A stretch of DNA of 64,000 nucleotides from Scytonema tolypothrichoides VB-61278 (lineage in GTDB: Bacteria > Cyanobacteriota > Cyanobacteriia > Cyanobacteriales > Nostocaceae): positions 154,128 through 218,127 of the forward strand of contig NZ_JXCA02000023.1 of the NCBI RefSeq assembly GCF_000828085.3, given 5' to 3'. Positions 1 through 64,000 of this stretch are shown here, piece after piece. The position numbers and the translations under genes are program-made. The notes beneath the pieces were generated by a model. The model did not search any database. It was given only the letters and a program-made list of their open reading frames with translations, and was not told the DNA's origin. How positions within the stretch are numbered: position 1 is the stretch's first letter; each line of letters starts with the position of its first letter.

Positions 1-177
1 TTTTGTTCAAAAAGTAGATTAATAAGAAAATATTATTTAGAACTTTTGCGTAAAACAGAGAGATGGGCTTGATTACTACTTATAGAGTTTAAAACAAACG
101 AAATGCAACTGAAATAACTGAGGCTATGTCAATCAGCTACACGATTACTTGCAATATTTAAAGAGAATTGTGAACCA
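1..177. other. Window edge, no gene seen
   Basis: AT-rich sequence before the first recognisable coding trace. I see no plausible start codon with a long frame, no RNA gene and no clear repeat. Confidence 0.4.
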
Positions 178-333
178 ATGATTATCATCATGAAATCCAG
201 CACTCCAGTAGCAGAAATTGAGCGAGTCAGCGCTGAACTCCACCGCAGGAAAATCACTCCAGAAAAATCTGTAGTATAGAACAAAGTGGTGATTGGTTTG
301 GTAGGTGATACTGCTGCTCTCAAACATCTATGA
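178..333 (+). pseudogene. N-terminal relic of DAHP synthase (AroF type)
   Basis: The frame opens MIIIMKSSTPVAEIERVS, runs to TPEKSVV, hits an in-frame TAG at 277–279, and continues as NKVVIGLVGDTAALKHL before a second stop at 331–333. This matches, from memory of the family, the start of cyanobacterial class I 3-deoxy-7-phosphoheptulonate synthase, which catalyses the first step of the shikimate pathway. Family members are about 340–360 residues, so only about 50 codons remain and no downstream catalytic part is visible. It is a dead fragment. The 110 bases that follow hold nothing clear. Confidence 0.55.
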
Positions 334-459
334 CAACTGGGTGAGTGCATCTTGCATTTTCAGAAAATAGCTCATTGGTAGCTGTGGCTACCAGATGAAC
401 TGTGGCAGTAGTTAACTTCCTTGTTGGTAATCAGGCAGGGATTTTAGTAGATAAAAACC

Positions 460-954
460 TTGAATGAGGTAACTCTGGTGAGCCACAAGATAGTTTCAGA
501 GATTTTAATTTTGCTTCGACCTGACTGCTTACCTAAAAGTTATCAAGTAAGTGGGTCTAAGGACAAGCTGTGCACAGTGCTCAATTTGCTTCAACAAGCT
601 TTAGATGAAACTTCAGATCAGTATGCTCTAAATACTGTCAACCAAGCAGTAGAGATACTTGGGAATGTGGAAGTCATTGAGACTGAGGAAATCCCCCCCA
701 CTAATACCTGTTTAGAACAATGGGAAATCGATGATTTCAATAGATTTTTCGCTTTAAAACATGTGCAGGCTAGAAATCCTGCTGAATGTTTAGTTGCAAG
801 TGTTTTAACCGCCTATCGCGCTTTGCTTGAGCTAAATTGTTGCACCTCACTTGAATCAGCCAAGTTGGAACTAGAAAGTCAAAAAATTGGTTTCAAAAGC
901 TGTGTAAATCTATTTGTTAGAGTCTTCAACCTGTGTTTAGAAGAAAGGCCATGA
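460..954 (+). CDS. Hypothetical protein, 164 aa
   Basis: I do not recognise this protein. It is mostly helical and acidic, with four Cys in the second half and no membrane segment or known motif. The stop overlaps the next start in an ATGA arrangement at 951–954, so the two genes are translationally coupled and probably act together. The chosen start opens the longest frame. No promoter is evident upstream. Confidence 0.6.
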   Translation: MNEVTLVSHKIVSEILILLRPDCLPKSYQVSGSKDKLCTVLNLLQQALDETSDQYALNTVNQAVEILGNVEVIETEEIPPTNTCLEQWEIDDFNRFFALKHVQARNPAECLVASVLTAYRALLELNCCTSLESAKLELESQKIGFKSCVNLFVRVFNLCLEERP

Positions 955-1532
955 CTAATGTTGAGGCAATGGAAATCTGGAAGAAATCGCATTGGACCTT
1001 TTCTGTTTATATCCAGTGCTTAATTATCTGCCTTCGTCGCTTTCAAATGGAGGTAGAAGTTGGAAACATAGACGGTGCTGGAATTGAGCTAGAAACTGCA
1101 GCAGAACTCTTGCTTGCATCAGCTGCAGCGATGGAGTTAGCAGGAAGTTTCAATAGACAAATGTTTGAGGACAAGATTCGTCCGATGATGATGCCTCCTA
1201 ACGTTCAAGCGGATGACTTTAGCGGACTTATGCACTGGGACCATACATACCTTATGACTATGTTGAAGAAAATCCAGCCTCTTTACAAGGCACTACCAGC
1301 CTCTCTTCAATTTCAGCACAGCAAATTTGTCTCAGCCTATAAAGTTGTTTGTGCTTCCCACAAAGCTGTTTGTCAAAAATTTGGGGGTGGTGAAGCGGGA
1401 AGTTTGCGAGCGCCCCAACACACAGCAGTAGATATGCTTGATAAATTCCAGCAGAACCGTTTGCGACTTATAGATCCAAATGGTCAATTAGCGAGTGTGT
1501 GTCCGTTCCATGTAAGTAAATCCTCAAAGTAA
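951..1532 (+). CDS. Hypothetical protein, 193 aa
   Basis: The family is unknown to me. The start at 951 is chosen because an AAGAAAGG ribosome-binding sequence lies just upstream and the ATGA overlap couples it to the previous gene; a longer frame from 933 is less likely. The protein is helical and rich in Met, Ala and Leu, with a small-residue stretch around residues 50–65 and a central MMMPP segment. No catalytic motif stands out. About 185 bases separate it from the methyltransferase that follows on the same strand, so a shared transcript is possible but unproven. Confidence 0.6.
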   Translation: MTNVEAMEIWKKSHWTFSVYIQCLIICLRRFQMEVEVGNIDGAGIELETAAELLLASAAAMELAGSFNRQMFEDKIRPMMMPPNVQADDFSGLMHWDHTYLMTMLKKIQPLYKALPASLQFQHSKFVSAYKVVCASHKAVCQKFGGGEAGSLRAPQHTAVDMLDKFQQNRLRLIDPNGQLASVCPFHVSKSSK

Positions 1533-1717
1533 AAAGTGATGGTTGAAATTCAAATTGACAAGAGCATTTTTATTTCAACTCCTGATGATGGTTCATAGTG
1601 GTGACTATTGTCAGAAACCACGGCAAAATGCTAGATTCTCAAGCTATGCTCAACCGTGCCGTTACAGATTCCGGCATACAAATGACCTTTTAGCAACAGA
1701 TTTAAGGAGATTTATCA

Positions 1718-2389
1718 ATGCAAAGAGTTCTTGAACCAGAAGTCATGGATACGTCGGAAGAGGCTATTGAGTACGATGCGATGGACTTTACTGAAGTAAA
1801 TACCGCATTTGCACAACGTGCTATTGAGTTGGGTCCGCAATCTGGTCTGATTCTTGACGCAGGTACAGGTACTGCCCGCATTCCCATCTTAATTTGCCAG
1901 CAGTGTCCGCAGTTGCAGATTATCGGCAGCGACCTGTCAAAAAATATGCTGCTCATTGGCTCAAAGAATGTCGAGCAAGCTGGCTTGCAAAAACAGATTT
2001 CTCTAGAATTAGCTGATTCTAAGCAGCTTCCTTATCAGGATGGGCAGTTTGATATGGTCATCTCAAATAGTATCGTTCACCATTTGCCCGATCCACTACC
2101 CTTCTTTCTAGAAATCAAACGAGTGCTGAAACCAAACGGAGCAATCTTTATCCGCGATTTAATTCGACCCGTGGATGAAGCAACGATGAATGCCTTTGTT
2201 GAAAGTATTGGTACAGAGTCAGAGTACGACGAGCGCCAGAATATGTTATTACGAGATTCTCTCCATGCAGCCTTTACACTCGATGAGGTGAATGAACTCG
2301 TGCAAAAGGCTGGTCTGGAGAGCGTGAAAGTTTATCAATCATCCGATCTCCATTGGACAGCAGAAAGAAAACACTCGGGTAACAGTTAA
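1718..2389 (+). CDS. Class I SAM-dependent methyltransferase
   Basis: A 223-residue protein with the Rossmann-fold methyltransferase signature. Motif I is LILDAGTGTARIP (around residues 44–56), the acidic end of strand 2 is IGSDLS, ADSKQLP fits motif II, and the post-motif segment is FDMVISNSIVHHLPDP. This is the UbiE/Methyltransf_11 pattern that transfers a methyl group from S-adenosylmethionine to a small molecule. The substrate cannot be read from sequence. An AAGGAG ribosome-binding site precedes the ATG. It lies between two unknown genes and a secreted cupin, all on the plus strand. Confidence 0.85.
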   Translation: MQRVLEPEVMDTSEEAIEYDAMDFTEVNTAFAQRAIELGPQSGLILDAGTGTARIPILICQQCPQLQIIGSDLSKNMLLIGSKNVEQAGLQKQISLELADSKQLPYQDGQFDMVISNSIVHHLPDPLPFFLEIKRVLKPNGAIFIRDLIRPVDEATMNAFVESIGTESEYDERQNMLLRDSLHAAFTLDEVNELVQKAGLESVKVYQSSDLHWTAERKHSGNS

Positions 2390-2499
2390 AAATAATACAC
2401 TTTTTTTCCAGTGTAATCCGAATTTTTCTAAAGTCTTGCTTGCCATGGGTACTGTCCGCTGCCAACTAGAAAACCACTAAATAGTCAGGATTGAAGATT

Positions 2500-3348
2500 A
2501 TGGATAAACGCTCACGTAAGTACAACTCTTCAAGAATTTTTCAATCAATGAAATCAGCTGTATTTTGCGTAACTAGTTCGCTGCTAGTTACTTTGGCAAT
2601 AAACCCTAAAGCAGAAGCTCATGGAATGCGAGTGCTGACAGGGGTTGACCTGCCCACCTTTATAGAAACAGCAGGAATTGATGATTTCGTACCACCGACA
2701 ACGGAAACAATTTCTAATTATGAAGCCCTTTGGGTGGTAGGAGTTGACCGGGCTACGTTTATAAAAACGGGCAAAGATACCGGCGGGCGGTACACGCTAG
2801 CGGAATTTTTGGTTCCACCGCAAGCCGGGGCACCACCGCACATCCATCGTCGGGAAAACGAGTGGTTCTACATCACTGACGGAGAGTTGTCGTTCGAGAT
2901 GGATAACCAACCTATCAATGCAACCCCCGGAACCCTTATCTATAGTCCCAAAGACCACGTCCACACATTTAAAAACCTCGGAACAGATCCAGCGACGATG
3001 TTGGTCGTTTGGACACCTTCGGGAATCGAGGAGTTTTTCAGGGAAGTGGGTGACCCAGTATCACCGACAGACCCATTTACTCCCCCATTACCCCCTGACA
3101 TACCAAGACTCATAGCAGCAGCCCCTAAGTACGGAATAGAATTCCTAAACGCAGAGGCTAACAATCCCACACAAGTGCCTGAACCTTCGGCTTCATTAGC
3201 TGTGTTAGCATTTGGTACTCTTGGTGCAATTTCACTCCTCAAGCGCAAACACAAACCAGTTAGTAGTGTAAAGGTCAAGTATACAGTTGACCTAGAGAAG
3301 ATGGCTAACGTGGTGGATGTGGCGCAAGTCGGAGTCCGCAATATGTAG
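2500..3348 (+). CDS. Secreted cupin-domain protein with PEP-CTERM-like anchor
   Basis: An N-terminal signal peptide (cleavage likely after AEA near residue 41) is followed by a cupin barrel. Cupin motif 1 shows HIHRRENEWFYITDG and motif 2 shows SPKDHVHTFKN, giving the usual His/His/Glu plus His metal ligands. Near the C-terminus VPEPSAS, a hydrophobic stretch and KRKHK make a PEP-CTERM sorting signal. Such signals normally end the protein, but here about 27 more residues follow. Start ATG 2500 is preferred over TTG 2491 because AGGA lies 9 bases upstream. Substrate unknown; export and surface anchoring are inferred. Confidence 0.75.
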   Translation: MDKRSRKYNSSRIFQSMKSAVFCVTSSLLVTLAINPKAEAHGMRVLTGVDLPTFIETAGIDDFVPPTTETISNYEALWVVGVDRATFIKTGKDTGGRYTLAEFLVPPQAGAPPHIHRRENEWFYITDGELSFEMDNQPINATPGTLIYSPKDHVHTFKNLGTDPATMLVVWTPSGIEEFFREVGDPVSPTDPFTPPLPPDIPRLIAAAPKYGIEFLNAEANNPTQVPEPSASLAVLAFGTLGAISLLKRKHKPVSSVKVKYTVDLEKMANVVDVAQVGVRNM

Positions 3349-3722
3349 AAATTTCTGGCGTTGCTGATTTTGGTAATGATTTTGGTACAAGATACCAAGA
3401 ACGGAGGTGCCTTATTATTCCATCATTCAGCAACGTCCAAAGGCAGGGGCTACTTGCAGTGTTGGTAATCAACAAACTGAATAAATCGGGTTGACTTCCC
3501 CCAAACATTAATATCCTGATGAGTTTGTCTGACGTATACAAGGTTGCAATGAGAGTTCTTTCCCCAGGAATTTGAGCCCAAATCTCCCTTTCACGACCAA
3601 GCCCACTCACATAAGTCTACCAGAGAGAGATTCCTCCCATTCCTAGCTAATAAGCAGTAAGGAAAAATTTTTCTGGGCAGGTTTATGAAACAGTCAATCG
3701 TTTATCATCTAATTTACCTATT
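3349..3722. other. Intergenic stretch, nothing recognised
   Basis: 374 bases between the cupin gene and the ThDP enzyme. A 101-codon minus-strand frame (3305–3610) overlaps it but has no recognisable family or start signal. I see no hairpin terminator of convincing strength. Confidence 0.4.
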
Positions 3723-5618
3723 ATGAGCGCTGAATTTCATCATACAAACGCGAATACGTCTGAAAAATTGGAACGAGACACCTATGTTGAGTTAGCGCCA
3801 GCTGATGCGCTTCTCGAACATCGCTCTGCATCTTCCGTTCTCTCGCCACCTACGTCAGCCTCGCCTCACTTGCAAGAGGCAATTGTCCATCCGGGTTGCC
3901 CATCAGGCATCTTGGCTCTCCTTAGCAATCGGCAACCTGGGTCTGTTTCGGTCTCCGAAGCGGTGACCAAAATGCTAGTAGATATGGGAGTGAAGTATGC
4001 ATTTGGAGTTTCAGGGGGCGGTATCGCACCGCTTTGGTCTGTGCTGCTGCATCAGATTGAGGTGCTTCACTTTCGCCATGAAACGGGAGCGGTTTTCGCA
4101 GCCATTGAGTCGTACTTTGCAAGTGGACGCCCTGCTGTAGTGTTAACCACAACTGGACCTGGTATTACCAACACGCTTACCGGGATCTTGGGGGCGCGTT
4201 GGGATGGGGCAAAGATAATTCTGCTGTCGCCTTCCACCTCAGCATCACAGCGTGGGCGGTGGGCATTTCAGGAAACTAGTGCGTACACGATGTCCAACAT
4301 AGGCTTTTTTAACTCAGGAGCGCTGTTCCATTACGCCACCACCCTTGAGTACGCAGATGAACTTCCAGAAATATCTCGAAGGCTCGCCCAGGGTTTGGCA
4401 CGACCAGGCGGCTTTGTCGCTCATCTTAGTATCCCCAGGGCTATCCAGAGCAGTTTCATCGAGACATCGTTGCTACCGATCAATCCTGTTCATGCGTCGC
4501 CAGCCGCCAGCGAGGCAACGATCTCGGAATGTGTAAAGTTGTTGTCTGAAGGGTCGTTTGCGATCTGGGTCGGCTTCGGTGCGCGGGGTGCGGCGGAGGC
4601 AATCCGCGAGCTTGCTGAGAGGACGGGGGCTGCAGTGATGTGTTCGCCCCGTGGTAAGGGCATCTTTCCTGAAGAACATCCTCAGTTCGTGGGCGTCACA
4701 GGCTTTGGTGGGCATTCGTCGGTTCTGACCTATATGCGAGAGCAGCGCCCTTTGCGGGTACTGGTGCTGGGAACACGCCTCAGTGAGTTCACCTCGTTTT
4801 GGAATGCCGCTATGGTTCCTTCGCGGGGATTTGTGCATGTTGATATCGACCCAGAGGTACCAGGAGTCGCGTATCCATCCGCTGAGACGTTTTCTGTCCA
4901 GTCCGACGTGGGACTGTTCGTAACGGCTGTGTTAGAACGCTTTCCCAAGCGTCCTAGTCAGCCAATGGCGGTAACACTGCCTCAACCTGCTCGCAATGTG
5001 GTCGTTCCACATACGGATGGCTTGGTGCGACCCGATGTGCTCATGGCTGCAATTCAGCGTGTGATTGTTGAAGGTAGCGATGCGGTGGTGCTCACTGAGG
5101 CGGGCAACTCGTTTGCCTGGGGAACCCACACGCTACGATTTGCTACACCGGGGCGTTACCGGGTCAGCACCGGGTTTGCAGCTATGGGGCATGCCGTTAC
5201 GGGAGTCTTGGGTGCTGCACTGGCACACAATGGCAAGGCAGTCGCTATCGTCGGGGATGGTGCCATGCTGATGAACAGTGAGGTGAGTACGGCTGTACAG
5301 TACCGCATTCCCGCCGTCTGGATTGTACTCAACGATGCTCGCTACAACATGTGTGAGCAGGGGATGGCGCTACAGGGGTTTAAGGGCGTGGAGTCGGAGT
5401 TCCCGATCTCGAAGACGGATTTTATCATGCTTGCCCGCAGCATGGGAGCAGACGGCATCCGTGTTGAAAGGGAGTCTGATGTTCAGGCAGCGTTGGAGAA
5501 AGCTATGGCCTCTCCAGTCCCGTTCGTTGTTGACGTGGTTATTGATCCAACCCGACTGGCACCAATTGGGGCTCGTATTGAAGCTTTGATTTCGCAAGTA
5601 GCTACGGAATCTAAATAA
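3723..5618 (+). CDS. Thiamine-diphosphate-dependent enzyme, acetolactate synthase-like
   Basis: A 631-residue enzyme of the acetolactate synthase/pyruvate oxidase superfamily. The cofactor-activating Glu is E120 in RHETGAVFAA. The N-terminal Pyr domain is about residues 75–240, the central domain 250–400 and the PP domain 430–625. The ThDP/Mg motif starts at GDG (511–513) and runs to NDARYN. The first ~70 residues are an extra, low-complexity extension absent from standard AHAS. Acyloin or 2-ketoacid carboligation is expected, but the substrate is not readable. Local composition is more GC-rich than neighbouring genes. It precedes a ketosynthase-III-like gene; scytonemin ScyA is a distant relative, but no other scytonemin genes are here. 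Confidence 0.8.
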   Translation: MSAEFHHTNANTSEKLERDTYVELAPADALLEHRSASSVLSPPTSASPHLQEAIVHPGCPSGILALLSNRQPGSVSVSEAVTKMLVDMGVKYAFGVSGGGIAPLWSVLLHQIEVLHFRHETGAVFAAIESYFASGRPAVVLTTTGPGITNTLTGILGARWDGAKIILLSPSTSASQRGRWAFQETSAYTMSNIGFFNSGALFHYATTLEYADELPEISRRLAQGLARPGGFVAHLSIPRAIQSSFIETSLLPINPVHASPAASEATISECVKLLSEGSFAIWVGFGARGAAEAIRELAERTGAAVMCSPRGKGIFPEEHPQFVGVTGFGGHSSVLTYMREQRPLRVLVLGTRLSEFTSFWNAAMVPSRGFVHVDIDPEVPGVAYPSAETFSVQSDVGLFVTAVLERFPKRPSQPMAVTLPQPARNVVVPHTDGLVRPDVLMAAIQRVIVEGSDAVVLTEAGNSFAWGTHTLRFATPGRYRVSTGFAAMGHAVTGVLGAALAHNGKAVAIVGDGAMLMNSEVSTAVQYRIPAVWIVLNDARYNMCEQGMALQGFKGVESEFPISKTDFIMLARSMGADGIRVERESDVQAALEKAMASPVPFVVDVVIDPTRLAPIGARIEALISQVATESK

Positions 5619-5680
5619 GTTCTGTAATCATGCATCATGCGTTAGGTATTCGCTCACTAGGGAGGTGTTATACATTTTCG

Positions 5681-5779
5681 GTATCCGAACCCGCTATTAC
5701 ATTAGGTCTATTGAGTCCGGGTGCTTTCGGTGTAGGTTTTTGGTTCAAGTGCAAACAAAAACAGAAAACTCTGTCCTAG
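5681..5779 (+). pseudogene. Orphan PEP-CTERM sorting tail
   Basis: The frame reads VSEPAITLGLLSPGAFGVGF then a basic end (KCKQKQK) and a TAG stop, an obvious degenerate copy of a V-PEP-A…TM…RKRK sorting signal. No protein body precedes it in frame. A short hairpin (5785–5803) follows. This fills the 330-base gap between the ThDP enzyme and the ketosynthase-like gene and marks a deleted secreted-protein gene. Confidence 0.5.
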
Positions 5780-5948
5780 TTCTCAGTTGAGATTTTCTCA
5801 ACTCCTTTCAGGGGCAGGAATTCCCAGAATTCATTCTGAAATTTCCTGCTTTTTTGAAGCGATACCAATCATGATTGCCATAATACGTGGGGTGACATCT
5901 ACTTCTAATTTTATACAGATATAAAAACAAGTAGCGTACTGGAGAAAA

Positions 5949-6956
5949 ATGAAAGATTCTATTGGGATTCTTGGGTTTGGATATTGCGTTCCCTCCCATA
6001 TTCGGACTAATGGCGATCCGCTATTTAACAATATAAAAGCAACCGCCAATTCTCAGGGAATATCCGAAAAAAGCCTGTTTACAGGAATGAATGAACGACG
6101 CTACTTAAAGCTAGGGGAAAGACTAGAGGATTTGATGGTACAAGCCAGCCAACAGGCGATTGTTCAGGCTGGGTTAGAACCTGAACAGATTAATCGCCTT
6201 TACGGCTATGCGTCTGTTTCTGAGTTTATTACACCCAACGCCCTTTACAAAGTGCATGCAGGTCTAAAATTGTCTACCCAAACTCTAGTAGTTCCGATTA
6301 ATACTGACTTCGGTAACTTTCTGACCAGCATTATTCAAGCATGGGAGGCTATTGCTGCAGGTCACTGTGAGAATGCACTGGTCGTTTGCGGCAGCCACTG
6401 GACGAAGTTTGTGGACTATACTAAAGGTCACTCACTTAGCATAGGAGACGGGGCAGGAGCTGTGGTAATCGGTCGCAGCAGTAGCTTTACATTGCTTGAT
6501 TACGAAGCAGAGACACTTAGCTATGAATATGGTGCTATGACGATGCAATGCCGCCCATCAATACACAATGGTATTCACAGCATCATTGTAGATGAAAACA
6601 ACCTGCCCATTCCAACTTATGACATTACACCTGAAGCAGGTATTCAATCATTCCTCACTTTAGGAATGGAAGGACCTCCGAGAATCATAAAATCCTTGCT
6701 GGAAAGACATGGTTTAACTGGCGACCACATTGCTTTAATCAGTCACCAAGCATCCCGCAAACTCATGGATAACTGGAGTCAGGCTATCAAACCTAAAGAG
6801 TATTTCGATACACTTGAACAATTTGGCAACATGCTTTTGGCTTCAATTCCGGTAACACTGGCATACTATTTCAACAAGATAACTGTCGAATACATTGTTC
6901 TTGTTGGACTGGGAGTAGGCTCTCATCAGTCTGCTGTTTTGATTAAAAGGACGTGA
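5949..6956 (+). CDS. 3-oxoacyl-ACP synthase III (KAS III)-like protein without catalytic Cys
   Basis: 335 residues with a thiolase-fold KAS III layout. His is kept in ISHQASRKL (H266) and Asn in QFGNMLLASIP (N294), with SIGDGAGAVVIG in between. The nucleophile position, normally a Cys in an A-C-A-G context, falls in NTDFGNFL (about residues 119–125) and holds no Cys. Enzymes of this kind join an acyl group to malonyl-ACP, or transfer acyl groups; loss of Cys suggests a decarboxylase, chain-length-factor-like or different acyl-transfer role. It lies 330 bases downstream of the ThDP enzyme on the same strand, so the two may act on one product. The function is inferred. Confidence 0.75.
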   Translation: MKDSIGILGFGYCVPSHIRTNGDPLFNNIKATANSQGISEKSLFTGMNERRYLKLGERLEDLMVQASQQAIVQAGLEPEQINRLYGYASVSEFITPNALYKVHAGLKLSTQTLVVPINTDFGNFLTSIIQAWEAIAAGHCENALVVCGSHWTKFVDYTKGHSLSIGDGAGAVVIGRSSSFTLLDYEAETLSYEYGAMTMQCRPSIHNGIHSIIVDENNLPIPTYDITPEAGIQSFLTLGMEGPPRIIKSLLERHGLTGDHIALISHQASRKLMDNWSQAIKPKEYFDTLEQFGNMLLASIPVTLAYYFNKITVEYIVLVGLGVGSHQSAVLIKRT

Positions 6957-7062
6957 GTCTTGTTGTGCGATCGCTCAAAGGACTTGAACAAGCAATATCG
7001 CTTCACACAGTCTCACCCTCCCCAATTGAAAGAGGTTGGGTGTTTAATCAGGAATATGAAGG

Positions 7063-7344
7063 TTGCCGTACGCTTGCCGAACTTTGACTGTGCCCATCTT
7101 AAAATATCGCCCCGTGTACATAGAGGTTGAAGGAAAACCCAAGGTGCACAATAAACAAATCAGCTTGGATCAGACAACCCGCGTTAAGTTTGGTAACCTC
7201 AGCTTGACTCTCTCGGATATGTATCAACGTTTTGGGCTTTCAGAAAAACACCTCAACCAACGAGTTGCAAATGAATTGAAGAAACTTCCAGTGGAGGTGA
7301 AAGACGTTGAAGTTATGGGCGATCGCCTCATCGTTCGTGGTTAA
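7063..7344 (+). CDS. Small hypothetical protein, up to 93 aa
   Basis: I do not recognise it. The frame opens with TTG at 7063; an internal GTG at 7090 would give 84 residues. It ends KDVEVMGDRLIVRG with a HIP1-type GATCGC inside the coding sequence. Predicted mixed alpha/beta and soluble. An imperfect hairpin (about 7013–7040) just upstream could end transcription of the ketosynthase-like gene. Start uncertain. Confidence 0.45.
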   Translation: MPYACRTLTVPILKYRPVYIEVEGKPKVHNKQISLDQTTRVKFGNLSLTLSDMYQRFGLSEKHLNQRVANELKKLPVEVKDVEVMGDRLIVRG

Positions 7345-7387
7345 TGATCGTACATTAAAGGGTTTAAATGCCCAACGAAAACTGTCT

Positions 7388-10300
7388 TTAATTTTGAATT
7401 TTGAATTTTGAATTTTGAATTGTTAACACCTCCCGTAGGGTACTCAGTAATGCCTGAGCTGTGAAGGGTTTTGGCAAGAAGTATTGGATACCAAGACTTG
7501 TGTTTTGAGTCGTCGTCGAATTGCTCATCAGTCCGCTCATTGCAATGATTTGCACCTGCGGATTTATACGTTGCAATGTCAGAATTGTGGTAGAACCATC
7601 CATGCCTGGCATCATCATATCTATCAACACCACAATGATGTCATTCTTGTACTGAGCGTAGAGTGCAACTGCTTCAATTCCATCGTTGGCGGTTAAAACC
7701 CTATAATTATGACTTTCTAAGGTGCTTTGAGCAATCTCGCAGATTGTGGCTTCGTCATCTACCACCAAAATCAATTCGCCATTACCGCTTGGTAGTTCTG
7801 CATCGGCTGCTACTTGAGTTTCAGTAACTTGGCTACTCGGTAGGTACACCTTAAAGGTGCTGCCTTTGCCCATCTCGCTATAAACATTCACAAAACCGCC
7901 GTGATTTTTAACAATCCCCATAACAGTAGAAAGTCCTAGACCTGTTCCCTTACCCACCTCTTTAGTTGTAAAAAAGGGGTCAAAAATGCGGTCTATAATT
8001 TCTGGTGGAATGCCCTTTCCGGTATCAGTAATAGTCATCACAATGTATGAGCCGACCTCAGCATCCATATGCATACGAGCATAGCTTTCATCAACCCAAA
8101 GGTTTTCGGCGCTAATGGTTAGGGTACCGCCATCCGGCATGGCGTCGCGAGCATTGACACTCAGGTTCATTAGCACTTGATGAAGTTGAGTTGCATCTGC
8201 AAAAACCGTCCAAAGATCCGGTGCTATATCAGTTTCGGTTTCGATAGATTTTGGGAAAGTTCTTTGAGCGACTTGTGCCACATCACGAAGCAAATGTCTA
8301 ACCTGGACGATGGTACGACTTCCTTCCACTCCTCGACGGCTAAACGACAGAATTTGCTTGACCAAATCAGCACCACGCTTGGCACTGCCTTCCAGTATGC
8401 TCAGCAGTTGCTGAGTGTTCTCATCAAGGTTGGGGAATTTGAGGGGGAGCAGTTGAGCAACTGCTAAAATGGGAGTGAGGATATTGTTGAAGTCGTGGGC
8501 AATGCCTGAAGCGAGAGTGCCTAAGCTTTCCAGCCGTTGGGCGCGGAAAAACTGGGCTTCGAGTTGTTTTTTCTCAGTAATATCAGTACTTACTGTTAGA
8601 ATAGATTTGGGATTGCCAGCTTCATCGCGCACCAATGTCCAACGACTTTCAACAACGATGGTCTTGCCGTCTTTGGTGACTTTCTGAAATTCTCCCTGCC
8701 AGTTGCCCTCCTGAATGAGTGTTGCCTGAATCGCTTCAAATTCCGGCAATGTTTCCCCAGGTCGGTACAACAGTTTAATGGCATTTTTGCCCAAGACTTC
8801 TGCTGTTTTCCATCCGTACAAGCGCTCTGCACCTTTGTTCCAGAAGAGGATACGGTGTTCCAAATCTCGAACACAAATTGCGTCAGTAGCGACATCGAGC
8901 AAGGCTGCTTGTTCGCGGATTTTCTGTTCTGCTTGCAGGCGATCGCTGATGTCGTCGATGAGAACCAAGCTTGTCCATTTACCCGCAAATGAGAAAATGT
9001 GAGCCAATGCCTTGATATCAATTAGACTACCATCTTTCTTGCGATGTTTCCAAATCCCAAGGTCGTTCTGTCCCGGTGTGAAGTTAGATAAAGCCTGGTG
9101 CAGTGAGGTGATGTAGGCGTTCGGAATAATGTCGGCAAGCGTCATGCTTAAAAATTCTTCTTTGGAATAGCCGTAATGGGCGATCGCCGCCTGATTCACC
9201 GCCAAAAAAGCCAAAGTTTCCAAGTCAAAAACCCACATCAGGTTAGGGTTACTTTCAAACAGCAAGCGATACCGCGCTTCCGAGTCCCGTAATTCATTCT
9301 CTGAACGCTTGCGATTGGTAATATCTCTGGCAAGATGCGATGCCCCAAGCTGCTGATGGTTTGCATTGCGAATCGAACTATAGGTAATCTCGTAATAATT
9401 CTGCTCTAATTGTTCGTCCCCAAATTCCTCAATCACCGTGAACTCTTCTCCCCTGAGTGCACGCCCCCAAATTGCTACTGCTTTGGCTTGTTCTTCTGGC
9501 AAATCCGCGAGTGCATCTATCAAACTCATCCCCACTGCAATAGTTTTGCCGAATATCTTTTGAAACTCTCGTTTGTATCCACTATTGAATGCAATAAACC
9601 GAAACTCTAGATCTAGAGCTGCGATGAGGTCATGGGTTCCTTCAATGATTCCTGTGAGGCGATCGTTGACCAATTGCACATCCTGGTGAGCTTGCTGAAG
9701 TTGTTCCTGTGCCTGTTTACGTTCGCTGATATCAATCACCACACTGCGACTCATCAGGTATTCACCTGTCATATCCGTCATCACAGTGGCGCTCAAGCTC
9801 ACGGGTAAGATAGTGCCATCCTTGCGAATCATTTGGAACTCTAGATCTCGTACCCTGCCTTGCTGCTGTCCAAGCAAGAAATTTTCTTGAAAGGTCTGTA
9901 AGCTCTCAGCAGTCAGTAGGTCATAAAACTTCTTCTTGCCAATAATCTCATGCCGCGTGTACCCCAACATGTTAAGTTCTGTGTCGTTGATGCGGACAAA
10001 GACGCCATTTTTATCCAGGGAGTGATAGCCACAGGGGGCATGATTGTAAAGTTCTTCTAACTCCAGTGTATACTCTTGCAATACCTCGTCTGCTTCTTGT
10101 AACGCCTGTTCTGCGTGGTGTCGTTTCTGTCGTTCCTCTGCCTCCCGCAACTCCCGCTCCACAGCAGGTACCAGGCGCGCAAGATTACCTTTTATGATAT
10201 AATCATGTGCCCCAGCTTTCATGGCAGCAACAGCAGTATCTTCACCAATCGTGCCGGAGATAATAATAAAAGGTAAATCCAGTTTCCGGCTTTGGAGGAG

Positions 10301-10510
10301 TTTCAGGGCTTCCAAAGCATTGAAAGCAGGCAGCGTGTAATCTGCAATCACAATGTCCCAGGACTGTTGATCTAGAACTGCCTGCATGGCATCCGGCGTA
10401 TCCACCCGAACATAGTCCACAGTATAGCCGCCTCGACGTAACTCCCTCATTGTCAAGAGAGTATCATCTTCAGAATCCTCAACAATCAGAACACGCAGGT
10501 GAGAGTTCAT
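7388..10510 (-). CDS. Hybrid sensor histidine kinase: REC–PAS×4–HisKA–HATPase–REC
   Basis: 1040 residues. An N-terminal receiver (phospho-Asp D57) is followed by four PAS-type sensor segments (about 150–270, 275–400, 405–530 and 530–650), each ending in a DI(S/T)-type PAC link. Next come a HisKA dimer with GIAHDFNNI (H672), an HATPase_c domain with GTGLGLS, and a second receiver (D964 in IDMMMPGMDG). No membrane segment is visible, so it is cytosolic. The stimulus is unknown. The last ~10 codons are written by a heptamer tandem repeat (7391–7418). It lies 13 bases downstream of the Rcp1-like regulator, so the two are probably cotranscribed. Confidence 0.9.
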   Translation of the reverse strand: MNSHLRVLIVEDSEDDTLLTMRELRRGGYTVDYVRVDTPDAMQAVLDQQSWDIVIADYTLPAFNALEALKLLQSRKLDLPFIIISGTIGEDTAVAAMKAGAHDYIIKGNLARLVPAVERELREAEERQKRHHAEQALQEADEVLQEYTLELEELYNHAPCGYHSLDKNGVFVRINDTELNMLGYTRHEIIGKKKFYDLLTAESLQTFQENFLLGQQQGRVRDLEFQMIRKDGTILPVSLSATVMTDMTGEYLMSRSVVIDISERKQAQEQLQQAHQDVQLVNDRLTGIIEGTHDLIAALDLEFRFIAFNSGYKREFQKIFGKTIAVGMSLIDALADLPEEQAKAVAIWGRALRGEEFTVIEEFGDEQLEQNYYEITYSSIRNANHQQLGASHLARDITNRKRSENELRDSEARYRLLFESNPNLMWVFDLETLAFLAVNQAAIAHYGYSKEEFLSMTLADIIPNAYITSLHQALSNFTPGQNDLGIWKHRKKDGSLIDIKALAHIFSFAGKWTSLVLIDDISDRLQAEQKIREQAALLDVATDAICVRDLEHRILFWNKGAERLYGWKTAEVLGKNAIKLLYRPGETLPEFEAIQATLIQEGNWQGEFQKVTKDGKTIVVESRWTLVRDEAGNPKSILTVSTDITEKKQLEAQFFRAQRLESLGTLASGIAHDFNNILTPILAVAQLLPLKFPNLDENTQQLLSILEGSAKRGADLVKQILSFSRRGVEGSRTIVQVRHLLRDVAQVAQRTFPKSIETETDIAPDLWTVFADATQLHQVLMNLSVNARDAMPDGGTLTISAENLWVDESYARMHMDAEVGSYIVMTITDTGKGIPPEIIDRIFDPFFTTKEVGKGTGLGLSTVMGIVKNHGGFVNVYSEMGKGSTFKVYLPSSQVTETQVAADAELPSGNGELILVVDDEATICEIAQSTLESHNYRVLTANDGIEAVALYAQYKNDIIVVLIDMMMPGMDGSTTILTLQRINPQVQIIAMSGLMSNSTTTQNTSLGIQYFLPKPFTAQALLSTLREVLTIQNSKFKIQN
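7391..7418. repeat. Heptameric short tandem repeat (ATTTTGA ×4)
   Basis: Four perfect copies of ATTTTGA run across the 3' end of the hybrid kinase gene and write its tail as NSKFKIQN. Such heptamer repeats (STRR) are usual between genes in filamentous cyanobacteria; here the stop codon lies beyond the array. Confidence 0.85.
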
Positions 10511-10523
10511 CGTGACTGCCTTC

Positions 10524-10967
10524 CTAAAGTTGCGGTAGTTCGTTCATAAGGAGCCAGTACATCCCCAATTGCCGGACTGCTTCCGTAAACTCGATAAAAT
10601 CCACGGGTTTGCGGATGTAACTGTTGCACCCTAAGGTGTAACTATTAAGCATATCTTGTTCTTCGCTAGAGGTGGTCAGAATCACCACTGGCAGAAGCTT
10701 AGTGCGTTCGTCTTCTCGCAAGCGACGCAATACTTCAATGCCATTGATGCGAGGCAGCTTTAGATCCAACAAAATCACCGTAGGCTTGAGGCTGATATCT
10801 CGTCCGGCATAAACTCCGGTTCCAAACAGGTAATCTAGAGCTTCAACACCATCATGAACCACTACGATCTCATTGCTGATGTGATTCCGCTTCAAAGCTC
10901 GGATTGTCAAAGCTTCATCATCAGGATTATCTTCCACTAGAAGAATAGTTTTGTTGTTCCCGTTCAT
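10524..10967 (-). CDS. Rcp1-like response regulator, receiver only
   Basis: 147 residues forming a single CheY-type receiver. The acidic pair is VEDNPDDE, the phospho-acceptor is D68 in VILLDLKLP, the switch Thr is in VVILTTSS, and the conserved Lys is in YIRKPVD. The loop GTGVYAGRDI before the Asp strand is typical of the Rcp1 family that receives phosphate from cyanobacterial phytochromes. It has no DNA-binding domain. Its position beside a bilin-type kinase (11335–12780) and a hybrid kinase suggests it relays signals among them. Confidence 0.9.
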   Translation of the reverse strand: MNGNNKTILLVEDNPDDEALTIRALKRNHISNEIVVVHDGVEALDYLFGTGVYAGRDISLKPTVILLDLKLPRINGIEVLRRLREDERTKLLPVVILTTSSEEQDMLNSYTLGCNSYIRKPVDFIEFTEAVRQLGMYWLLMNELPQL

Positions 10968-10999
10968 GCCCCTGCCTCCTCTCCTAGTAATTTGACACT

Positions 11000-11050
11000 C
11001 CCACGGCTATCAAAACACGGCGTTAGCTTGTTTTGATTTAAAGCTGTGGG
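11000..11050. other. Long imperfect hairpin at TnpB 3' end
   Basis: CCCACGGCT-ATCAAAACA on one arm pairs with TGTTTTGAT and AGCTGTGGG on the other. It overlaps the last codons of the TnpB remnant, the place where IS200/IS605 elements carry the right-end hairpin and the guide (omega) RNA scaffold. Whether a guide RNA is still made cannot be judged from this. Confidence 0.5.
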
Positions 11051-11213
11051 ATTCTTGCTTCATCGGGACTCCAACGAATTTACCCGAAGCCGCGCATGCA
11101 AGACCCGTCTGCCCGACGGCTGCACACCCTCGATTTCGGACGACTTGAGCGGCTGCAACATCTCTATCCGTTGTATAGCCGCAATTTTCACAAACATGAA
11201 CACGCTCTGACAA
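11010..11213 (-). pseudogene. TnpB/OrfB C-terminal remnant (IS200/IS605)
   Basis: 67 codons remain of a ~400-residue TnpB. They include half of the zinc ribbon (VCENCGYTTDRD) and the DVAAAQVVRNRG motif that ends the RuvC-like nuclease domain. The earlier RuvC Asp and Glu motifs are gone, so it is inactive. The 120 bases beyond it (to 11334) contain two small hairpins (TTGCAC/GTGCAA at 11273–11290 and one around 11303–11325) that may be left-end debris. The remnant separates the cyanobacteriochrome kinase from its likely partner regulator. Confidence 0.8.
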
Positions 11214-11334
11214 CCTGATTTCATGGTACTATACTTTTAAAAATCATCGGAGCAAATACTTCAGTTTATAAAATTGCACTTTTAGGTGCAACGCATTCAT
11301 GAGCGAAAATCCGGTTCGCTCGTGGTCTCCCGCG

Positions 11335-12780
11335 TTATTCGCGTTCCACGGCTAGAAGCTGATCTCCTTTCTCCTCCAATAATGTAAAATAAAAAGTAGC
11401 CCCTTGTTCCACTGCCCCTTCTGCCCACACCCGACCACCATGGCGATGCACTATCCGCTGCACAGTGGCCAGTCCAATCCCATTTCCCGGAAATTCATTC
11501 ATACCATGCAAACGCTGGAAGGGAGCAAATAACTTGTTGGCGTATGCCATATCAAAGCCCGCCCCATCATCTCGAACAAAGTAGACACTGACGCCACTTT
11601 CACTCTTGCTTGCTCCAAACGAAATCTCTGCCTGGGGGTGCTTGGATGTAAATTTCCAGGCATTATTCAGTAAATTCACCAACAATACCCGCAGCAGACG
11701 AGTATCTCCTTGGGCTACTAGCCCTGTTTGGATCGCAAACTTTACCTGCCGTTCGGGCTGACTCTGTTGTAACTCAGTACAGATTCCACTAGCTAATAAA
11801 CTCAGATCCACAGCTTCGAGGTGCATTTCGCTGCGCGTCACCCGAGATAGGTTGAGCAGGTCATCGATCAATTGCCCCATCCGCTGAGTCGCTCCTCGAA
11901 TTCGCTGTAAGTAGTCCTGTCCGGTTAGATCCAGCAGGTCAAAGTAGTCTTCCAGCAGCGCTTGACTGAAGCCGTCAATACCGCGTAAAGGAGCACGCAA
12001 ATCATGGGAGACAGAGTAGCAAAAAGCTTCCAATTCCTTATTCACTGCTTGTAGTTCAATAATTGCTCGTTGCAGTCCCTGATTTAACGATTGTACTGCT
12101 TGCTGAACCTGTAGGCGTTCTAGTACTTCTGCCCGTAAGTCCGCCAGGAGTTCTGCGTGCTGGAGAGCGACCCCCAAGTGACTGGCAATTTGGCTGACAA
12201 ATTCGATTTCTGTCACTTGCCACTCTCGCTGAGCGCTACATTGGTGAATACAGAGCAATCCCCAGAGTTTTTCACCTTGCAAAAGCGGTACCGCCAAGTT
12301 AGCCCGTACCTGAAATTGAGAGAGAACTTGGATATGACAGTCGCTCAGCCCATAATTATAGATATCTGCAACCGCCTGAATTCGCCCTTGCTGATAATGG
12401 ACTGCAAACTGTTCACCAAAGCAATGATCGTGGATTTTTTGCCCCATAGCTGAAGGAAATCGGTGATCCACATCCTCAGAAACAAATTCTCCATCATCCC
12501 AACCTGAGTCTGGATAGAAGCGAAACATTCCCACTCGGTCTGCTTGCAAGAGTTGGCGAACCTCAGTCGCTGTGGCTTTAAAAATTGTTTCTAAATCTAA
12601 AGGTTCCCGTAGGCGAGTAATCACGCGGAACAATGCTTTCTGCTGCTCCACCTGGAAATATGCCTGATTTCTTTCCTGTTCTAAGTGTTGAACCTCTTCT
12701 GCCAGGATCTGCTTAAGCGTCTCAAATGCCGCCTGATCTCGACACAAGTTTTGCAACTTTACCAATATCTCTGGGTTCAT
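11335..12780 (-). CDS. DXCF-type cyanobacteriochrome histidine kinase
   Basis: 481 residues: a helical N-terminus, one GAF domain (about 55–212), a coiled linker, HisKA with CYSVSHDLRAPLRG (H259), and HATPase_c with a GNGIGLATV G-box. The GAF carries the bilin-attachment pair C148–H149 in LSDCHIQVL and a DHCF motif (118–121). Its C120 lies exactly 28 residues before C148, the spacing known in DXCF cyanobacteriochromes such as TePixJ. Such domains bind phycocyanobilin or phycoviolobilin and usually give blue/green-type two-Cys photocycles. Soluble kinase; likely output is the Rcp1-like regulator downstream. Confidence 0.85.
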   Translation of the reverse strand: MNPEILVKLQNLCRDQAAFETLKQILAEEVQHLEQERNQAYFQVEQQKALFRVITRLREPLDLETIFKATATEVRQLLQADRVGMFRFYPDSGWDDGEFVSEDVDHRFPSAMGQKIHDHCFGEQFAVHYQQGRIQAVADIYNYGLSDCHIQVLSQFQVRANLAVPLLQGEKLWGLLCIHQCSAQREWQVTEIEFVSQIASHLGVALQHAELLADLRAEVLERLQVQQAVQSLNQGLQRAIIELQAVNKELEAFCYSVSHDLRAPLRGIDGFSQALLEDYFDLLDLTGQDYLQRIRGATQRMGQLIDDLLNLSRVTRSEMHLEAVDLSLLASGICTELQQSQPERQVKFAIQTGLVAQGDTRLLRVLLVNLLNNAWKFTSKHPQAEISFGASKSESGVSVYFVRDDGAGFDMAYANKLFAPFQRLHGMNEFPGNGIGLATVQRIVHRHGGRVWAEGAVEQGATFYFTLLEEKGDQLLAVERE

Positions 12781-13155
12781 TCGTCTGGCGGTAGTTAAGT
12801 TGGGGAATTTACAAAAAATAAGCTAAACACTTGCGTCAGCCAGGTCAGACAGATTGAGAAGTGTTGCACAGTTTTAAGGGCTTAGCACAAAGGGTGCAAT
12901 GAACAGCGAACAGTGAACAGTGGACAATTATCAACCAATTGATGACTGATAACTGATAACTGTACGAAGCTTCGCAAAAATCAAATACGAATTCTAGATT
13001 TTTACAAAAATTGTTATAGTCAAGAGTTCTGTGTCAGATTGATTATAATTATAATTGTAAATTAATTATACTAAAAATAGTAGGTAATTTTTAAAGTTGC
13101 TAGCATGATAAATAAAAAAATACATTGTTAACTAACTGGAAAAGAGTGTGTCTTT
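12781..13155. other. Intergenic, AT-rich, with small repeat debris
   Basis: Divergent promoter region between the kinase and a small gene. It holds GAACAG-type and ACTGATA-type near-repeats (about 12900–12962), common intergenic debris in these genomes. No clear operator or RNA is visible. Confidence 0.4.
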
Positions 13156-13365
13156 ATGAAACCTGTAGACGTGGAAACGACGGATGGTCATAGAGTTGAG
13201 ATTAATGCTGATGCAATTTCTGAAATCGTAGAAGTAGAAAAAGAACAACCTGGGTTTTTATTTCTTCCTGGAAAGGAAGCAAAGTATGACGTTCATATGA
13301 TGAATGGAGAAACTTACCAGGTTGGACAGAATGAGCATGAGAAATTGAGGGACTCAATGCAGTAA
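13156..13365 (+). CDS. Small hypothetical protein, 69 aa
   Basis: Acidic 69-residue protein, mainly beta-rich: a DVETTDGHRVEI strand pair, then EIVEVEKEQPGFLFLPG. It ends with a helical EHEKLRDSMQ tail. Not recognised; small enough for a single SH3- or PilZ-like barrel, but that is a guess. A GGAAAAGAG stretch precedes the ATG. It converges on flv2, about 150 bases away. Confidence 0.5.
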   Translation: MKPVDVETTDGHRVEINADAISEIVEVEKEQPGFLFLPGKEAKYDVHMMNGETYQVGQNEHEKLRDSMQ

Positions 13366-13516
13366 CTTTCTGCTAATTATGATCGATTCCAATCCCAAGC
13401 TTATCGTTCCTTAAAAGTAAGGTGAGTTGACTAACGGCTTTAGTTCTTAGAAAACCAGACTTTAACCAAAGTAGTCAACTATGAATAAGTTTCACTCAAC
13501 AGTGTTAAGAAAGCGG

Positions 13517-15253
13517 TTAGTCATAGCTACCTGATTTGCGGTGCTCGATCGCACTCACGCCTATCGGTTCTAAAACTTTCCCCTCGTCTACTGTTGCGTA
13601 AATTAACCAGCGATCGCCACATTCCATCCGCTGTTGGACGGTACATTCTAGATAAACGAGGGCATCACTGAGAATTAAGCAACCGTTGTTAGCATTTTCA
13701 GTCGCTAACTCAGCAAAGGGATTGTCTCCTGGGGTACTGCGATAAGAAAAGTATCGCCGCAGGTTGCGTCCTTCCTTAAGGATGTTGAGGACAAATTGAT
13801 CACCAGGATGAATGATTGCATCTGTATTTTGATCTTGAGCGATCGCAATCATCAAACCAGGGGGATTGAAGGTAGCTTGAGAGACCCAAGATGTGAGGAT
13901 ACCACTATGGCTATCACCGCGTCGAGAACTGAGGACGCACAGAGAACCGATGATGCGCCCAACGGCTTGTTGTGTTCGGTCAATTTGCGCTTCTGTCAAA
14001 GCTTGGCGAGGTGTACGCAGCTTTTGTTTCTTTTTCAAGACTTGAGCAAATTCTGCCCCAGCATCCTGACACTCTTGTAAAGTGGACTCAGTGGGACTGA
14101 AGCGAACGCGGATAGTTTCAAACCCTAAACGGAAATTAGCATCCAACAATTTGCTTTCAATCAAATCGGTAGCTTCACCACTCCAGCCGTAGGAACCAAA
14201 AACTCCTGCTAGCTTAGTTTTCGTCGCCGCTGACAGAATAATTCCCAAGGCAGTTTGAATTTGGGTGGGTGCGTGACCTCCTAATGTAGGAGAACCGATA
14301 ATGAAGCCATTGCAAGCTTCCACTGCACGGGTAATTTCGCTGGGTTCTGCTAGTTCGCAGTTGATAGATTCGACTGCAATCCCATTTTGAATTAACCCTT
14401 GGGCGATCGCCTGTGCTAAAGTCGTTGTGTTACCATAAGCAGACGCATAAAGCAAGGCTACTCGCAATTCCTGGGTTTTCTGTTCTTGGCACCATTGACG
14501 GTAATCGTAGGTAAAGCGACTCAGGCTGTAACGGACAATTGGACCATGACCAGGTGCATAAAATTTGGCTTTTAAAGGTGCTAATTTCTCTAACGCTGCT
14601 TCGACTTGTTTTGCCTGGGTGGCGTGGAGGCAGTCAAAATAGTAGTGCCTATCCCCATCCAGTTGTTTCCAATCCTCATCAAAAACAACATCGCTACAAA
14701 CATGAACCCCAAAAAATTTGTCAGTGTAGAGAATGCGGGTCGCATGGTCGTAAGTACACATTCCATCCGCCCATCGGGGAGTCGGTACAGTGACGAATTG
14801 CAGTTGATGTTCTCCTCCCAAATCTAGAGTGTCTTCGGAACGGACTATCTGAATTTTCGACTCCCACTTAGGGAAAATCATTTTCAGAACATTTGCACCT
14901 GGTTTAGAACAGACAATCTTAACTTGGGGTGCTTGTTCGAGGAGAACTTTGAGGGTTGCCATCCGGTTAGGATTGACGTGATTGACAATTATATAATCTA
15001 ATTGCGTCAAATCCAAATTTTTGTTGAGTTGTTGTAAGAAAATCTGGGTAAAAGACTCACCCGGAGGGTCAATTAAAGCAGTCCGATCAGCTTGGATGAG
15101 ATAAGAATTCGCTGTTGTTCCTTTTTGGCGGGCGTATTCAACTTCAAACTTGAGGCGTTCCCAAGTGCGCGATCGCAAAACTAAAGTATGACTCGCAATT
15201 TCAGCAACTTGAACGTCACGAGGGCGGCTGGTTGTGGGGGCTAGAGTTTGCAT
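13517..15253 (-). CDS. flv2: Flavodiiron protein Flv2-type (non-canonical diiron site)
   Basis: 578 residues from the chosen ATG: metallo-beta-lactamase-like domain (1–260), flavodoxin domain (about 270–410) and the C-terminal flavin-reductase domain found only in oxygenic phototrophs (about 430–578). The usual H-x-E-x-D-H iron ligands read H92-V-N94-P-N96-R97, the neutral/basic substitution typical of Flv1/Flv2. Gene order with a membrane protein and a canonical paralogue identifies it as Flv2. Flv2/Flv4 heterodimers relieve photosystem II electron pressure in low CO2. A start at 15397 is possible but would overlap the upstream gene by 95 bases. Confidence 0.88.
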   Translation of the reverse strand: MQTLAPTTSRPRDVQVAEIASHTLVLRSRTWERLKFEVEYARQKGTTANSYLIQADRTALIDPPGESFTQIFLQQLNKNLDLTQLDYIIVNHVNPNRMATLKVLLEQAPQVKIVCSKPGANVLKMIFPKWESKIQIVRSEDTLDLGGEHQLQFVTVPTPRWADGMCTYDHATRILYTDKFFGVHVCSDVVFDEDWKQLDGDRHYYFDCLHATQAKQVEAALEKLAPLKAKFYAPGHGPIVRYSLSRFTYDYRQWCQEQKTQELRVALLYASAYGNTTTLAQAIAQGLIQNGIAVESINCELAEPSEITRAVEACNGFIIGSPTLGGHAPTQIQTALGIILSAATKTKLAGVFGSYGWSGEATDLIESKLLDANFRLGFETIRVRFSPTESTLQECQDAGAEFAQVLKKKQKLRTPRQALTEAQIDRTQQAVGRIIGSLCVLSSRRGDSHSGILTSWVSQATFNPPGLMIAIAQDQNTDAIIHPGDQFVLNILKEGRNLRRYFSYRSTPGDNPFAELATENANNGCLILSDALVYLECTVQQRMECGDRWLIYATVDEGKVLEPIGVSAIEHRKSGSYD

Positions 15254-15302
15254 TAGTATAGCAATGGGTTGGTTGTTAATGATTGGTGGAAAAGAGAGAT
15301 TT

Positions 15303-15833
15303 TCAGAACTCAACATGAGTCTGAGATTGAGCCATTTCTTCGGCGAGGTGCTTTTTGTATCGTTTTGAAACTTCTTGTTCTGGATCGATACCTTCAAAGG
15401 TTGGAGGTAGCCAAACTCTCACAACCAGTAACACGCCTAACACCACTAAGAACGCACAAGCGGCGAAAACTTGCATAAACGATGTTTCTAATACACCTCG
15501 CACAATCATTTCTCGTAAGACAGAAACAATTGAGACTTCTACAGCAACTCCAATAGAAACTCGTTGTTCTTGCAGGTAAATGATTAACAGACGAAATAAC
15601 TCTACTAAAATCAGCAACGATAGGATATCGGCTGTGACAACGTGAAAGTGAATCGGGGGGATGAGAGAGAGGAACATGGTGCGGATTTGCAACACCATAA
15701 AGCTAAATAGCCCGATGCACAAGGAAATCACGATTAAGTCCTGAACCAATTCCAGTGCTTGCACAATTCGACCGAGATTTAACCAGCTTTCGCGCTTGAT
15801 GGGTTTGACTGGTATGCTTTTGAGTAATTGCAT
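15303..15833 (-). CDS. Sll0218-like membrane protein of the flv4-2 operon (PsiE family)
   Basis: 176 residues with four predicted membrane spans (about 28–50, 67–90, 97–115 and 120–142), a basic N-terminus and a charged C-terminal tail. It lies between Flv4- and Flv2-type genes on one strand, the known order flv4–sll0218–flv2. In Synechocystis the Sll0218 protein stabilises photosystem II assembly intermediates in the thylakoid. Annotation pipelines often label it a phosphate-starvation PsiE protein; the operon context favours the photosynthetic role. Confidence 0.8.
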   Translation of the reverse strand: MQLLKSIPVKPIKRESWLNLGRIVQALELVQDLIVISLCIGLFSFMVLQIRTMFLSLIPPIHFHVVTADILSLLILVELFRLLIIYLQEQRVSIGVAVEVSIVSVLREMIVRGVLETSFMQVFAACAFLVVLGVLLVVRVWLPPTFEGIDPEQEVSKRYKKHLAEEMAQSQTHVEF

Positions 15834-16259
15834 TGTTTAAAGACTCCGATGAAAGTGAGGCAGTGATATCAAATCCGTTAGTACCGAAATTATTTCTCCT
15901 TCCTCTGCGTTCTGATGCGCCCACCGCGAACGAGTGCGCGAGGAACATCCACACCGCAAATTCGCGCCTTGTGCGGTTTTTTAAAGCTATTTTCAGTTAA
16001 TTGAACTACAAATCTTCGTAAAGCACGACTACCCTTTGCCTTTACCTTGTAGTTTGTTTACTAGGACTTACGCAAGAACTCTCTAAAACTCTTATTTCTT
16101 GGCGTCCTTTGCGTCCTACCCTGCGGGAAGCCGCTGCGCGTCTATGGCGGTTCGTTTTTCCATAATTTTGCGTCAGTCCTGTTTACTTGAAAAGCGCTGT
16201 AATGATTCAGATTCAACCAGAAACGATATGAGGGAGTGAGGGAGGAAAGTGGTTTGCAG
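15834..16259. other. Intergenic within flv4-2 operon, with dispersed repeat
   Basis: 426 bases separate flv4 from the membrane gene, long for an operon. Around 16070–16165 lies a common dispersed cyanobacterial repeat (TTGGCGTCCTTTGCGTC … TATGGCGGTTCG). The operon may carry an internal promoter; I see no clear terminator. Confidence 0.45.
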
Positions 16260-17990
16260 TTAATAGTGGTTCCCAACCTTACGATGGTGAACGGCGGTGA
16301 GGGCATCTAGTTTAGCCACTCTGCCAGTTTGGACGCTGCTGTAAATAATCCAGTGATCGCTGCACTCGATTCGCGTCGTGACTTCACATTCCATATAAGC
16401 TAAAGCATCTGCCAAAATGGGACAGTTATTGCTGGCGGGGTAGGTTTTGATGTTTGCAAATCGATCTGAACCGGGAGGGAAACGCTTGAGGAAGTGTTTC
16501 ATTAAGCTTTGGTAGTTGTCTTCCTCTAGGACGTTGAGAACAAAGCGATCGCCCACATGAAGTAATGATTCAATTGCCCTGTCTTTCGCAACTGCAATCG
16601 CAACTCCCAAAGGATTCATACTCGCTTGCATCACCCAAGAGGCGAACATGGCACTGGTGACATCTGCTTTCTGGGCGGTAATAATATAGAGTCCACTGCT
16701 TAACCGTCCCAATGCCCGTTCTAAATCATTATCTATGGCTTTGATTTGTTTGATCGTGCGATCGCGAGTCAACCACTGTCCGATATCAGTCCCCGCTTCA
16801 TCACACATTTGTTCTGTGATGTGCGTTGGTGGTTCTTTCACCAAAATGGGTGGAAAAGCTTCCGTCAGACCGATTTCTTGAAATTTGTTACGCAAGGGAT
16901 AAATTGGTTCATCTTCCCTACCGCCACTTTCAAACAGTCCGACTGCTTGCTTACGGTGTGCGGCGGCGAGAATAGTACTTAAAGCTGCATGGGCATTTTG
17001 ATTCGATTGGGATGGCATACCAATCACCAAACCCGCTGCTTGATTGACCAATTCTCGTACTTCATGGGGTTCAGCAGTATTTAAATCTACCAGTTCTACC
17101 GTTACCCCATTTCTCTGGACGCCATGAGCGATCGCTCTTGCCAATTGGTCACAAAAGCCGTAATCTTCACAGTAAAATAGGGCAACAAGAGTATCTGCTT
17201 TGGCTTGTTCCTGACTCCATTTCTGGTAGCAACTCACCCAGTCTGATAAATGATGTTCTAATAAAGGTCCATGTCCTGTGGCGATTGTATTTATATCTAA
17301 TTTTTCCATCCGCTTGATAGCAGACAGCACGGAACGGGCATTTGGACCCATCAGGCAGTCGTAGTAATATTTAAAATCGGCTTCAAGTAATTCTGGATCT
17401 TCATCAAAGGTGTGATCGTCGCAGTAGTGCATGCCAAAAGCATCGCAAGTGAAGAGAATGCGGGTTTTAGCATCGTAGGTAAAAATAGTATCAGGCCAGT
17501 GAAGATTGGGGGCACTCACAAATTCTAACTCATGTCCGTTGCCTAAATCGAGGCGATCGCCATTCTTAACTATCAGCGATTGAAATGGCTGATGTACCAT
17601 ATTTTCCAGGAACTGAATCGCAACTTTTGCTCCTACTACCGTCAGTTGAGGAGCTAATTGCAATACATCTTTCACCAGTCCACTATGATCCGGTTCGGTA
17701 TGACTAATAATCAGATAGTCCAGGGTTGAGAGGTCAATTAATCCCTTCAAGACATCTAAGTACAACTGCTGAAATTTGCGGTGAGAGGTGTCAATTAGAG
17801 CTGTCTTTTGACTTTTAATCAGAAACGAATTATAGGTTGTACCATTGTTCAATCCAAACTCGATGTCGAAGCGATCGCGGTCCCAATCCAGAGAACGAAT
17901 AGCGATCGTTTCAACGCCAATATCCACTGTTTGCATGGTCAAGCGACCGTGGAATTGAGTATTTTCAGAACGAGCAGTGAGTGCAACCAT
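16260..17990 (-). CDS. flv4: Flavodiiron protein Flv4-type (canonical diiron site)
   Basis: 576 residues with the same three domains as flv2. The diiron ligands are intact in ISHTEPDHSG (H97, E99, D101, H102), and the later ligand ATGHGP is present. This is the canonical pattern of Flv3/Flv4; the operon partners point to Flv4. The enzyme passes electrons from photosystem II to acceptors such as oxygen under high light and low carbon. HIP1 octamers are frequent in the gene. Its promoter lies in the 460 bases upstream; antisense control known in Synechocystis cannot be judged here. Confidence 0.88.
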   Translation of the reverse strand: MVALTARSENTQFHGRLTMQTVDIGVETIAIRSLDWDRDRFDIEFGLNNGTTYNSFLIKSQKTALIDTSHRKFQQLYLDVLKGLIDLSTLDYLIISHTEPDHSGLVKDVLQLAPQLTVVGAKVAIQFLENMVHQPFQSLIVKNGDRLDLGNGHELEFVSAPNLHWPDTIFTYDAKTRILFTCDAFGMHYCDDHTFDEDPELLEADFKYYYDCLMGPNARSVLSAIKRMEKLDINTIATGHGPLLEHHLSDWVSCYQKWSQEQAKADTLVALFYCEDYGFCDQLARAIAHGVQRNGVTVELVDLNTAEPHEVRELVNQAAGLVIGMPSQSNQNAHAALSTILAAAHRKQAVGLFESGGREDEPIYPLRNKFQEIGLTEAFPPILVKEPPTHITEQMCDEAGTDIGQWLTRDRTIKQIKAIDNDLERALGRLSSGLYIITAQKADVTSAMFASWVMQASMNPLGVAIAVAKDRAIESLLHVGDRFVLNVLEEDNYQSLMKHFLKRFPPGSDRFANIKTYPASNNCPILADALAYMECEVTTRIECSDHWIIYSSVQTGRVAKLDALTAVHHRKVGNHY

Positions 17991-18450
17991 ACGCTTGTGC
18001 CTCCAACAATCTTTTGGCGTGAGTGTTCTTAACTCTCATTCTGCTTGGAAAGCACTGCAATTGTAAAATGTCAATTTTTAAAGCTAATCATTAGTTATTC
18101 CAATAATAAACATAATTTTATTTTTCTATTCTTATCATTAAAATTTGCATTGATTTTAGGCTTTTCTCCTGCTCCAAAAAGCGGTATTAGGGCATGAAAC
18201 TCCAACGGTGGGCACTCTCTACTCACGCCACGCCAATAGTATAGGAAGCTAGTAGAACATAATTTCTAAAAACCGTATTTTCATTCCTCATGGAACTTGC
18301 CTTGAATAAGCGTTTTACAGAAAACAAAAACACGGCTTTTAACGATCAAGGACTACTAGCAGTGCCCAACGCCAGATGGCAAGTGAGGGAAAGCCGTCAT
18401 TCGCACTGGCTCCCCTACAAATCAAGATTTTCCGCGAATCCAAAGCAAGG
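17991..18450. promoter_or_regulatory. flv4 upstream region
   Basis: 460 bases, AT-rich between about 18060 and 18150. A loose ATCATT…GCATTGAT dyad (around 18137–18158) resembles a LysR-type site, but this is weak. No terminator of the Rrf2 gene is obvious. Confidence 0.3.
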
Positions 18451-18888
18451 CTAGATGTAGTACATGAATTCCATCTGTCGTCGTTTCCCTCGTTGCTCAT
18501 AAAGGTCATGGATGGTATACTTTTGTAAAACAGAGTAAGCTGCCTCACACGCTTCTTGCCAAACCTCTTGAACAACTTCAGTTTCTACTGATGTAGGGGT
18601 AGAGTTTTTATTGGGCACATCCTCGTTTGCTTCCTCCATACAACGGAAAGCATCTAGAAGTGTAATCTTTCGCGGTTCTCGTGCCAGAACGTAGCCACCT
18701 TTGACGCCGCGTATGCTCTTAATTAAACCTCCACGCCTTAATGTCGCCAGAAGTTCTTCCAAATAGCGGTTTGGTATGTTTTGTCGTACTGCTATTTCTC
18801 GGATTTGTAATGATTCACCGCTAGAATAGCAGGCTGCTAGCGCTATCAGGGAAAGAATCGCGTACTCAGTTTTATTAGAGAGTTCCAT
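18451..18888 (-). CDS. Rrf2-family transcriptional regulator
   Basis: 145 residues with the Rrf2 winged helix: LSNKTEYAILSLIALA at the start, IPNRYLEELLATLRRGGLI as recognition helix, and IRGVKGGYVLAREP as wing. The three-Cys Fe-S cluster spacing of IscR/NsrR is absent, so it probably does not bind a cluster in that way. It shares its FMYYI ending and overall sequence with the second Rrf2 protein at 23565–24026. It lies upstream of flv4 on the same strand and could regulate that operon; this is context only. Confidence 0.88.
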   Translation of the reverse strand: MELSNKTEYAILSLIALAACYSSGESLQIREIAVRQNIPNRYLEELLATLRRGGLIKSIRGVKGGYVLAREPRKITLLDAFRCMEEANEDVPNKNSTPTSVETEVVQEVWQEACEAAYSVLQKYTIHDLYEQRGKRRQMEFMYYI

Positions 18889-19279
18889 AGACGAGAAAAT
18901 ATAGACCCATTTAGTTATTACCTGTGATCAAGCTGGGTGTCAGTCTAACCATAAGAATTAGGATCACAGGCAGTATCTCGCCAGTCTTGTACTTGTAGGC
19001 TTACGACAAGTATAAAGAAGATCATTAATAAAATCAAATATTTTTATTTGTTTGTTTAATCAAAAAAAGTGATTAATATCAAGTTGGGCTCAATACCAAG
19101 TTGTGCTCATAGATCTTATACCATTTCACGACCGGGCCTGATACAAATGATTGGTCTCTAATTCTTTCTCGGATTCTCCCTTCTCCCTACTAAGAGTTAA
19201 GCGTTCGGGTGTTCCCTTACCAGTTATCAGTTATCAGTTAGTCGTTCCCTGTTCCCTGTTCCCTGTTCCCTGTTCCCCA
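18889..19279. other. Intergenic with heptamer repeats
   Basis: 391 bases, AT-rich at 19020–19080. AGTTATC direct copies and a GTTCCCT array sit next to the LysR stop codon. No gene or RNA seen. Confidence 0.45.
19244..19278. repeat. Heptameric short tandem repeat (GTTCCCT ×5)
   Basis: Four perfect GTTCCCT copies and one GTTCCCC copy in tandem. This is a typical STRR of heterocyst-forming and related cyanobacteria. Confidence 0.9.
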
Positions 19280-20248
19280 TTAGTTGAGTTCCGAGTCGAA
19301 AACTTTTGACTTTTGAGTTTTTGACTCTGGACTTTCCACAGCGGTCAAAATCTCTTCAAAGGCGATCGCAACTCTAGTCTGAAAACGCTGTTTGTGTTTG
19401 AGCTTCCAAACAGGTTGAACAATATCTAGCTTGGTGCCAGAGTTTCTTTCTACCACACGAACGGCGTGAAGTGTAGATAGCTGTATTTCCTTTTTGACCA
19501 TGACTTCCGGAATAGCAGCAGCACCAACACCGCTTTCAACCACTGCTTTCACCATTTCGCTACTGCTTAAGACGAGAACAACATCCAATTGAGTTGGGTG
19601 AATTCCCCAATTTTGTAAAGCTTGCTCAAACATTTGCTGTGCCCCGGAACCGGGTTCTCGCATCACCCAACTGGTTGTTAGCAGTTCTGCTGGAGAAATT
19701 TCTGTCCGCTTAAACCAGGGGTGAGATGTGCCAACCACAATTTGCAGGCGATCGCTCCCCACAACTTCTTGTTCCAAATAGTTCTTCAGTGAGGGTTTAA
19801 CGTCTCCTGTCACTAAACCAAAATCAAAAAGTCCTGTCGCAGTCCCTTCGCAAATTTCTTCTGCATTACCCAGCGTACAGTCGATATGAATACCGGGATA
19901 TTGGCGCTTGAACTGGCTAATTTTCTCTGGTAACCAGTAGTTACCAATGGTGAGACTTGATCCCAGCTTTAATTCACCGCGTTGCAGATTGTTCAGTTCT
20001 TTCAAGCCTCGTTCAGTTAAAGAAACTTGGTCAAGAACTTTCTGTGCCTCCATTTGCAGTAACTTACCAGCATCAGTAATTTCGATATGGCGACCAATCC
20101 TATGGAATAGTCTGACGCCATATTCTGCTTCCAAACTTTGAATTGCCGCACTCACAGCTGGTTGAGTGATATAAAGCGCTTCTGCAGCACGGGTAAAGTG
20201 CATCAGTTCCGCAACTGCCAAAAAAATTCGCAACTGCTCAAGCGTCAT
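19280..20248 (-). CDS. LysR-family transcriptional regulator
   Basis: 322 residues from the ATG at 20248. The N-terminal winged helix is MTLEQLRIFLAVAELMHFT to ITQPAVSAAIQSLE, followed by a periplasmic-binding-protein-like effector domain (about 90–300) with LKLGSSLTIGNYWLP and AVVESGVGAAAIP. An in-frame start at 20287 would add 13 residues and is less typical, since LysR proteins begin at this helix. It could serve the flavodiiron operon downstream on the same strand or the transport genes that diverge from it. The effector is unknown. Confidence 0.88.
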   Translation of the reverse strand: MTLEQLRIFLAVAELMHFTRAAEALYITQPAVSAAIQSLEAEYGVRLFHRIGRHIEITDAGKLLQMEAQKVLDQVSLTERGLKELNNLQRGELKLGSSLTIGNYWLPEKISQFKRQYPGIHIDCTLGNAEEICEGTATGLFDFGLVTGDVKPSLKNYLEQEVVGSDRLQIVVGTSHPWFKRTEISPAELLTTSWVMREPGSGAQQMFEQALQNWGIHPTQLDVVLVLSSSEMVKAVVESGVGAAAIPEVMVKKEIQLSTLHAVRVVERNSGTKLDIVQPVWKLKHKQRFQTRVAIAFEEILTAVESPESKTQKSKVFDSELN

Positions 20249-20756
20249 TTTGAACCTTAAGGCTTTTTGGGTGTTGAGTCTGACCACTGTGGTTGATGAC
20301 TTCCTAGTATTGTACGGTAATTAGAGGCAACTACCGTACTTAAAAATCAAATTTTTGTGACATATCTGGCTGTAAATGATGTGCCTAAATGTGAGTAAAA
20401 AATCAGGCAAAGTGGTATAAGCGGTGACTTTATGGTTTTCTTTTCATAAAATACTGAGTTGTGAATAAAGCTAATAAGGATTTGCATAATCAACATTACC
20501 ATAAGTGTTACCGCAAAAAAAGAACAGCCAAGATAATCATCATTTGTTAACTGTAAATGCAAATAAAAATTGAGTGATTGATTTGACATCAAATTTAAAA
20601 ATTAATAAATTCAATCTATGACTTTGACAAAAAAGAATATTTGCTTTTACTGATAGAGAGCCATAAAGTGAAGACTGTGCTACGGCAGAGGAACTTCGTT
20701 AAAGCAAAGTTTACCAATATTACTCGGATATCTACACTCTTAAAAATTTGCTTACC
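20249..20756. other. Divergent intergenic region
   Basis: 508 bases between the LysR gene and the permease fragment. It is AT-rich and likely contains both promoters. An 81-codon minus-strand frame (20347–20592) has no family resemblance and no ribosome-binding site; I do not count it. Confidence 0.4.
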
Positions 20757-21140
20757 ATGACCATTACTGACGAAACTCGACACAAAAGGAGTGCTCACGG
20801 CTTAAAGCCGAACTGTCTATCATTTGGAGAAGTACTAGCACAATCCTTTGCCGTTATCGCTCCCACTACGATCCCAGCATCCAACATCGGCTTAATTGTT
20901 GCCCTATCGGGAAATGGTACTTGGCTGTCGTTTGTGATTGGCTTAATTGGATTAGTGCTCGTCAGCATTAATATAAATCAATTTGCCAGTCGCTCAGCTT
21001 CACTCGGTTCATTGTATTCGTATATTAGCAAAGGACTTGGTCCAACAGCAGGTGTGATTTGCGGCTGGAGTTTGGTACTGGCATATTTATTTACAGGGAT
21101 GCCAGTGTTGTGTGGTTTTGCCAACTTTGCCCAGTGGTGA
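20757..21140 (+). pseudogene. Truncated APC-family amino-acid permease
   Basis: 127 codons match the first three or four membrane spans of an amino acid–polyamine–organocation permease: SFGEVLAQSFAVIAPTTIPA, then GLIVALSGNG, and the SLGSLYSYISKGLGPTAG segment. Family members have about 450–500 residues and 12 spans, so the gene stops after a third of its length. The following bases belong to another gene. Loss of transport function is expected. Confidence 0.75.
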
Positions 21141-21215
21141 TTCCTTCATCGCTTGATCAGGAAATTTAACCTTAGCTTAGACAACGCGAACACAAGAATT
21201 AAGGAGAAACACCAA

Positions 21216-21941
21216 ATGAGCTTATATACTGCAATTCCCACTGGACTGTCTGCCTTCGCTGCGACCAACCTTGACGACATTCTGATTCTGTCTGTGTTTT
21301 TCTCTCAGATCAACGCAATCTTCCGTCGTCGTCACATCGTTACGGGTCAATACCTTGGTTTCAGTGTCCTGGTTATCGCCAGCCTGCCCAGTTTCTTCGG
21401 CAGCCTCATCCTACCCCAGTCTTGGATTGGATTGTTAGGAGTTGCTCCTATTGTGATTGGTATCACTCGCTGGTTAAATCAGGAGGATAGGGATAATCCC
21501 GAAGCACAAACAGAGCAAGAAAAATCTGATAGACCCTGGTTTACTGGCTTTTTGTCCCCCCAAAGCTACAGTGTTGCTGCAGTAACAATAGCTAATGGGA
21601 GTGACAACATTGCTATTTACGCACCTTTGTTTGCTAGCAGTACCTGGGAAAATTTAGCAGTTATCCTTGGAGTTTTTTTCTCACTCGTGGCAGTTTGGTG
21701 CTATGCTGCATACCAGTTAACTCGCATACCCGTTATGGTCGATGCCCTAACGCGCTACGGTGATCAACTTATTCCCTTTGTTCTGATTGGATTGGGTGTT
21801 TTGATTCTGGTGGAGTGTCACACTTTGGAAAATCCTGGTTTAGCTGTACTCACTTTAATCACAGGTAGTTTTTGTTTGCTAACTCTAAACAGGAACCTTT
21901 GGAGAACATCTGAAATAGCATCTGAAGTTGAAAAAAATTGA
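21216..21941 (+). CDS. CadD-like cadmium resistance transporter
   Basis: 241 residues with six or seven membrane spans. AATNLDDILIL near the start and VTIANGSDNIAIYAPLFA in the second half are the paired N-x-D motifs of the CadD/LysE-like exporter fold. The start at 21216 has AAGGAG 9 bases upstream; 21153 is too far from any ribosome-binding site. It probably exports a divalent cation, or a small cationic solute, across the plasma membrane. The substrate is inferred from family naming. Confidence 0.8.
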   Translation: MSLYTAIPTGLSAFAATNLDDILILSVFFSQINAIFRRRHIVTGQYLGFSVLVIASLPSFFGSLILPQSWIGLLGVAPIVIGITRWLNQEDRDNPEAQTEQEKSDRPWFTGFLSPQSYSVAAVTIANGSDNIAIYAPLFASSTWENLAVILGVFFSLVAVWCYAAYQLTRIPVMVDALTRYGDQLIPFVLIGLGVLILVECHTLENPGLAVLTLITGSFCLLTLNRNLWRTSEIASEVEKN

Positions 21942-22659
21942 GTCATTAGTCAAGGGTCAAAAGTCAAAAAAATGTCATTCTTTTGACTTGATGTCAAGAA
22001 AGAAAAAGAAGAAACATCATGAAACTTTTCCAAATCGCTCTCAATGCACCAATTAATGACTGAACATCACTCATTCGTTGTGTCAACCCGACAGCTAAGA
22101 ACTGATGTTTCTGGCTTATAACGAAAGTCCTCTTGAGAGCAATACGGTTGGTGATAAGATTAAAACTGTGCTCAAGACGATAAGTAATGAAAGTGCATGC
22201 ACTTTCACTACACATCACTGAATCTCACTCTTGAGAAGATTTTTTAGATGTTAATCACAGTATTTTTATTTTTGTTGATTAAGTAGCTCAACCAAATTAA
22301 ACGTCATATAAAAATCCTAAATTATTTGTGAACAACAAGATTCCCGAGTTTTTTGATAAGTCGGGAATCTGAACATGCACGATTTGAAAAAATCAAATAG
22401 GATTACTATATCAAGTCCGTCTTAACAAGTGAAAGTCATTTCAATTTGTTTGAAATTGTTGTGTGAGCAAATCTTTTGAGGAAAAAAGTATTATTGGATA
22501 CAGTCAAAATTGATTAATTATCCAGTGTCATTCACAATTATTTAAGATAACACTATTAAATTTATTGTCAAATTTTGAATATAGAATAAGACAGAGGAAA
22601 AGAAATTTTCATAGAAGTAAATTTGACTCAAATTCATCAAAAAGATTAAAAAGTTTTGT
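21942..22659. other. Intergenic, 718 bases, with decayed frame and hairpins
   Basis: A 74-codon minus-strand frame (21994–22218) contains SFNLITNRIALKRTF and may be a scrap of a transposase, but I cannot place it. At 22188–22207 lies a perfect 20-base palindrome TGAAAGTGCATGCACTTTCA. At 22339–22369 the arms GATTCCCGA/TCGGGAATC form a hairpin. No functional gene seen. Confidence 0.4.
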
Positions 22660-23103
22660 ATGCAACTACCATTCAAATTCATGAAAGCAAATGCAGAAAT
22701 TTCAGAAAAAGAAAAGTCAAAGAAACCTAGTTCAACAGAGAAAGTGCGGGAACATTTAGCAAATGAACGTACCTATCTCGCGTGGATGAGGAGTGGAGTT
22801 GCTTTGATGGGGTTTGGTGTTTTGATTGTCCGCTTACGTATTCTTCGTCCTCCTCTTGCACCTCAAGCACCTGGTGATGGTTGGAAGTTAGGTTTAGCCT
22901 TTTCATTAGTTGGTTTGTTAACAGTGCTGCTTTCAACCCAGCATTATCTTGTTGTACGTCGTGATATTGAGGAGGATACTTACCAACCAGCAGACCGATT
23001 GGTCATCCTCTCTAGCCTTGCTGTTATACTTCTTGGAATTGGGGTTATCTATTACGTCTTCAGTATTCCTCTGGAGTCATTAAACACAGTCATAGTTGAG
23101 TGA
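22660..23103 (+). CDS. DUF202 (YidH-like) membrane protein
   Basis: 147 residues: a charged N-terminal 25–30 residues, the conserved LANERTYLAWMRSGVALMGFG segment split over the first membrane span, then two further spans (about 85–105 and 118–138). This is the YidH/DUF202 family of small inner-membrane proteins of unknown function. An internal ATG at 22681 would shorten it by seven residues. It stands alone, flanked by long non-coding stretches. Confidence 0.75.
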   Translation: MQLPFKFMKANAEISEKEKSKKPSSTEKVREHLANERTYLAWMRSGVALMGFGVLIVRLRILRPPLAPQAPGDGWKLGLAFSLVGLLTVLLSTQHYLVVRRDIEEDTYQPADRLVILSSLAVILLGIGVIYYVFSIPLESLNTVIVE

Positions 23104-23564
23104 AGAGACTGGGTGTGGAGTGTTACTCCCCTGACTGCGTGTAAGATGACCGATGTAATTTCTTCTCCCCTGCTCCTCTGCTCCTCTGCTCCCACTAGCG
23201 AACCTGCACACCTTACGGTAATCTTCGGGCGGGAAAGGAGTAGGAGTACCCTTGCACCCTGCACCTTTTATGAAGGATTGTTAGAATAAGATAGTCATCC
23301 GGTGGTAAATCCCATCATTGAATCGCGTAATTCCTGGGTGAAGTGGCTGTTGACTCGACCAGCATAGTTTTTCTGATTAAACTTGAGTCTACTTTTTCTG
23401 TTGTTTCCTAATCGTCATTTCAATCGAGTCTTTGGCAGAAGTGACTGGTTTGGTGAGAAACAATCTCCAACTGTTTGGGAATCTCTTTGAAACAAACGAC
23501 AAGAATCCGTCTGCCTAATGCTGTGATGTTTTTTGCTATCTGCATATGGTAACTGCGAGAATGT
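23104..23564. other. Intergenic with CTCCTCTG microrepeat
   Basis: 461 bases. TGCTCCTC-type units repeat around 23168–23192. The rest shows no frame, promoter pattern or RNA I can support. Confidence 0.4.
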
Positions 23565-24026
23565 CTAAATATAATACATTGGACCTTGCTGCAAGCGAGC
23601 CTCTCTTTGCTGACACAAATCTTGGAGTGTATAGTTCTGTAAAACCTTAATAGAGGCGGTGTTGGCTTGGTCCCAGATCTCATGAACCAAATCCCTTTCC
23701 AAAGTGGAAGTCACAGAGAGTTCTCTGTCTTTACGTTCTCCTTCCACCAAAGTGACAATCTCCAGCAAGGTGATTTGCCAAGGTTCACGCGCCAGAACAA
23801 AGCCTCCTCGCGAGCCACGATGACTCTGTATGACACCTGCACGCCGCAAACTAGTCAGAATTTGTTCCAGATAGCGTTCAGGTATGGGTTGTTTAGCAGC
23901 CATTTCACTCATAGTGAGAGGAGTTTTTTTTCCCTTGTTGGTTGCTAGTTCTAAAAGTGCTAGCAGCGCGTATTCAACTTTGGAAGACAGATCCAAAAGG
24001 GTGTAGTTTTGGCTATTCAAGTTCAT
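23565..24026 (-). CDS. Rrf2-family regulator, CymR-like, divergent from cysE
   Basis: 153 residues from ATG 24026. The winged helix shows KVEYALLALLELA, PERYLEQILTSLRRAGVI and HRGSRGGFVLAREP. Only one Cys is present, so the Fe-S-binding Rrf2 types are excluded. Cluster-free Rrf2 proteins such as CymR repress sulfur-assimilation genes with O-acetylserine sulfhydrylase. Divergence from cysE, 260 bases away, supports a role in cysteine synthesis here. It ends MYYI like its paralogue at 18451–18888. A longer start (24119) adds 31 unconserved residues. Confidence 0.82.
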   Translation of the reverse strand: MNLNSQNYTLLDLSSKVEYALLALLELATNKGKKTPLTMSEMAAKQPIPERYLEQILTSLRRAGVIQSHRGSRGGFVLAREPWQITLLEIVTLVEGERKDRELSVTSTLERDLVHEIWDQANTASIKVLQNYTLQDLCQQREARLQQGPMYYI

Positions 24027-24285
24027 ACTCAATATACTACTTTTAGTCGATAATTTTATCGTGTTTTTATGATAAATTGATTCTTGTGAGAGTGTTAAAT
24101 GTAATAAAATTGCGCTCATAAACTATCAATATTCATAACTTTATCGATTTTTCGTAGTTTATTTAACACAATTGCCACAAATAACTTGATTGATTACAGA
24201 ACTTACACACCTGGCTTGTCTGTTGAAATTTGGTGTAGGGGCATATTTTGAATTGTTTATGAACTTCCCGAGATAGGAACAAATT

Positions 24286-25011
24286 ATGCTGCTAACTGAT
24301 TTGCGAACGATTTATGAGCGTGATCCAGCCGCCCGTAACTGGCTGGAAGTGTTATTTTGTTACCCAGGTTTTCAAGCTATAATCTTCCATCGAGTGGCGC
24401 ACTGGCTTTATCAAAGGGGGATTCCCTTCATACCTCGGTTTATCTCTCATATAAGTCGGTTTTTTACTGGGATTGAGATTCACCCTGGAGCAAAAATTGG
24501 CACAGGAGTTTTTATTGACCACGGTATGGGAGTCGTGATTGGTGAGACAGCAGTCGTGGGTGAGTACAGCCTAATTTACCAAGGAGTGACCCTAGGTGGT
24601 ACTGGCAAACAGACAGGAAAGCGCCATCCTACTCTCGGCAATCACGTTGTTGTGGGAGCAGGTGCTAAGGTATTGGGTAACATTAATATTGGGGATCATG
24701 TCCGCATTGGAGCAGGTTCAGTCGTCCTGCGAGATGTGCCTAGCAACACCACAGTCGTAGGGGTTCCAGGGCGCGTGACTCGTCAGACTAAGGAAAGCAC
24801 CGATGTTCTCGCTCACAATAAACTGCGGGATGTGGAAGCAGAAGTGATTCGCGCTTTATTTGAACGGGTTAAAGCTTTAGAAAAACAAGTTCAAGAGTTA
24901 GAGGTACAACCTTCTGTACACGCATTGCAAGTCAACGACTCACAAACGAACAATGGTAAGTCGAATAGTGATTTGGTGATTTCAGAGTTTTTAGATGGTG
25001 CGGGGATTTAG
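24286..25011 (+). CDS. cysE: Serine O-acetyltransferase
   Basis: 241 residues. The N-terminal helical part contains [19 protein letters not shown] and [11 protein letters not shown]. The left-handed beta-helix follows with catalytic HPGAKIGTG and [19 protein letters not shown], and hexapeptides through [11 protein letters not shown] to VVGVPGRV (about 60–170). It transfers acetyl from acetyl-CoA to serine, the committed step of cysteine synthesis. A helical, poorly conserved tail of about 55 residues follows. It is probably regulated by the divergent Rrf2 gene. Confidence 0.93.
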
Positions 25012-25111
25012 GTGTGATGGGCGATCGCAGTGTTGCTTACAGTGCTGCGATGGGGGGTATGGCATTTTCAAAGAATGAAATTTACCTAAGCGTAAAAGCT
25101 TTAATCAAGCT

Positions 25112-25438
25112 TTAATGTAGTTGCACAAGCCACTGCCAACACAAAAATACCAGCATTCCCAACACAATAGTTAATAGCAAATTCTTTGTCCAAAAGCTGA
25201 TCAAAATTGCGGCGATCGCTCCCATCAAACGAGCATTGGTATAACTGAGCATCAGTTCACCAGTACTAGTTATCAGAACAGCAGGAACCACAATTGCTGT
25301 TAAAACTGCGGGAGGGATATAGCGCAGCATTTGTGTTACCGAAGCAGATAGCTTAATCCGACTACTCATCCCAAGCAATCCATAACGAATGAAAAACGTT
25401 ATTAATGCCATTCCAACGATCAGACACAGTTCACTCAT
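25112..25438 (-). CDS. azlD: AzlD-type subunit of branched-chain amino acid exporter
   Basis: 108 residues with four membrane spans, including ALITFFIRYGLLG and LRYIPPAVLTAIVVPAVL, the AzlD pattern. Its ATG (25438) lies inside the azlC stop region in an ATGAGTGA overlap, so the two are translationally coupled. It forms a two-part exporter with AzlC for branched-chain amino acids or related compounds. A start at 25474 is possible but ignores the coupling. Confidence 0.85.
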   Translation of the reverse strand: MSELCLIVGMALITFFIRYGLLGMSSRIKLSASVTQMLRYIPPAVLTAIVVPAVLITSTGELMLSYTNARLMGAIAAILISFWTKNLLLTIVLGMLVFLCWQWLVQLH

Positions 25439-26174
25439 GGTGCGACCTTTTTGATTGAATTTTTTCTGTCGCAATTCCCGCTAAGATACCTGCCAAAACT
25501 GCTACAATTAAGCTCAATTGATGTGGTAGCGAATGTACCCACACTGAAACAATCCCAGTCACAATGACTGTCACAACCATTGGCTGAGTGATGAGGTAGG
25601 GAACGACCATGCCGATGAACGTTACACACATAGCGAAATCCAGTCCCCAGCTTGCAGCATCAGGTAGCACTTGACCAACCAACACTCCAACTAAAGTACA
25701 AAGTTGCCAGTTACCATACATCAGTAAGGCAGCACCTAGATAGTACCAATGCTTGTGGGGAGAACTGTCATTAAGGTTATAGCGAGCAATTCCTACCACA
25801 AAACTTTCATCTGTCAGCCAGAACCCAATCAGAAGTTTCCAATGCTGAGCCAGATGTCGGACATAGGGAATCAAACTCATGGCATATAGCAAATGCCGTA
25901 AATTTACCACAAATATTGTCAACAAAATCAGTGGTAGTGACGTTCCTGTCGCCAGTAAACTTAGTGCAATAAATTGCGCTGCACCAGCATACACGAAAGC
26001 AGACATTGCCAAGGTTCCCCCTAAGGATAACCCACTGCTTGTTGCCAAAGTTCCAAAAATAATGCCAAAGGGAATAGCCCCGACAATCAAAGGCACAATT
26101 GCTCGACTTCCCGCCAAAAATTCTGAAAAGGGTGTTGAAGCAGATGCTTCCCACGAAGATGAACGAGTCATCAC
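25431..26174 (-). CDS. azlC: AzlC-type subunit of branched-chain amino acid exporter
   Basis: 247 residues with about six to eight spans. The family signature AIVPLIVGAIPFGIIFG is at residues 25–41, then AMSAFVYAGAAQFIAL, VVNLRHLLYAMSL, and WLTDESFVVG. Together with AzlD it exports branched-chain amino acids (azaleucine resistance). An AraC-type gene lies upstream on the same strand, the common partner of azlCD, but a mobile-element remnant separates them. Confidence 0.88.
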   Translation of the reverse strand: MMTRSSSWEASASTPFSEFLAGSRAIVPLIVGAIPFGIIFGTLATSSGLSLGGTLAMSAFVYAGAAQFIALSLLATGTSLPLILLTIFVVNLRHLLYAMSLIPYVRHLAQHWKLLIGFWLTDESFVVGIARYNLNDSSPHKHWYYLGAALLMYGNWQLCTLVGVLVGQVLPDAASWGLDFAMCVTFIGMVVPYLITQPMVVTVIVTGIVSVWVHSLPHQLSLIVAVLAGILAGIATEKIQSKRSHHE

Positions 26175-26215
26175 AGTTGAAAGGTTAAGTACATTTCCAA
26201 CCTAAGCAATGTGAA

Positions 26216-26870
26216 GTACCCACCACTAAAACGGAGTACCGTTTATAGTGGAGGCTTCCAGTTTCGTTGGTCAGCGCCACGTTAGGGATTTCTATTGCTA
26301 GAAATTCGTTACCAAAAACGATGATGGTCTTACCTGTCCTCCGGAGGTTTGGAACTAGTCCCTTACTCCCGTACACCCGTGTGTACCCTGGCAGCAACCC
26401 GCCTTCCGCAGGTTGTTTAATTTGTGTTTTGAGGATAAGCATGGAGTGTGCATACGCGCCCCAGCGGCAAATCCTTTTCCCCCTTTCTCACGCTCTTAGA
26501 CGCGGGTTCGCGTCGTACCGCTACTGGAACCGTTTGTTATGAGCCGTGTGGGTGGGTCGCAACCAGATTTATGATAACATAAATGTACAGGCGTTGGACA
26601 GGCAAATGAAAAATAAATCATTGAATTTACGAATATCTGAGCGTCGGCTGAACAAGCTGCGAGAATACTCCGCCATCGAAGACAAAACGATGACTCGAAT
26701 ACTTGAAGACTTCATCGACTCGTTACCAATTCGGAAAGTGGGAATTCCTCATACAATTGATAATCTTGTTGATCAAGAACAACTTTGATTGCAGTTGTAA
26801 TCGTCATTCCCCGCCTTATATCCCCGCGCTAAGTGGAGTACCACTATAGCGGGGGACTTACGGCGACTAG
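26216..26870. mobile_element. IS200/IS605-like remnant without tnpB
   Basis: Two related hairpins bound the region. At 26223–26251 CCACTAAAACGG and CCGTTTATAGTGG flank AGTA. At 26822–26854 CCCCGCGCTAAGTGG and CCACTATAGCGGGG flank AGTA. Both share the GG-AGTA-CC tip. Between them lies a small ribbon-helix-helix gene but no transposase, so the element is defective or mobilised in trans. Its exact ends are not defined. Confidence 0.55.
26606..26788 (+). CDS. Ribbon-helix-helix (CopG-like) small protein
   Basis: 60 residues: MKNKSLNLRISERRLNKL forms a beta strand then helix, followed by a second helix with TMTRILEDFIDSL. This is the ribbon-helix-helix DNA-binding pattern. Such small genes accompany IS200/IS605-type elements in cyanobacteria and may control their expression. 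The Met at 26606 is chosen because the strand should begin within a few residues of the start. Confidence 0.6.
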   Translation: MKNKSLNLRISERRLNKLREYSAIEDKTMTRILEDFIDSLPIRKVGIPHTIDNLVDQEQL

Positions 26871-27722
26871 TTAAAGCAGCAAGTCTTGGACGTTTTTGCA
26901 GCACCCTAAAACGTATTTTCTCGGCGTGACTCCAACTAGACGTTTAAAGTGGCGAGTCAAGTGACTTTGATCTGTAAAGCCTGTATCAGCAGCGACTTGA
27001 GCAATTGACAATCCTTTGCTTAACATCGCCTTAGCACGAGCAACTCGAACCTGTACTAAATAAGCATGAGGAGGTAACCCAACCTCCTTACGGAACGCTC
27101 GCAGTAGACGCAATGGCTTGAGATTAGCTATGTATGCCAGTTGTTCCAGAGAAATACTGTCAGAGTAGTTTGCTCTCAAATAGTCTTGAATGCGTTGGAC
27201 AACTTGATGCTCTTGCTTGATGGGTGCAAGATAGGGGGGGCGATCGCCATACCTCGTCACCATTTGAGCAACAGTCCAAAGAAAACAAGATTCCCGTTCC
27301 AATACAGAGGTCGAATTTTCGAGTATTATATGAAGCTGACGCAATTGAGCTGCCAGTTGGCAGTCCTGAATCACCGGATTTGGAAAATAGGGAAGCTTTT
27401 GTTGTCCAATCAACTCAGCAGTCGCTTTTTGAACCAGCGTTACCTCTGGATACAACATCCGATAAGTCCAGCCAGCTGGAGTTCCAGCGTGTCCTGTGTG
27501 AACCTCTCCAGGATGAATAACGACAATGCTACCAGCAGGCGCTCTGTGAATGGCACCTTGGTATGTAAACTCTTCAATTCCTTGCTCTATCACACCAATG
27601 GCATAACCGTCATGGGTATGACGTGAGAAAGTATGGGTAACATATTTAGCACGTAACATTTCCAAGTTATTCAACGTTGGTTCGCGCCAAAACTTGGCTT
27701 GTTCTTTGGAGTTCGTGTTCAA
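26871..27722 (-). CDS. AraC-family transcriptional regulator
   Basis: 283 residues: an N-terminal cupin-type effector domain (about 30–110, with HTFSRHTHDGYAIGVIEQG and PGEVHTGHAG) and two C-terminal helix-turn-helix units (about 190–275, with LEQLAYIANLKPLRLLRAFRK and AQVAADTGFTDQSHLTRHFK). It probably activates azlCD downstream in response to a small amino acid-like ligand; this follows from the usual pairing of such genes. It diverges from the XRE–Clp_N–Uma2 gene, leaving about 300 bases of shared promoter region with no clear operator. Confidence 0.88.
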   Translation of the reverse strand: MNTNSKEQAKFWREPTLNNLEMLRAKYVTHTFSRHTHDGYAIGVIEQGIEEFTYQGAIHRAPAGSIVVIHPGEVHTGHAGTPAGWTYRMLYPEVTLVQKATAELIGQQKLPYFPNPVIQDCQLAAQLRQLHIILENSTSVLERESCFLWTVAQMVTRYGDRPPYLAPIKQEHQVVQRIQDYLRANYSDSISLEQLAYIANLKPLRLLRAFRKEVGLPPHAYLVQVRVARAKAMLSKGLSIAQVAADTGFTDQSHLTRHFKRLVGVTPRKYVLGCCKNVQDLLL

Positions 27723-28021
27723 GGTACAACTCCTATCGAATGATGGTATCTAAGTCACTAAGATTAGCAGCCCTACTTTATATCATCACCATAGAGTTGT
27801 CTTGTACATTTTTGCACGTTGAGCACGCATATTAGACTTTTGAGCAGTCAGTCAAAATTTCGTATTGTGCAAACCCTAGCCTGTCATTTCCTGAAAACGG
27901 TATGAAATAGAGCTTTGCAAGCATAAGTAAAGTGAACTTGACATCAAGACAAGTTAAGTTTACTATAGGATGCAGGCTAGGCAAAAACTATACAAATAAA
28001 CTAGTTTTTTTCAGCCAAGCA

Positions 28022-29170
28022 ATGCAAAATCGTTTACGTCTTCTTAGAACTCAACGCAATTGGTCACAGGCGGAATTAGCACAACGTTTAAACGTGAGTC
28101 GTCAAACCATCAACGCTATTGAAGTTGGTAAATACGACCCAAGTTTGCCCTTAGCTTTTAAAATTGCCCAGTTGTTTCGCTGTCCAATTCCATTCATCTT
28201 CTTACCAGAGCAAAGGTCTATGTTTGAAAGATTTACCGCGAAAGCATACCGTGCAATTGTACTTGCACAAGGTGAAGGTGAACGCTTAGGACATCAATTT
28301 GTAGGTACTGAACAAATTTTGATTGGATTAATTGCAGAAGGTAATGGTCTTGCTGCTAAGGTTCTCAAGTCTTTTGGTGTCACCTTGGAAGCAGCTCAAA
28401 TAGAAGTAGAAAAAATTATTGGTCGTGGTTCTGGAATTAAAGGCATAGAGTATCCCTTTACTCCCAAAGGTAAGCAAGTTTTGGACTTTGCTGTTGAAGA
28501 ATCTCAGAAGCTAGGTCACACACACATTGGTACAGAGCACCTTTTACTGGGTGTGCTGATGGTTACAGATGGGGTAGCAGTGAGGGTGTTGGAAAAGCTA
28601 GGCGTAAACCTTCAAAATCTCAGGCAAGAAGTGCTCAGAGAAATCACATCTGTTGGCATACCACAGGTAAATATTGATCCTAGTAGAGACTTTGGCAGTG
28701 AGGATGACTTAAGTAATTCCCCACCTGATTTTACCTCTGGTGAAATTAGCGCTCGATTTTGTGCATTTTTGTTTTCTTGGGTAGAACCGCGCAAGCTAGG
28801 ACATATCATTGGCTCTAAAGGCGGATTTCAATTACCCAATGGAGAGATAGCTGCGCCGCGTATCTCATTCTTTTCACGGGAACGCTTAAAGCGAGTACCG
28901 CGAACTTATCCCGAATTAGTACCTGATCTCGTTGTGGAGATTAAATCTGCCTTTGACCGACTTATATCTGTACAACAGACGATTCAAAGATTCTTAGATT
29001 TGGGAGTGAAAGTCGCGCTACTCATTGATCCAGATGCTCAAACTGTGGCTGTTCATCGCTTAAGCAATGGGGCGACAGTGCTAGGGAATGGTGAAAAGCT
29101 GACTATTTCAGAGTTGTTCCCTGAGTGGGAACTTGCAGTTTCTGAAATTTGGCCCCCTGTATTTGATTGA
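28022..29170 (+). CDS. XRE HTH – Clp_N – Uma2 endonuclease-like fusion
   Basis: 382 residues with three parts. Residues 1–60 are an XRE-type HTH ([36 protein letters not shown]). Residues 66–205 hold the two Clp N-terminal repeats ([19 protein letters not shown] and [16 protein letters not shown]). Residues 238–375 resemble Uma2/DUF820, a PD-(D/E)XK fold, with [12 protein letters not shown] and PDLVVEIKS. No AAA+ ATPase is present. This order is not one I know as standard. It may be a DNA-binding, substrate- or ligand-sensing nuclease. Start 28022 puts the HTH at the N-terminus. prmA follows after 13 bases. Confidence 0.75.
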
Positions 29171-29183
29171 GGAGAAAGAAAAT

Positions 29184-30149
29184 ATGCCGTGGATAGAGTT
29201 AAGCCTCGATACAACACATGAGGCTATTGATTGGGTCTGTACGCTGCTTGCAGAAACTATCGATATTGATGACATTAATATCGTAGAATATACAGAACCT
29301 AACCTACCCCACCCAGTTGATCAGCACCCTCAATGGACATTCACGATTTACTTATATCTACCACTAGATGCCCAGTCGAGAACACGTGTAGAAAAAATCG
29401 TTAATTTGCTCTCGCCCTTGCACCGTACTGGACTAACAACTGCGATACAGACGAGTGTGGTTGAGGAGAAACCCACAGACGCAAACAGACTCAACTCCAG
29501 AGTTCATCGGATTGGGAAACGCTTCGTTGTGCTGACTCCTGATGCACCATTACAATCCAAGACAGCAGACGAAATCACTTTGAGACTGAAGACAACTTTC
29601 TCTTTTGGCAGCGGTTTACATCCAGCAACCATTCTCAGCCTTCAACTGCTTGAGCAGTATATCATCCCCAGCATGAATGTCTTAGATTTGGGTTCAGGTT
29701 CAGGTATTCTGAGTGTGGCAATGGCGAAGCTTGGGGCAAACGTCTTAGCGCTAGACAATGATAGCATTGCTGTAGAAGCCACTCAGGACGCCGTACGTTG
29801 TAACGGGGTAGAACAGCAGGTAAAAGTGATGAAAGGAAGCTTGGGGTCTGGAAGTGAGATGGGGCATTGGATGGGTGCAGACATTATCGACAATGTGCCA
29901 AGCATCAAACCTACAAAAACTTTTGACCTTATCGTCGCGAATATTCTAGCACGAATGCATATTGCTCTTGCTGATGACTTCCAGCGTGCGCTGCGTCAAA
30001 CTGATGCACACGGGGGACTTCTGATTACAGCGGGTTTTACTGCTGATCATGAGGATAATGTTGACAAGGCTCTAACAAAAGCAGGATTTGAGATCGTTGA
30101 TTGTAAACGATTAGACGAGTGGGTTGCATTTGCTCACCGGCAAGTCTAG
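29184..30149 (+). CDS. prmA: Ribosomal protein L11 methyltransferase
   Basis: 321 residues from ATG 29184, which has AGGAGA upstream. The N-terminal substrate domain begins MPWIELSLDTTHEAIDWV; the SAM domain has TFSFGSGLHPATILSL, motif I VLDLGSGSGILSVA, acidic ALDNDS, and FDLIVANILA. PrmA trimethylates L11 of the large ribosomal subunit. Linkage to the upstream fusion gene looks like an operon, which is unusual company for prmA. A start at 29133 would overlap that gene. Confidence 0.9.
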   Translation: MPWIELSLDTTHEAIDWVCTLLAETIDIDDINIVEYTEPNLPHPVDQHPQWTFTIYLYLPLDAQSRTRVEKIVNLLSPLHRTGLTTAIQTSVVEEKPTDANRLNSRVHRIGKRFVVLTPDAPLQSKTADEITLRLKTTFSFGSGLHPATILSLQLLEQYIIPSMNVLDLGSGSGILSVAMAKLGANVLALDNDSIAVEATQDAVRCNGVEQQVKVMKGSLGSGSEMGHWMGADIIDNVPSIKPTKTFDLIVANILARMHIALADDFQRALRQTDAHGGLLITAGFTADHEDNVDKALTKAGFEIVDCKRLDEWVAFAHRQV

Positions 30150-30242
30150 CAACAAAACGAGTGATTGAAGCCCCACTATTTCAACGACCTCGTAAATCTG
30201 CGCCTTCTAAGTCACTCAAGCAAGTAGATAATACAAGGAAAG

Positions 30243-30264
30243 ACCCCGTCCTTAAGGACGGGGT
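30243..30264. terminator. Hairpin terminator between convergent genes
   Basis: ACCCCGTCC–TTAA–GGACGGGGT is a perfect 9-bp stem with a short T run on either side. It lies between convergent prmA and the 272-residue membrane protein and can end both transcripts. Similar hairpins also occur at IS200/IS605 ends, but no transposase is near. Confidence 0.75.
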
Positions 30265-30283
30265 TTAACCTCATAAGAATTAG

Positions 30284-31102
30284 TTATGGGTATATAGTGT
30301 CAGCAACGAACACAGGCTTGTTTCTGTAATCTGCTTCCAACTGTCGTCTCACCCTGTCATCCCAAGTTATGCCGTAGTCTCGTTCAATATCTGCAACGAC
30401 AAAAGGACGAACAACACCCACCATGCCTACTGTCTGATTTTTGTTAATCACCCGTTTTGGTGTTGCAACGAATAAAACCAGCAAATTGTCCGCGCCTAGG
30501 GAGTAGCTTTCATTGAGTGTGAACAAAACGGGACTTTGGATATTATCAACATTACCCATAACTGCAACCTTTGTACCATAGTACTTGCGAGGGTTTTGGG
30601 TAATTTGTCCCACTCTCGGCGCTAATAAAATTGACTTAGCAATAATCGCAGGTTTATTGATGTAGTCTTTATAAAATTCGTCCTGCAAATTGAGGTTATA
30701 ATCTCGCTCAATGTTTGGAATATTTAAGTTACGAACATCACCCGTCACTTGAACTCTTGTATCACTGTCAGTAGGTAAATCGAAAGCCAGACCCGAAGCG
30801 TTGACGACTACTACAGGCTCGCCGCCTAATAATCTTTGATCAGTTACCGTAAAGGAAGCTAAACCTACTTTTTTCATCGGTTGGCTTCTCACTGTCACGG
30901 TTTCACCGATAAAATTGTTCGTCTTTGTGCTAACATCATATGTATTAACAACTTGTGTAGGTGCGAGTGTATTACCGCCATAGCCTACTCTCACCAGCAC
31001 TGCAATCAATACTAGAGATACAATGACTCTTGCGTCCCAAAGCCTTTGCAGTAGATAATCTCTTTCACGACTGATTTTGCCCTTCATCTCTTGGTCATTC
31101 AT
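30284..31102 (-). CDS. Single-span membrane protein with duplicated extracytoplasmic domain
   Basis: 272 residues. One membrane span (about 26–42) follows a charged, helical N-terminus; the rest should lie outside the cytoplasm. Two copies of a domain of about 110 residues are visible, each with a barrel-like beta stretch and ending IERDYNLNLQDEFYKDYINK (first) or IERDYGITWDDRVRRQLEAD (second), then KP(A/V)…A. The beta parts (GETVTVRSQPMKKVG, YYGTKVAVMGNVDNI) look OB-like. I do not know the family; role in the periplasm unknown. Confidence 0.7.
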   Translation of the reverse strand: MNDQEMKGKISRERDYLLQRLWDARVIVSLVLIAVLVRVGYGGNTLAPTQVVNTYDVSTKTNNFIGETVTVRSQPMKKVGLASFTVTDQRLLGGEPVVVVNASGLAFDLPTDSDTRVQVTGDVRNLNIPNIERDYNLNLQDEFYKDYINKPAIIAKSILLAPRVGQITQNPRKYYGTKVAVMGNVDNIQSPVLFTLNESYSLGADNLLVLFVATPKRVINKNQTVGMVGVVRPFVVADIERDYGITWDDRVRRQLEADYRNKPVFVADTIYP

Positions 31103-31604
31103 AATTCAGACTTTCTTATTCTAAATTTATTTGTTGTCCAAAAATGCTAAGCTTATATTAATAGTCACATACCACACATATTTCCGAGAAAGCAATAAGT
31201 ATGAGACTTTCACGAAAAATTAAAATTCAGTTCTTCATTGAGTTATTAATCTGAAGAAAGAGAAATTTGTTTTTTGAACATATGCAAGTTTAATATTAGC
31301 GATGTCGTGTCATTTCCTCTTCCTGCTGAGGTAATATAGTTAATATCAAATAAGATTAATTGCCAATACTATAGATAGATTCTTATCTTCCTGTTGGCGA
31401 CAGGCTAAAGTCTATAGCTATCTTAGCTGCTGCAACTATGTGAGTCAGAGCTAACAAAGCTTTTTAGTGGTACATATGTACTGATTTGGGATGATGGGGA
31501 TAATTGAGCTATCGCCCAAAACGTCAAAAAAATCTAGCACGAACATATATTTTACAGGCTGCGCAATACTCTACGCGTATCGCGCAGAGCAAGAGACCTC
31601 GTCC
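31103..31604. other. Intergenic, 502 bases
   Basis: AT-rich upstream region of the membrane-protein gene on one side and of a possible small gene on the other. The paired GCGTATCGCGCAGAG and GCGTATCGCACAGAA copies (about 31575–31620) are a near direct repeat. No other structure stands out. Confidence 0.4.
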
Positions 31605-31697
31605 ATGCGTATCGCACAGAAAAAACCAGGTCGAAAGGGAATTTTGAAAGGGAACTATAAGAGTAAGCCAAAAGCAAAGACAAATAGCAGTGAGTAA
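31605..31697 (+). CDS. Possible small basic protein, 30 aa
   Basis: MRIAQKKPGRKGILKGNY then a Lys/Ser-rich end, with its TAA overlapping the start of a strong terminator stem. The close stop–terminator spacing supports a real transcript. The frame extends upstream to 31491 but that part looks non-coding. The ribosome-binding site is weak. A short regulatory RNA is the alternative. Confidence 0.35.
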   Translation: MRIAQKKPGRKGILKGNYKSKPKAKTNSSE

Positions 31698-31726
31698 GCC
31701 TGGAATTATAACCCAGGCTTTTTTTT
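31696..31726 (+). terminator. Rho-independent terminator
   Basis: AAGCCTGG and CCAGGCTT form an 8-bp stem around a 9-base loop, followed by a run of T residues. It points to a plus-strand transcript ending here, 140 bases before the protein kinase gene. Confidence 0.85.
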
Positions 31727-31862
31727 GAATTGTAGCGTGTCCAGAGGACATACCCTACGGGTTTGCTTAACGGTCATCAGTTGTAGTTTGGTGTATTTTG
31801 GTAAGTAAGAGACACTTGAATAAATTGTATTTGCATTTTACTCACCAAACCACAACGCACTA

Positions 31863-33101
31863 ATGCTACCAGAGCTTAACCCCGGAACTTCGATTAACGA
31901 TCGCTATCAGATTCAAAGACTTCTTGGACAGGGAGGCTTTGGAAGAACTTACTTAGCAGTTGACACGCAACGTTTCGGGGATTATTGCGTCCTCAAAGAA
32001 TTTGTCCCTGCAAACACAGCAGAACCCGTACTTCTCAAATCCCGTGAGTTATTCGAGCGCGAAGCGAAAACTTTATACCAACTCAATCATCCCCAGATTC
32101 CTAAGTTTCTGGCTTGGTTAACCGAGAAACAGCGGATATTTATAGTCGAGGAATATATTGAAGGTGATAGTTACTCTCGACTGTTGGGCGATCGCCTTTC
32201 GATACAAAAAAAGCCATTTTCCGAGGCAGAAGTTATTCAGTGGTTATTAGAACTGTTGCCAGTTTTAGAGTATATCCACAAACACAATATCATTCATCGG
32301 GATATTTCACCAGACAATGTGATGCTTTCCCGTAAACTTTCTAAACCTGTACTAATTGACTTTGGAGTGGTAAAGCAAAAAGTCACTCAAATTCTGGCAG
32401 GTGATTCTTCAAATTCTTCGCACTCTGTTGCTGGTTCAGTAGTCGGAAAAATGGGATATTCTCCACCAGAACAGATTCGTATGGGACGCTCTTACCCCTG
32501 TAGCGACCTTTATGCACTGAGTGTTTCTGCTCTTGTTCTTCTGACTGGAAAAATGCCACGTTTGCTGATTGATCAGTCTTTTCAGTGGCAATGGAAATCT
32601 TATGCTCAAGTTAGTGATTTTCTCTCTCAGATATTAGAAAAAATGCTGGCTGAAAGACCAGCAGATCGTTATCAATCAGCCAGAGAAGTTTTGAATCTGC
32701 TTCAGTCACAAAGTTCATCTGGCGGTATTAATGTGATATCATCACATCAAAACGTACGAATTCATCCTGAACCTGTTAATCAGGTTGGATTACCAGAAAC
32801 TAAACTACCTAAAGAAACTAAAGAGTCTTCTCAAAAATCACAAAAACCGGTTCAAAACACTGAAAAAGCAAACGAATTGCCAGCCGAAAATACGACTAGC
32901 ATCAAGCCAGAGTTTGTGGAGTATTGTCGGCGAGAACTGACTAGTTTTGTCGGTCCTTTCGCCAGTTTTGTTCTTGAAGACACTTTGGATAAAAATCCAC
33001 AAATAACACCAGAGCAATTGGTAGAAGTTTTAGTAGAAAAAATTCCTGATCAGCGAAGAGGGCAAGAATTTAAAAAGCGCCTTAACCTGCCTCGCGATTA
33101 A
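31863..33101 (+). CDS. Serine/threonine protein kinase
   Basis: 412 residues. The kinase domain (about 15–275) has the Gly loop LGQGGFGRTYL, Lys45 in VLKEF, catalytic HRDISPDN (D147), DFGVVK, and an activation segment with GYSPPEQ. A Ser/Lys-rich linker follows (about 285–345), then a conserved helical C-terminal segment (350–412: EFVEYCRRELTSFVGPFASF). No membrane span, so it is soluble, as many cyanobacterial Spk kinases are. The target is unknown. It lies just upstream of the CRISPR relic on the same strand. Confidence 0.92.
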   Translation: MLPELNPGTSINDRYQIQRLLGQGGFGRTYLAVDTQRFGDYCVLKEFVPANTAEPVLLKSRELFEREAKTLYQLNHPQIPKFLAWLTEKQRIFIVEEYIEGDSYSRLLGDRLSIQKKPFSEAEVIQWLLELLPVLEYIHKHNIIHRDISPDNVMLSRKLSKPVLIDFGVVKQKVTQILAGDSSNSSHSVAGSVVGKMGYSPPEQIRMGRSYPCSDLYALSVSALVLLTGKMPRLLIDQSFQWQWKSYAQVSDFLSQILEKMLAERPADRYQSAREVLNLLQSQSSSGGINVISSHQNVRIHPEPVNQVGLPETKLPKETKESSQKSQKPVQNTEKANELPAENTTSIKPEFVEYCRRELTSFVGPFASFVLEDTLDKNPQITPEQLVEVLVEKIPDQRRGQEFKKRLNLPRD

Positions 33102-33187
33102 ACAAATTATATCAAGTTCGCTTAATCGCTTATAAATCGCACATTCAGCCCACCCGCCTTTGTCATCGAGTATTAGGTGCAGTTTTA

Positions 33188-33290
33188 GCTTTGTGTCCCC
33201 TTGCGGGGAAGTATTGAAAACTGACTCAACGATTCGCAATACACGAGAGAGCGAGTTTCAATCCCCTTGCGAGGAAGTTACTAAATTGTG
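33188..33290. CRISPR. Degenerate two-repeat CRISPR relic
   Basis: Two copies of CCCCTTGCG(G/A)GGAAGT begin at 33197 and 33263, spaced 66 bases, the usual repeat-plus-spacer length. The first copy keeps a right half ending ATTGAAAAC; the second keeps a left half starting GTTTCAAT. Together they suggest a repeat of the GTTTCAAT…ATTGAAAC type, common in cyanobacteria. Only one decayed spacer remains. The rest of the gap 33102–33591 shows nothing else. Confidence 0.5.
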
Positions 33291-33591
33291 GTTTAACCTC
33301 GTAGTCTACTGTTTCCACTTTAAGTTTATCTTGTTAAGAATCAATATACAACTTTTAGCTAAAAGTATTGTAAATATAGCTGATTAGTGTACTTGTTAAA
33401 TACCGAGATTAATCTCTAGACATAGTATATAAACTTACGGAAAATTACGGACAAACCAGAATTGGTCTATTACAATCTAAAGTAATGTTCAAAGGAAAAA
33501 TACATGGAAATCCCAGATGGATAAAACCAGTAAACTGACGCAACTATTCAGCATACATGAGACTAGCGATTTTTATACATAAGGAAAGCAA

Positions 33592-34008
33592 ATGACAATC
33601 TATGACTACGGAAACACTCCAGGAAGACACTCAACAAGCTTCAATTCCTGGGTAGCGTTGGATTGCAAGAATGGGAACAAGGCTTTGTTCCAAGCGGACG
33701 GACAGTCATTCAAGTGGTTAACTATACCAGGAATCCCGCAAGCAACGCAGACTAAAAGCATAGAGTTTATTATCTTGCCTGTAGCATCGGTACAAGTGCT
33801 ACCTCAAAATCAGGAATCCCTCACCTCAAACCAGGATTCCTCAATGAATAAGATTTATGCTGTGAACTCAGTTGCAAAATCAACCGAGAATGTTTTGACA
33901 CGCTTAATTGAAGTTTTATCCAAGAATCTAGAGTTAAATCTAGATTTTGCTCTTGTTTGCAAACGTATTGGCTTGGAGTGGAAATGCAAAGCAGAGTTAA
34001 AGTTATGA
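33592..34008 (+). CDS. Hypothetical protein, 138 aa, upstream of cas10
   Basis: Not recognised. The N-terminal half (MTIYDYGNTPGRHSTSFNSW) is beta-rich and polar; a Gln/Ser-rich linker (about 75–88) leads to a helical C-terminal part with VLTRLIEVLSKNLELNL. AGGAAAG precedes the ATG. It is 235 bases upstream of cas10 on the same strand; a role in the CRISPR system is possible by position only. Confidence 0.5.
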   Translation: MTIYDYGNTPGRHSTSFNSWVALDCKNGNKALFQADGQSFKWLTIPGIPQATQTKSIEFIILPVASVQVLPQNQESLTSNQDSSMNKIYAVNSVAKSTENVLTRLIEVLSKNLELNLDFALVCKRIGLEWKCKAELKL

Positions 34009-34107
34009 CAGACTCTCAGGAGAGGGTTTTGATTTAGTTGAAGTCAAAATTTGTGAAAAATTATCTGACTCAAACTAAAGCCGAATAACACTCTACCAGA
34101 TTTCCTG

Positions 34108-34133
34108 CTGGTGGAAAACGCCTATTCCACCAG
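34108..34133. other. Hairpin upstream of cas10
   Basis: CTGGTGGAA and TTCCACCAG form a perfect 9-bp stem with an 8-base loop, about 110 bases before the first cas gene. No T run follows, so it is not a standard terminator. It could shape the leader RNA or be a short repeat. Confidence 0.35.
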
Positions 34134-34243
34134 TATGACATAATAGCAGTCGATAAAAAGCTACTTGGAATTATGAGTGTACTGACTGAGTACTATATCT
34201 GGACTGAAGTGGACTGCAAATTATTGAAAGTTTGAAATAGTAT

Positions 34244-36616
34244 ATGACAAATTCTCAACACAACATCACAACAGCAATTTGCTGGTGTTTGGCTTGGGGA
34301 GACAAGCGAGAACCCAAGTTTGATATAGCTGTTTTAAAACAAATGCGACAGGTGATAAATAATGGAGGAGTCATTCCAGAAAAAGTGCGTCTCCTTGTTG
34401 AACAAGTAAAGAAACTACAAGAAATTGAGGAAAATTATTTTCCACCAACTCTAGATGAATTAAAAAGCAAGTATCCTGAATTATGGAATCAGACTACCCG
34501 CATTGGTTTAGTTTATGGTGGGGCTACCAAAATTAAGCAATACATGTTTGAGTCGTCAAAAAATCAAGATATTCGCGGTGCATCTGCCTTGCTGGATCGG
34601 ATAAATTTAATTGATTTACCTGCTTTTTTTAACGAAAATTATCAACCTGATAAAAATCACCCTAATCTTTATAACGCTCAGTGTAATGAAGCTAGGCAAT
34701 GGCTAGATAAAAACTTTCCCCGTGAACATAAGCTTTCTGATGTTCTGATTCCAGAACTAAAAATTTATTCCACGGGCGGTAATCTTCTCGCGTTTTGTCC
34801 GGCTGCATATGTTAATGATTTAGCTAATGCAATTGAAAAACGTTACACAGAAGAAACTTTAACAGCCAACTCCTGTGCGGTAGGAGATACATTTAGACTA
34901 TTAGAACTTCGCTTTGGATTGCTACGAGAACCAATTGAAAATACATTATGGTTAGATTGGTATCGCCGGGAATATAAAAAACCATTAGTTCAAGCTTACT
35001 TTGGCTATCCTAATAATGATGCGGAAATATTTGAAGTTTTCAAAAACCGTAAAAGTTTTAATGAACTGACAACAAAATTAGCAATTCTCTTTAATCAGCG
35101 TCGTAGTGGACATGACTTTTCTAATCGTCCCAGTCGTCGCTATCCTCCCATGTTTGAAACCCATCCTTACTTGATGCGTGATGGTAGCGATCGCCGTTCT
35201 GCTATTCTCCGGGTGGAGGAATTACCCAGACAACCTTATTTCTCCGAAGCCTCTGCCCGTAAGCATCTTGTAGGTGATAGGGCTAAAGACGGCTTTAGAA
35301 ATAATCCTCAGTGGTACGATGAATCTCACCTCACTTGGCAAAGAGGCATAATTGAAAGTTGGGTAGATAGATTCAATCTATTTTTAGAGAGAAATCCTAG
35401 TCTGTACAAGAAATACTACAAGAATCTTCAGCCGAATCAAATTAAAATCGCCCAAAGAATTAGCCACGTCGCCAACGCCAGTAAAGGTTTTGTTGCCTAT
35501 ATCTACGCCGACGGTAATAACATGGGTGGTTATATACAAAAAATTCTGACTGCACAAAAATATCAGGAGTTTAGTCGAGATGTGGAATTAGCGACGCAGT
35601 ACGCAGTTTACCAGGCATTAGCAGAGAATTTAAATCCTCATAAACTGCGAAACCTGAATGATGAAGAACCTACACTAAAAGATGGTGAATTAGTTCATCC
35701 CTTTGAAATCATTACTATTGGTGGTGATGACATTATTCTGATTGTGCCAGCTAATAAAGCTTTGGAAATTGCTCAATTGATTGGAGAAAGGTTTGAGAAA
35801 ATTCTGCTCAAACAAGTGCCATTAGTAGAATTACAACCACCAGGAGAAGAAATTAATATCACCGGTTGCTATCGAATCAAACAACCATTACAGTCAGTTG
35901 AACTAAAAAAGCCAGTTGATCCAAAAAAATGCCACCGCTACAAACCTACAGAGGCTCCGCTTTCTGAATGCCAACTTAGCACCTCGATTGGTGTGTTAAT
36001 TACGGCATATAATACACCTATATATTACGCAAAAGACCTGACAGAACAATTACTAAAATCAGCTAAAGAGCGTGCCAAAAAATTGAAGAAAGCTGGATAC
36101 TGTGGTGGAACAGTAGATTTTTTGACAATGAAATCCGTCACTATGATTTCATCCGACATCAAAGAATTTCGCCAACAGGCGTTGACGAAAAATCTTAGAC
36201 CAAAACTTAAACTCTATGCTGCTCCATACACTTTATATGAATTGGGAGGATTGCTAACTGCAATATCAGCCTTGAAAAAAGCTAATTTTCCCAAATCACA
36301 ACTCTACCAAATTCGGACTTTATTAGAACGAGGTAAGCATACTGCCATTCTTAACTATCGCTATTTTCGAGTCCGGCTGAAGGAAGGGAAAAAAGAATTG
36401 CAAGAACAGTTTGAAGAAGCTTGGTGTCAGCCGAAAGACGAAAGTAATGGAGGTAATTTAGCCCCGTGGATGTATGACAATGGAAAACTTGATCCACAAA
36501 ATCAAGAAGATCCATTATATGAAACCATTTGGCGAGAAATGGTAGATCTCTACGATTTTCTAGAAATACCAGATAGTGAATTATCAGAGTTTTCATCTGT
36601 GGAGACTGAGTTATGA
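34244..36616 (+). CDS. cas10: Cas10 of the III-D-like module (HD-less, GGDD)
   Basis: 790 residues, the large subunit of a type III effector. The first palm-like segment has YIYADGNNMGG (419–429), and the second carries the cyclase motif GGDD at 493–496 in ITIGGDDIILIVP. An N-terminal segment RGASALLDRINLIDLP resembles Cmr2-like proteins. No HD nuclease motif is seen at the N-terminus, so DNA cleavage is unlikely while cyclic oligoadenylate synthesis is expected. The stop overlaps the next start (ATGA). It opens a run of co-directional cas genes to 45238. Confidence 0.88.
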   Translation: MTNSQHNITTAICWCLAWGDKREPKFDIAVLKQMRQVINNGGVIPEKVRLLVEQVKKLQEIEENYFPPTLDELKSKYPELWNQTTRIGLVYGGATKIKQYMFESSKNQDIRGASALLDRINLIDLPAFFNENYQPDKNHPNLYNAQCNEARQWLDKNFPREHKLSDVLIPELKIYSTGGNLLAFCPAAYVNDLANAIEKRYTEETLTANSCAVGDTFRLLELRFGLLREPIENTLWLDWYRREYKKPLVQAYFGYPNNDAEIFEVFKNRKSFNELTTKLAILFNQRRSGHDFSNRPSRRYPPMFETHPYLMRDGSDRRSAILRVEELPRQPYFSEASARKHLVGDRAKDGFRNNPQWYDESHLTWQRGIIESWVDRFNLFLERNPSLYKKYYKNLQPNQIKIAQRISHVANASKGFVAYIYADGNNMGGYIQKILTAQKYQEFSRDVELATQYAVYQALAENLNPHKLRNLNDEEPTLKDGELVHPFEIITIGGDDIILIVPANKALEIAQLIGERFEKILLKQVPLVELQPPGEEINITGCYRIKQPLQSVELKKPVDPKKCHRYKPTEAPLSECQLSTSIGVLITAYNTPIYYAKDLTEQLLKSAKERAKKLKKAGYCGGTVDFLTMKSVTMISSDIKEFRQQALTKNLRPKLKLYAAPYTLYELGGLLTAISALKKANFPKSQLYQIRTLLERGKHTAILNYRYFRVRLKEGKKELQEQFEEAWCQPKDESNGGNLAPWMYDNGKLDPQNQEDPLYETIWREMVDLYDFLEIPDSELSEFSSVETEL

Positions 36617-37323
36617 TTAATCTTCAAGAACTATCAAACTCCATTACTTCATACCAAATTACAGCAGTCATTGACACGGCTTTGTGTGTTGGTGCAGGTG
36701 GTTCTTCTGGTTCACTTGCAGATAAACCTATTGTCCGCAACTCGGAAGGAAACTTACTTATTCCAGCTTCTCAACTCAAAGGTCGTTTGCGTCATGAATG
36801 TGAAAAAATTGCTAGAGGGTTGCATTGGGATATCTGTTATTCTCCTAACCCGCAAACCATGTGTCCTCAAAGAGCAGGGTTAACTGGTAACTTTGAGCGA
36901 AGCGAATATCAAGTAAAAAATTACGAGGAGCAGCATCATTGTCTAATTTGTCAAATTTTTGGGAATCCAGCATTACCATCTCGCGCCATATTTGATGATC
37001 TAATTTGTACTGAAGAACCGGATAACTTAGCAGAAGTGCTGCGTCCAGGTGTTACCATCAACCGCCGTCGCCGCATCGCCGAAGAACAAAAACTTTACTT
37101 TTTGGAAACCTCTCCTGCAAACGCTCAACTCAAGTTTACAGGACATATTCACCTATCTGGTACGCCAGTCTATGCGGGAGCGCTAATTTTAGCTGGATTG
37201 CGACACATAAATGCTTTGGGTGGGAGTAAATCAGCGGGTTTGGGTTGGTTGCATTGGGAATTCCCCGCTTTAGCTTTGGAACAGGAAGCATGGGATTTTC
37301 TAGCAAAAGGAGGTGTGCAATGA
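36613..37323 (+). CDS. Cas7-type RAMP (Csm3-like), 236 aa
   Basis: Short Cas7 backbone subunit. A Gly-rich start (VGAGGSSGSLADKPIVR) holds D37, at the place of the target-RNA-cutting Asp of Csm3. IPASQLKGRLRHECE is the conserved crRNA-binding segment, and ALGGSKSAGLGW the Gly-rich end. Cys residues around 75–120 (CYSPNPQTMC and HHCLIC) could bind zinc. It overlaps cas10 and Csx10 by ATGA at both ends, so all three are coupled. Probably one of several backbone subunits cutting RNA at fixed intervals. Confidence 0.85.
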   Translation: MINLQELSNSITSYQITAVIDTALCVGAGGSSGSLADKPIVRNSEGNLLIPASQLKGRLRHECEKIARGLHWDICYSPNPQTMCPQRAGLTGNFERSEYQVKNYEEQHHCLICQIFGNPALPSRAIFDDLICTEEPDNLAEVLRPGVTINRRRRIAEEQKLYFLETSPANAQLKFTGHIHLSGTPVYAGALILAGLRHINALGGSKSAGLGWLHWEFPALALEQEAWDFLAKGGVQ

Positions 37324-38582
37324 AACGAATTAATTTGGAAATAAAAGCACTGTCTCCTTTAGCGATTGGGCGACAAAAACCAGGGGGAAGCGTTAGTGAA
37401 GCCCAGACATATATTCCCGGTTCTGTTATTCGTGGTGCAGTTGCGGCTAATATTTTGAAGCAGGCTAATACATCTATTAGTGATGGTGACAATTTTCACG
37501 AGTTATTTTTGGGTGAAAATCCAGCAATATTTCAAAATGCCTATCCTGCAAACTTAGAAATTGATGATTGTATCGTTCTTCAAAAAGATGTCAAAGTATT
37601 ACCTGCGACGACACTCAGTTCTAAAACAAAATCCGGATTTAAACCAGAAAAAAATGGTGTGTTCGATACGCTGATTGACCATTTCTGTGCTAGAGGTTAT
37701 GGTCAGCTTTATGATCCAAATTGTCCAACAGCTCGGACAACTGATGGAGAAAGAGTTGATAACTTTAGTGGATTTTACAGCGAACATAATGAGGAATACT
37801 ACAGCCACTCTGCAACTACTCGTCTGCTCACACGAGTTGGTATTAATCGACGTCGAGCAACTTCAGAAGAACGCGTACTCTACAGCATTGAAGTTTTAAA
37901 CGAATCTCAAGATAACAGACAAAAACCTGTTACATATACAGGAGCGATTCTCGTAGTAGATGAATTAGCTGAATCTCTACAAAGATTCATTAATAATCAT
38001 AAAGAAGACCTACGTTTGGGGGGTGCAACTTCACGAGGATTAGGAAGAGTCAAAATAACTGCAAAGCCACCTGTAGAAATCAAGTCAAAAGAAATCAACT
38101 CAAAAGTAACTAACCAGATAAAGCAGTTTAATGACAAATTACATCAACGCTGGCTTGAGTGGAATCAGATATTTGGTCATCCCTTACAAGATTTGCTGGA
38201 AAATCGTACCTATTTCACTATTGATTTACAAGCCGATGCAATTTTCACTGAAAACTGGCGACGAACTACTGTTATTTCATCGGAAATGCTAAAGCAATTT
38301 ACAGGGATTAGTGATACATCTCTACAACTTCACGCCGCTTACAGCAGCTATGATTACCTTTCTGGCTGGAATTCAGCTTGGGGACTAATGAAAGATGTAG
38401 AGTTGATTACGAATAAGGGGTCTGTATATCTATTTAGTATTAATAATAATGAAGAAGAATGGTGGATTGAGGCTTTGGCAGACTTACAAGTAAAAGGAGT
38501 AGGCGATCGCACTTGTGAAGGTTTTGGAAAAATTCGCATTTGTGATAATTTTCATCTAGTTTTAAGAGAAGAGGCTGTGTAG
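37320..38582 (+). CDS. csx10: Csx10 (Cas5-group RAMP of type III-D)
   Basis: 420 residues. The start MKRINLEIKALSPLAIGR, then YIPGSVIRGAVAANIL, is the Csx10 signature; LRLGGATSRGLGRVKI is a mid-protein Gly-rich loop and GVGDRTCEGFGKIRI the C-terminal one. It therefore holds two RAMP-type halves. Csx10 takes the Cas5 position, gripping the 5' tag of the crRNA next to Cas10. AAAGGAGGTG is a strong ribosome-binding site. Presence of Csx10 places the module in subtype III-D. Confidence 0.85.
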   Translation: MKRINLEIKALSPLAIGRQKPGGSVSEAQTYIPGSVIRGAVAANILKQANTSISDGDNFHELFLGENPAIFQNAYPANLEIDDCIVLQKDVKVLPATTLSSKTKSGFKPEKNGVFDTLIDHFCARGYGQLYDPNCPTARTTDGERVDNFSGFYSEHNEEYYSHSATTRLLTRVGINRRRATSEERVLYSIEVLNESQDNRQKPVTYTGAILVVDELAESLQRFINNHKEDLRLGGATSRGLGRVKITAKPPVEIKSKEINSKVTNQIKQFNDKLHQRWLEWNQIFGHPLQDLLENRTYFTIDLQADAIFTENWRRTTVISSEMLKQFTGISDTSLQLHAAYSSYDYLSGWNSAWGLMKDVELITNKGSVYLFSINNNEEEWWIEALADLQVKGVGDRTCEGFGKIRICDNFHLVLREEAV

Positions 38583-38584
38583 AA

Positions 38585-39094
38585 ATGACAGAACTTTTAA
38601 AAAATCGCTTGCAAGAACAATTAGCCTTAAGAATTGAAAAACAAATTAGCTACCAAATGGATGAAGTACTGGGGAAAGTCAGGAAAATATCAAGAGATTT
38701 TTCAATTGCTAGTAAAGATAAAAAATCTCCATTTAGAAATGTTCTTGCAGTTGCTACTGATTCTGGTTCTTCCCTTGAGGTAATCAAAAACTACATTCGT
38801 TATCAGGTTGGTCGTAGTGGTTCTAGTCCAATTTGGACAACCTTGAAAGATAAAGAACTATTTGCTAAAGCTGTAGTTCAAGACCTTGATAATTTAATTC
38901 AAGATGCTCAAGCAATTTTAACCAGAATCAGAAAAGATATTCCTAAAGATCATGCTTTAGAGCCTTATCTTGAAGATAACCAGAATCGAGAACGACTGAA
39001 AAAAGATATTCATCTCAAACTTGTGCAATTATATCTAGGATATTTAGCAAGAGAACATACAGCTTTAGTAGGGGAAAGCACTCTTAATAAATAA
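38585..39094 (+). CDS. Helical small subunit (Cas11-like), 169 aa
   Basis: All-helical protein two bases after Csx10. It has FRNVLAVATDSGSSLEVIKN followed by YIRYQVGRSG, a pattern I associate with small proteins of III-D loci, and long charged helices at both ends. Position and helicity fit the small (Cas11/Csm2-group) subunit that lines the effector. Direct sequence match to Csm2 is not visible. Coupled translation with Csx10 is likely. Confidence 0.65.
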   Translation: MTELLKNRLQEQLALRIEKQISYQMDEVLGKVRKISRDFSIASKDKKSPFRNVLAVATDSGSSLEVIKNYIRYQVGRSGSSPIWTTLKDKELFAKAVVQDLDNLIQDAQAILTRIRKDIPKDHALEPYLEDNQNRERLKKDIHLKLVQLYLGYLAREHTALVGESTLNK

Positions 39095-39129
39095 GCTCAA
39101 ATTTCTTGGTTTATGAGGATATAAAAATT

Positions 39130-40317
39130 ATGCATCGTCTTGTTATCTCAACTGTTGGAACAAGTTTACTTACTAATCAAATTCGTTTAAGAGTTGATCC
39201 GAAAAAATGGACAGAACTTATAGACAGAACTGCTAATCTTACTCAAGAGCAGATTAGTTACTCTTTTCCAGAAGTGATAGAAATTATAACAGAATTAGAG
39301 CAAAGAGCTAAAAAGAAGCTCGATGAGGGTAATACACTAGAGATTAGAGATACAAGTGCTGAATTGAATGGTATTTATGGTTTATATAAAGAACAATTAA
39401 GTCAAGCTTATCAAGACATCCATTGGTTAATTGCTAGTGATACTGCTCAAGCTAAAGTAACAGCAGATTTATTGCAATTATTTCTAAAGAGCAATGGTTT
39501 AAATACTTCAATTTATATACCTAAACAATTATCAACAAACTGTAACGAAGACTTCGCTAATGGTATTGATGAACTACTGAAATGGTTTGAGGAGCTAATT
39601 CCTGGTTATCGAGACAATAGTTATGAAATCTGTTTTAATTTAGTTGGTGGATTTAAAGCTATTCAGGGCTTTGCTAATACTATTGGTATGTTTTATGCCG
39701 ATAAGATTATCTACATATTTGAAGGTAGTAAAGAAATTATTACTATTCCTCGCTTGCCTATCACGATAGATACATCAGTAATTAAGCCTGTTGAATTTGC
39801 ACTTATGGCATCTGATGCAGATATTTGGATGCCATTATCAGAACTTCAGGGAGTTCGTGAAAGTTTACTATTTATAGTTGATCAAGAAGTAAAACTTAGT
39901 AACTGGGGAAGACTCACTTGGAATAACTGCAAACGTGAACTCTTAACAAAAGATTTACTACAATTTCCTCGTCTGGTTTATGACCAGTCATTTGAAAAAG
40001 ATTATAAAAGAAAAAATGTAGATGCTCAAAGAAAATTGGAGTTACATGAAGTATTAGCTGAGATTTCAGCTTCAATGCTCAAATTTAATGGCAATACCAC
40101 ACTTTTTGATTCAAGATTACACTTCACTAGATATGAGGGTCAACAACGATGTGAAGGTGGGGTAAAGAAGAATGAAATTGATCATTTTTACATGAATAAT
40201 GATGGTTGGCGTGTCAGCTGCATTGTCAAACAAAAAGATATTTCCGAAAAAGAAAAAATCAAGTTATTACATATGCGTCACTTTGGAGAACATGATTATG
40301 TCAATGACAACCCCTAG
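39130..40317 (+). CDS. CARF-domain effector (APE2256-like), possible RelE-like tail
   Basis: 395 residues. The N-terminal CARF begins MHRLVISTVGTSLLTN and includes IASDTAQAKVTADLLQ and CFNLVGGFKAIQGF (about 170–185), the cyclic-oligoadenylate-binding fold. The C-terminal ~100 residues have helix–strand order, with LELHEVLAEISASMLKFN, then DGWRVSCIVK and HMRHFGEHDYVNDNP, similar in layout to RelE-type mRNA interferases. A CARF–RelE protein (Cami1) is known as a cA4-activated ribosome-dependent RNase. The RelE call is inference. Start 39130 follows AGGATA. Confidence 0.7.
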   Translation: MHRLVISTVGTSLLTNQIRLRVDPKKWTELIDRTANLTQEQISYSFPEVIEIITELEQRAKKKLDEGNTLEIRDTSAELNGIYGLYKEQLSQAYQDIHWLIASDTAQAKVTADLLQLFLKSNGLNTSIYIPKQLSTNCNEDFANGIDELLKWFEELIPGYRDNSYEICFNLVGGFKAIQGFANTIGMFYADKIIYIFEGSKEIITIPRLPITIDTSVIKPVEFALMASDADIWMPLSELQGVRESLLFIVDQEVKLSNWGRLTWNNCKRELLTKDLLQFPRLVYDQSFEKDYKRKNVDAQRKLELHEVLAEISASMLKFNGNTTLFDSRLHFTRYEGQQRCEGGVKKNEIDHFYMNNDGWRVSCIVKQKDISEKEKIKLLHMRHFGEHDYVNDNP

Positions 40318-41332
40318 ATATCTTATGTTTGACACTTTCAAAAATCGCCTAACAATCACAGGCACACTAACCACAATAACAGCATTAAGAATTAGTGCAG
40401 GACGTTCCACCGAACCAATTGGTTCTGATTTACCTGTCATTAAAGATGCTTTAGGTAGACCATTAATACCAGGTTCTAGCTTCAAAGGTGCAATGCGATC
40501 GCGCTTAGAAAGTTTCCTCCGTGGTATCGTTGGAAATAACCGCAAACTGGTTGCAAATCCAGCTATTGAAGATGAATGGTCGCTCACATCTGGTGAAATT
40601 AGAGATATCAAGAAACTCAACTTAGAGCAATTAATAACTTTGCATCAAGTGCAAGTCAGGGAAACAGACGATTTTAAAGATTTATCTTTGGAGGAGATAA
40701 TAGAGCGCATTATAGAAGATAAATATCTACTACCGGAAAATGAACTCAAGAAGCTAAAAGAAGAATATAATCATGACTCTGCTTTCACAGCAGTAATTCA
40801 ACAAAACACAGATTTAGTATCTCACCTCTTTGGTTCTCCGTGGCTAGCGAGTAAATTTCAACTCAGAGATTTAACTATAGTACCTGACACCTGGTTCGGA
40901 CAATACCAAGAAAGAGATGGTGTCGCCATTGACAGAGATACGGAAACAGCCGCAGATGGTAAACTCTACGATTTCCAAGTTGTTCCTGCTGGGACACAGT
41001 TTGAGTTTCAGGCTGTGGTAGAAAATGCTGAACAATGGGAATTGGGATTGTTGATGATTGGTTTGCACCAGTTTGAAGCAGAACAGGTACCTTTGGGTGG
41101 TGGGCGATCGCGTGGGTTAGGCGTTGTTAAACTGGACATTGAGGAGATGCTTTGGTTTGACTATCCCGAAGACCAACCGCAGTTATTACTAGATTATCTC
41201 AAAAAATTGGTTATGGGAGATAAGAGTCCCTATAAAAATGCACAGGATTTGAAAGACCATTGGGTACAAAAATTAATTGAACATATTCAGAGTAAAGCAC
41301 CTAATAAAACGAACACTGAAACGAAGAGGTAA
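40298..41332 (+). CDS. Cas7-type RAMP (Csm3-like), 344 aa
   Basis: Second backbone subunit. PIGSDLPVIKD carries D44, matching the Csm3 catalytic Asp, followed by IPGSSFKGAMRSRLE and C-terminal VPLGGGRSRGLGVVKL. A charged helical insertion (about 95–155, rich in Glu/Lys) makes it longer than usual. The start overlaps the CARF gene by 20 bases; GGAG lies 11 bases upstream. Alternative starts at 40304 or 40325 are possible. Confidence 0.85.
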   Translation: MSMTTPRYLMFDTFKNRLTITGTLTTITALRISAGRSTEPIGSDLPVIKDALGRPLIPGSSFKGAMRSRLESFLRGIVGNNRKLVANPAIEDEWSLTSGEIRDIKKLNLEQLITLHQVQVRETDDFKDLSLEEIIERIIEDKYLLPENELKKLKEEYNHDSAFTAVIQQNTDLVSHLFGSPWLASKFQLRDLTIVPDTWFGQYQERDGVAIDRDTETAADGKLYDFQVVPAGTQFEFQAVVENAEQWELGLLMIGLHQFEAEQVPLGGGRSRGLGVVKLDIEEMLWFDYPEDQPQLLLDYLKKLVMGDKSPYKNAQDLKDHWVQKLIEHIQSKAPNKTNTETKR

Positions 41333-41334
41333 AT

Positions 41335-41955
41335 ATGTCTTTCAGCAGTTACAAAACTATTGGTGAAGTTCTCAAAGCATTTCAATTTATCTACACCGAA
41401 GCTAATTTCGTAGGCGAAGTAGAATTTAATATCCCTGATTACTTTCGAGAAGACTTAGAAACCATGATGCGGGATGGTGTCGTTGATAGTTCAGAGTTTG
41501 CTATTTGTGAAAATCTGATTTATCCAGTACTCAAAGAGATTTGGAAATGCTACCGTAGTAAGTTTATTTTATGGAGTCATCACTCACTCAACTACGACGA
41601 AAAACTATCAGGATTTCCTGAGTATATTTTAGCTAAACGCTCTCCTTTAGGAAAAGTTGTTTTTGACAAACCATACTTCATCTTAGTCGAAGCAAAGCAA
41701 GATAACTTTGAAGCTGGATGGGCGCAATGTCTTGCAGAAATGATTGCTGCCCAAAGACTTAATGACGAATTTCAAATAACTATATTTGGAATTGTATCTA
41801 ATGGAGGAACATGGCAATTTGGCAAGCTGGAAGCAAATATATTTACCAAAAATATCATTCCGTACACAATTTTTGAACTAGATAAATTATTTGCTGTCGT
41901 CAATTACGTCTTTCAACAATGCGAATTACAACTCAACACTCTCATAGCTGCTTAA
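41335..41955 (+). CDS. PD-(D/E)XK-like nuclease candidate inside CRISPR operon
   Basis: 206 residues, two bases after the preceding Cas7. SGFPEYILA (E96) and YFILVEAKQDN (E119-A-K121) fit the acidic and E-x-K parts of a PD-(D/E)XK nuclease, and a helix GWAQCLAEMIAAQ follows as in that fold. Similar proteins occur widely in cyanobacteria outside CRISPR loci, mostly unnamed. Here it lies between two Cas7 genes without its own promoter space, so it is expressed with the effector. It may be an accessory nuclease or a passenger. No CARF domain is visible, so direct cA control is unlikely. Confidence 0.6.
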   Translation: MSFSSYKTIGEVLKAFQFIYTEANFVGEVEFNIPDYFREDLETMMRDGVVDSSEFAICENLIYPVLKEIWKCYRSKFILWSHHSLNYDEKLSGFPEYILAKRSPLGKVVFDKPYFILVEAKQDNFEAGWAQCLAEMIAAQRLNDEFQITIFGIVSNGGTWQFGKLEANIFTKNIIPYTIFELDKLFAVVNYVFQQCELQLNTLIAA

Positions 41956-41980
41956 TGCTTTTTCGCCAAAAACTATAGTT

Positions 41981-42934
41981 ATGCATAAAAGATTTGTTAA
42001 CCACTGCACAATTGATATAACTCTCATTCCTGATGGTCCAATTCTCATCAAATCTGGTAAAGAGGGTGCAGATCCAACTAAGCCTGATATGGAATTTGTG
42101 GAAACTTATCATGCTGGAGGACGTTCTATATATTTACCGGGAAGCAGTTTAAAAGGAGCAATCCGCGCTCATGCAGAACGAATTGTTAGGACGGTAGGTA
42201 AAGACAAGCGCGATTCTAATAACTGGAATCTGCTTTGGGCGAATGACCCATTAAATGATAAATACGATTATCTGCAAAATAAATCAGCTAGCGATATTTA
42301 CAAACTTTCTTCTTTTACAGACCAAATATTTGGTAATACTTCCATAGCCAGCCGAGTCAGAATAGAAGATGCTTATCCTGATAAATCTCAACCTCTCAAA
42401 ATTGAAGAACGCAATGGAGTTGCAATTGACCGAGTATTTGGTTCTGTCGCAGTCGGTCCATTCAATTATCAAGTTTGCACTGCTGGTGAATTCCATACCA
42501 AAATTCATTTAAAAAACTTCACTCTTGCACAGTTAGGTTTAATTGGTTTAGTGTTGCGAGATTTAAATGATGGTTGGTTTGGCTTGGGTTTTGCTAAATC
42601 TCGTGGCTTGGGTACGGTACAGGTGAAATTAAATCAAGCTGTTGTACAATATCCTGGCTGTATTTTATCGGAAGATAAACAGCAAATTTGCGCTCTTGGT
42701 AGTAATGAAAAAAAATGGTCTAAGACTTTACTCTTAGGTGCTGGAGAATTTTTAGAACTTGAGGAAGCACAGTCATATGGTTTCTCTACACAAGACTGTC
42801 AAGATACCCCAGTTGCAGCCCAAGAAATGGATTTGGGTTTTGGAGTACAACTCACCTGGCGAGAAGGTACAGTCAAAGATTTATTTGAGCGTTCTGTTAG
42901 GTCTTGGAGTCATTTACTGGTAGGAACAAAATGA
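41981..42934 (+). CDS. Cas7-type RAMP (Csm3-like), 317 aa
   Basis: Third backbone subunit of the module. IKSGKEGADPTKPDMEFVET has an Asp (D36) near the expected catalytic place, followed by YLPGSSLKGAIRAHAER and FGLGFAKSRGLGTVQV. A short insertion with FTDQIFGNTSIASRVRIED follows the usual thumb position. The C-terminal ~100 residues go beyond a standard Csm3. It ends in an ATGA overlap with the next gene. Confidence 0.82.
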   Translation: MHKRFVNHCTIDITLIPDGPILIKSGKEGADPTKPDMEFVETYHAGGRSIYLPGSSLKGAIRAHAERIVRTVGKDKRDSNNWNLLWANDPLNDKYDYLQNKSASDIYKLSSFTDQIFGNTSIASRVRIEDAYPDKSQPLKIEERNGVAIDRVFGSVAVGPFNYQVCTAGEFHTKIHLKNFTLAQLGLIGLVLRDLNDGWFGLGFAKSRGLGTVQVKLNQAVVQYPGCILSEDKQQICALGSNEKKWSKTLLLGAGEFLELEEAQSYGFSTQDCQDTPVAAQEMDLGFGVQLTWREGTVKDLFERSVRSWSHLLVGTK

Positions 42935-43461
42935 AACCTTTTGTTGGTTATAAGAAAGAAGTTTTATCTGTACCTCAACTGCTAGAATTCATTCCAAAAT
43001 TCATAAGTGAACCTAGCTATTATTTCTTTCGTTGGACTCACAAAGTCAGTGGAATTTTAGAAAAACCACCTACAAATGGTGAGTTTCCCATGATAGAAGG
43101 ACAAATGTTTAATCATGAGTGTGAACTGCGGTGGAAGTACAAGCGCCAAAATACTTATGAGGTGTTGCTGTTAACTATTGCTGACAACCATGATGATTTT
43201 ATCCCAGTCAAAGAAACAATTAACAAAGAAGAAAAAGAACCTTGGCGGATAGAACCTAATAATCCTCCTTATGGATATCCCGCTTATGGGTATCGTCGGG
43301 AGGAGACTCGTTTTCCCAAAAAGCTAATTTTCCCTGAGAGTTTGGATACTCGACGAGAAGAAAAAAACAATCAGCCAAAATTAGCTCAACGTTATTTTAT
43401 TGATAATCAAACCTCAACTGTGCAATTTATTGCCCTCACTGTGGAGGTAACGCAACCATGA
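42931..43461 (+). CDS. Csx19-like candidate, 176 aa
   Basis: The beta-rich first half has YYFFRWTHKVSGILEKPP and IEGQMFNHECELRWKYK, with repeated Trp and aromatic strands; the second half is polar and Pro/Glu/Lys-rich (NPPYGYPAYGYRREE). III-D loci usually carry a small protein Csx19 that contacts Cas10 and the crRNA tag, and the locus position and size fit. I could not confirm a motif, so the name is tentative. Coupled by ATGA at both ends. Confidence 0.5.
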   Translation: MKPFVGYKKEVLSVPQLLEFIPKFISEPSYYFFRWTHKVSGILEKPPTNGEFPMIEGQMFNHECELRWKYKRQNTYEVLLLTIADNHDDFIPVKETINKEEKEPWRIEPNNPPYGYPAYGYRREETRFPKKLIFPESLDTRREEKNNQPKLAQRYFIDNQTSTVQFIALTVEVTQP

Positions 43462-44531
43462 CTGGAAATCGTCCGCAACGACCTCAACAACCAAACAGAC
43501 CTAACCGTCCTAGCAGTGCAAGTTCATCAAATCCTGAACTTGCACCGAAACCTTATGAATTCGTCTCGTTTCCCAAGGAACGTCCTAACTTACAGCGTCC
43601 GGTTGGACATGATAAATATTTGAGCGATCGCCTACACGGCACTTTACATCTTACCCTAAAAGTCCAGACATCTCTCCATGTCTCCACTGGTGTAGTTGTC
43701 ATGGGTAGCGATATTGGCAGTCGCATTCCCCTGATTAAAACAATGATACAAGGTGTTGACCAAAAACTCTCGATTGGTGGCAGTTCTCTCAAAGGTTGTA
43801 TCCGGTCTGTTTATGAAGCGATTACTAACAGTACTCTAGCAGTTGTCACCTCAAAGTATGTCAAGGATAATAAGTATCCTACCGAACGCTTACCTTGTCG
43901 CAACAAAGAACAACTTTGTCCAGCCAGTCGGGTTTTTGGTGCGTTAGATTGGCAGGGCTTGCTTGATTTCAACGATGCTAAGTGTGAAAGCATGGGCTTT
44001 TCCACCGGATTTATGCCTTCCTTATATCGTCCTCGTCCAGATGAAAGCAGCGCATACTTTATTCAAGGCAGAGTTGCAGGTCGGAAGTTTTACTACCATA
44101 CTATCAGGGCAATTGATAAAGGACAAAATGCTGGCATTCCTGTACAACAAGCCGCAAGAGAGTATACTTTCAAAACCGAATTACACTTCAAGAATTTGCT
44201 ACCAGAAGAATTAGGAACTTTGCTAATTGTCTTAGGACAAGACGCCAAAAATCCCATCGCCTTAAAAGTGGGAGGCGGGAAACCCATTGGTATGGGAACG
44301 ATGACAGTTACTGTGGAGAAAATAGAACAGCCGCAAAACCTGCAACAGCGCTACTCGTCTTATCATCTCAATGATTCTGACGAGTTAACAGGAGATAAAT
44401 TAAAAAAATTTATACAAGAAAATATTCAAACAGCCGACTCGTCGCGTCTGATTCAAAAACCCCAACTAGAGGAACTCACAGCCGTACTGCGTTATCCAAC
44501 TGACCGCGAACCTCCATCTGGAATGTACTAA
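43458..44531 (+). CDS. Cas7-type RAMP with substituted catalytic Asp, 357 aa
   Basis: The first ~45 residues are Pro/Gln/Asn-rich and disordered. The RAMP core follows: LHVSTGVVVMGSD then GSRIPLIKT, with R89 where other Csm3-like proteins have the cutting Asp, then IGGSSLKGCIRSVYE and VGGGKPIGMGTMTV. It thus binds crRNA but probably does not cut. In the Synechocystis III-Dv complex a terminal Cas7 with an insertion is also non-cutting, so this may be its counterpart. CRNKEQLCPASRVFG provides paired Cys. Confidence 0.78.
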   Translation: MTGNRPQRPQQPNRPNRPSSASSSNPELAPKPYEFVSFPKERPNLQRPVGHDKYLSDRLHGTLHLTLKVQTSLHVSTGVVVMGSDIGSRIPLIKTMIQGVDQKLSIGGSSLKGCIRSVYEAITNSTLAVVTSKYVKDNKYPTERLPCRNKEQLCPASRVFGALDWQGLLDFNDAKCESMGFSTGFMPSLYRPRPDESSAYFIQGRVAGRKFYYHTIRAIDKGQNAGIPVQQAAREYTFKTELHFKNLLPEELGTLLIVLGQDAKNPIALKVGGGKPIGMGTMTVTVEKIEQPQNLQQRYSSYHLNDSDELTGDKLKKFIQENIQTADSSRLIQKPQLEELTAVLRYPTDREPPSGMY

Positions 44532-44533
44532 TT

Positions 44534-45238
44534 ATGACTATGGTTGAAACTTCTTCGGAATCATTGACGGATGCAGAGTGGGATATTGCTCATGCGATCT
44601 GCGTACAGCGCAGCAGCGAAGCTATCGCTCAAACCCTAGTAAAAGAAAATACAGACGTTAACGAATTGGGGAAAGTCGTTGCTTATCTGCGTACTATTGT
44701 TGACAAACCAGATGCAACTTCTCGGTTTTTCAAGTATTTAAAAACCTTGGTGAGTAATGGTAAAGTGATTGGACACAGTGGCAGAACTTCAGATTATTAC
44801 CGCAGCATCGAGAAAGCTTGTAGTGATTCTCTCAAAGGTGTTGGGAATGCCTACACAATACTGCAAATTTTAGGCTGGGTATCTCGACTCATGCGTTATT
44901 ACAAAGATGCTGGTGTTCCAATTGGAGAAATTCCTACTCCTACTACATCCCCTGTAGAGTCATCGCGTCAAGCAGAAATTGCCAAAGTCGTTCAATCTCA
45001 AGACTTTCAAGTTGAGCAAATATTAGAGGCAAAAGTCATCAAAATCAATGGTAACAAGGTCACTTATGAGATTTTGGGGACAATTAAATTAACTGAGAAG
45101 GAACCGAAGAAAGCTAGTGTTCTTCAGGAAGGACAGACGGTGAAGGTGAAAATTGTGTCTCTCAAGGAAGATGGGAGTATTAAAAGTGTGAAGACTGTGT
45201 CTGATGACTTCTCCATTAAACAAATCTCACAAGTTTGA
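44534..45238 (+). CDS. Helical + OB-like protein closing the III-D module
   Basis: 234 residues. The first ~125 are helical (AYLRTIVDKPDATSRFF, NAYTILQILGWVSRLMRYY) and could form a small-subunit-like bundle. After a Pro/Thr linker a beta-rich domain (about 160–225: ILEAKVIKINGNKVTYEIL, then GQTVKVKIVSLKEDG) looks like an S1/OB fold that could bind RNA. It starts two bases after the preceding Cas7. III-D loci often end in an unnamed gene of the all1473 group, which this may represent. Function unknown. A 232-base gap then precedes the second cas10. Confidence 0.6.
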   Translation: MTMVETSSESLTDAEWDIAHAICVQRSSEAIAQTLVKENTDVNELGKVVAYLRTIVDKPDATSRFFKYLKTLVSNGKVIGHSGRTSDYYRSIEKACSDSLKGVGNAYTILQILGWVSRLMRYYKDAGVPIGEIPTPTTSPVESSRQAEIAKVVQSQDFQVEQILEAKVIKINGNKVTYEILGTIKLTEKEPKKASVLQEGQTVKVKIVSLKEDGSIKSVKTVSDDFSIKQISQV

Positions 45239-45470
45239 AGTTTTGGTAAAATCTCAGTATTATTCGCTAGATATAACTTAATATGGTTATAAATTATAAC
45301 CTAAATGTATGGTGGTTCTAGTTAGAGGTACAACAGTGTTATGCCTCTACAAAACTTTGTTTTTACCAAATTGAGAACTAGCGTATTTGCTCAAAGGTAG
45401 GATTGGAAGACCCCAATTCCACCTATAGGTAATAATCATACGCAGTTGAGCACAACAACCGTGAAGTGTA

Positions 45471-47816
45471 ATGACTAACTCAAACGCTACCAAAGCTGCA
45501 TTGCAAGTTGCGCAACAAGCTGTGTGGGTTTTAGCAGATTTAGCTGGTGTACAATTACCCAGTGAATGGTATCCGGAGGATTCAGAAGCAATCCAGCGAG
45601 CAAAGTGTATCTTATGGTGTAACAACCCAAATATTCTATGGTCTAAAGAGAAAGAAAAAAATACTCTAACTCCCTTACACTTGTTGTTTGACCAAGTACA
45701 ACTATCGCACAATCAAAATAAACAAAATAAACAACAACATTACTGGGAAGCAATCTACATCAAAGGATTGAATCCGCAAATTCCCTACCCACGGAAAGAG
45801 AAACCACCAGAAAAAGATATTGAATTACTCAAACGACGTATCCGACGGGTTCTCACTTTAGAAAAATTTGACGAGAAAAATTGGAAGAATCTATCACTAC
45901 TCACCCTAATTCTAGAGAAATTTGGCTCTTATGTTAGCTTGAATAATTCAGATATTGCCCTCATTGATATGGTAAGGGCAACTGGTGCTGTAGCAGCAGC
46001 GCTAGCAAACAATCTTGAAGCTAAACAACTCAGGTTAATTGCTGGCGATTTGTCAGGTATTCAAAAATTTATCTACACAATTAGTTCTGCGGGTGCGCTT
46101 AAGTCTCTGCGTGCGAGAAGCTTTTACTTAGAATTAGTCACAGAAGAAGTTGTTCAACAACTGCTGCAAAAACTAGAATTACCACGTATCAATGTAATTT
46201 ATGCTGGCGGTGGTAACTTATATCTGCTTGCGCCTATAGATGAGACAGAAGATAAACTGAAGGAGGTGAGTCAGAGGTTAAATAAGTGGTTAGTAGAAGA
46301 ATTTCAAGGTAAAGTTTTTCTAGCCTTAGCTCATGTAGATTTCGATATTAAAGCAATTGCTGATAAACAACTTGTTGATAAACAATTTGCTGAATACTGG
46401 TCAGAAGTGACACAGAAACTAGCAGAACAAAAATCACGGAAATTTGCCGACAAAATTGTAGACTTTCTCGCACCCCGCGACAGTCACACACCTTGCAAAG
46501 TTTGTCATCGAGATGATTTAGAACCAGAAAAATTACAACCATTAAGTGATGAAATTTCAGTGGAAGCCTGTCCTACTTGTCGTAAGATGTTTGAGTTAGG
46601 TGGCAAGCTTTTAAGAGTACAGGCAATTGTGCGATCGCAGCGAGATAAAATTCCAGGAACAACACCCATCAAGTTAAATCTTGAACCTGAACCTGTTTAT
46701 TATCATATCTTTCAAGCGAGAAAAAAGTCCAAACTTGTTGAAGATTTCAAACAAATTCCTGACACAGAAACTATTTATCTAGTCAATGACTGGACGATAT
46801 ACGACTATTCTCGCGCTGCAAATACCATCCCTTTGCTGCTCGGTAATTACGCTCAAAAAAGCACAGAAGAACCAGGTTCAATTATCCGCGCAGGCGAGAT
46901 GGCGAGAATTGCCCAAGGAATTGAGAGAGTCGGCTGTTTACGGATGGATGTAGACAGGTTAGGACAGATTTTTGCAAAAGGGTTACGTGATAATCGAACC
47001 TTGCCAAACTTAGCTGGTTTATCTCGCCAGATGAGTTATTTCTTTAAAGTCTATCTCAACAGTTTAGCCGAGAATCGTCAGGAGAATTTTCTTGAACAGC
47101 AAGATAGAGTAGAGGTTTTAAAAAACACTAAATCTCTGACTCAAGATGAACGAAAAAATTTAGTTTTCATTTACGCGGGTGGAGATGATGTCTTTGTCAG
47201 CGGTGCGTGGAATGAAGTTGTAGAATTTGCCTTTGACGTTTATCAGTGCTTCCGCGCTTATACTGGAAATCATCCTGATATTACCTTATCCGCAGGTATT
47301 AGTATTGATGATATTAAATTCCCTCTTTATCAAGCTGCGGAATCGTCAGGTAAGGCTGAAGATGCTGCTAAAGGAAATGGTAAAGATAGTTTAGGGTTAT
47401 TTGGTCAAGTCTTTAAGTGGGATGAATGGTTGGGAATAGAAGATATCAATCTTCTTGATTCTGAGATGAAACAATATCTACATCCAGAAGCCAAACCAAA
47501 ACTATTGGGTGTCTTACCATTTGTCGAAATACTGGAACAGCAAGATATTGGTGCTAATTATTCCCGTAACTTTGTGCGTAATTTACTCATAACCGCACAA
47601 ATACAAGAGCAGGCGCTCAAGAAGTTTAAAGATAGTAAGTCAAAGGAGGCTTTAGGAACTCGCTACTATTTGCATTTACCAAAGATTGCCTATACTTTAG
47701 CGAGGTTACCCAATAGGGTACTAGATGACAGTGATTTTCGCACTTCTTTAAAAAGTCCGTATAATGCACCTTATTTTCGGGCGATCGCTACTTGGATTGA
47801 ACTACTTAATCGCTGA
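45471..47816 (+). CDS. cas10: Cas10/Csm1 of the III-A-like module (HD-less, GGDD)
   Basis: 781 residues. LIAGDLSGIQKFIYTISS and SLRARSFYLELVTEEVV form the first cyclase-like domain, the zinc module CKVCHRDDL…CPTCRKM lies at about 340–375, LRMDVDRLGQIFAKG starts the second palm, and GGDD is at 570–573 in IYAGGDDVFVSG. The N-terminal ~150 residues show no HD motif, unlike typical Csm1. It should make cyclic oligoadenylate on target RNA binding but not cut DNA. It starts a new plus-strand operon running to 53923. Confidence 0.9.
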   Translation: MTNSNATKAALQVAQQAVWVLADLAGVQLPSEWYPEDSEAIQRAKCILWCNNPNILWSKEKEKNTLTPLHLLFDQVQLSHNQNKQNKQQHYWEAIYIKGLNPQIPYPRKEKPPEKDIELLKRRIRRVLTLEKFDEKNWKNLSLLTLILEKFGSYVSLNNSDIALIDMVRATGAVAAALANNLEAKQLRLIAGDLSGIQKFIYTISSAGALKSLRARSFYLELVTEEVVQQLLQKLELPRINVIYAGGGNLYLLAPIDETEDKLKEVSQRLNKWLVEEFQGKVFLALAHVDFDIKAIADKQLVDKQFAEYWSEVTQKLAEQKSRKFADKIVDFLAPRDSHTPCKVCHRDDLEPEKLQPLSDEISVEACPTCRKMFELGGKLLRVQAIVRSQRDKIPGTTPIKLNLEPEPVYYHIFQARKKSKLVEDFKQIPDTETIYLVNDWTIYDYSRAANTIPLLLGNYAQKSTEEPGSIIRAGEMARIAQGIERVGCLRMDVDRLGQIFAKGLRDNRTLPNLAGLSRQMSYFFKVYLNSLAENRQENFLEQQDRVEVLKNTKSLTQDERKNLVFIYAGGDDVFVSGAWNEVVEFAFDVYQCFRAYTGNHPDITLSAGISIDDIKFPLYQAAESSGKAEDAAKGNGKDSLGLFGQVFKWDEWLGIEDINLLDSEMKQYLHPEAKPKLLGVLPFVEILEQQDIGANYSRNFVRNLLITAQIQEQALKKFKDSKSKEALGTRYYLHLPKIAYTLARLPNRVLDDSDFRTSLKSPYNAPYFRAIATWIELLNR

Positions 47817-47823
47817 AATATTT

Positions 47824-48492
47824 ATGACCAATATTCCTAAAAAACCTAATCCACGAACTCCATCTGAAGCTAGTAAACCACAGCTAAATTCTCCTGTATC
47901 AAAATCGACTCAGGAAAAATCTCAATCTACTACTGCTGTTAACACACAGACAAATATTGTAAAAATGATTAAAGATGCGATAAATCATGAAGAAGTAAAA
48001 TCATTAAAAAACTATTCAATCCGAAATTTAGTTAACCATGCTAAAGATTTTGGTTACTATCTTAAAGCGCAAAAACTGGAAACTAACCAAATTCGTAAAT
48101 TTTTAGATGCTGTTAATCAAATTAAAACTAGGCTTGCTCAAGATGAGGATGGCAAGCTTAAACAAATTCAGGAGCAAGCAGAAGTTGAGAAGGAAAAAAT
48201 AAGATGGTCTGAAATCAAGGAAGAAGAGAAAAACAACAAAATTCAAGAAATTCAAGTCAAGTTAGAAGCCGAGCAAGAAAAAATAAGATTTTCAAAAATT
48301 GAGATAGATGTTGTCTTGCTAAAACCCAAACTAGCTTATGCAGCCGCACGTCAATCAGCAGCTAAAAGCTTAAATGAAGTCATGTCACTAGCCATTGATA
48401 AAGTACATAGTACAGAAGATTTTTATCGCTTAGTTCAGTTCATTGAATCAATCATTGCTTATCACAAAGAAGCGGGTAGTTGGAGAGAATAA
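47824..48492 (+). CDS. csm2: Csm2 small subunit with coiled-coil insertion
   Basis: 222 residues, longer than the usual 120–150. An unstructured Ser/Thr/Pro-rich start (1–45) leads to the Csm2 core (LVNHAKDFGYYLKAQKLETN and IRKFLDAVNQIK). A charged coiled coil with two EKIR(W/F)S repeats follows (about 115–160), then the core resumes with LLKPKLAYAAARQ and FYRLVQFIESIIAYHK. Csm2 lines the target RNA in III-A complexes. The start 47824 is preferred to 47764, which overlaps cas10. Its stop overlaps csm3 as TAATG. Confidence 0.82.
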   Translation: MTNIPKKPNPRTPSEASKPQLNSPVSKSTQEKSQSTTAVNTQTNIVKMIKDAINHEEVKSLKNYSIRNLVNHAKDFGYYLKAQKLETNQIRKFLDAVNQIKTRLAQDEDGKLKQIQEQAEVEKEKIRWSEIKEEEKNNKIQEIQVKLEAEQEKIRFSKIEIDVVLLKPKLAYAAARQSAAKSLNEVMSLAIDKVHSTEDFYRLVQFIESIIAYHKEAGSWRE

Positions 48493-49469
48493 TGTCTACA
48501 TCAACAGAACAAAAACCCTTACTTGGTAAATGTCGTATCACCAGCACTCTAGTTGTAGAAACGGGTTTACATATAGGTGGCGGTGGCGAGAATTTAGATA
48601 TCGGTGGACTTGATAAACCTGTTATTCGCGATCCTCTAACCCAATATCCTTACTTACCAGGTTCATCAATTAAAGGTAAACTACGTTCCATTTTGGAGAG
48701 GTTGTTAAACAAACCACTGAATCGCACGGGAGGAAGTGATACTTGGCGCTATGAAAGCGATGATTTAGCAGATGGTTTTACCGAAATTGAAGGGCAATTT
48801 ATTCCCTACAAAGGCGCTCGTACTTGTCAAATAAGTCGCGTTTTTGGTTCTACTGGCGGTTCTCAGTTTTGGATGTCAATTCCTATTGCAATCTGTGAAG
48901 GTTTATTTGAAGATAAGAATCTTACTCGCACCATACATAATCAAAATTGTACCAAAATTAGTCGCGGACGCAACGCTCCAGCTCGCCTGATTATTCGGGA
49001 TTGTCATTTGCAACCAGATTCAGCAGAAAAGCTGAAACAAGTTGACACTGGTTTATTCATGACGGAATGGAAATTTGAAAACGGTATTGATCGAGTCACA
49101 GCAGCGGCGAACCCCAGACAAGTAGAACGTGTCCCAGCAGGGTCAAAATTCCAGTTTGAATTAATTTATACTGTAGAAGATGCGGCGCAAGCCATAGAAG
49201 ACTTACAAAATATTGCGATCGCTCTCGCTATCCTAGAAGATGATGCACTCGGTGGACATGGTTCCAGAGGTTACGGCAAAGTCAGATTTCAGAACTTCGA
49301 GTTTTCCTATCGCAGCTTAGAGCAATACCGTCAGATAACCAGCACTCCTGCTGGAACATCAAGTTTACAGCAATTTGCACCCATCGCCAACACACAAGCA
49401 CTCTTAGATAACTTCGGAAGCTTACGCGAGTACATTGAGGGGCGGTTACTGCCAGGAAATGAATCATGA
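48492..49469 (+). CDS. csm3: Csm3 backbone subunit
   Basis: 325 residues. LHIGGGGENLDIGGLDKPVI contains the catalytic D41, then YLPGSSIKGKLRSILER and the Gly-rich GGHGSRGYGKVRF. This is a classic Csm3, the repeated backbone protein that cuts target RNA every six bases. The last ~50 residues are a polar helical tail. TAATG overlap upstream and ATGA overlap downstream place it firmly in the operon. Confidence 0.92.
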   Translation: MSTSTEQKPLLGKCRITSTLVVETGLHIGGGGENLDIGGLDKPVIRDPLTQYPYLPGSSIKGKLRSILERLLNKPLNRTGGSDTWRYESDDLADGFTEIEGQFIPYKGARTCQISRVFGSTGGSQFWMSIPIAICEGLFEDKNLTRTIHNQNCTKISRGRNAPARLIIRDCHLQPDSAEKLKQVDTGLFMTEWKFENGIDRVTAAANPRQVERVPAGSKFQFELIYTVEDAAQAIEDLQNIAIALAILEDDALGGHGSRGYGKVRFQNFEFSYRSLEQYRQITSTPAGTSSLQQFAPIANTQALLDNFGSLREYIEGRLLPGNES

Positions 49470-50587
49470 GTGTCTGGAAATTGGTTAAACTTAACTTTGG
49501 ACGCAGTCCCGCTCATTTTGGGGAAGTCGGAATTGGTATTGAAGAAACGAGCGATCGCGTGCGTTCAGATAGTTTATTTAGTGCTTGGGTGAGTGCTTAT
49601 GCGCGGTTGTTTGGTAAAGATGTTGTTGAGGAATTATTACAGAAATTTCCCACTGATAACCAACCTCAAGTGATATCTCCCTTGCGGGTAAGTTCAACAT
49701 TTATCTATCGACAAGAAAACGAACGCACAATCTACTATCTTCCCCGTCCCCTTAAATTTCCCATCAACTACCCGCAAGGAACTGAAAAAGAGTTAGAGTT
49801 TTTTAAAACCTACAAAAAACTCAATTATTTGCCTTTGGAAGTTTGGCAAAGATGGTATCAAGGCGAAGGATTTATAAACGCTGATGCTGAAGAGTTAATT
49901 GCGGAAACAAAAGGTAAATCTCAGGGACATCTGCGTCAAGCAGGAACCTTTGACTACAAAAAAGCCTTTGTCATTGACCAATTCCCCAAAATTGCAGTAG
50001 ACAGAATTACCAGAGCCACTAACCTTTATCATACAGGTTTGGTTCAATTCCAGTGGGAGGAAAATGGCAATGGAATTCAAAGTTTATCAGGTTTATATTT
50101 TCTGCTGCAATTCTCGCCAGAAGGAGAGAAATTAGCAGATAACTTAAAGGCGGCTTTGCATCTTTTGGGAGAAGAAGGACTTGGGGGAGAACGTTCTAGT
50201 GGTGCGGGAAGATTTCACGTTGAGTGGTTAGAATTTCCTGAAGTCCCTGAAAACTCGCAGAAGAAATTACCTACAGTCCCTGAAAATTGGCAGAAGGTAG
50301 TGAAGTTTTCTGCTGGAACTCACCACACCCTGATGAGTTTGCTTTGGGAATCACCCTTACCGGATGACTTTTTAAATAACGCCAGCTATGAAATTCAAGA
50401 ACGAGGTGGCTGGATAGCTGAAAATCAGGTGCGTCGCAAAATGGTGCGAATGTTTAGCGAAGGTTCAGTTTTTCTCGCACCACCACAAGGAAAGTTGGTA
50501 GATGTCACACCTAAAGATTTTAAAAAACATTGCATCTACCGGAGTGGTATTAGCTTAAGTCTGCCTATCAAAGCACTGGATAAATAA
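49466..50587 (+). CDS. csm4: Csm4 (Cas5-group subunit)
   Basis: 373 residues. VWKLVKLNFGRSPAHFGEVG and IEETSDRVRSDSLFSAWVSA match the Csm4 start, and GEEGLGGERSSGAGRFHV is the Gly-rich loop typical of this subunit. Csm4 binds the 5' handle of the crRNA and holds Cas10. The C-terminal part has HHTLMSLLWESPLP. A coupled start follows csm3. Confidence 0.9.
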   Translation: MSVWKLVKLNFGRSPAHFGEVGIGIEETSDRVRSDSLFSAWVSAYARLFGKDVVEELLQKFPTDNQPQVISPLRVSSTFIYRQENERTIYYLPRPLKFPINYPQGTEKELEFFKTYKKLNYLPLEVWQRWYQGEGFINADAEELIAETKGKSQGHLRQAGTFDYKKAFVIDQFPKIAVDRITRATNLYHTGLVQFQWEENGNGIQSLSGLYFLLQFSPEGEKLADNLKAALHLLGEEGLGGERSSGAGRFHVEWLEFPEVPENSQKKLPTVPENWQKVVKFSAGTHHTLMSLLWESPLPDDFLNNASYEIQERGGWIAENQVRRKMVRMFSEGSVFLAPPQGKLVDVTPKDFKKHCIYRSGISLSLPIKALDK

Positions 50588-50591
50588 AATT

Positions 50592-51875
50592 ATGGTTGTT
50601 TCTCCTGAATTTGCTCTCAAGAAACCGGATTTATATCAATCAAGAAGGATACAGTTGACTAGTCCTATTTTACATATTGGGTCATCTGTATCAAGATTGA
50701 ATCCATTTGAATATGTGCAGACAGAGAAAAAAGTTTATCTCCCCAACCAAGAAGCTTTGGCAAAAGGTCTGATGCACCAAGGAGGGCGATTTTTAAATGA
50801 CTATATCCAGGCAATTGAAGAACGTCAAGACATCACAAAACTTTTAAGACAAGCATTTGGTTCTGAGTGGTGGAATGCGACTAATGCAGATGGAGAGGCA
50901 ATTTTTCCTAAAGACGCTATTAGCCAAAAGTTAACAGACGAGAGAATTACAGATTTACGTCCGATGATTCGTAATGGTATGGGACAATTATTCATTCCTG
51001 GTTCTTCAATTAAAGGAGCAATGAGAACTGCCATAGCATATTATTTACTGAAATATAGCGATCGCTATCAAGTTCCCTCATCAAAGCGAGTTAGCGAAAT
51101 AGAGAAAACCTTAAGACAAAGACTAGGTCAACTCAACCAATATCAGCAGAAATTCTTAGATGACGACTTATTTATGGAGAGTTTATTCTCAGAATTTAGT
51201 CTTACGTATCAAGAAAGAAACTTTCCTGGTAAAGGTCCAAATACGGATTTCTTAAGAGCGCTCAAAGTCACAGATTCTGACCCTCTTTTAGAAAGCAAAA
51301 TCTACAATAAACGAGGTCAACCAATACCAATAAACTTGCCAGTTGTCGCTGAGGTAATTATTTCTAGCAGGTTTCCTGATTATATAGCTAAATATAAAGC
51401 ATCGATTTATGCTGAAATGGTGCGGAATGTGCAAACCGGATTTACTCTCAGCTTGGATACAGAAATGCTCTCATGGTTTAAGCATAAACAAGGTATGAAA
51501 ATACCATTTAGTAATTTAGATGAACTCTTACAAATATGTCAGGAGTTTACTCAAGAACAGTGGGACTATGAACATGATTATTGGCAAGAAATAGAAAATA
51601 ATCCTAGAGCATCCGGCAAGAATTTAGATTTTAATTATATCCGCGAATTTTATGAAACAGAAAAATCTCCCTATAGCCTAAGACTAGGATGGGGTAGTGG
51701 TATGACAGGAACTACAATTGGTTTACTGCTAAAAGATGAACTGCGGGAAGAAATTCGCGATACTTGTGGTTTAAAAGCACCAGGTTTTGAAGCACCAAAA
51801 TCTAGGCGAACTGTGATGAATCCAAACGGCGAAATCAAATTTGTTCCAGGATGGGTTAAGTTTAAAACTTTATAA
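50592..51875 (+). CDS. csm5: Csm5 (terminal Cas7-group subunit)
   Basis: 427 residues. RRIQLTSPILHIGSSVSRLN opens the RAMP domain; MGQLFIPGSSIKGAMRTAI is the conserved crRNA-contact segment, and LRLGWGSGMTGTTIGLL the Gly-rich one. Long helical insertion at about 165–220. Csm5 caps the 3' end of the crRNA in III-A complexes and recruits trimming nucleases. Five bases separate it from the following cas6. Confidence 0.88.
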   Translation: MVVSPEFALKKPDLYQSRRIQLTSPILHIGSSVSRLNPFEYVQTEKKVYLPNQEALAKGLMHQGGRFLNDYIQAIEERQDITKLLRQAFGSEWWNATNADGEAIFPKDAISQKLTDERITDLRPMIRNGMGQLFIPGSSIKGAMRTAIAYYLLKYSDRYQVPSSKRVSEIEKTLRQRLGQLNQYQQKFLDDDLFMESLFSEFSLTYQERNFPGKGPNTDFLRALKVTDSDPLLESKIYNKRGQPIPINLPVVAEVIISSRFPDYIAKYKASIYAEMVRNVQTGFTLSLDTEMLSWFKHKQGMKIPFSNLDELLQICQEFTQEQWDYEHDYWQEIENNPRASGKNLDFNYIREFYETEKSPYSLRLGWGSGMTGTTIGLLLKDELREEIRDTCGLKAPGFEAPKSRRTVMNPNGEIKFVPGWVKFKTL

Positions 51876-51880
51876 TACTC

Positions 51881-52642
51881 ATGCTAATTCGTTCAACCTG
51901 GATATTAAACGTATCCGAATCAACAGTTTTACCCCGTTCCTACGGCTTAGAACTCGTTAAGCAACTACACAAAGAACTAGGCTTAGAAATGGGAGACGAA
52001 ACCATTCCCCCAATTTCTTTCTCAGGAATTCTTGGATTATCAACCATTACTAAAGACTTTTTGACTTTCCATCCAGAAGAGTTTTACCGATTATCTTTAT
52101 GTGGATTGCAAGATATTACAGCGAAAACAATCTCCGCTTTAAATTTATCAGAATCTCTAGAATTTCTCGGAGCGAAATTTAACATCATCAACCGCGAAGA
52201 CGAAATCACCAGCTACGAAGAACTATACACAACTTTGGTGGCAAATGAACCAGAACCAGTCAGACGATTTGACTTGCAATTTCTCACACCAACAGCTTTC
52301 GCACAGGGTAGCACACCATTACCCTTACCCGTACCTGCATTGATGTTCCGCAGTTGGTTAGAACGTTGGAATCATTTTGCTCCCGTTTATTTGGGAAGCG
52401 ATGAATTAATTGCCTATCTTAGTAATGCAATTCTTCTTAAGCATCACAAAATGAAAACCCAAAGTTGGCAATTACATAAAGGTTATGTGAATGGGTTTGT
52501 TGGTGATGTGACACTACAAGTTTTCAACCGTGCTGATTCTTTACTGGCGAATGTCGCACATTTGTTGGTTCAATACTCAAGGTTTTCGGGTACGGGGATG
52601 AAGACGCGGTTGGGAATGGGACAAACACAAGTCAATTTTTAA
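51881..52642 (+). CDS. cas6: Cas6 crRNA-processing endonuclease
   Basis: 253 residues, two ferredoxin-like RAMP halves. The C-terminal Gly-rich loop is FSGTGMKTRLGMGQTQVNF, and FDLQFLTPTAFAQGSTPLPL then FRSWLERWNHFAP fit the Cas6 middle. It cuts repeat RNA to give 8-base 5' handles. The active site cannot be fixed from sequence alone; several His residues (around 190–195 and 225) are candidates. No intact array lies in the window, so it must act on arrays elsewhere. Confidence 0.88.
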   Translation: MLIRSTWILNVSESTVLPRSYGLELVKQLHKELGLEMGDETIPPISFSGILGLSTITKDFLTFHPEEFYRLSLCGLQDITAKTISALNLSESLEFLGAKFNIINREDEITSYEELYTTLVANEPEPVRRFDLQFLTPTAFAQGSTPLPLPVPALMFRSWLERWNHFAPVYLGSDELIAYLSNAILLKHHKMKTQSWQLHKGYVNGFVGDVTLQVFNRADSLLANVAHLLVQYSRFSGTGMKTRLGMGQTQVNF

Positions 52643-52660
52643 AAATAAAGGATGGAAACT

Positions 52661-53923
52661 ATGAAAATTATTTCGTTTCTTGGTTTTAATAATTATGATG
52701 AGACTACTTACCTCAATCCACGTGGTTCTGGAGGATATAAAACTCCTTTCTTTCAAGAGGCGTTAGTTGAGTTTTACAAGCCTGAAACTCTCTACGTTTT
52801 ATTGACCAAAACAGTAGAAACAGTTCCTCCAAAGGAAGCATCAGAACCTAATTGGGATGCTCTAAAAAATCGATTGGATAAGAGGGTAAACTTACAACCA
52901 ATCAAAAATATTCCTGAACAAAACAGCCCATTTGATATTTGGTGGATATTTCAGCAGGTAACTAATTGTTTAGAGCATGGAGATACCGTTATATTTGATA
53001 TCACACACAGCTTTCGCTCTGTACCTGTGGTGGCATTGATTGCCGTCAGTTATCTACGAGTCGTGCGAAGTGTGAATATTGAGGGGCTTCTCTACGGTGC
53101 CTTTGAAGCTAAAAACAAGGCAACTAATGAAACACCCACGTTTGACCTGTTGCCTATTGTTAGCCTCTTGGAGTGGACAACCGCTACTGATCAATTCATT
53201 AAAACAGGTAATGGACAAGCGTTAGCAAGCTTGCTGCACAGTAGTAACTCCAAAACCGAGAATTTAGCAACAAGTATAGATGGGATTGCTCAAGGGTTGC
53301 AACTGTTGCGACCGATGGATGTTATGCAAGAAGCCGCTAATTTACCACAACATATTGCAGAGGCAGCACCCATTATTTCTCAGTCTGTACCACCATTTGT
53401 TAGTTTGCTAGAGCGTGTAAAAAAAGATTACTGTGATTTTGGATTGGCAGATCCAATCGATTATGAGAAAAACGCTCAAGCGTCCTTATTGCGCCAACTG
53501 AAGATGGTGGAATGGTATGTACAGAAAGGACAAATTGTTCAAGCCCTATCTATGGCGCGAGAGTGGCTCCCTTCCTTGTTATGCTATCACTTTGGAATAG
53601 ATCCACAAATTTACAGACCCAATCGAGTCGAAATGGAACTCCTGTTGAGTGGAGGAAACACCCTACCAGATGCACAAGGTAACAAATATGAATCGCCTTA
53701 TTTAGAACAGTATAAATCGAGTGTTACAAAAGAGAAAAGAAAACAATTGACTGACCTTTGGAATGATAAATACAAACTAGCAAATCTAAGAAATGATGTG
53801 GTGCATTCAGGTTTTCGCAAGAATCCCCAAAGTGCAGAATATATTATTGATCAGACTAAGCAAATTATCAGCGAACTTAAAGCCATTGCAAATGCATGGA
53901 ACTTGAAAGGCGAAACTCTATAA
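52661..53923 (+). CDS. CARF–HEPN ribonuclease (Csx1/TM1812 group)
   Basis: 420 residues. The N-terminal CARF (MKIISFLGFNNYDETTY; VIFDITHSFRSVPVVALI; IEGLLYGAFEA) is that of the TIGR02221/TM1812 family. The C-terminal half is helical and has R377-N-D-V-V-H382, the R-x4-H motif of HEPN RNases. Binding of cyclic oligoadenylate made by Cas10 should switch on nonspecific RNA cutting. The start at 52661 has AAAGGA 8 bases before it. It ends the III-A operon. Confidence 0.85.
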   Translation: MKIISFLGFNNYDETTYLNPRGSGGYKTPFFQEALVEFYKPETLYVLLTKTVETVPPKEASEPNWDALKNRLDKRVNLQPIKNIPEQNSPFDIWWIFQQVTNCLEHGDTVIFDITHSFRSVPVVALIAVSYLRVVRSVNIEGLLYGAFEAKNKATNETPTFDLLPIVSLLEWTTATDQFIKTGNGQALASLLHSSNSKTENLATSIDGIAQGLQLLRPMDVMQEAANLPQHIAEAAPIISQSVPPFVSLLERVKKDYCDFGLADPIDYEKNAQASLLRQLKMVEWYVQKGQIVQALSMAREWLPSLLCYHFGIDPQIYRPNRVEMELLLSGGNTLPDAQGNKYESPYLEQYKSSVTKEKRKQLTDLWNDKYKLANLRNDVVHSGFRKNPQSAEYIIDQTKQIISELKAIANAWNLKGETL

Positions 53924-53968
53924 TCTTTAGCAACTTTATGAATATTGAGCAGTAAAAACTAAACACAA

Positions 53969-54059
53969 TAGACATCTCCGGTAAACAATGTAGAGACGTT
54001 ACATGTAACGTCTCTACAAGGGTTTCACGTAACGCATAATTAATTTCTGGAGATGTCTA
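53969..54059. mobile_element. 91-bp MITE-like element
   Basis: Ends are TAGACATCTCC and GGAGATGTCTA, i.e. 9-bp inverted repeats (12 of 15 matching if extended) flanked by TA, the target site of IS630/Tc1-type elements. A perfect 30-bp palindrome (53989–54018) lies inside. It carries no gene. It sits between the CARF–HEPN and CARF-only genes. Confidence 0.65.
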
Positions 54060-54111
54060 ATCGCATCGTCGTTCACCTTCACTAAGAGCGAAAATTTATC
54101 TTTCAACTTCC

Positions 54112-54654
54112 ATGCCCAAAACACTCCTCGTCACCGTCGGCGGTTCCTTCCAACCCATCATCACCGCAATTCACAGTCTCCAACCCCATCGCATCATCTT
54201 CATCGCCTCGGATGGCGACAAAGGAAGCAAGTCGCAAGTCATTGGCGAAGGAACACCTTGCGAAGTCCGACGCGGAAGCGAAGTTATTGAAAGATTACCA
54301 AATATTCCAGCACAGGTAGGACTGGGAGAAAGCTTTCAACCAGAACGAGATTTAATTCTCATCCAAAACCCCGACGATTTATCAGAATGCTATCTCAAAA
54401 TTCACCAGTGCATTCACCATCTCCAACAAGAAGCACCTGATGATGAAATTCTCGCAGACTACACAGGCGGGACAAAAACCTTATCAGCTGCTTTAGTACT
54501 GGCGGCGGTTGATAACGGGATTTCTCTGTATCTTACCATTGCCACTTCAAGGGAAAACTTGCTAAAAGTAGAACGAGGAGAAGCGACGCGACTGGTGGAC
54601 ACCAGTTTTAGAAAACATACGAAACTACACTGGTTTCAAAGCCCGACGACTTAA
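54112..54654 (+). CDS. CARF-only CRISPR-associated protein, 180 aa
   Basis: MPKTLLVTVGGSFQPIITAI and EILADYTGGTKTLSAALVL are marks of the TIGR02710 CARF group. Members normally continue with a helical HEPN part to about 380 residues; this one stops after the CARF. It could be a ring nuclease that degrades cyclic oligoadenylate, as stand-alone CARF proteins of the Sso1393 kind do, or a truncated effector. Its codon use is more GC-rich than its neighbours. Its end overlaps the minus-strand cas6 by 30 bases. Confidence 0.72.
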   Translation: MPKTLLVTVGGSFQPIITAIHSLQPHRIIFIASDGDKGSKSQVIGEGTPCEVRRGSEVIERLPNIPAQVGLGESFQPERDLILIQNPDDLSECYLKIHQCIHHLQQEAPDDEILADYTGGTKTLSAALVLAAVDNGISLYLTIATSRENLLKVERGEATRLVDTSFRKHTKLHWFQSPTT

Positions 54655-55737
54655 CTTGGCATAAGTCTTCACCGTTTCATAGGGCATTTCCAAATCTTGT
54701 GCGATCGCCTGCAACGACTCCCCCATTTCCCGCCGCGCCAAAATAGTCGCCCATTTTGATGCTATCTCTTCTGCGCGATCGCCTCCAGTCCGTTTACGCT
54801 GTGCCTTAAAGATATCTGTCAGTTCCTCAATACGTCTTGCTAACAAGCTTTGCACATCAGGTACTTCTGGTGCTGCTTGAGATGACCAACCCAACCGTGT
54901 TTGTCCCAACCCAAACGTCGTTTTATGACCAGTACCACAGTAAGGTGCTAACTTCCCCAAAGCATAAAATAGCTTGCAAAAGTCTGGTTGTCTGGAAGCC
55001 TCTTTGGTCAAACCAAATTCTATTGTTCCTGTAAATCCCGTTACCGCACCTTTCTTACCTGCTAGGACTTTCATAGATGTGAGTTGGTGACGGGTAATCA
55101 ACACGTTATCATCCACCCAAGCCAGAAACGCCTCCTGTTCAACACACATTCCAGAAAAGTCATTCCAACGACGCAGGTAACTGTGAAAAACATTTGTTGG
55201 CATTGGTAAAGGGAAATGATGACCTTTGCGACGGAAACTGGTCGGGCTGAGAAATTTTAAGGTAACAGTTTCTCCATGTTCAGAGTTTAGCAGTTGAGCA
55301 TAAGTTGTGGGAGCATGAGCAATATTGCAAGAGCGAATCTGTAAGGATGCATTTCGCAAGCTAAGTTCTTTTGGTAGATTTTGCACCCACTGTTCCATCC
55401 ATTGTGAGACTCGACTCGACAACACTGTCACATACCAGTAGTAAGAGTTGTTAGCGCTTAGTTGCACTTGCCTACCACTGCTAACTAATTCTCCATCTAA
55501 TGCAGAAATCGTAAACGGCTTTTCTGACTCGCCATCATGAAGGTAGGCAGAGAGTTCTGGATCATAGAAACGCACTTGGTCAAGAAACCAAGCGTGCAGT
55601 CCAATGGTGTACTGAGGGTAAATAGAAGCATCTACTTGTGTGACGAACTCAAATACTAACCCGACGAGTTCCGTTTCTGATGACCAGTTTAAGTTAGATT
55701 TATAGTCAATTGTTTTGTTTTGTAATTTGCGAGCCAT
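54625..55737 (-). CDS. cas6: Second Cas6 with C-terminal HTH-like extension
   Basis: 370 residues. The Cas6 body (1–285) has VTLKFLSPTSFRRKGHHFPL, FHSYLRRWNDFSG and the Gly-rich CGTGHKTTFGLGQTRLGW. After it comes a helical tail, with AQRKRTGGDRAEEIASKWAT, then LARREMGESLQAIAQDLEMP and YETVKTYAKLSRRAL, which looks like a sigma-70-region-4-type HTH. That tail may bind DNA or RNA. The gene faces the rest of the island. It differs clearly from the cas6 at 51881 and may serve a different repeat type. Confidence 0.82.
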   Translation of the reverse strand: MARKLQNKTIDYKSNLNWSSETELVGLVFEFVTQVDASIYPQYTIGLHAWFLDQVRFYDPELSAYLHDGESEKPFTISALDGELVSSGRQVQLSANNSYYWYVTVLSSRVSQWMEQWVQNLPKELSLRNASLQIRSCNIAHAPTTYAQLLNSEHGETVTLKFLSPTSFRRKGHHFPLPMPTNVFHSYLRRWNDFSGMCVEQEAFLAWVDDNVLITRHQLTSMKVLAGKKGAVTGFTGTIEFGLTKEASRQPDFCKLFYALGKLAPYCGTGHKTTFGLGQTRLGWSSQAAPEVPDVQSLLARRIEELTDIFKAQRKRTGGDRAEEIASKWATILARREMGESLQAIAQDLEMPYETVKTYAKLSRRALKPV

Positions 55738-55786
55738 TATAAATTTTTATAGCGATTCTCGTTTCAATCAAATATACTACGGTGTG

Positions 55787-55813
55787 TAGAGACCTTACTA
55801 TACGGTCTCTACT
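55787..55813. repeat. Short inverted repeat, GTAGAGACC type
   Basis: GTAGAGACC and GGTCTCTAC form a 9-bp stem around a 9-base loop. It resembles the palindrome inside the MITE at 53989–54018 and the one at 57526–57552, so it belongs to a small dispersed family. Confidence 0.7.
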
Positions 55814-55870
55814 GTATTGCACGCAATTGAAAACCGCTCTTCTTCTCAACAATCAGTAAACAATAGTTCA

Positions 55871-56800
55871 CTAATTTCCTCCACGGTACCGTTCAAAACT
55901 CCTGATTGCCATAACTAAACTTATCTTCATACGTGTAAAAGCTTCCACCAAACTGCCAACTTCATCGTTACCCACTTTCTCAAATTCTGCATCCATATCA
56001 CCAGTACTCACGGCTTCTGCAACACGGACGACACGCTTAATTGGTCGTACAACATATCGCGTTAGCCAGAAGTTAGCGACGTATATGGCGATAGCAAAAA
56101 TTATAGTCACAATTCCCATGACCCATACGAGCGATTGATTAGCTTTCTGGAAAACCTGGCTAGCAGGAATAGACACTATTTGAACACCATTAATAAGATT
56201 TAATTTCCACCCAAATCCATTTTCTGTTCCATAAATCTCAATCATCTTCTTGGGCGCAACATCTGGTGTGCTGTGACATCTCAAGCAACTAGATTCAGTT
56301 ATGGCTAAGGGACGTGCAATGTAATAAAAATTCTGGTTATCAAAAGAACGGAATCCTGACAAAACTTTCAGATTTTTGTCTTGACGGAATTTTTGTATAA
56401 GTTCTGTTTCAACGCTATCAGCTTTATCTCGGATATTTGTTGGATTCAGCATCGCCTCTTTATAGAAAAAATCTTTATAGGCATCGTCCTCATTTCGTAG
56501 CTTTTCAAAAACTTTCCGTGCTGAGTAAGCAGGGATAGTCTGTGCTGCAAATTCATCCTTTCCTAAGCGTGCTTCCAACTCGGGATTGATTTCATCATTT
56601 GTGTAAGAACGCACAGAGTTTATAGTCTTGAACAGCAATTTACCATTTGAACTCACTTCATCTTGAGCTTTGTAATTTAAGATTTGAGACAAAGCTATAC
56701 CACTCAGAGTAATTCCTGCAAGAAATATAACGAGCAGTAATACAGTTAGCTTTCTGCCTAATGGAAAATTGTTAAAATTCCAGGAAAATTGTTTCAGCAT
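55871..56800 (-). CDS. Tll0287-like haem sensor membrane protein with HAMP
   Basis: 309 residues. Span 1 (about 16–40) is followed by an extracytoplasmic Tll0287-like (DUF3365) domain with a c-type haem site C172-L-R-C175-H176. Span 2 (about 221–243) leads to a cytoplasmic HAMP domain (VRPIKRVVRVAEAVSTGDMD to MKISLVMAI). No kinase or cyclase is attached, so output must be via a partner. Redox, NO or O2 sensing is the usual suggestion for this fold. The gene stands alone on the minus strand. Confidence 0.85.
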   Translation of the reverse strand: MLKQFSWNFNNFPLGRKLTVLLLVIFLAGITLSGIALSQILNYKAQDEVSSNGKLLFKTINSVRSYTNDEINPELEARLGKDEFAAQTIPAYSARKVFEKLRNEDDAYKDFFYKEAMLNPTNIRDKADSVETELIQKFRQDKNLKVLSGFRSFDNQNFYYIARPLAITESSCLRCHSTPDVAPKKMIEIYGTENGFGWKLNLINGVQIVSIPASQVFQKANQSLVWVMGIVTIIFAIAIYVANFWLTRYVVRPIKRVVRVAEAVSTGDMDAEFEKVGNDEVGSLVEAFTRMKISLVMAIRSFERYRGGN

Positions 56801-57343
56801 ATTTCTTAAAATCCATTAATATAAATCAAAGGTATTTACTTAGAGATTCAGGATACAAGGCAATGCGTTCGTAAAGACTCTTTTAAGTCCAATAGATGCT
56901 AAAATCCTTTAAAAAGCAATAGTTTTTTCAAAAAATAAAATTATTTTCTATCTGGTAGTTCATTTCATTAACGTTCCTTTTGATGAATTTTATGGAATTT
57001 ATTCTATATCTATTCCTCAACAGCCGTTTGAATCTTTACGGAAATTTTGAATTATTTACGACCAATTACGTACATTTTATGACTTTTTATGACTTTTTTA
57101 ACAACCAGCAAGTTACATTATCAAAGGTGGTATTGATTGCAGTGATAGCTTTATCCGAATTAGGCGTGTACTAACATCTTGTACATATCCGTAGAAACCA
57201 TATTTCACTAAAAAGTACATAAAAAAGATACATCTTATTATGCGGCTTTTTATCCAAAATCAGGCACTTCATACTTAATACTTAGTGCTTAAATCGCATT
57301 CATTGGTTCAGATGGAAGATGCCAGCCTTTAAGTAGCACAAGA

Positions 57344-57430
57344 AACCCTCCGGGTATGCGCAAAGCGCACGCCCTCCGGGCTTTAGCCCAGAGGGCGTGC
57401 CGTAGGCATACGCCAGTCGCCTGGCTGTCG
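57344..57430. repeat. Array of short GC-rich hairpins
   Basis: Consecutive dyads: ACCC/GGGT, TGCGC-AAA-GCGCA (57357–57369), GCCCTC/GAGGGC with inner GGGCT/AGCCC (57371–57396), and GCGTGCC-GTA-GGCATACGC (57395–57413). A similar but not identical array is at 61500–61640. These are typical dispersed hairpin repeats of multicellular cyanobacteria. Confidence 0.7.
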
Positions 57431-57525
57431 GGAAACAAGGACCGCAGCGCTGGTCTCACAGCTAGCAACATATGAAATAAACACCATCCCCTTTGTTCAC
57501 TGTTCCCTGTGTTTTTTAAGAAGAA

Positions 57526-57552
57526 TAGAGACGTTGAACTGCGACGTCTCTA
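57526..57552. repeat. Short inverted repeat, TAGAGACGT type
   Basis: TAGAGACGT and ACGTCTCTA flank a 9-base loop just 30 bases beyond the 3' end of trpD. It could also act as a weak terminator for trpD. Same family as 55787–55813 and the MITE palindrome. Confidence 0.7.
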
Positions 57553-57581
57553 CAAATGTTATCGTTCTTGCAGATTATTTT

Positions 57582-58676
57582 TCACTTAAGAAATTGAGCA
57601 AGCTGTTCCAACTTCTTCCAAGCAAGTCCACTTTGGAGAATTTCTTTGGCAACAATAACAGCTTGAGAAAAAGTTTGACAATTATCTCCTTGATCTGGTA
57701 TTACTTCACCCACATACAGTGCAAACGCAGCATTGAGAGCAACCACATCTAGCTGTGACTGAGTCCCTTTACCTTGAAGAACAGCTTTGAGAATTTCTGC
57801 ATTCTCTTCAACATCTCCACCCCGTAATTCACTAATGGGAGCGGGGTTTAAGCCTAACTCTTGTGGAGAAAGTTCGATCAGGTGTATTTGTTGGTTTGAC
57901 AACACAGCCAAATCAGTTTTATCTCCCAAACCTGCTTCATCTAATTTTTCGCGTCCGTGAAGTGTAACTGCTCGCCGAGTCCCTAATTGATTTAGAACTT
58001 TAGCAAAAGTCTCTACCAAAGCCGGAGAGTTGACACCAATAACCTGTCCTGTTGGTTTTAAGGGGTTGATTAATGGACCTAACAGATTAAAAATTGTGCG
58101 TACTTTCAAAGTTTTTCGCAAAGGAGCGATAACCTTAAGAGCAGGATGCCAATCAGGTGCGAACAAGAAAGTCATACCAACTGCACTCACAGCTTCTTGA
58201 GTTTTCTCCAGACTTGCTTTGAGATTGACACCCAAAGCTTCTAACACGTCTGCTGATCCAGTTTTTCCAGATGCTGAACGATTACCATGCTTAGCCACTT
58301 TTACCCCAGCAGCAGCAGTCACAAAAGCAACAGCGGTGGAAATATTAAATGTTGATGCTCCATCTCCCCCAGTACCACAAGTATCAACAAGTGGTGAGGT
58401 GCCAACGATAACATCTCGTTGGGTTGGTTTGTTAGATTGGGAATATAGAACCTCAACCATCCCAAGTAACTCTTCAGCAGACACTCCCTTGGCTTGAATT
58501 GCTGCTAAAATAGCACCCGATAACACCGGGGGAATAGCTTCTTGTAGCCAACCAGACATTAAATTAGAAGCTTGAGATACCGAAAGAGATTGACGCTCTA
58601 ACAGTTGCTGCAACAAGGCAGACCAATTAGAGGAGTCTTGATCTAATGGATTTGTGTCAACATTAGCTGTTATCAT
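57582..58676 (-). CDS. trpD: Anthranilate phosphoribosyltransferase
   Basis: 364 residues. [18 protein letters not shown] is the PRPP-binding loop, [20 protein letters not shown] and the Arg/Thr-rich [11 protein letters not shown] complete the family signature. It joins anthranilate to phosphoribosyl pyrophosphate, the second step of tryptophan synthesis. No other trp gene is adjacent, as is common in cyanobacteria where they are scattered. Confidence 0.95.
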
Positions 58677-59071
58677 AACTTCAATAGATACAACTCTTTT
58701 ACGACCGTGATGTTACTTTAGTCGGAGTATTTCTTTACCGTAAGGATTTTATCAGAAACAAACGTCTCTTAGATATCTCGAATATTCTAAATGTAGAAGA
58801 ATTTACCTTTATTTTTCAAATCTCCTCACCATTTTGCAAAACATCTTGCAGCTAATCGTTCTCCTCCAAACTGGCAAACCGTATCTGATCCCCAATCAAC
58901 AGAAAGACAAATGAGTTAACTCAGATCTTGCACCTATCCGTATAACCCAGACCTTAGTCAAAAGCAGCGCAATAAAGTTACATCACTTTTCTTAGCTTTT
59001 CTCGGTCAAATAAGGGCTTCAGGCTTAGTACTGAGTGTAATAAAAACATCAATGTTTCTTGGTGCAAGATG
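58677..59071. other. Intergenic, nothing recognised
   Basis: About 395 bases upstream of trpD. AT-rich, likely holds the trpD promoter. No frame, hairpin or repeat worth naming. Confidence 0.4.
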
Positions 59072-59281
59072 TCAGTTAACAAAAAACGCCATAAACTTCC
59101 AGAACTCAGTCACGATAACCTGAGTACACGGCATCATGGCAATCCGAGAACCAAAATTACCCAAAATCAATCCTGTCGTCACAACCCCAATGACTCCAGA
59201 TCCACCCAACTCTTCAACAATAAGATATGTAGCCTAGCTAGAAACCAAAGTTAAAGACTGTTCCACAAGTGGTAAATCGAA
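59072..59281 (-). pseudogene. Decayed Na+/H+ antiporter fragment (CPA1 type)
   Basis: Read on the minus strand: DLPLVEQSLTLVSS, an in-frame stop, then ATYLIVEELGGSGVIG, VVTTGLILGNFGSR, IAMMP and EFWKFMAFFVN, followed by a stop. This matches a late membrane part of cyanobacterial NhaP/NhaS antiporters (GVIGVV…GLILGN, then EFWEF). About 60 codons of a ~500-residue protein remain, with no upstream or downstream continuation that I can follow. Confidence 0.65.
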
Positions 59282-59489
59282 CCACTATGACTTCTTCACC
59301 AATTTCCGAAGCATCCACCATAAGAGCACTCTTAATACAATTCACCGTAAATATTAACCAGATAAGTTGTTAAATAGCACTCATCCTGAAGTGAGACCTT
59401 AAGATGGATTGACTGTTTGGACGTTTCAGTATAGTTTTAGTTAATGTATGGGTAAAACTTGCCTAATTCAATCCAGTTTAGTTTTTGAA
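59282..59489. other. Leader region before the riboswitch
   Basis: Probable promoter zone of the riboswitch transcript. I cannot name a -10/-35 pair with confidence. Confidence 0.3.
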
Positions 59490-59610
59490 AAACTCTAACC
59501 TGGGTTAGAAGCGGAGGAACCAATGTATTGGGGCGAATCTTGAATGGAGAGACACCTTCCAGTCTTAGCCCGTCAGCTAACTCCGTCGGCATTGGAAGGA
59601 GTACCTATGG
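59490..59610 (+). promoter_or_regulatory. c-di-AMP riboswitch (ydaO-yuaA type)
   Basis: Conserved blocks occur in the expected order: AGCGGAGGAACCAATGTA, then TTGGGGCGAATCTTGA, then TTAGCCCGTCAGCTAACTCC and GGCATTGGAAGGAG. These fit the ydaO consensus (GGGGACCCA … GGGGCGAATC … GCCCGTCAGCTAACCTCG). The RNA senses cyclic di-AMP, a signal for potassium and osmotic state, and usually turns genes off when bound. Downstream on the same strand are an 82-residue protein and a LeuT-fold transporter. The expression platform is not resolved. Confidence 0.88.
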
Positions 59611-59873
59611 CATCAGCTGATTCCAAGCCGTTGTCCCTAGGTTCTCCTAGCTAGAATAGCTGTCACAACTGGCAGTATAGACATAAAAGACCGTTGATTT
59701 CGTTTAGGGAATATCCTGTATCTTTTGTCAATTAAAAAGTCAAAAGACATCAGAATTGTGTGCATTTGTAGTTTTTGCAATTCCCTCTACTCAAAAGAAT
59801 CAGCATCCTTTCCCGTAATGGTTGAAAATCAATTTGAACCAGTCGCACCAATTCTTAGAATTCAGGAGAAAAT

Positions 59874-60122
59874 ATGCCAATTAAAAATCAGACATCATTA
59901 TATACTGATGAAGTCAACTTCTTTCCAGATCATCAGTTCAGGTTAATTGGAGAGTGTGCAGGAAAAAAACTTTTATTAATTGGTAGAACCAAAGCATACA
60001 ATGACCCAATTGTGGCAACAAGTCAAACTGACGAGCCAAGTCAGGAAGATTTATATGCTTATGACCTTTATGAATTAATGAAGTTTAGCCACGAACCAGT
60101 TAAAATTCACGGCGAAATTTAA
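59874..60122 (+). CDS. Small hypothetical protein, 82 aa, riboswitch-linked
   Basis: Soluble, acidic, with a beta-rich middle (FRLIGECAGKKLLLIGRT) and a helical LYAYDLYELMKFSH end. AGGAGAAAAT precedes the ATG, a clear ribosome-binding site. The transporter starts 25 bases downstream, so both probably share the c-di-AMP-controlled transcript. I do not recognise the family. Confidence 0.65.
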   Translation: MPIKNQTSLYTDEVNFFPDHQFRLIGECAGKKLLLIGRTKAYNDPIVATSQTDEPSQEDLYAYDLYELMKFSHEPVKIHGEI

Positions 60123-60147
60123 AAAAATTTGTGGAGCAGATGCCAAT

Positions 60148-61446
60148 ATGGCTTTTGACCGCAGACTGGATACTTTTTCACTAGCAGCCTTGCTGGTATC
60201 CGCGCATTACGGTTTGGGGTTTCTTTTGGGAACCGCTGAGAAATCCCTAAATTTAGGGGCTGCTGGCAGTCTCTATACTGTCTCCCTTAGCTTGGGTACA
60301 ATAGCTCTTTTAGGACTGGCAAAATTTTACTGGACACGAGCAGAGCCAATTTGGACATTGGTAGGTTCTGCCTACGGAGATGGGGCAAAAGTTTTTGTGA
60401 GCTTAATGTCTTGGTCATCGCTGATTGGCATTGAAGCTGTTCAGTTGATTTCTGGAGCATTTATCCTCAAGGTCTTCGGAATAGCTACTCTTCCCACGAT
60501 GGTTGTTTTGGCTATCCTGTTTGCAACAATTTCCCTACTCCCAATGGAAAAAGCAGGCTGGATATTGCGAGGGTTACTGATTCTGAACTTTTTGGCTTTG
60601 CTTTATGGACTGTGGGTGTTACATGGTTTTGGTGATTATGTGCGATCGCCTATAGAGTTTACTAGCTCACTCAAACATATGAGTTTGCCAACTATAGTGG
60701 GCATCTCATTGTCTACAATTCTGCTGGTACCTATAGATATGAAGTATCAGCAGTTTCTTCTCCAAGCAAAAGATGTAAACAGTCTGTATCAAGGGTGTAC
60801 TTTGGCCGCAATTTTGCTACTACTGCTTGCTTTTTTACCTTCAACAATTGTTGTAGCGGCACATAACGCAGGAATTTTGCCTGCTGGCATTGATGGTAAG
60901 GAAACTCTCCCATTTATCCTAGCCTGGGTTGGCGGTGGTACCGACAAGCCTTTGGGTATGCTGGTGATTGTGTCTTTACTGGTTCCAGCGCTGGGTATTG
61001 GCAGCAGCATATTGCGAGTGCAAACCAAAACTATTTTGGACTTCAACATTCTGCCTGCATCTTTTTGGAGTCGTATACTCGTCACTGCTGCCAATGCTCT
61101 GTTTGGTCTTGCTGTTGCTTTGAAAGGTGGGGAAATTGTTAATTTAATTGTGTATTTTTATGCAGCATATGTAGGAGCGGTGTTTGCTCCTTTTGTTGCT
61201 TTTTTGATCGCTCAAACGGGACGCTATAACTTCTCAAAAGGAAGTGTCAAGCTGTCTTTAATGATAAGTAGTTTTTCGTCTCTTTCATTGCTAATTATAA
61301 CACTTATAAATCCTGCTTTTGTAGGATTTGGTAGCGTTGAATTGAACATCATGGGAATAGGAATTCTGAGTGGAGCCTTATTTTTGTTGCTTGGGGAGGT
61401 ATTAGAAAAATACTTTCTAACATCCAAGGTTGAGGAAAAAGCTTAA
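60148..61446 (+). CDS. LeuT-fold membrane transporter (solute:sodium symporter-like)
   Basis: 432 residues with 11–12 membrane spans. LVSAHYGLGFLLGTAEKSL at span 1 has the broken-helix feel of the APC/SSS superfamily. The region around residues 190–215 (LSTILLVPIDMKYQQFLL) corresponds to a substrate/ion helix. No diagnostic substrate motif is present. Control by a c-di-AMP riboswitch upstream suggests uptake of an osmotically active compound or ion, such as an amino acid, betaine or potassium-linked solute. Confidence 0.72.
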   Translation: MAFDRRLDTFSLAALLVSAHYGLGFLLGTAEKSLNLGAAGSLYTVSLSLGTIALLGLAKFYWTRAEPIWTLVGSAYGDGAKVFVSLMSWSSLIGIEAVQLISGAFILKVFGIATLPTMVVLAILFATISLLPMEKAGWILRGLLILNFLALLYGLWVLHGFGDYVRSPIEFTSSLKHMSLPTIVGISLSTILLVPIDMKYQQFLLQAKDVNSLYQGCTLAAILLLLLAFLPSTIVVAAHNAGILPAGIDGKETLPFILAWVGGGTDKPLGMLVIVSLLVPALGIGSSILRVQTKTILDFNILPASFWSRILVTAANALFGLAVALKGGEIVNLIVYFYAAYVGAVFAPFVAFLIAQTGRYNFSKGSVKLSLMISSFSSLSLLIITLINPAFVGFGSVELNIMGIGILSGALFLLLGEVLEKYFLTSKVEEKA

Positions 61447-61801
61447 GAAATTAGAAAATATAAAGATATTACAAAATCGCTCCATCTCCATACCATCGCG
61501 TAGCGCGCCCTACGTCCCAATCCTCTTTCGGAGGATTGCCCTATGCCTTCGGCATAGCGGGAGGGCTGTCCTCCAGACAGCCAGGAGGGCGTGATACGGG
61601 CGATACGTTGCGCGTCAAGCCTCCGGCTTATCGCGTTGGACACGAAAATTTCTTCCTTTTTGGACTAACGGCTGAACAAGTTTCACAGAATACCGGAAAT
61701 TTCTTCCTTAAGGTTACATCCATTGCCAGAGGAAACACTACCTGCCTGAGTCTTAACTTGTGTACATAGTTAGTTCATAATACTTCAATAAAGAGGCCAA
61801 A
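61447..61801. other. Intergenic with hairpin repeats
   Basis: 355 bases between the transporter and a small acidic gene. The first 200 bases hold the hairpin array below; the remainder (61645–61801) has no feature beyond a plausible AAAGAGG ribosome-binding site near its end. Confidence 0.5.
61500..61640. repeat. Array of short GC-rich hairpins
   Basis: Four dyads in a row: CAATCCTC-TTTCG-GAGGATTG (61518–61538), CTATGCC-TTC-GGCATAG (61541–61557), GGCTGTC-CTCCA-GACAGCC (61564–61582) and AAGCC-TCC-GGCTT near 61617–61629. Same class as 57344–57430. It may help end the transporter transcript. Confidence 0.75.
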
Positions 61802-62041
61802 ATGACTCAGGAACCACGCAAGCCCATTAATTTATCAGTCCACGAAAGCGCTGATCCAAGTGTAATTAACCCTAATCCAGATAAAGAAGCTTCTGGAAAT
61901 AGGAATGACTTGAATGACTTGAATGACTCTGTTCATGATGAAGAAAACGTAGATGTTCCCATTCCAGGGACTTTTGATGATGCTGACGACTCTAATCCTG
62001 TGGATCGCCAACTCGGTATTATAAGCCGAACTGCAGGATAA
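61802..62041 (+). CDS. Small acidic protein, 79 aa
   Basis: Hydrophilic, Asp/Asn/Pro-rich and probably disordered. A 9-base repeat AATGACTTG (61904–61928) writes NDLNDLND. AAGAGG lies 8 bases before the ATG. No known family; the ending DRQLGIISRTAG is the most ordered part. Confidence 0.5.
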   Translation: MTQEPRKPINLSVHESADPSVINPNPDKEASGNRNDLNDLNDSVHDEENVDVPIPGTFDDADDSNPVDRQLGIISRTAG

Positions 62042-62462
62042 GCTGACTTTACTAGGGTAGGGAAAATAATAAATAGATTACATCATCTACACCCTACCCT
62101 AACCTGAGCGCGCTGTTTTCCTCTTGGGATGGTTGGTGCCTACCAGAACGTTTGCGATGTTCTGCTTCATAATGATGTCAAATACCAGTTTGCGGCTGTG
62201 TACATCACACTGCTAGTTACAAAATCAATAGCTGTGGAGCCAAATCCTCCGTATTTCTAAGCTTCATCCACCAACTCATTTGAATTTATATCAAAAGTTG
62301 GGCAAAGAAAAAGTCAAAAATAACAAATAATTGATGAATGTTTACCAATACTAATTATTTTTTAATAATAGCTTTCTTCTGATAGATGACAAAAAGCTTG
62401 AGTTAGTATAAGCATAGAAAAAGAGAGATTTTCTGTTTGACATATTCGATAAACACAGTCTA
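62042..62462. other. Intergenic, 421 bases
   Basis: AT-rich upstream region of the protease gene, likely carrying its promoter. CTACACCCTACCCTAACC near 62090 is unremarkable. No RNA or repeat seen. Confidence 0.4.
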
Positions 62463-63755
62463 ATGAAAAGAATACGCTCAAAGAAGAATCAAAAATTTAT
62501 CAATCTAAAGATAGATGAATTAGATAAAAAAATAAATATAGGCAAAATCTCTGAAAAAAAATCGATAACTCACTTATTGCTACCACTTATTGGAGTAGGA
62601 ATAGCATTTTTGAGTGGCTGCTCAATAAACTCATCAAGAAACGTGCAACCTTCACGGGAGACTGATACTGCTAATGCTCAAGCAGTCCAAGAGTCAGCGA
62701 CTCCAAATAACCGTCCTCTGACGCCAACTCCTGAGGATAATAATTTTGTCGTAGCAGTTGTCAATAAGGTAGAACCTGCGGTAGTGCAAATTAATACAGC
62801 CAGAACTGTAAGAACTCAAGTACCAGAGATATTTAATGACCCGTTCTATCAGCGGTTTTTTGGTCAACGAGTACCCGCGCAGCCTCAAGAGCGAGTTGAG
62901 CGTGGTGTTGGTTCTGGTTTTGTGATTAATTCTAACGGACAAATTCTCACAAATGCTCACGTTGTCAACAATGCTGATACAGTGACGGTATCATTTTCTA
63001 ATGGTCGCACTGTTGAAGGAAAAGTCTTGGGACAAGATACTGTGACTGATGTTGCGGTTGTGCAAGTTCCAGTAAATAATCTTCCAACTGTAGAACTGGC
63101 AAAATCTCAGCAAGTTAAGCCAGGACAGTGGGCCATAGCAATTGGTAATCCCTTAGGTTTGCAAGAAACAGTAACAGTAGGCGTTGTTAGTGCAACTGAT
63201 CGTTCTATTAGTGATATCGGTGCATCAAATAACCGGGTTGGTTATATTCAAACTGATGCAGCCATTAATCCTGGAAACTCCGGCGGACCACTACTAAATG
63301 CTCGCGGTCAAGTTATTGGAGTCAACACAGCGATTATCCAGGGCGCTCAAGGAATAGGCTTTGCGATTCCCATCGATACAGCTCAACGAATTGCCCAGCA
63401 ATTAATTACTCAGGGTAAAGTTGAACATCCCTTCATAGGGATTCAGATGGTATCCCTCACACCTGAACTTAAGCAACGGATTAACAGCCTTCCAAATAGT
63501 AACGTCCGCATGCAAGCAGACCAAGGTATTCTTATTGTCCGCGTTCTTCCTGGTTCTCCGGCTGACAAAGCCGGAATACGTCCAGGAGATGTCATCCAAC
63601 AAATCAATAATCAGTCTGTGACCACAGCGGATACAGTGCAGCAGATAATTGACAAAAGTGGGGTAGGTGCAAATGTGCAAATGCAACTGCAACGCAGTGA
63701 CAGAACTGTGCAAGTCACAGTACAACCTGGACCTCGCCCAGCAAATGCGCAGTAG
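62463..63755 (+). CDS. Deg/HtrA-family serine protease, lipoprotein-type start
   Basis: 430 residues. A long charged N-terminus leads to a hydrophobic segment ending LSGC (C53), a lipobox that would anchor the protein to a membrane. The trypsin-like domain has His in LTNAHVV, Asp in VTDVAVVQV and Ser in NPGNSGGPLLN. A PDZ domain follows (about 325–420, with GILIVRVLPGSPADKAGIRP). It degrades or refolds damaged envelope or thylakoid-lumen proteins, as HtrA/HhoA/HhoB do. Which paralogue it is cannot be told. Confidence 0.9.
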   Translation: MKRIRSKKNQKFINLKIDELDKKINIGKISEKKSITHLLLPLIGVGIAFLSGCSINSSRNVQPSRETDTANAQAVQESATPNNRPLTPTPEDNNFVVAVVNKVEPAVVQINTARTVRTQVPEIFNDPFYQRFFGQRVPAQPQERVERGVGSGFVINSNGQILTNAHVVNNADTVTVSFSNGRTVEGKVLGQDTVTDVAVVQVPVNNLPTVELAKSQQVKPGQWAIAIGNPLGLQETVTVGVVSATDRSISDIGASNNRVGYIQTDAAINPGNSGGPLLNARGQVIGVNTAIIQGAQGIGFAIPIDTAQRIAQQLITQGKVEHPFIGIQMVSLTPELKQRINSLPNSNVRMQADQGILIVRVLPGSPADKAGIRPGDVIQQINNQSVTTADTVQQIIDKSGVGANVQMQLQRSDRTVQVTVQPGPRPANAQ

Positions 63756-64000
63756 CAATGCTTGGATTTATGCTTTAGCCTCACTAGCTTTATCCAGAAC
63801 ATCAGCAACGCTTGCAGAAGTCATTCGGAGTCGCCCTGTATTTGTAACTCAGCTAAAAGAAGCTGAGTTGAAATTTGCGAATTTTGCATTTGCCATTCCA
63901 CAGTGCAGGCTCCTTTTGACTTCTCAAATTGCGACATGGGGGCTATTTTTTCCGGAATTTACTTAAATCCCAAGTATAATAACCAATTTTGTCAGGAACT
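63756..64000. other. Window end, no gene recognised
   Basis: 245 bases after the protease gene. CTCAGCT-AAAAGA-AGCTGAG (63850–63869) forms a hairpin that may end its transcript. A 99-codon frame (63667–63966) mostly overlaps the protease gene in another frame and is not supported. Confidence 0.4.

Follow-up and report, generated by a model that had tools for sequence, protein, structure and literature searches.

A candidate self-repressing XRE regulator with a ClpC N domain and a putative Uma2 pseudo-nuclease in Scytonema tolypothrichoides VB-61278

RESULTS

In the window, that is, the whole stretch of 64,000 nucleotides analysed here, one gene joins an XRE helix-turn-helix (HTH) head, a whole ClpC N domain and a Uma2 domain in a single protein. 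We propose, with moderate confidence, that this fusion is a stand-alone, one-component regulator that would repress its own promoter, receive its input through the client pocket of the ClpC domain and carry a pseudo-nuclease as its last part. Self-repression by the HTH is proposed because a conserved element lies over the gene's own promoter, and a signal input by the ClpC domain because its pocket residues are kept.

Fusion gene and domain layout

The gene is one unbroken open frame of 382 aa, from the ATG at 28022 to the stop at 29170. Its parts are as follows.

28022 to 29170, plus strand: XRE HTH–ClpC N domain–Uma2 fusion, 382 aa (Pfam scan)
28034 to 28195, plus strand: HTH_3 (XRE) domain, residues 5–58 (Pfam, 62 bits; PDB matches)
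28220 to 28648, plus strand: whole ClpC N domain with two Clp_N repeats, residues 67–209 (Pfam, PDB 5gui_A, Foldseek)
28649 to 28714, plus strand: variable linker, residues 210–231 (pairwise identity, dN/dS)
28718 to 29140, plus strand: Uma2 domain, putative pseudo-nuclease, residues 233–373 (Pfam, 75.2 bits; PDB 1wdj_A, 2e-11)
28859 to 28861, plus strand: codon of Arg280, at the place of the motif II Asp (alignment)
28937 to 28945, plus strand: codons of Glu306-Ile307-Lys308, the retained motif III E-x-K (alignment)

The Pfam scores of HTH_3 (62 bits), of Clp_N in two stretches (113.3 bits) and of Uma2 (PF05685; 75.2 bits) all exceeded the curated cut-offs of 23, 20.7 and 27 bits, respectively, confirming the three-domain fusion and the order of domains that had been predicted from the letters of the sequence. 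The HTH, which its score places in the XRE/HTH_3 family, also matched PDB entries 9k3w_A (8.3e-19) and CylR2, 1utx_A (2.4e-12). No AAA+ family matched in the Pfam scan of all 382 aa, which agrees with the original prediction of two Clp N repeats without an ATPase; lacking AAA+ modules, the protein is not an Hsp100/Clp unfoldase. An alternative GTG start at 27932 in the list of open reading frames would run across the conserved promoter element described below, and in the alignment of orthologue loci the conservation of the coding part starts at the ATG at 28022.

Conserved element over the promoter

The following features were placed upstream of the gene.

27927 to 27942, plus strand: O1, predicted operator half 1, a dyad of the type GTMAAGT-NN-ACTTKAC that overlaps the −35 box
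27938 to 27943, plus strand: −35 box TTGACA (sequence reading; TTGA(C/t)A in 20 upstream regions)
27948 to 27963, plus strand: O2, the second and weaker of the predicted operator halves, centred 21 bp from O1
27961 to 27966, plus strand: −10 box TACTAT after a 17-bp spacer (sequence reading; TAC(N)AT-type in most orthologues)

When 13 orthologues were aligned, a conserved upstream block emerged that consists of GTAAAGtnaACTTGACA, 15 bases, TTTAC and then the −10 box, and that is conserved at protein identities down to 54%. Within the block 25 of 41 columns agreed in at least 11 of the 13 rows, compared with 1 of 100 columns at −220 to −121; a sigma-70 promoter is part of the element and would be conserved on its own account. 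The element was defined on these 13 orthologues, where it lies 87–150 bp before the ATG, and was then tried on seven held-out ones, in all of which it recurred; across the 20 HTH-bearing forms the distance is 66–150 bp. The best held-out matches covered 19, 16, 18, 17, 18, 19 and 15 of the 19 fixed positions, against a median of 11, a 99% point of 13 and a maximum of 16 in 3000 shuffles, and two of them, L143 (15) and L138 (16), did not rise above that maximum. At the two HTH-less loci no match to the element was found within 3 mismatches.

When each 37-mer was shuffled, dyad symmetry reached p ≤ 0.024 in 12 of the 13 orthologues, the full-length symmetry being marginal in L005 (p 0.024) and not significant in L004 (p 0.77). 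O1 held 111 of 160 symmetric pairs over 20 orthologues (5 or 6 of 8 in each), was the best of 27 window offsets and was reached by 3 of 5000 column permutations. O2, at offset 21, was the second best of the 27 with 83 of 160 pairs and was weak (2–3 of 8 pairs) in L039, L003, L031 and L004. As the two centres are 21 bp, or about two DNA turns, apart, O1 and O2 would set two dimers on one face of the DNA. A role as a regulator, one of the two options originally offered for this protein, is the one kept here. All 20 HTH forms have the conserved dyad element, a putative operator, over their own promoter.

The exact pattern, like the exact O1 form, occurred once in the host genome, at the gene's own promoter. 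With at most one mismatch, O1 was found at four places in the host genome, as many as for the control, and no second target stood out. With at most two mismatches, 4 of 13 sites in 59 genomes of relatives were located at fusion genes and 9 away from them, the control also giving 9, so that the total of element-like sites away from the fusion did not exceed the control. Because the exact site is single in the host and the weaker sites equal the control, the fusion gene itself would be the only supported target.

Two element-like sites, with 1 and 2 mismatches, respectively, were seen at L073:1501-1537 (minus strand) in genome G004 and at L071:1501-1537 (minus strand) in genome G001. These genomes belong to the same genus and lack the fusion gene, and no remnants of it were detected. 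The G004 site is a perfect O1 dyad, and the genes nearest to the two sites are a LuxR-type regulator-like gene and a small antitoxin/PIN-like pair.

The ClpC N domain

The ClpC part aligned with chloroplast ClpC1 (PDB 5gui_A) at E 2.4e-52, with residue 67 opposite Met1, so a complete small XRE protein appears to be joined to a complete ClpC N domain. Foldseek gave a TM score of 0.90 by target length for the model against 5gui, and ClpC N domains were among the 50 matches listed for the whole model. The part is 61% identical to the ClpC of the host. In cyanobacterial ClpC numbering, T6, E31, F80, K85, T105 and E106 were identical in 13 of 13 aligned HTH forms; the equivalents of E31 and E106 were present in all 20, and that of K85 was Lys in 18 of the 20 and Arg in L139 and L140. 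With its two Clp_N repeats and these pocket residues, this part classes as a ClpC N domain.

In PMC12583610, ClpC N domains are described as having two pArg pockets (E32, E106, T7) and a groove with K85, and phosphoarginine and cyclic peptides are reported as ligands of these sites in the ClpC of staphylococci and mycobacteria; our E31 was equated with E32 through the GTE motif, a matching made in this analysis. Cyanobacterial ClpC works with ClpS1, ClpS2 and NblA according to PMC7966870, and these partners are therefore candidate ligands of the fused domain. A sensing of misfolded or foreign protein, as originally suggested, is possible for the ClpC part because the pocket residues are kept. 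In an arginine-kinase search of the host, the control itself gave no match.

The Uma2 domain

The Uma2 match spans profile positions 26–171 of 172, which means that the protein lacks the beginning of the nuclease fold. The fused domains were aligned with the best 30 of the 46 host Uma2 matches and with the 10 closest stand-alone domains of relatives, chosen by score. Motif names follow PMC1913061, where a migration of the catalytic Lys to a helix is described and 1wdj is given as the structure of DUF820. In the first alignment the motif II Asp was present in 40 of 40 stand-alone domains and in 0 of 15 fused ones. Seven further distinct orthologues, unused before, also lacked it (Arg, Gln and five His), and with all distinct forms counted it was absent from 22 of 22 fused proteins. 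At its place the window protein has Arg280; the 20 HTH forms have Arg in 11, His in 5 and Lys, Gln, Cys and Leu in one each, and the two HTH-less forms have Asn and His. The motif III Glu was found in 39 of 40 stand-alone and 13 of 15 fused domains, and all 20 HTH forms, but neither HTH-less form, have the whole E-x-K (E306, K308). The helix Lys occurred in 39 of 40 stand-alone domains compared with 4 of 15 fused ones, and in 11 of 20 over all HTH forms.

DNA cutting by the fusion, the other option of the original prediction, is thus unlikely, because the Asp that all 40 stand-alone domains have is missing from all 22 fused proteins. A loss of catalytic residues in all relatives, which had been named as counter-evidence, was found for the motif II Asp and not for E-x-K, which stays in every HTH form. 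The simplest reading is that the Uma2 part is probably a pseudo-nuclease retained for binding. It may have residual nuclease activity, since no HTH form has lost E-x-K and 5 of the 20 have, in place of the Asp, a His that could bind a metal.

Among eight close orthologues (27 of the 28 pairs, with one pair left out), median dN/dS was 0.09 for the Uma2 part, 0.125 for the ClpC part, 0.17 for the HTH and 0.33 for the linker, whose mean pairwise identity was 0.29. The Uma2 part therefore had the lowest value of the four, indicating strong purifying selection. The AlphaFold model, built on alignments of 9 sequences, had a mean pLDDT of 55.6 for the whole protein and 42.5 for the Uma2 domain alone. 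The structure prediction suggested earlier as a check succeeded for the HTH and ClpC parts, which were usefully modelled, and failed for the Uma2 part (pLDDT about 25–42), so the lost Asp rests on the sequence alignment.

Distribution and history

We found 22 distinct fused proteins in cyanobacteria, 20 with the full architecture including the HTH and 2 without the HTH. A long match was present in 5 genomes among the 59 relatives, the window's own genome counted. The order of domains had been called rare, and this was borne out in a sample of the class, where 6 of 388 genomes had a match at E ≤ 1e-60, two of the six without the HTH; a sample of the phylum gave a fusion match in 3 of 386 genomes. 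In the window's family 17 of 217 genomes, from 10 of 56 genera, carry the fusion. Scanning named genomes turned up 12 loci. Eight are full-length and come from Brasilonema bromeliae, four Nostoc, two Komarekiella and one Chroococcidiopsidaceae MAG; the remaining 4 match one domain. The frame is open in all 20 distinct HTH-bearing orthologues, a set from which 6 of the 10 proteins of one later batch were left out as identical to earlier ones. A recent chance fusion in one strain, one of the two objections foreseen to the original prediction, is thereby excluded.

In a quick tree, all 15 fused Uma2 domains fell on one side of a branch separating them from 18 stand-alone domains (SH-aLRT 95), with a long-branch warning elsewhere in the tree. 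In a tree of the 22 proteins, members of the window's family were interspersed with other families; its groupings include L005 with L004 (100), L139/L140 with L031 (98) and L003 with a Chroococcidiopsidaceae protein (94). Because families are mixed in the tree and neighbours vary by genus, lateral transfer of the gene plus its promoter, or repeated loss, is likely on this sequence evidence. The two HTH-less Clp_N–Uma2 proteins (L032:1477-2469 and L033:1486-2487, both on the minus strand) lack the motif II Asp, the motif III Glu and the Lys and thus have a more decayed nuclease.

Genomic neighbours

One further feature lies directly downstream.

29184 to 30149, plus strand: divergent PrmA-type methyltransferase gene, the second in the genome (PrmA match)

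The prmA-like gene begins at 29184 in the same orientation as the fusion, after a gap of 13 bases, as had been pointed out earlier. The link itself did not hold across relatives: prmA is the neighbour at 2 of 13 loci, those of the window and of Brasilonema bromeliae only. We therefore dropped the idea of a prmA operon, the neighbour being genus-specific (Brasilonema) rather than conserved. The genome has two near-full-length PrmA matches, of which the one in the window scores lower (150.8 versus 284.4 bits); the stronger one lies on contig C1.

No neighbour was common to the genera examined at the 13 loci, and thus no conserved two-gene operon of the type II toxin-antitoxin kind was seen; the flanks surveyed reached at most about 1.5 kb at L003, L004, L005 and L031, and about 0.7 kb downstream at L039. 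In Nostoc sp. NMS9 (L038:0-4000), genes related to the cysE and Rrf2-like genes of the window lie upstream, a possible trace of a shared neighbourhood.

The defence role originally suggested found little backing. No conserved defence neighbourhood was found at the loci examined, and the best PADLOC matches concern the HTH only (HTH_VI, 46.8 bits; RmrA, 35.5 bits), with a weak match of residues 298–377 to PDC-S03, a Uma2-like candidate (20.6 bits). Membership in a PADLOC defence system was rejected, as no match covered the effector or the whole protein. The search of viral contigs found no relative of the fusion protein and none of the Uma2 alignment, and among plasmids 26 records had partial matches, of which 0 covered 80% of the query.

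DISCUSSION

In the regulator that we propose, dimers of the XRE head would bind one or both dyads (O1, O2), which span the gene's own promoter from the −35 to the −10 box, and would hold that promoter low. The fused ClpC N domain would probably bind what the N domain of ClpC binds; the ligand is a guess on our part, the candidates being clients, proteins that carry a degron, and adaptors, for example NblA or ClpS. Such binding would couple protein-quality or degradation traffic to DNA binding, in a direction that we infer from the sequence. The Uma2 domain, without the motif II Asp and the first strand, is probably non-cleaving, and we would guess that it serves as a binding or assembly module. 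A bolder form, which we regard as doubtful, makes the protein a proteostasis sensor: the ClpC N domain would read the load of clients or adaptors while on DNA, two repressor dimers seated two helical turns apart would be freed, and the binding pseudo-nuclease would accumulate, its targets being DNA or the numerous Uma2 proteins of the host.

Several other explanations bear on the same data. The ClpC N domain is copied almost completely (61% identity), from the ClpC Met1 onwards and with its pocket residues kept, which would suit a decoy or adaptor that mainly titrates ClpC adaptors and clients, with the HTH merely setting its own level; we consider this unlikely, as it leaves the strong conservation of the Uma2 part unexplained. 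That part would make sense in an antidote or negative partner of active Uma2 proteins, in which the dead domain would associate with active ones at a dose set by the HTH: a dead copy is under selection in a genome with 46 Uma2 matches, the fusion included, and the HTH is antitoxin-like with putative self-control. However, there is no fixed neighbour, and the closest stand-alone subfamily, found in 10 of 17 carriers and 135 of 200 non-carriers of the family, is no commoner with the fusion and is absent from the host genome at that threshold, which makes an antidote quite unlikely.

An active defence or suicide protein would detect foreign or damaged protein through its ClpC N domain, be targeted by the HTH and cut DNA with Uma2; this appears very unlikely to us. 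E306-x-K308 in all 20 HTH forms and a helix Lys in 11 of them would allow it, the patchy distribution and the family-mixing tree would fit a defence gene, and Uma2 is termed a likely solo toxin in PMC2701414; yet the motif II Asp is found in 0 of 22 fused and 40 of 40 stand-alone domains, the first 25 Uma2 profile positions are missing, E-x-K is also lost in both HTH-less cousins, the PADLOC matches amount to a generic HTH and a weak Uma2-like hit (20.6 bits), and no relative was found in viral contigs. Finally, the upstream block could belong to a plain constitutive gene with a conserved promoter and an HTH acting elsewhere, since TTGACA and the −10 box explain some of the conserved columns. 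Conservation nevertheless extends to GTAAAG, which lies 5′ of the −35 box, and to the dyad register, neither of which belongs to a sigma-70 promoter. As the HTH-less loci also gave no match to the element, this account seems to us highly improbable. We thus retain the self-repressing regulator with a ClpC-type input as the best explanation; the original observation of the fusion is confirmed and its interpretation partly supported.

Uma2 domains are abundant in cyanobacteria, with 46 matches in the host genome, and a fusion without the motif II Asp offers a handle on whether they do other things than cutting, and also on whether transcription factors read ClpC client load. In the open-licence literature we found no paper naming the XRE HTH–Clp_N–Uma2 architecture, and none combining Clp_N with Uma2, joining a Clp N-terminal domain to an HTH in a fused regulator, or naming an ArsR–Clp_N fusion.

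Each part of the protein has known counterparts. The HTH of about 66 aa resembles small XRE repressors (CylR2, PbsX-type; PDB 1utx, 9k3w), with which residues 2–62 align over nearly the whole length; those are HTH proteins of about 65 aa, to which the fusion adds the ClpC N and Uma2 domains. With the N-terminal domain of ClpC (PDB 5gui, 5hbn, 6cn8) it has in common the two Clp_N repeats and the pocket residues, but in place of the AAA+ rings of ClpC it has an HTH and a Uma2 domain attached. With Uma2/DUF820/COG4636 proteins (PDB 1wdj, 6okh, 9y1l, 3ot2) it shares profile positions 26–171 and E-x-K; unlike the stand-alone domains examined, with Asp in 40 of 40, it lacks the motif II Asp and the first strand, and is fused.

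Cyanobacterial fusions of an ArsR HTH with Clp_N also place a ClpC-like N domain on a DNA-binding head, although theirs is an ArsR winged helix without Uma2, and their Clp_N parts formed a separate clade in a quick tree from which 12 of 25 ClpC rows were dropped for an extracted stretch under 110 aa. One such protein of about 285 aa, with two Clp_N repeats, is encoded in the host genome (L057, G000:C7:255700-257200; the Pfam scan of this group covered the L057 protein only), and others occur in relatives (L058, L060, L061 and L065, and the shortened reads L059 and L064). Their existence suggests that the ClpC N domain has been joined to DNA-binding heads more than once. A further protein of about 511 aa (L062, G031:C1:4862500-4865000) looks, from a reading of its sequence, caspase-like in its N-terminal part and has C-terminal Clp_N repeats. 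As in the fusion, Clp_N stands outside unfoldases in conflict-system proteins in which ClpN repeats are fused to vWA (PMC7159879) and in two orthocaspases (PMC8283722); unlike in the fusion, neither HTH nor Uma2 is described for them in the available text of these sources. Clp_N outside unfoldases was thus already known, and new here is a putative one-component regulator of the XRE type, in which an unusual predicted sensor is followed by a probable pseudo-nuclease.
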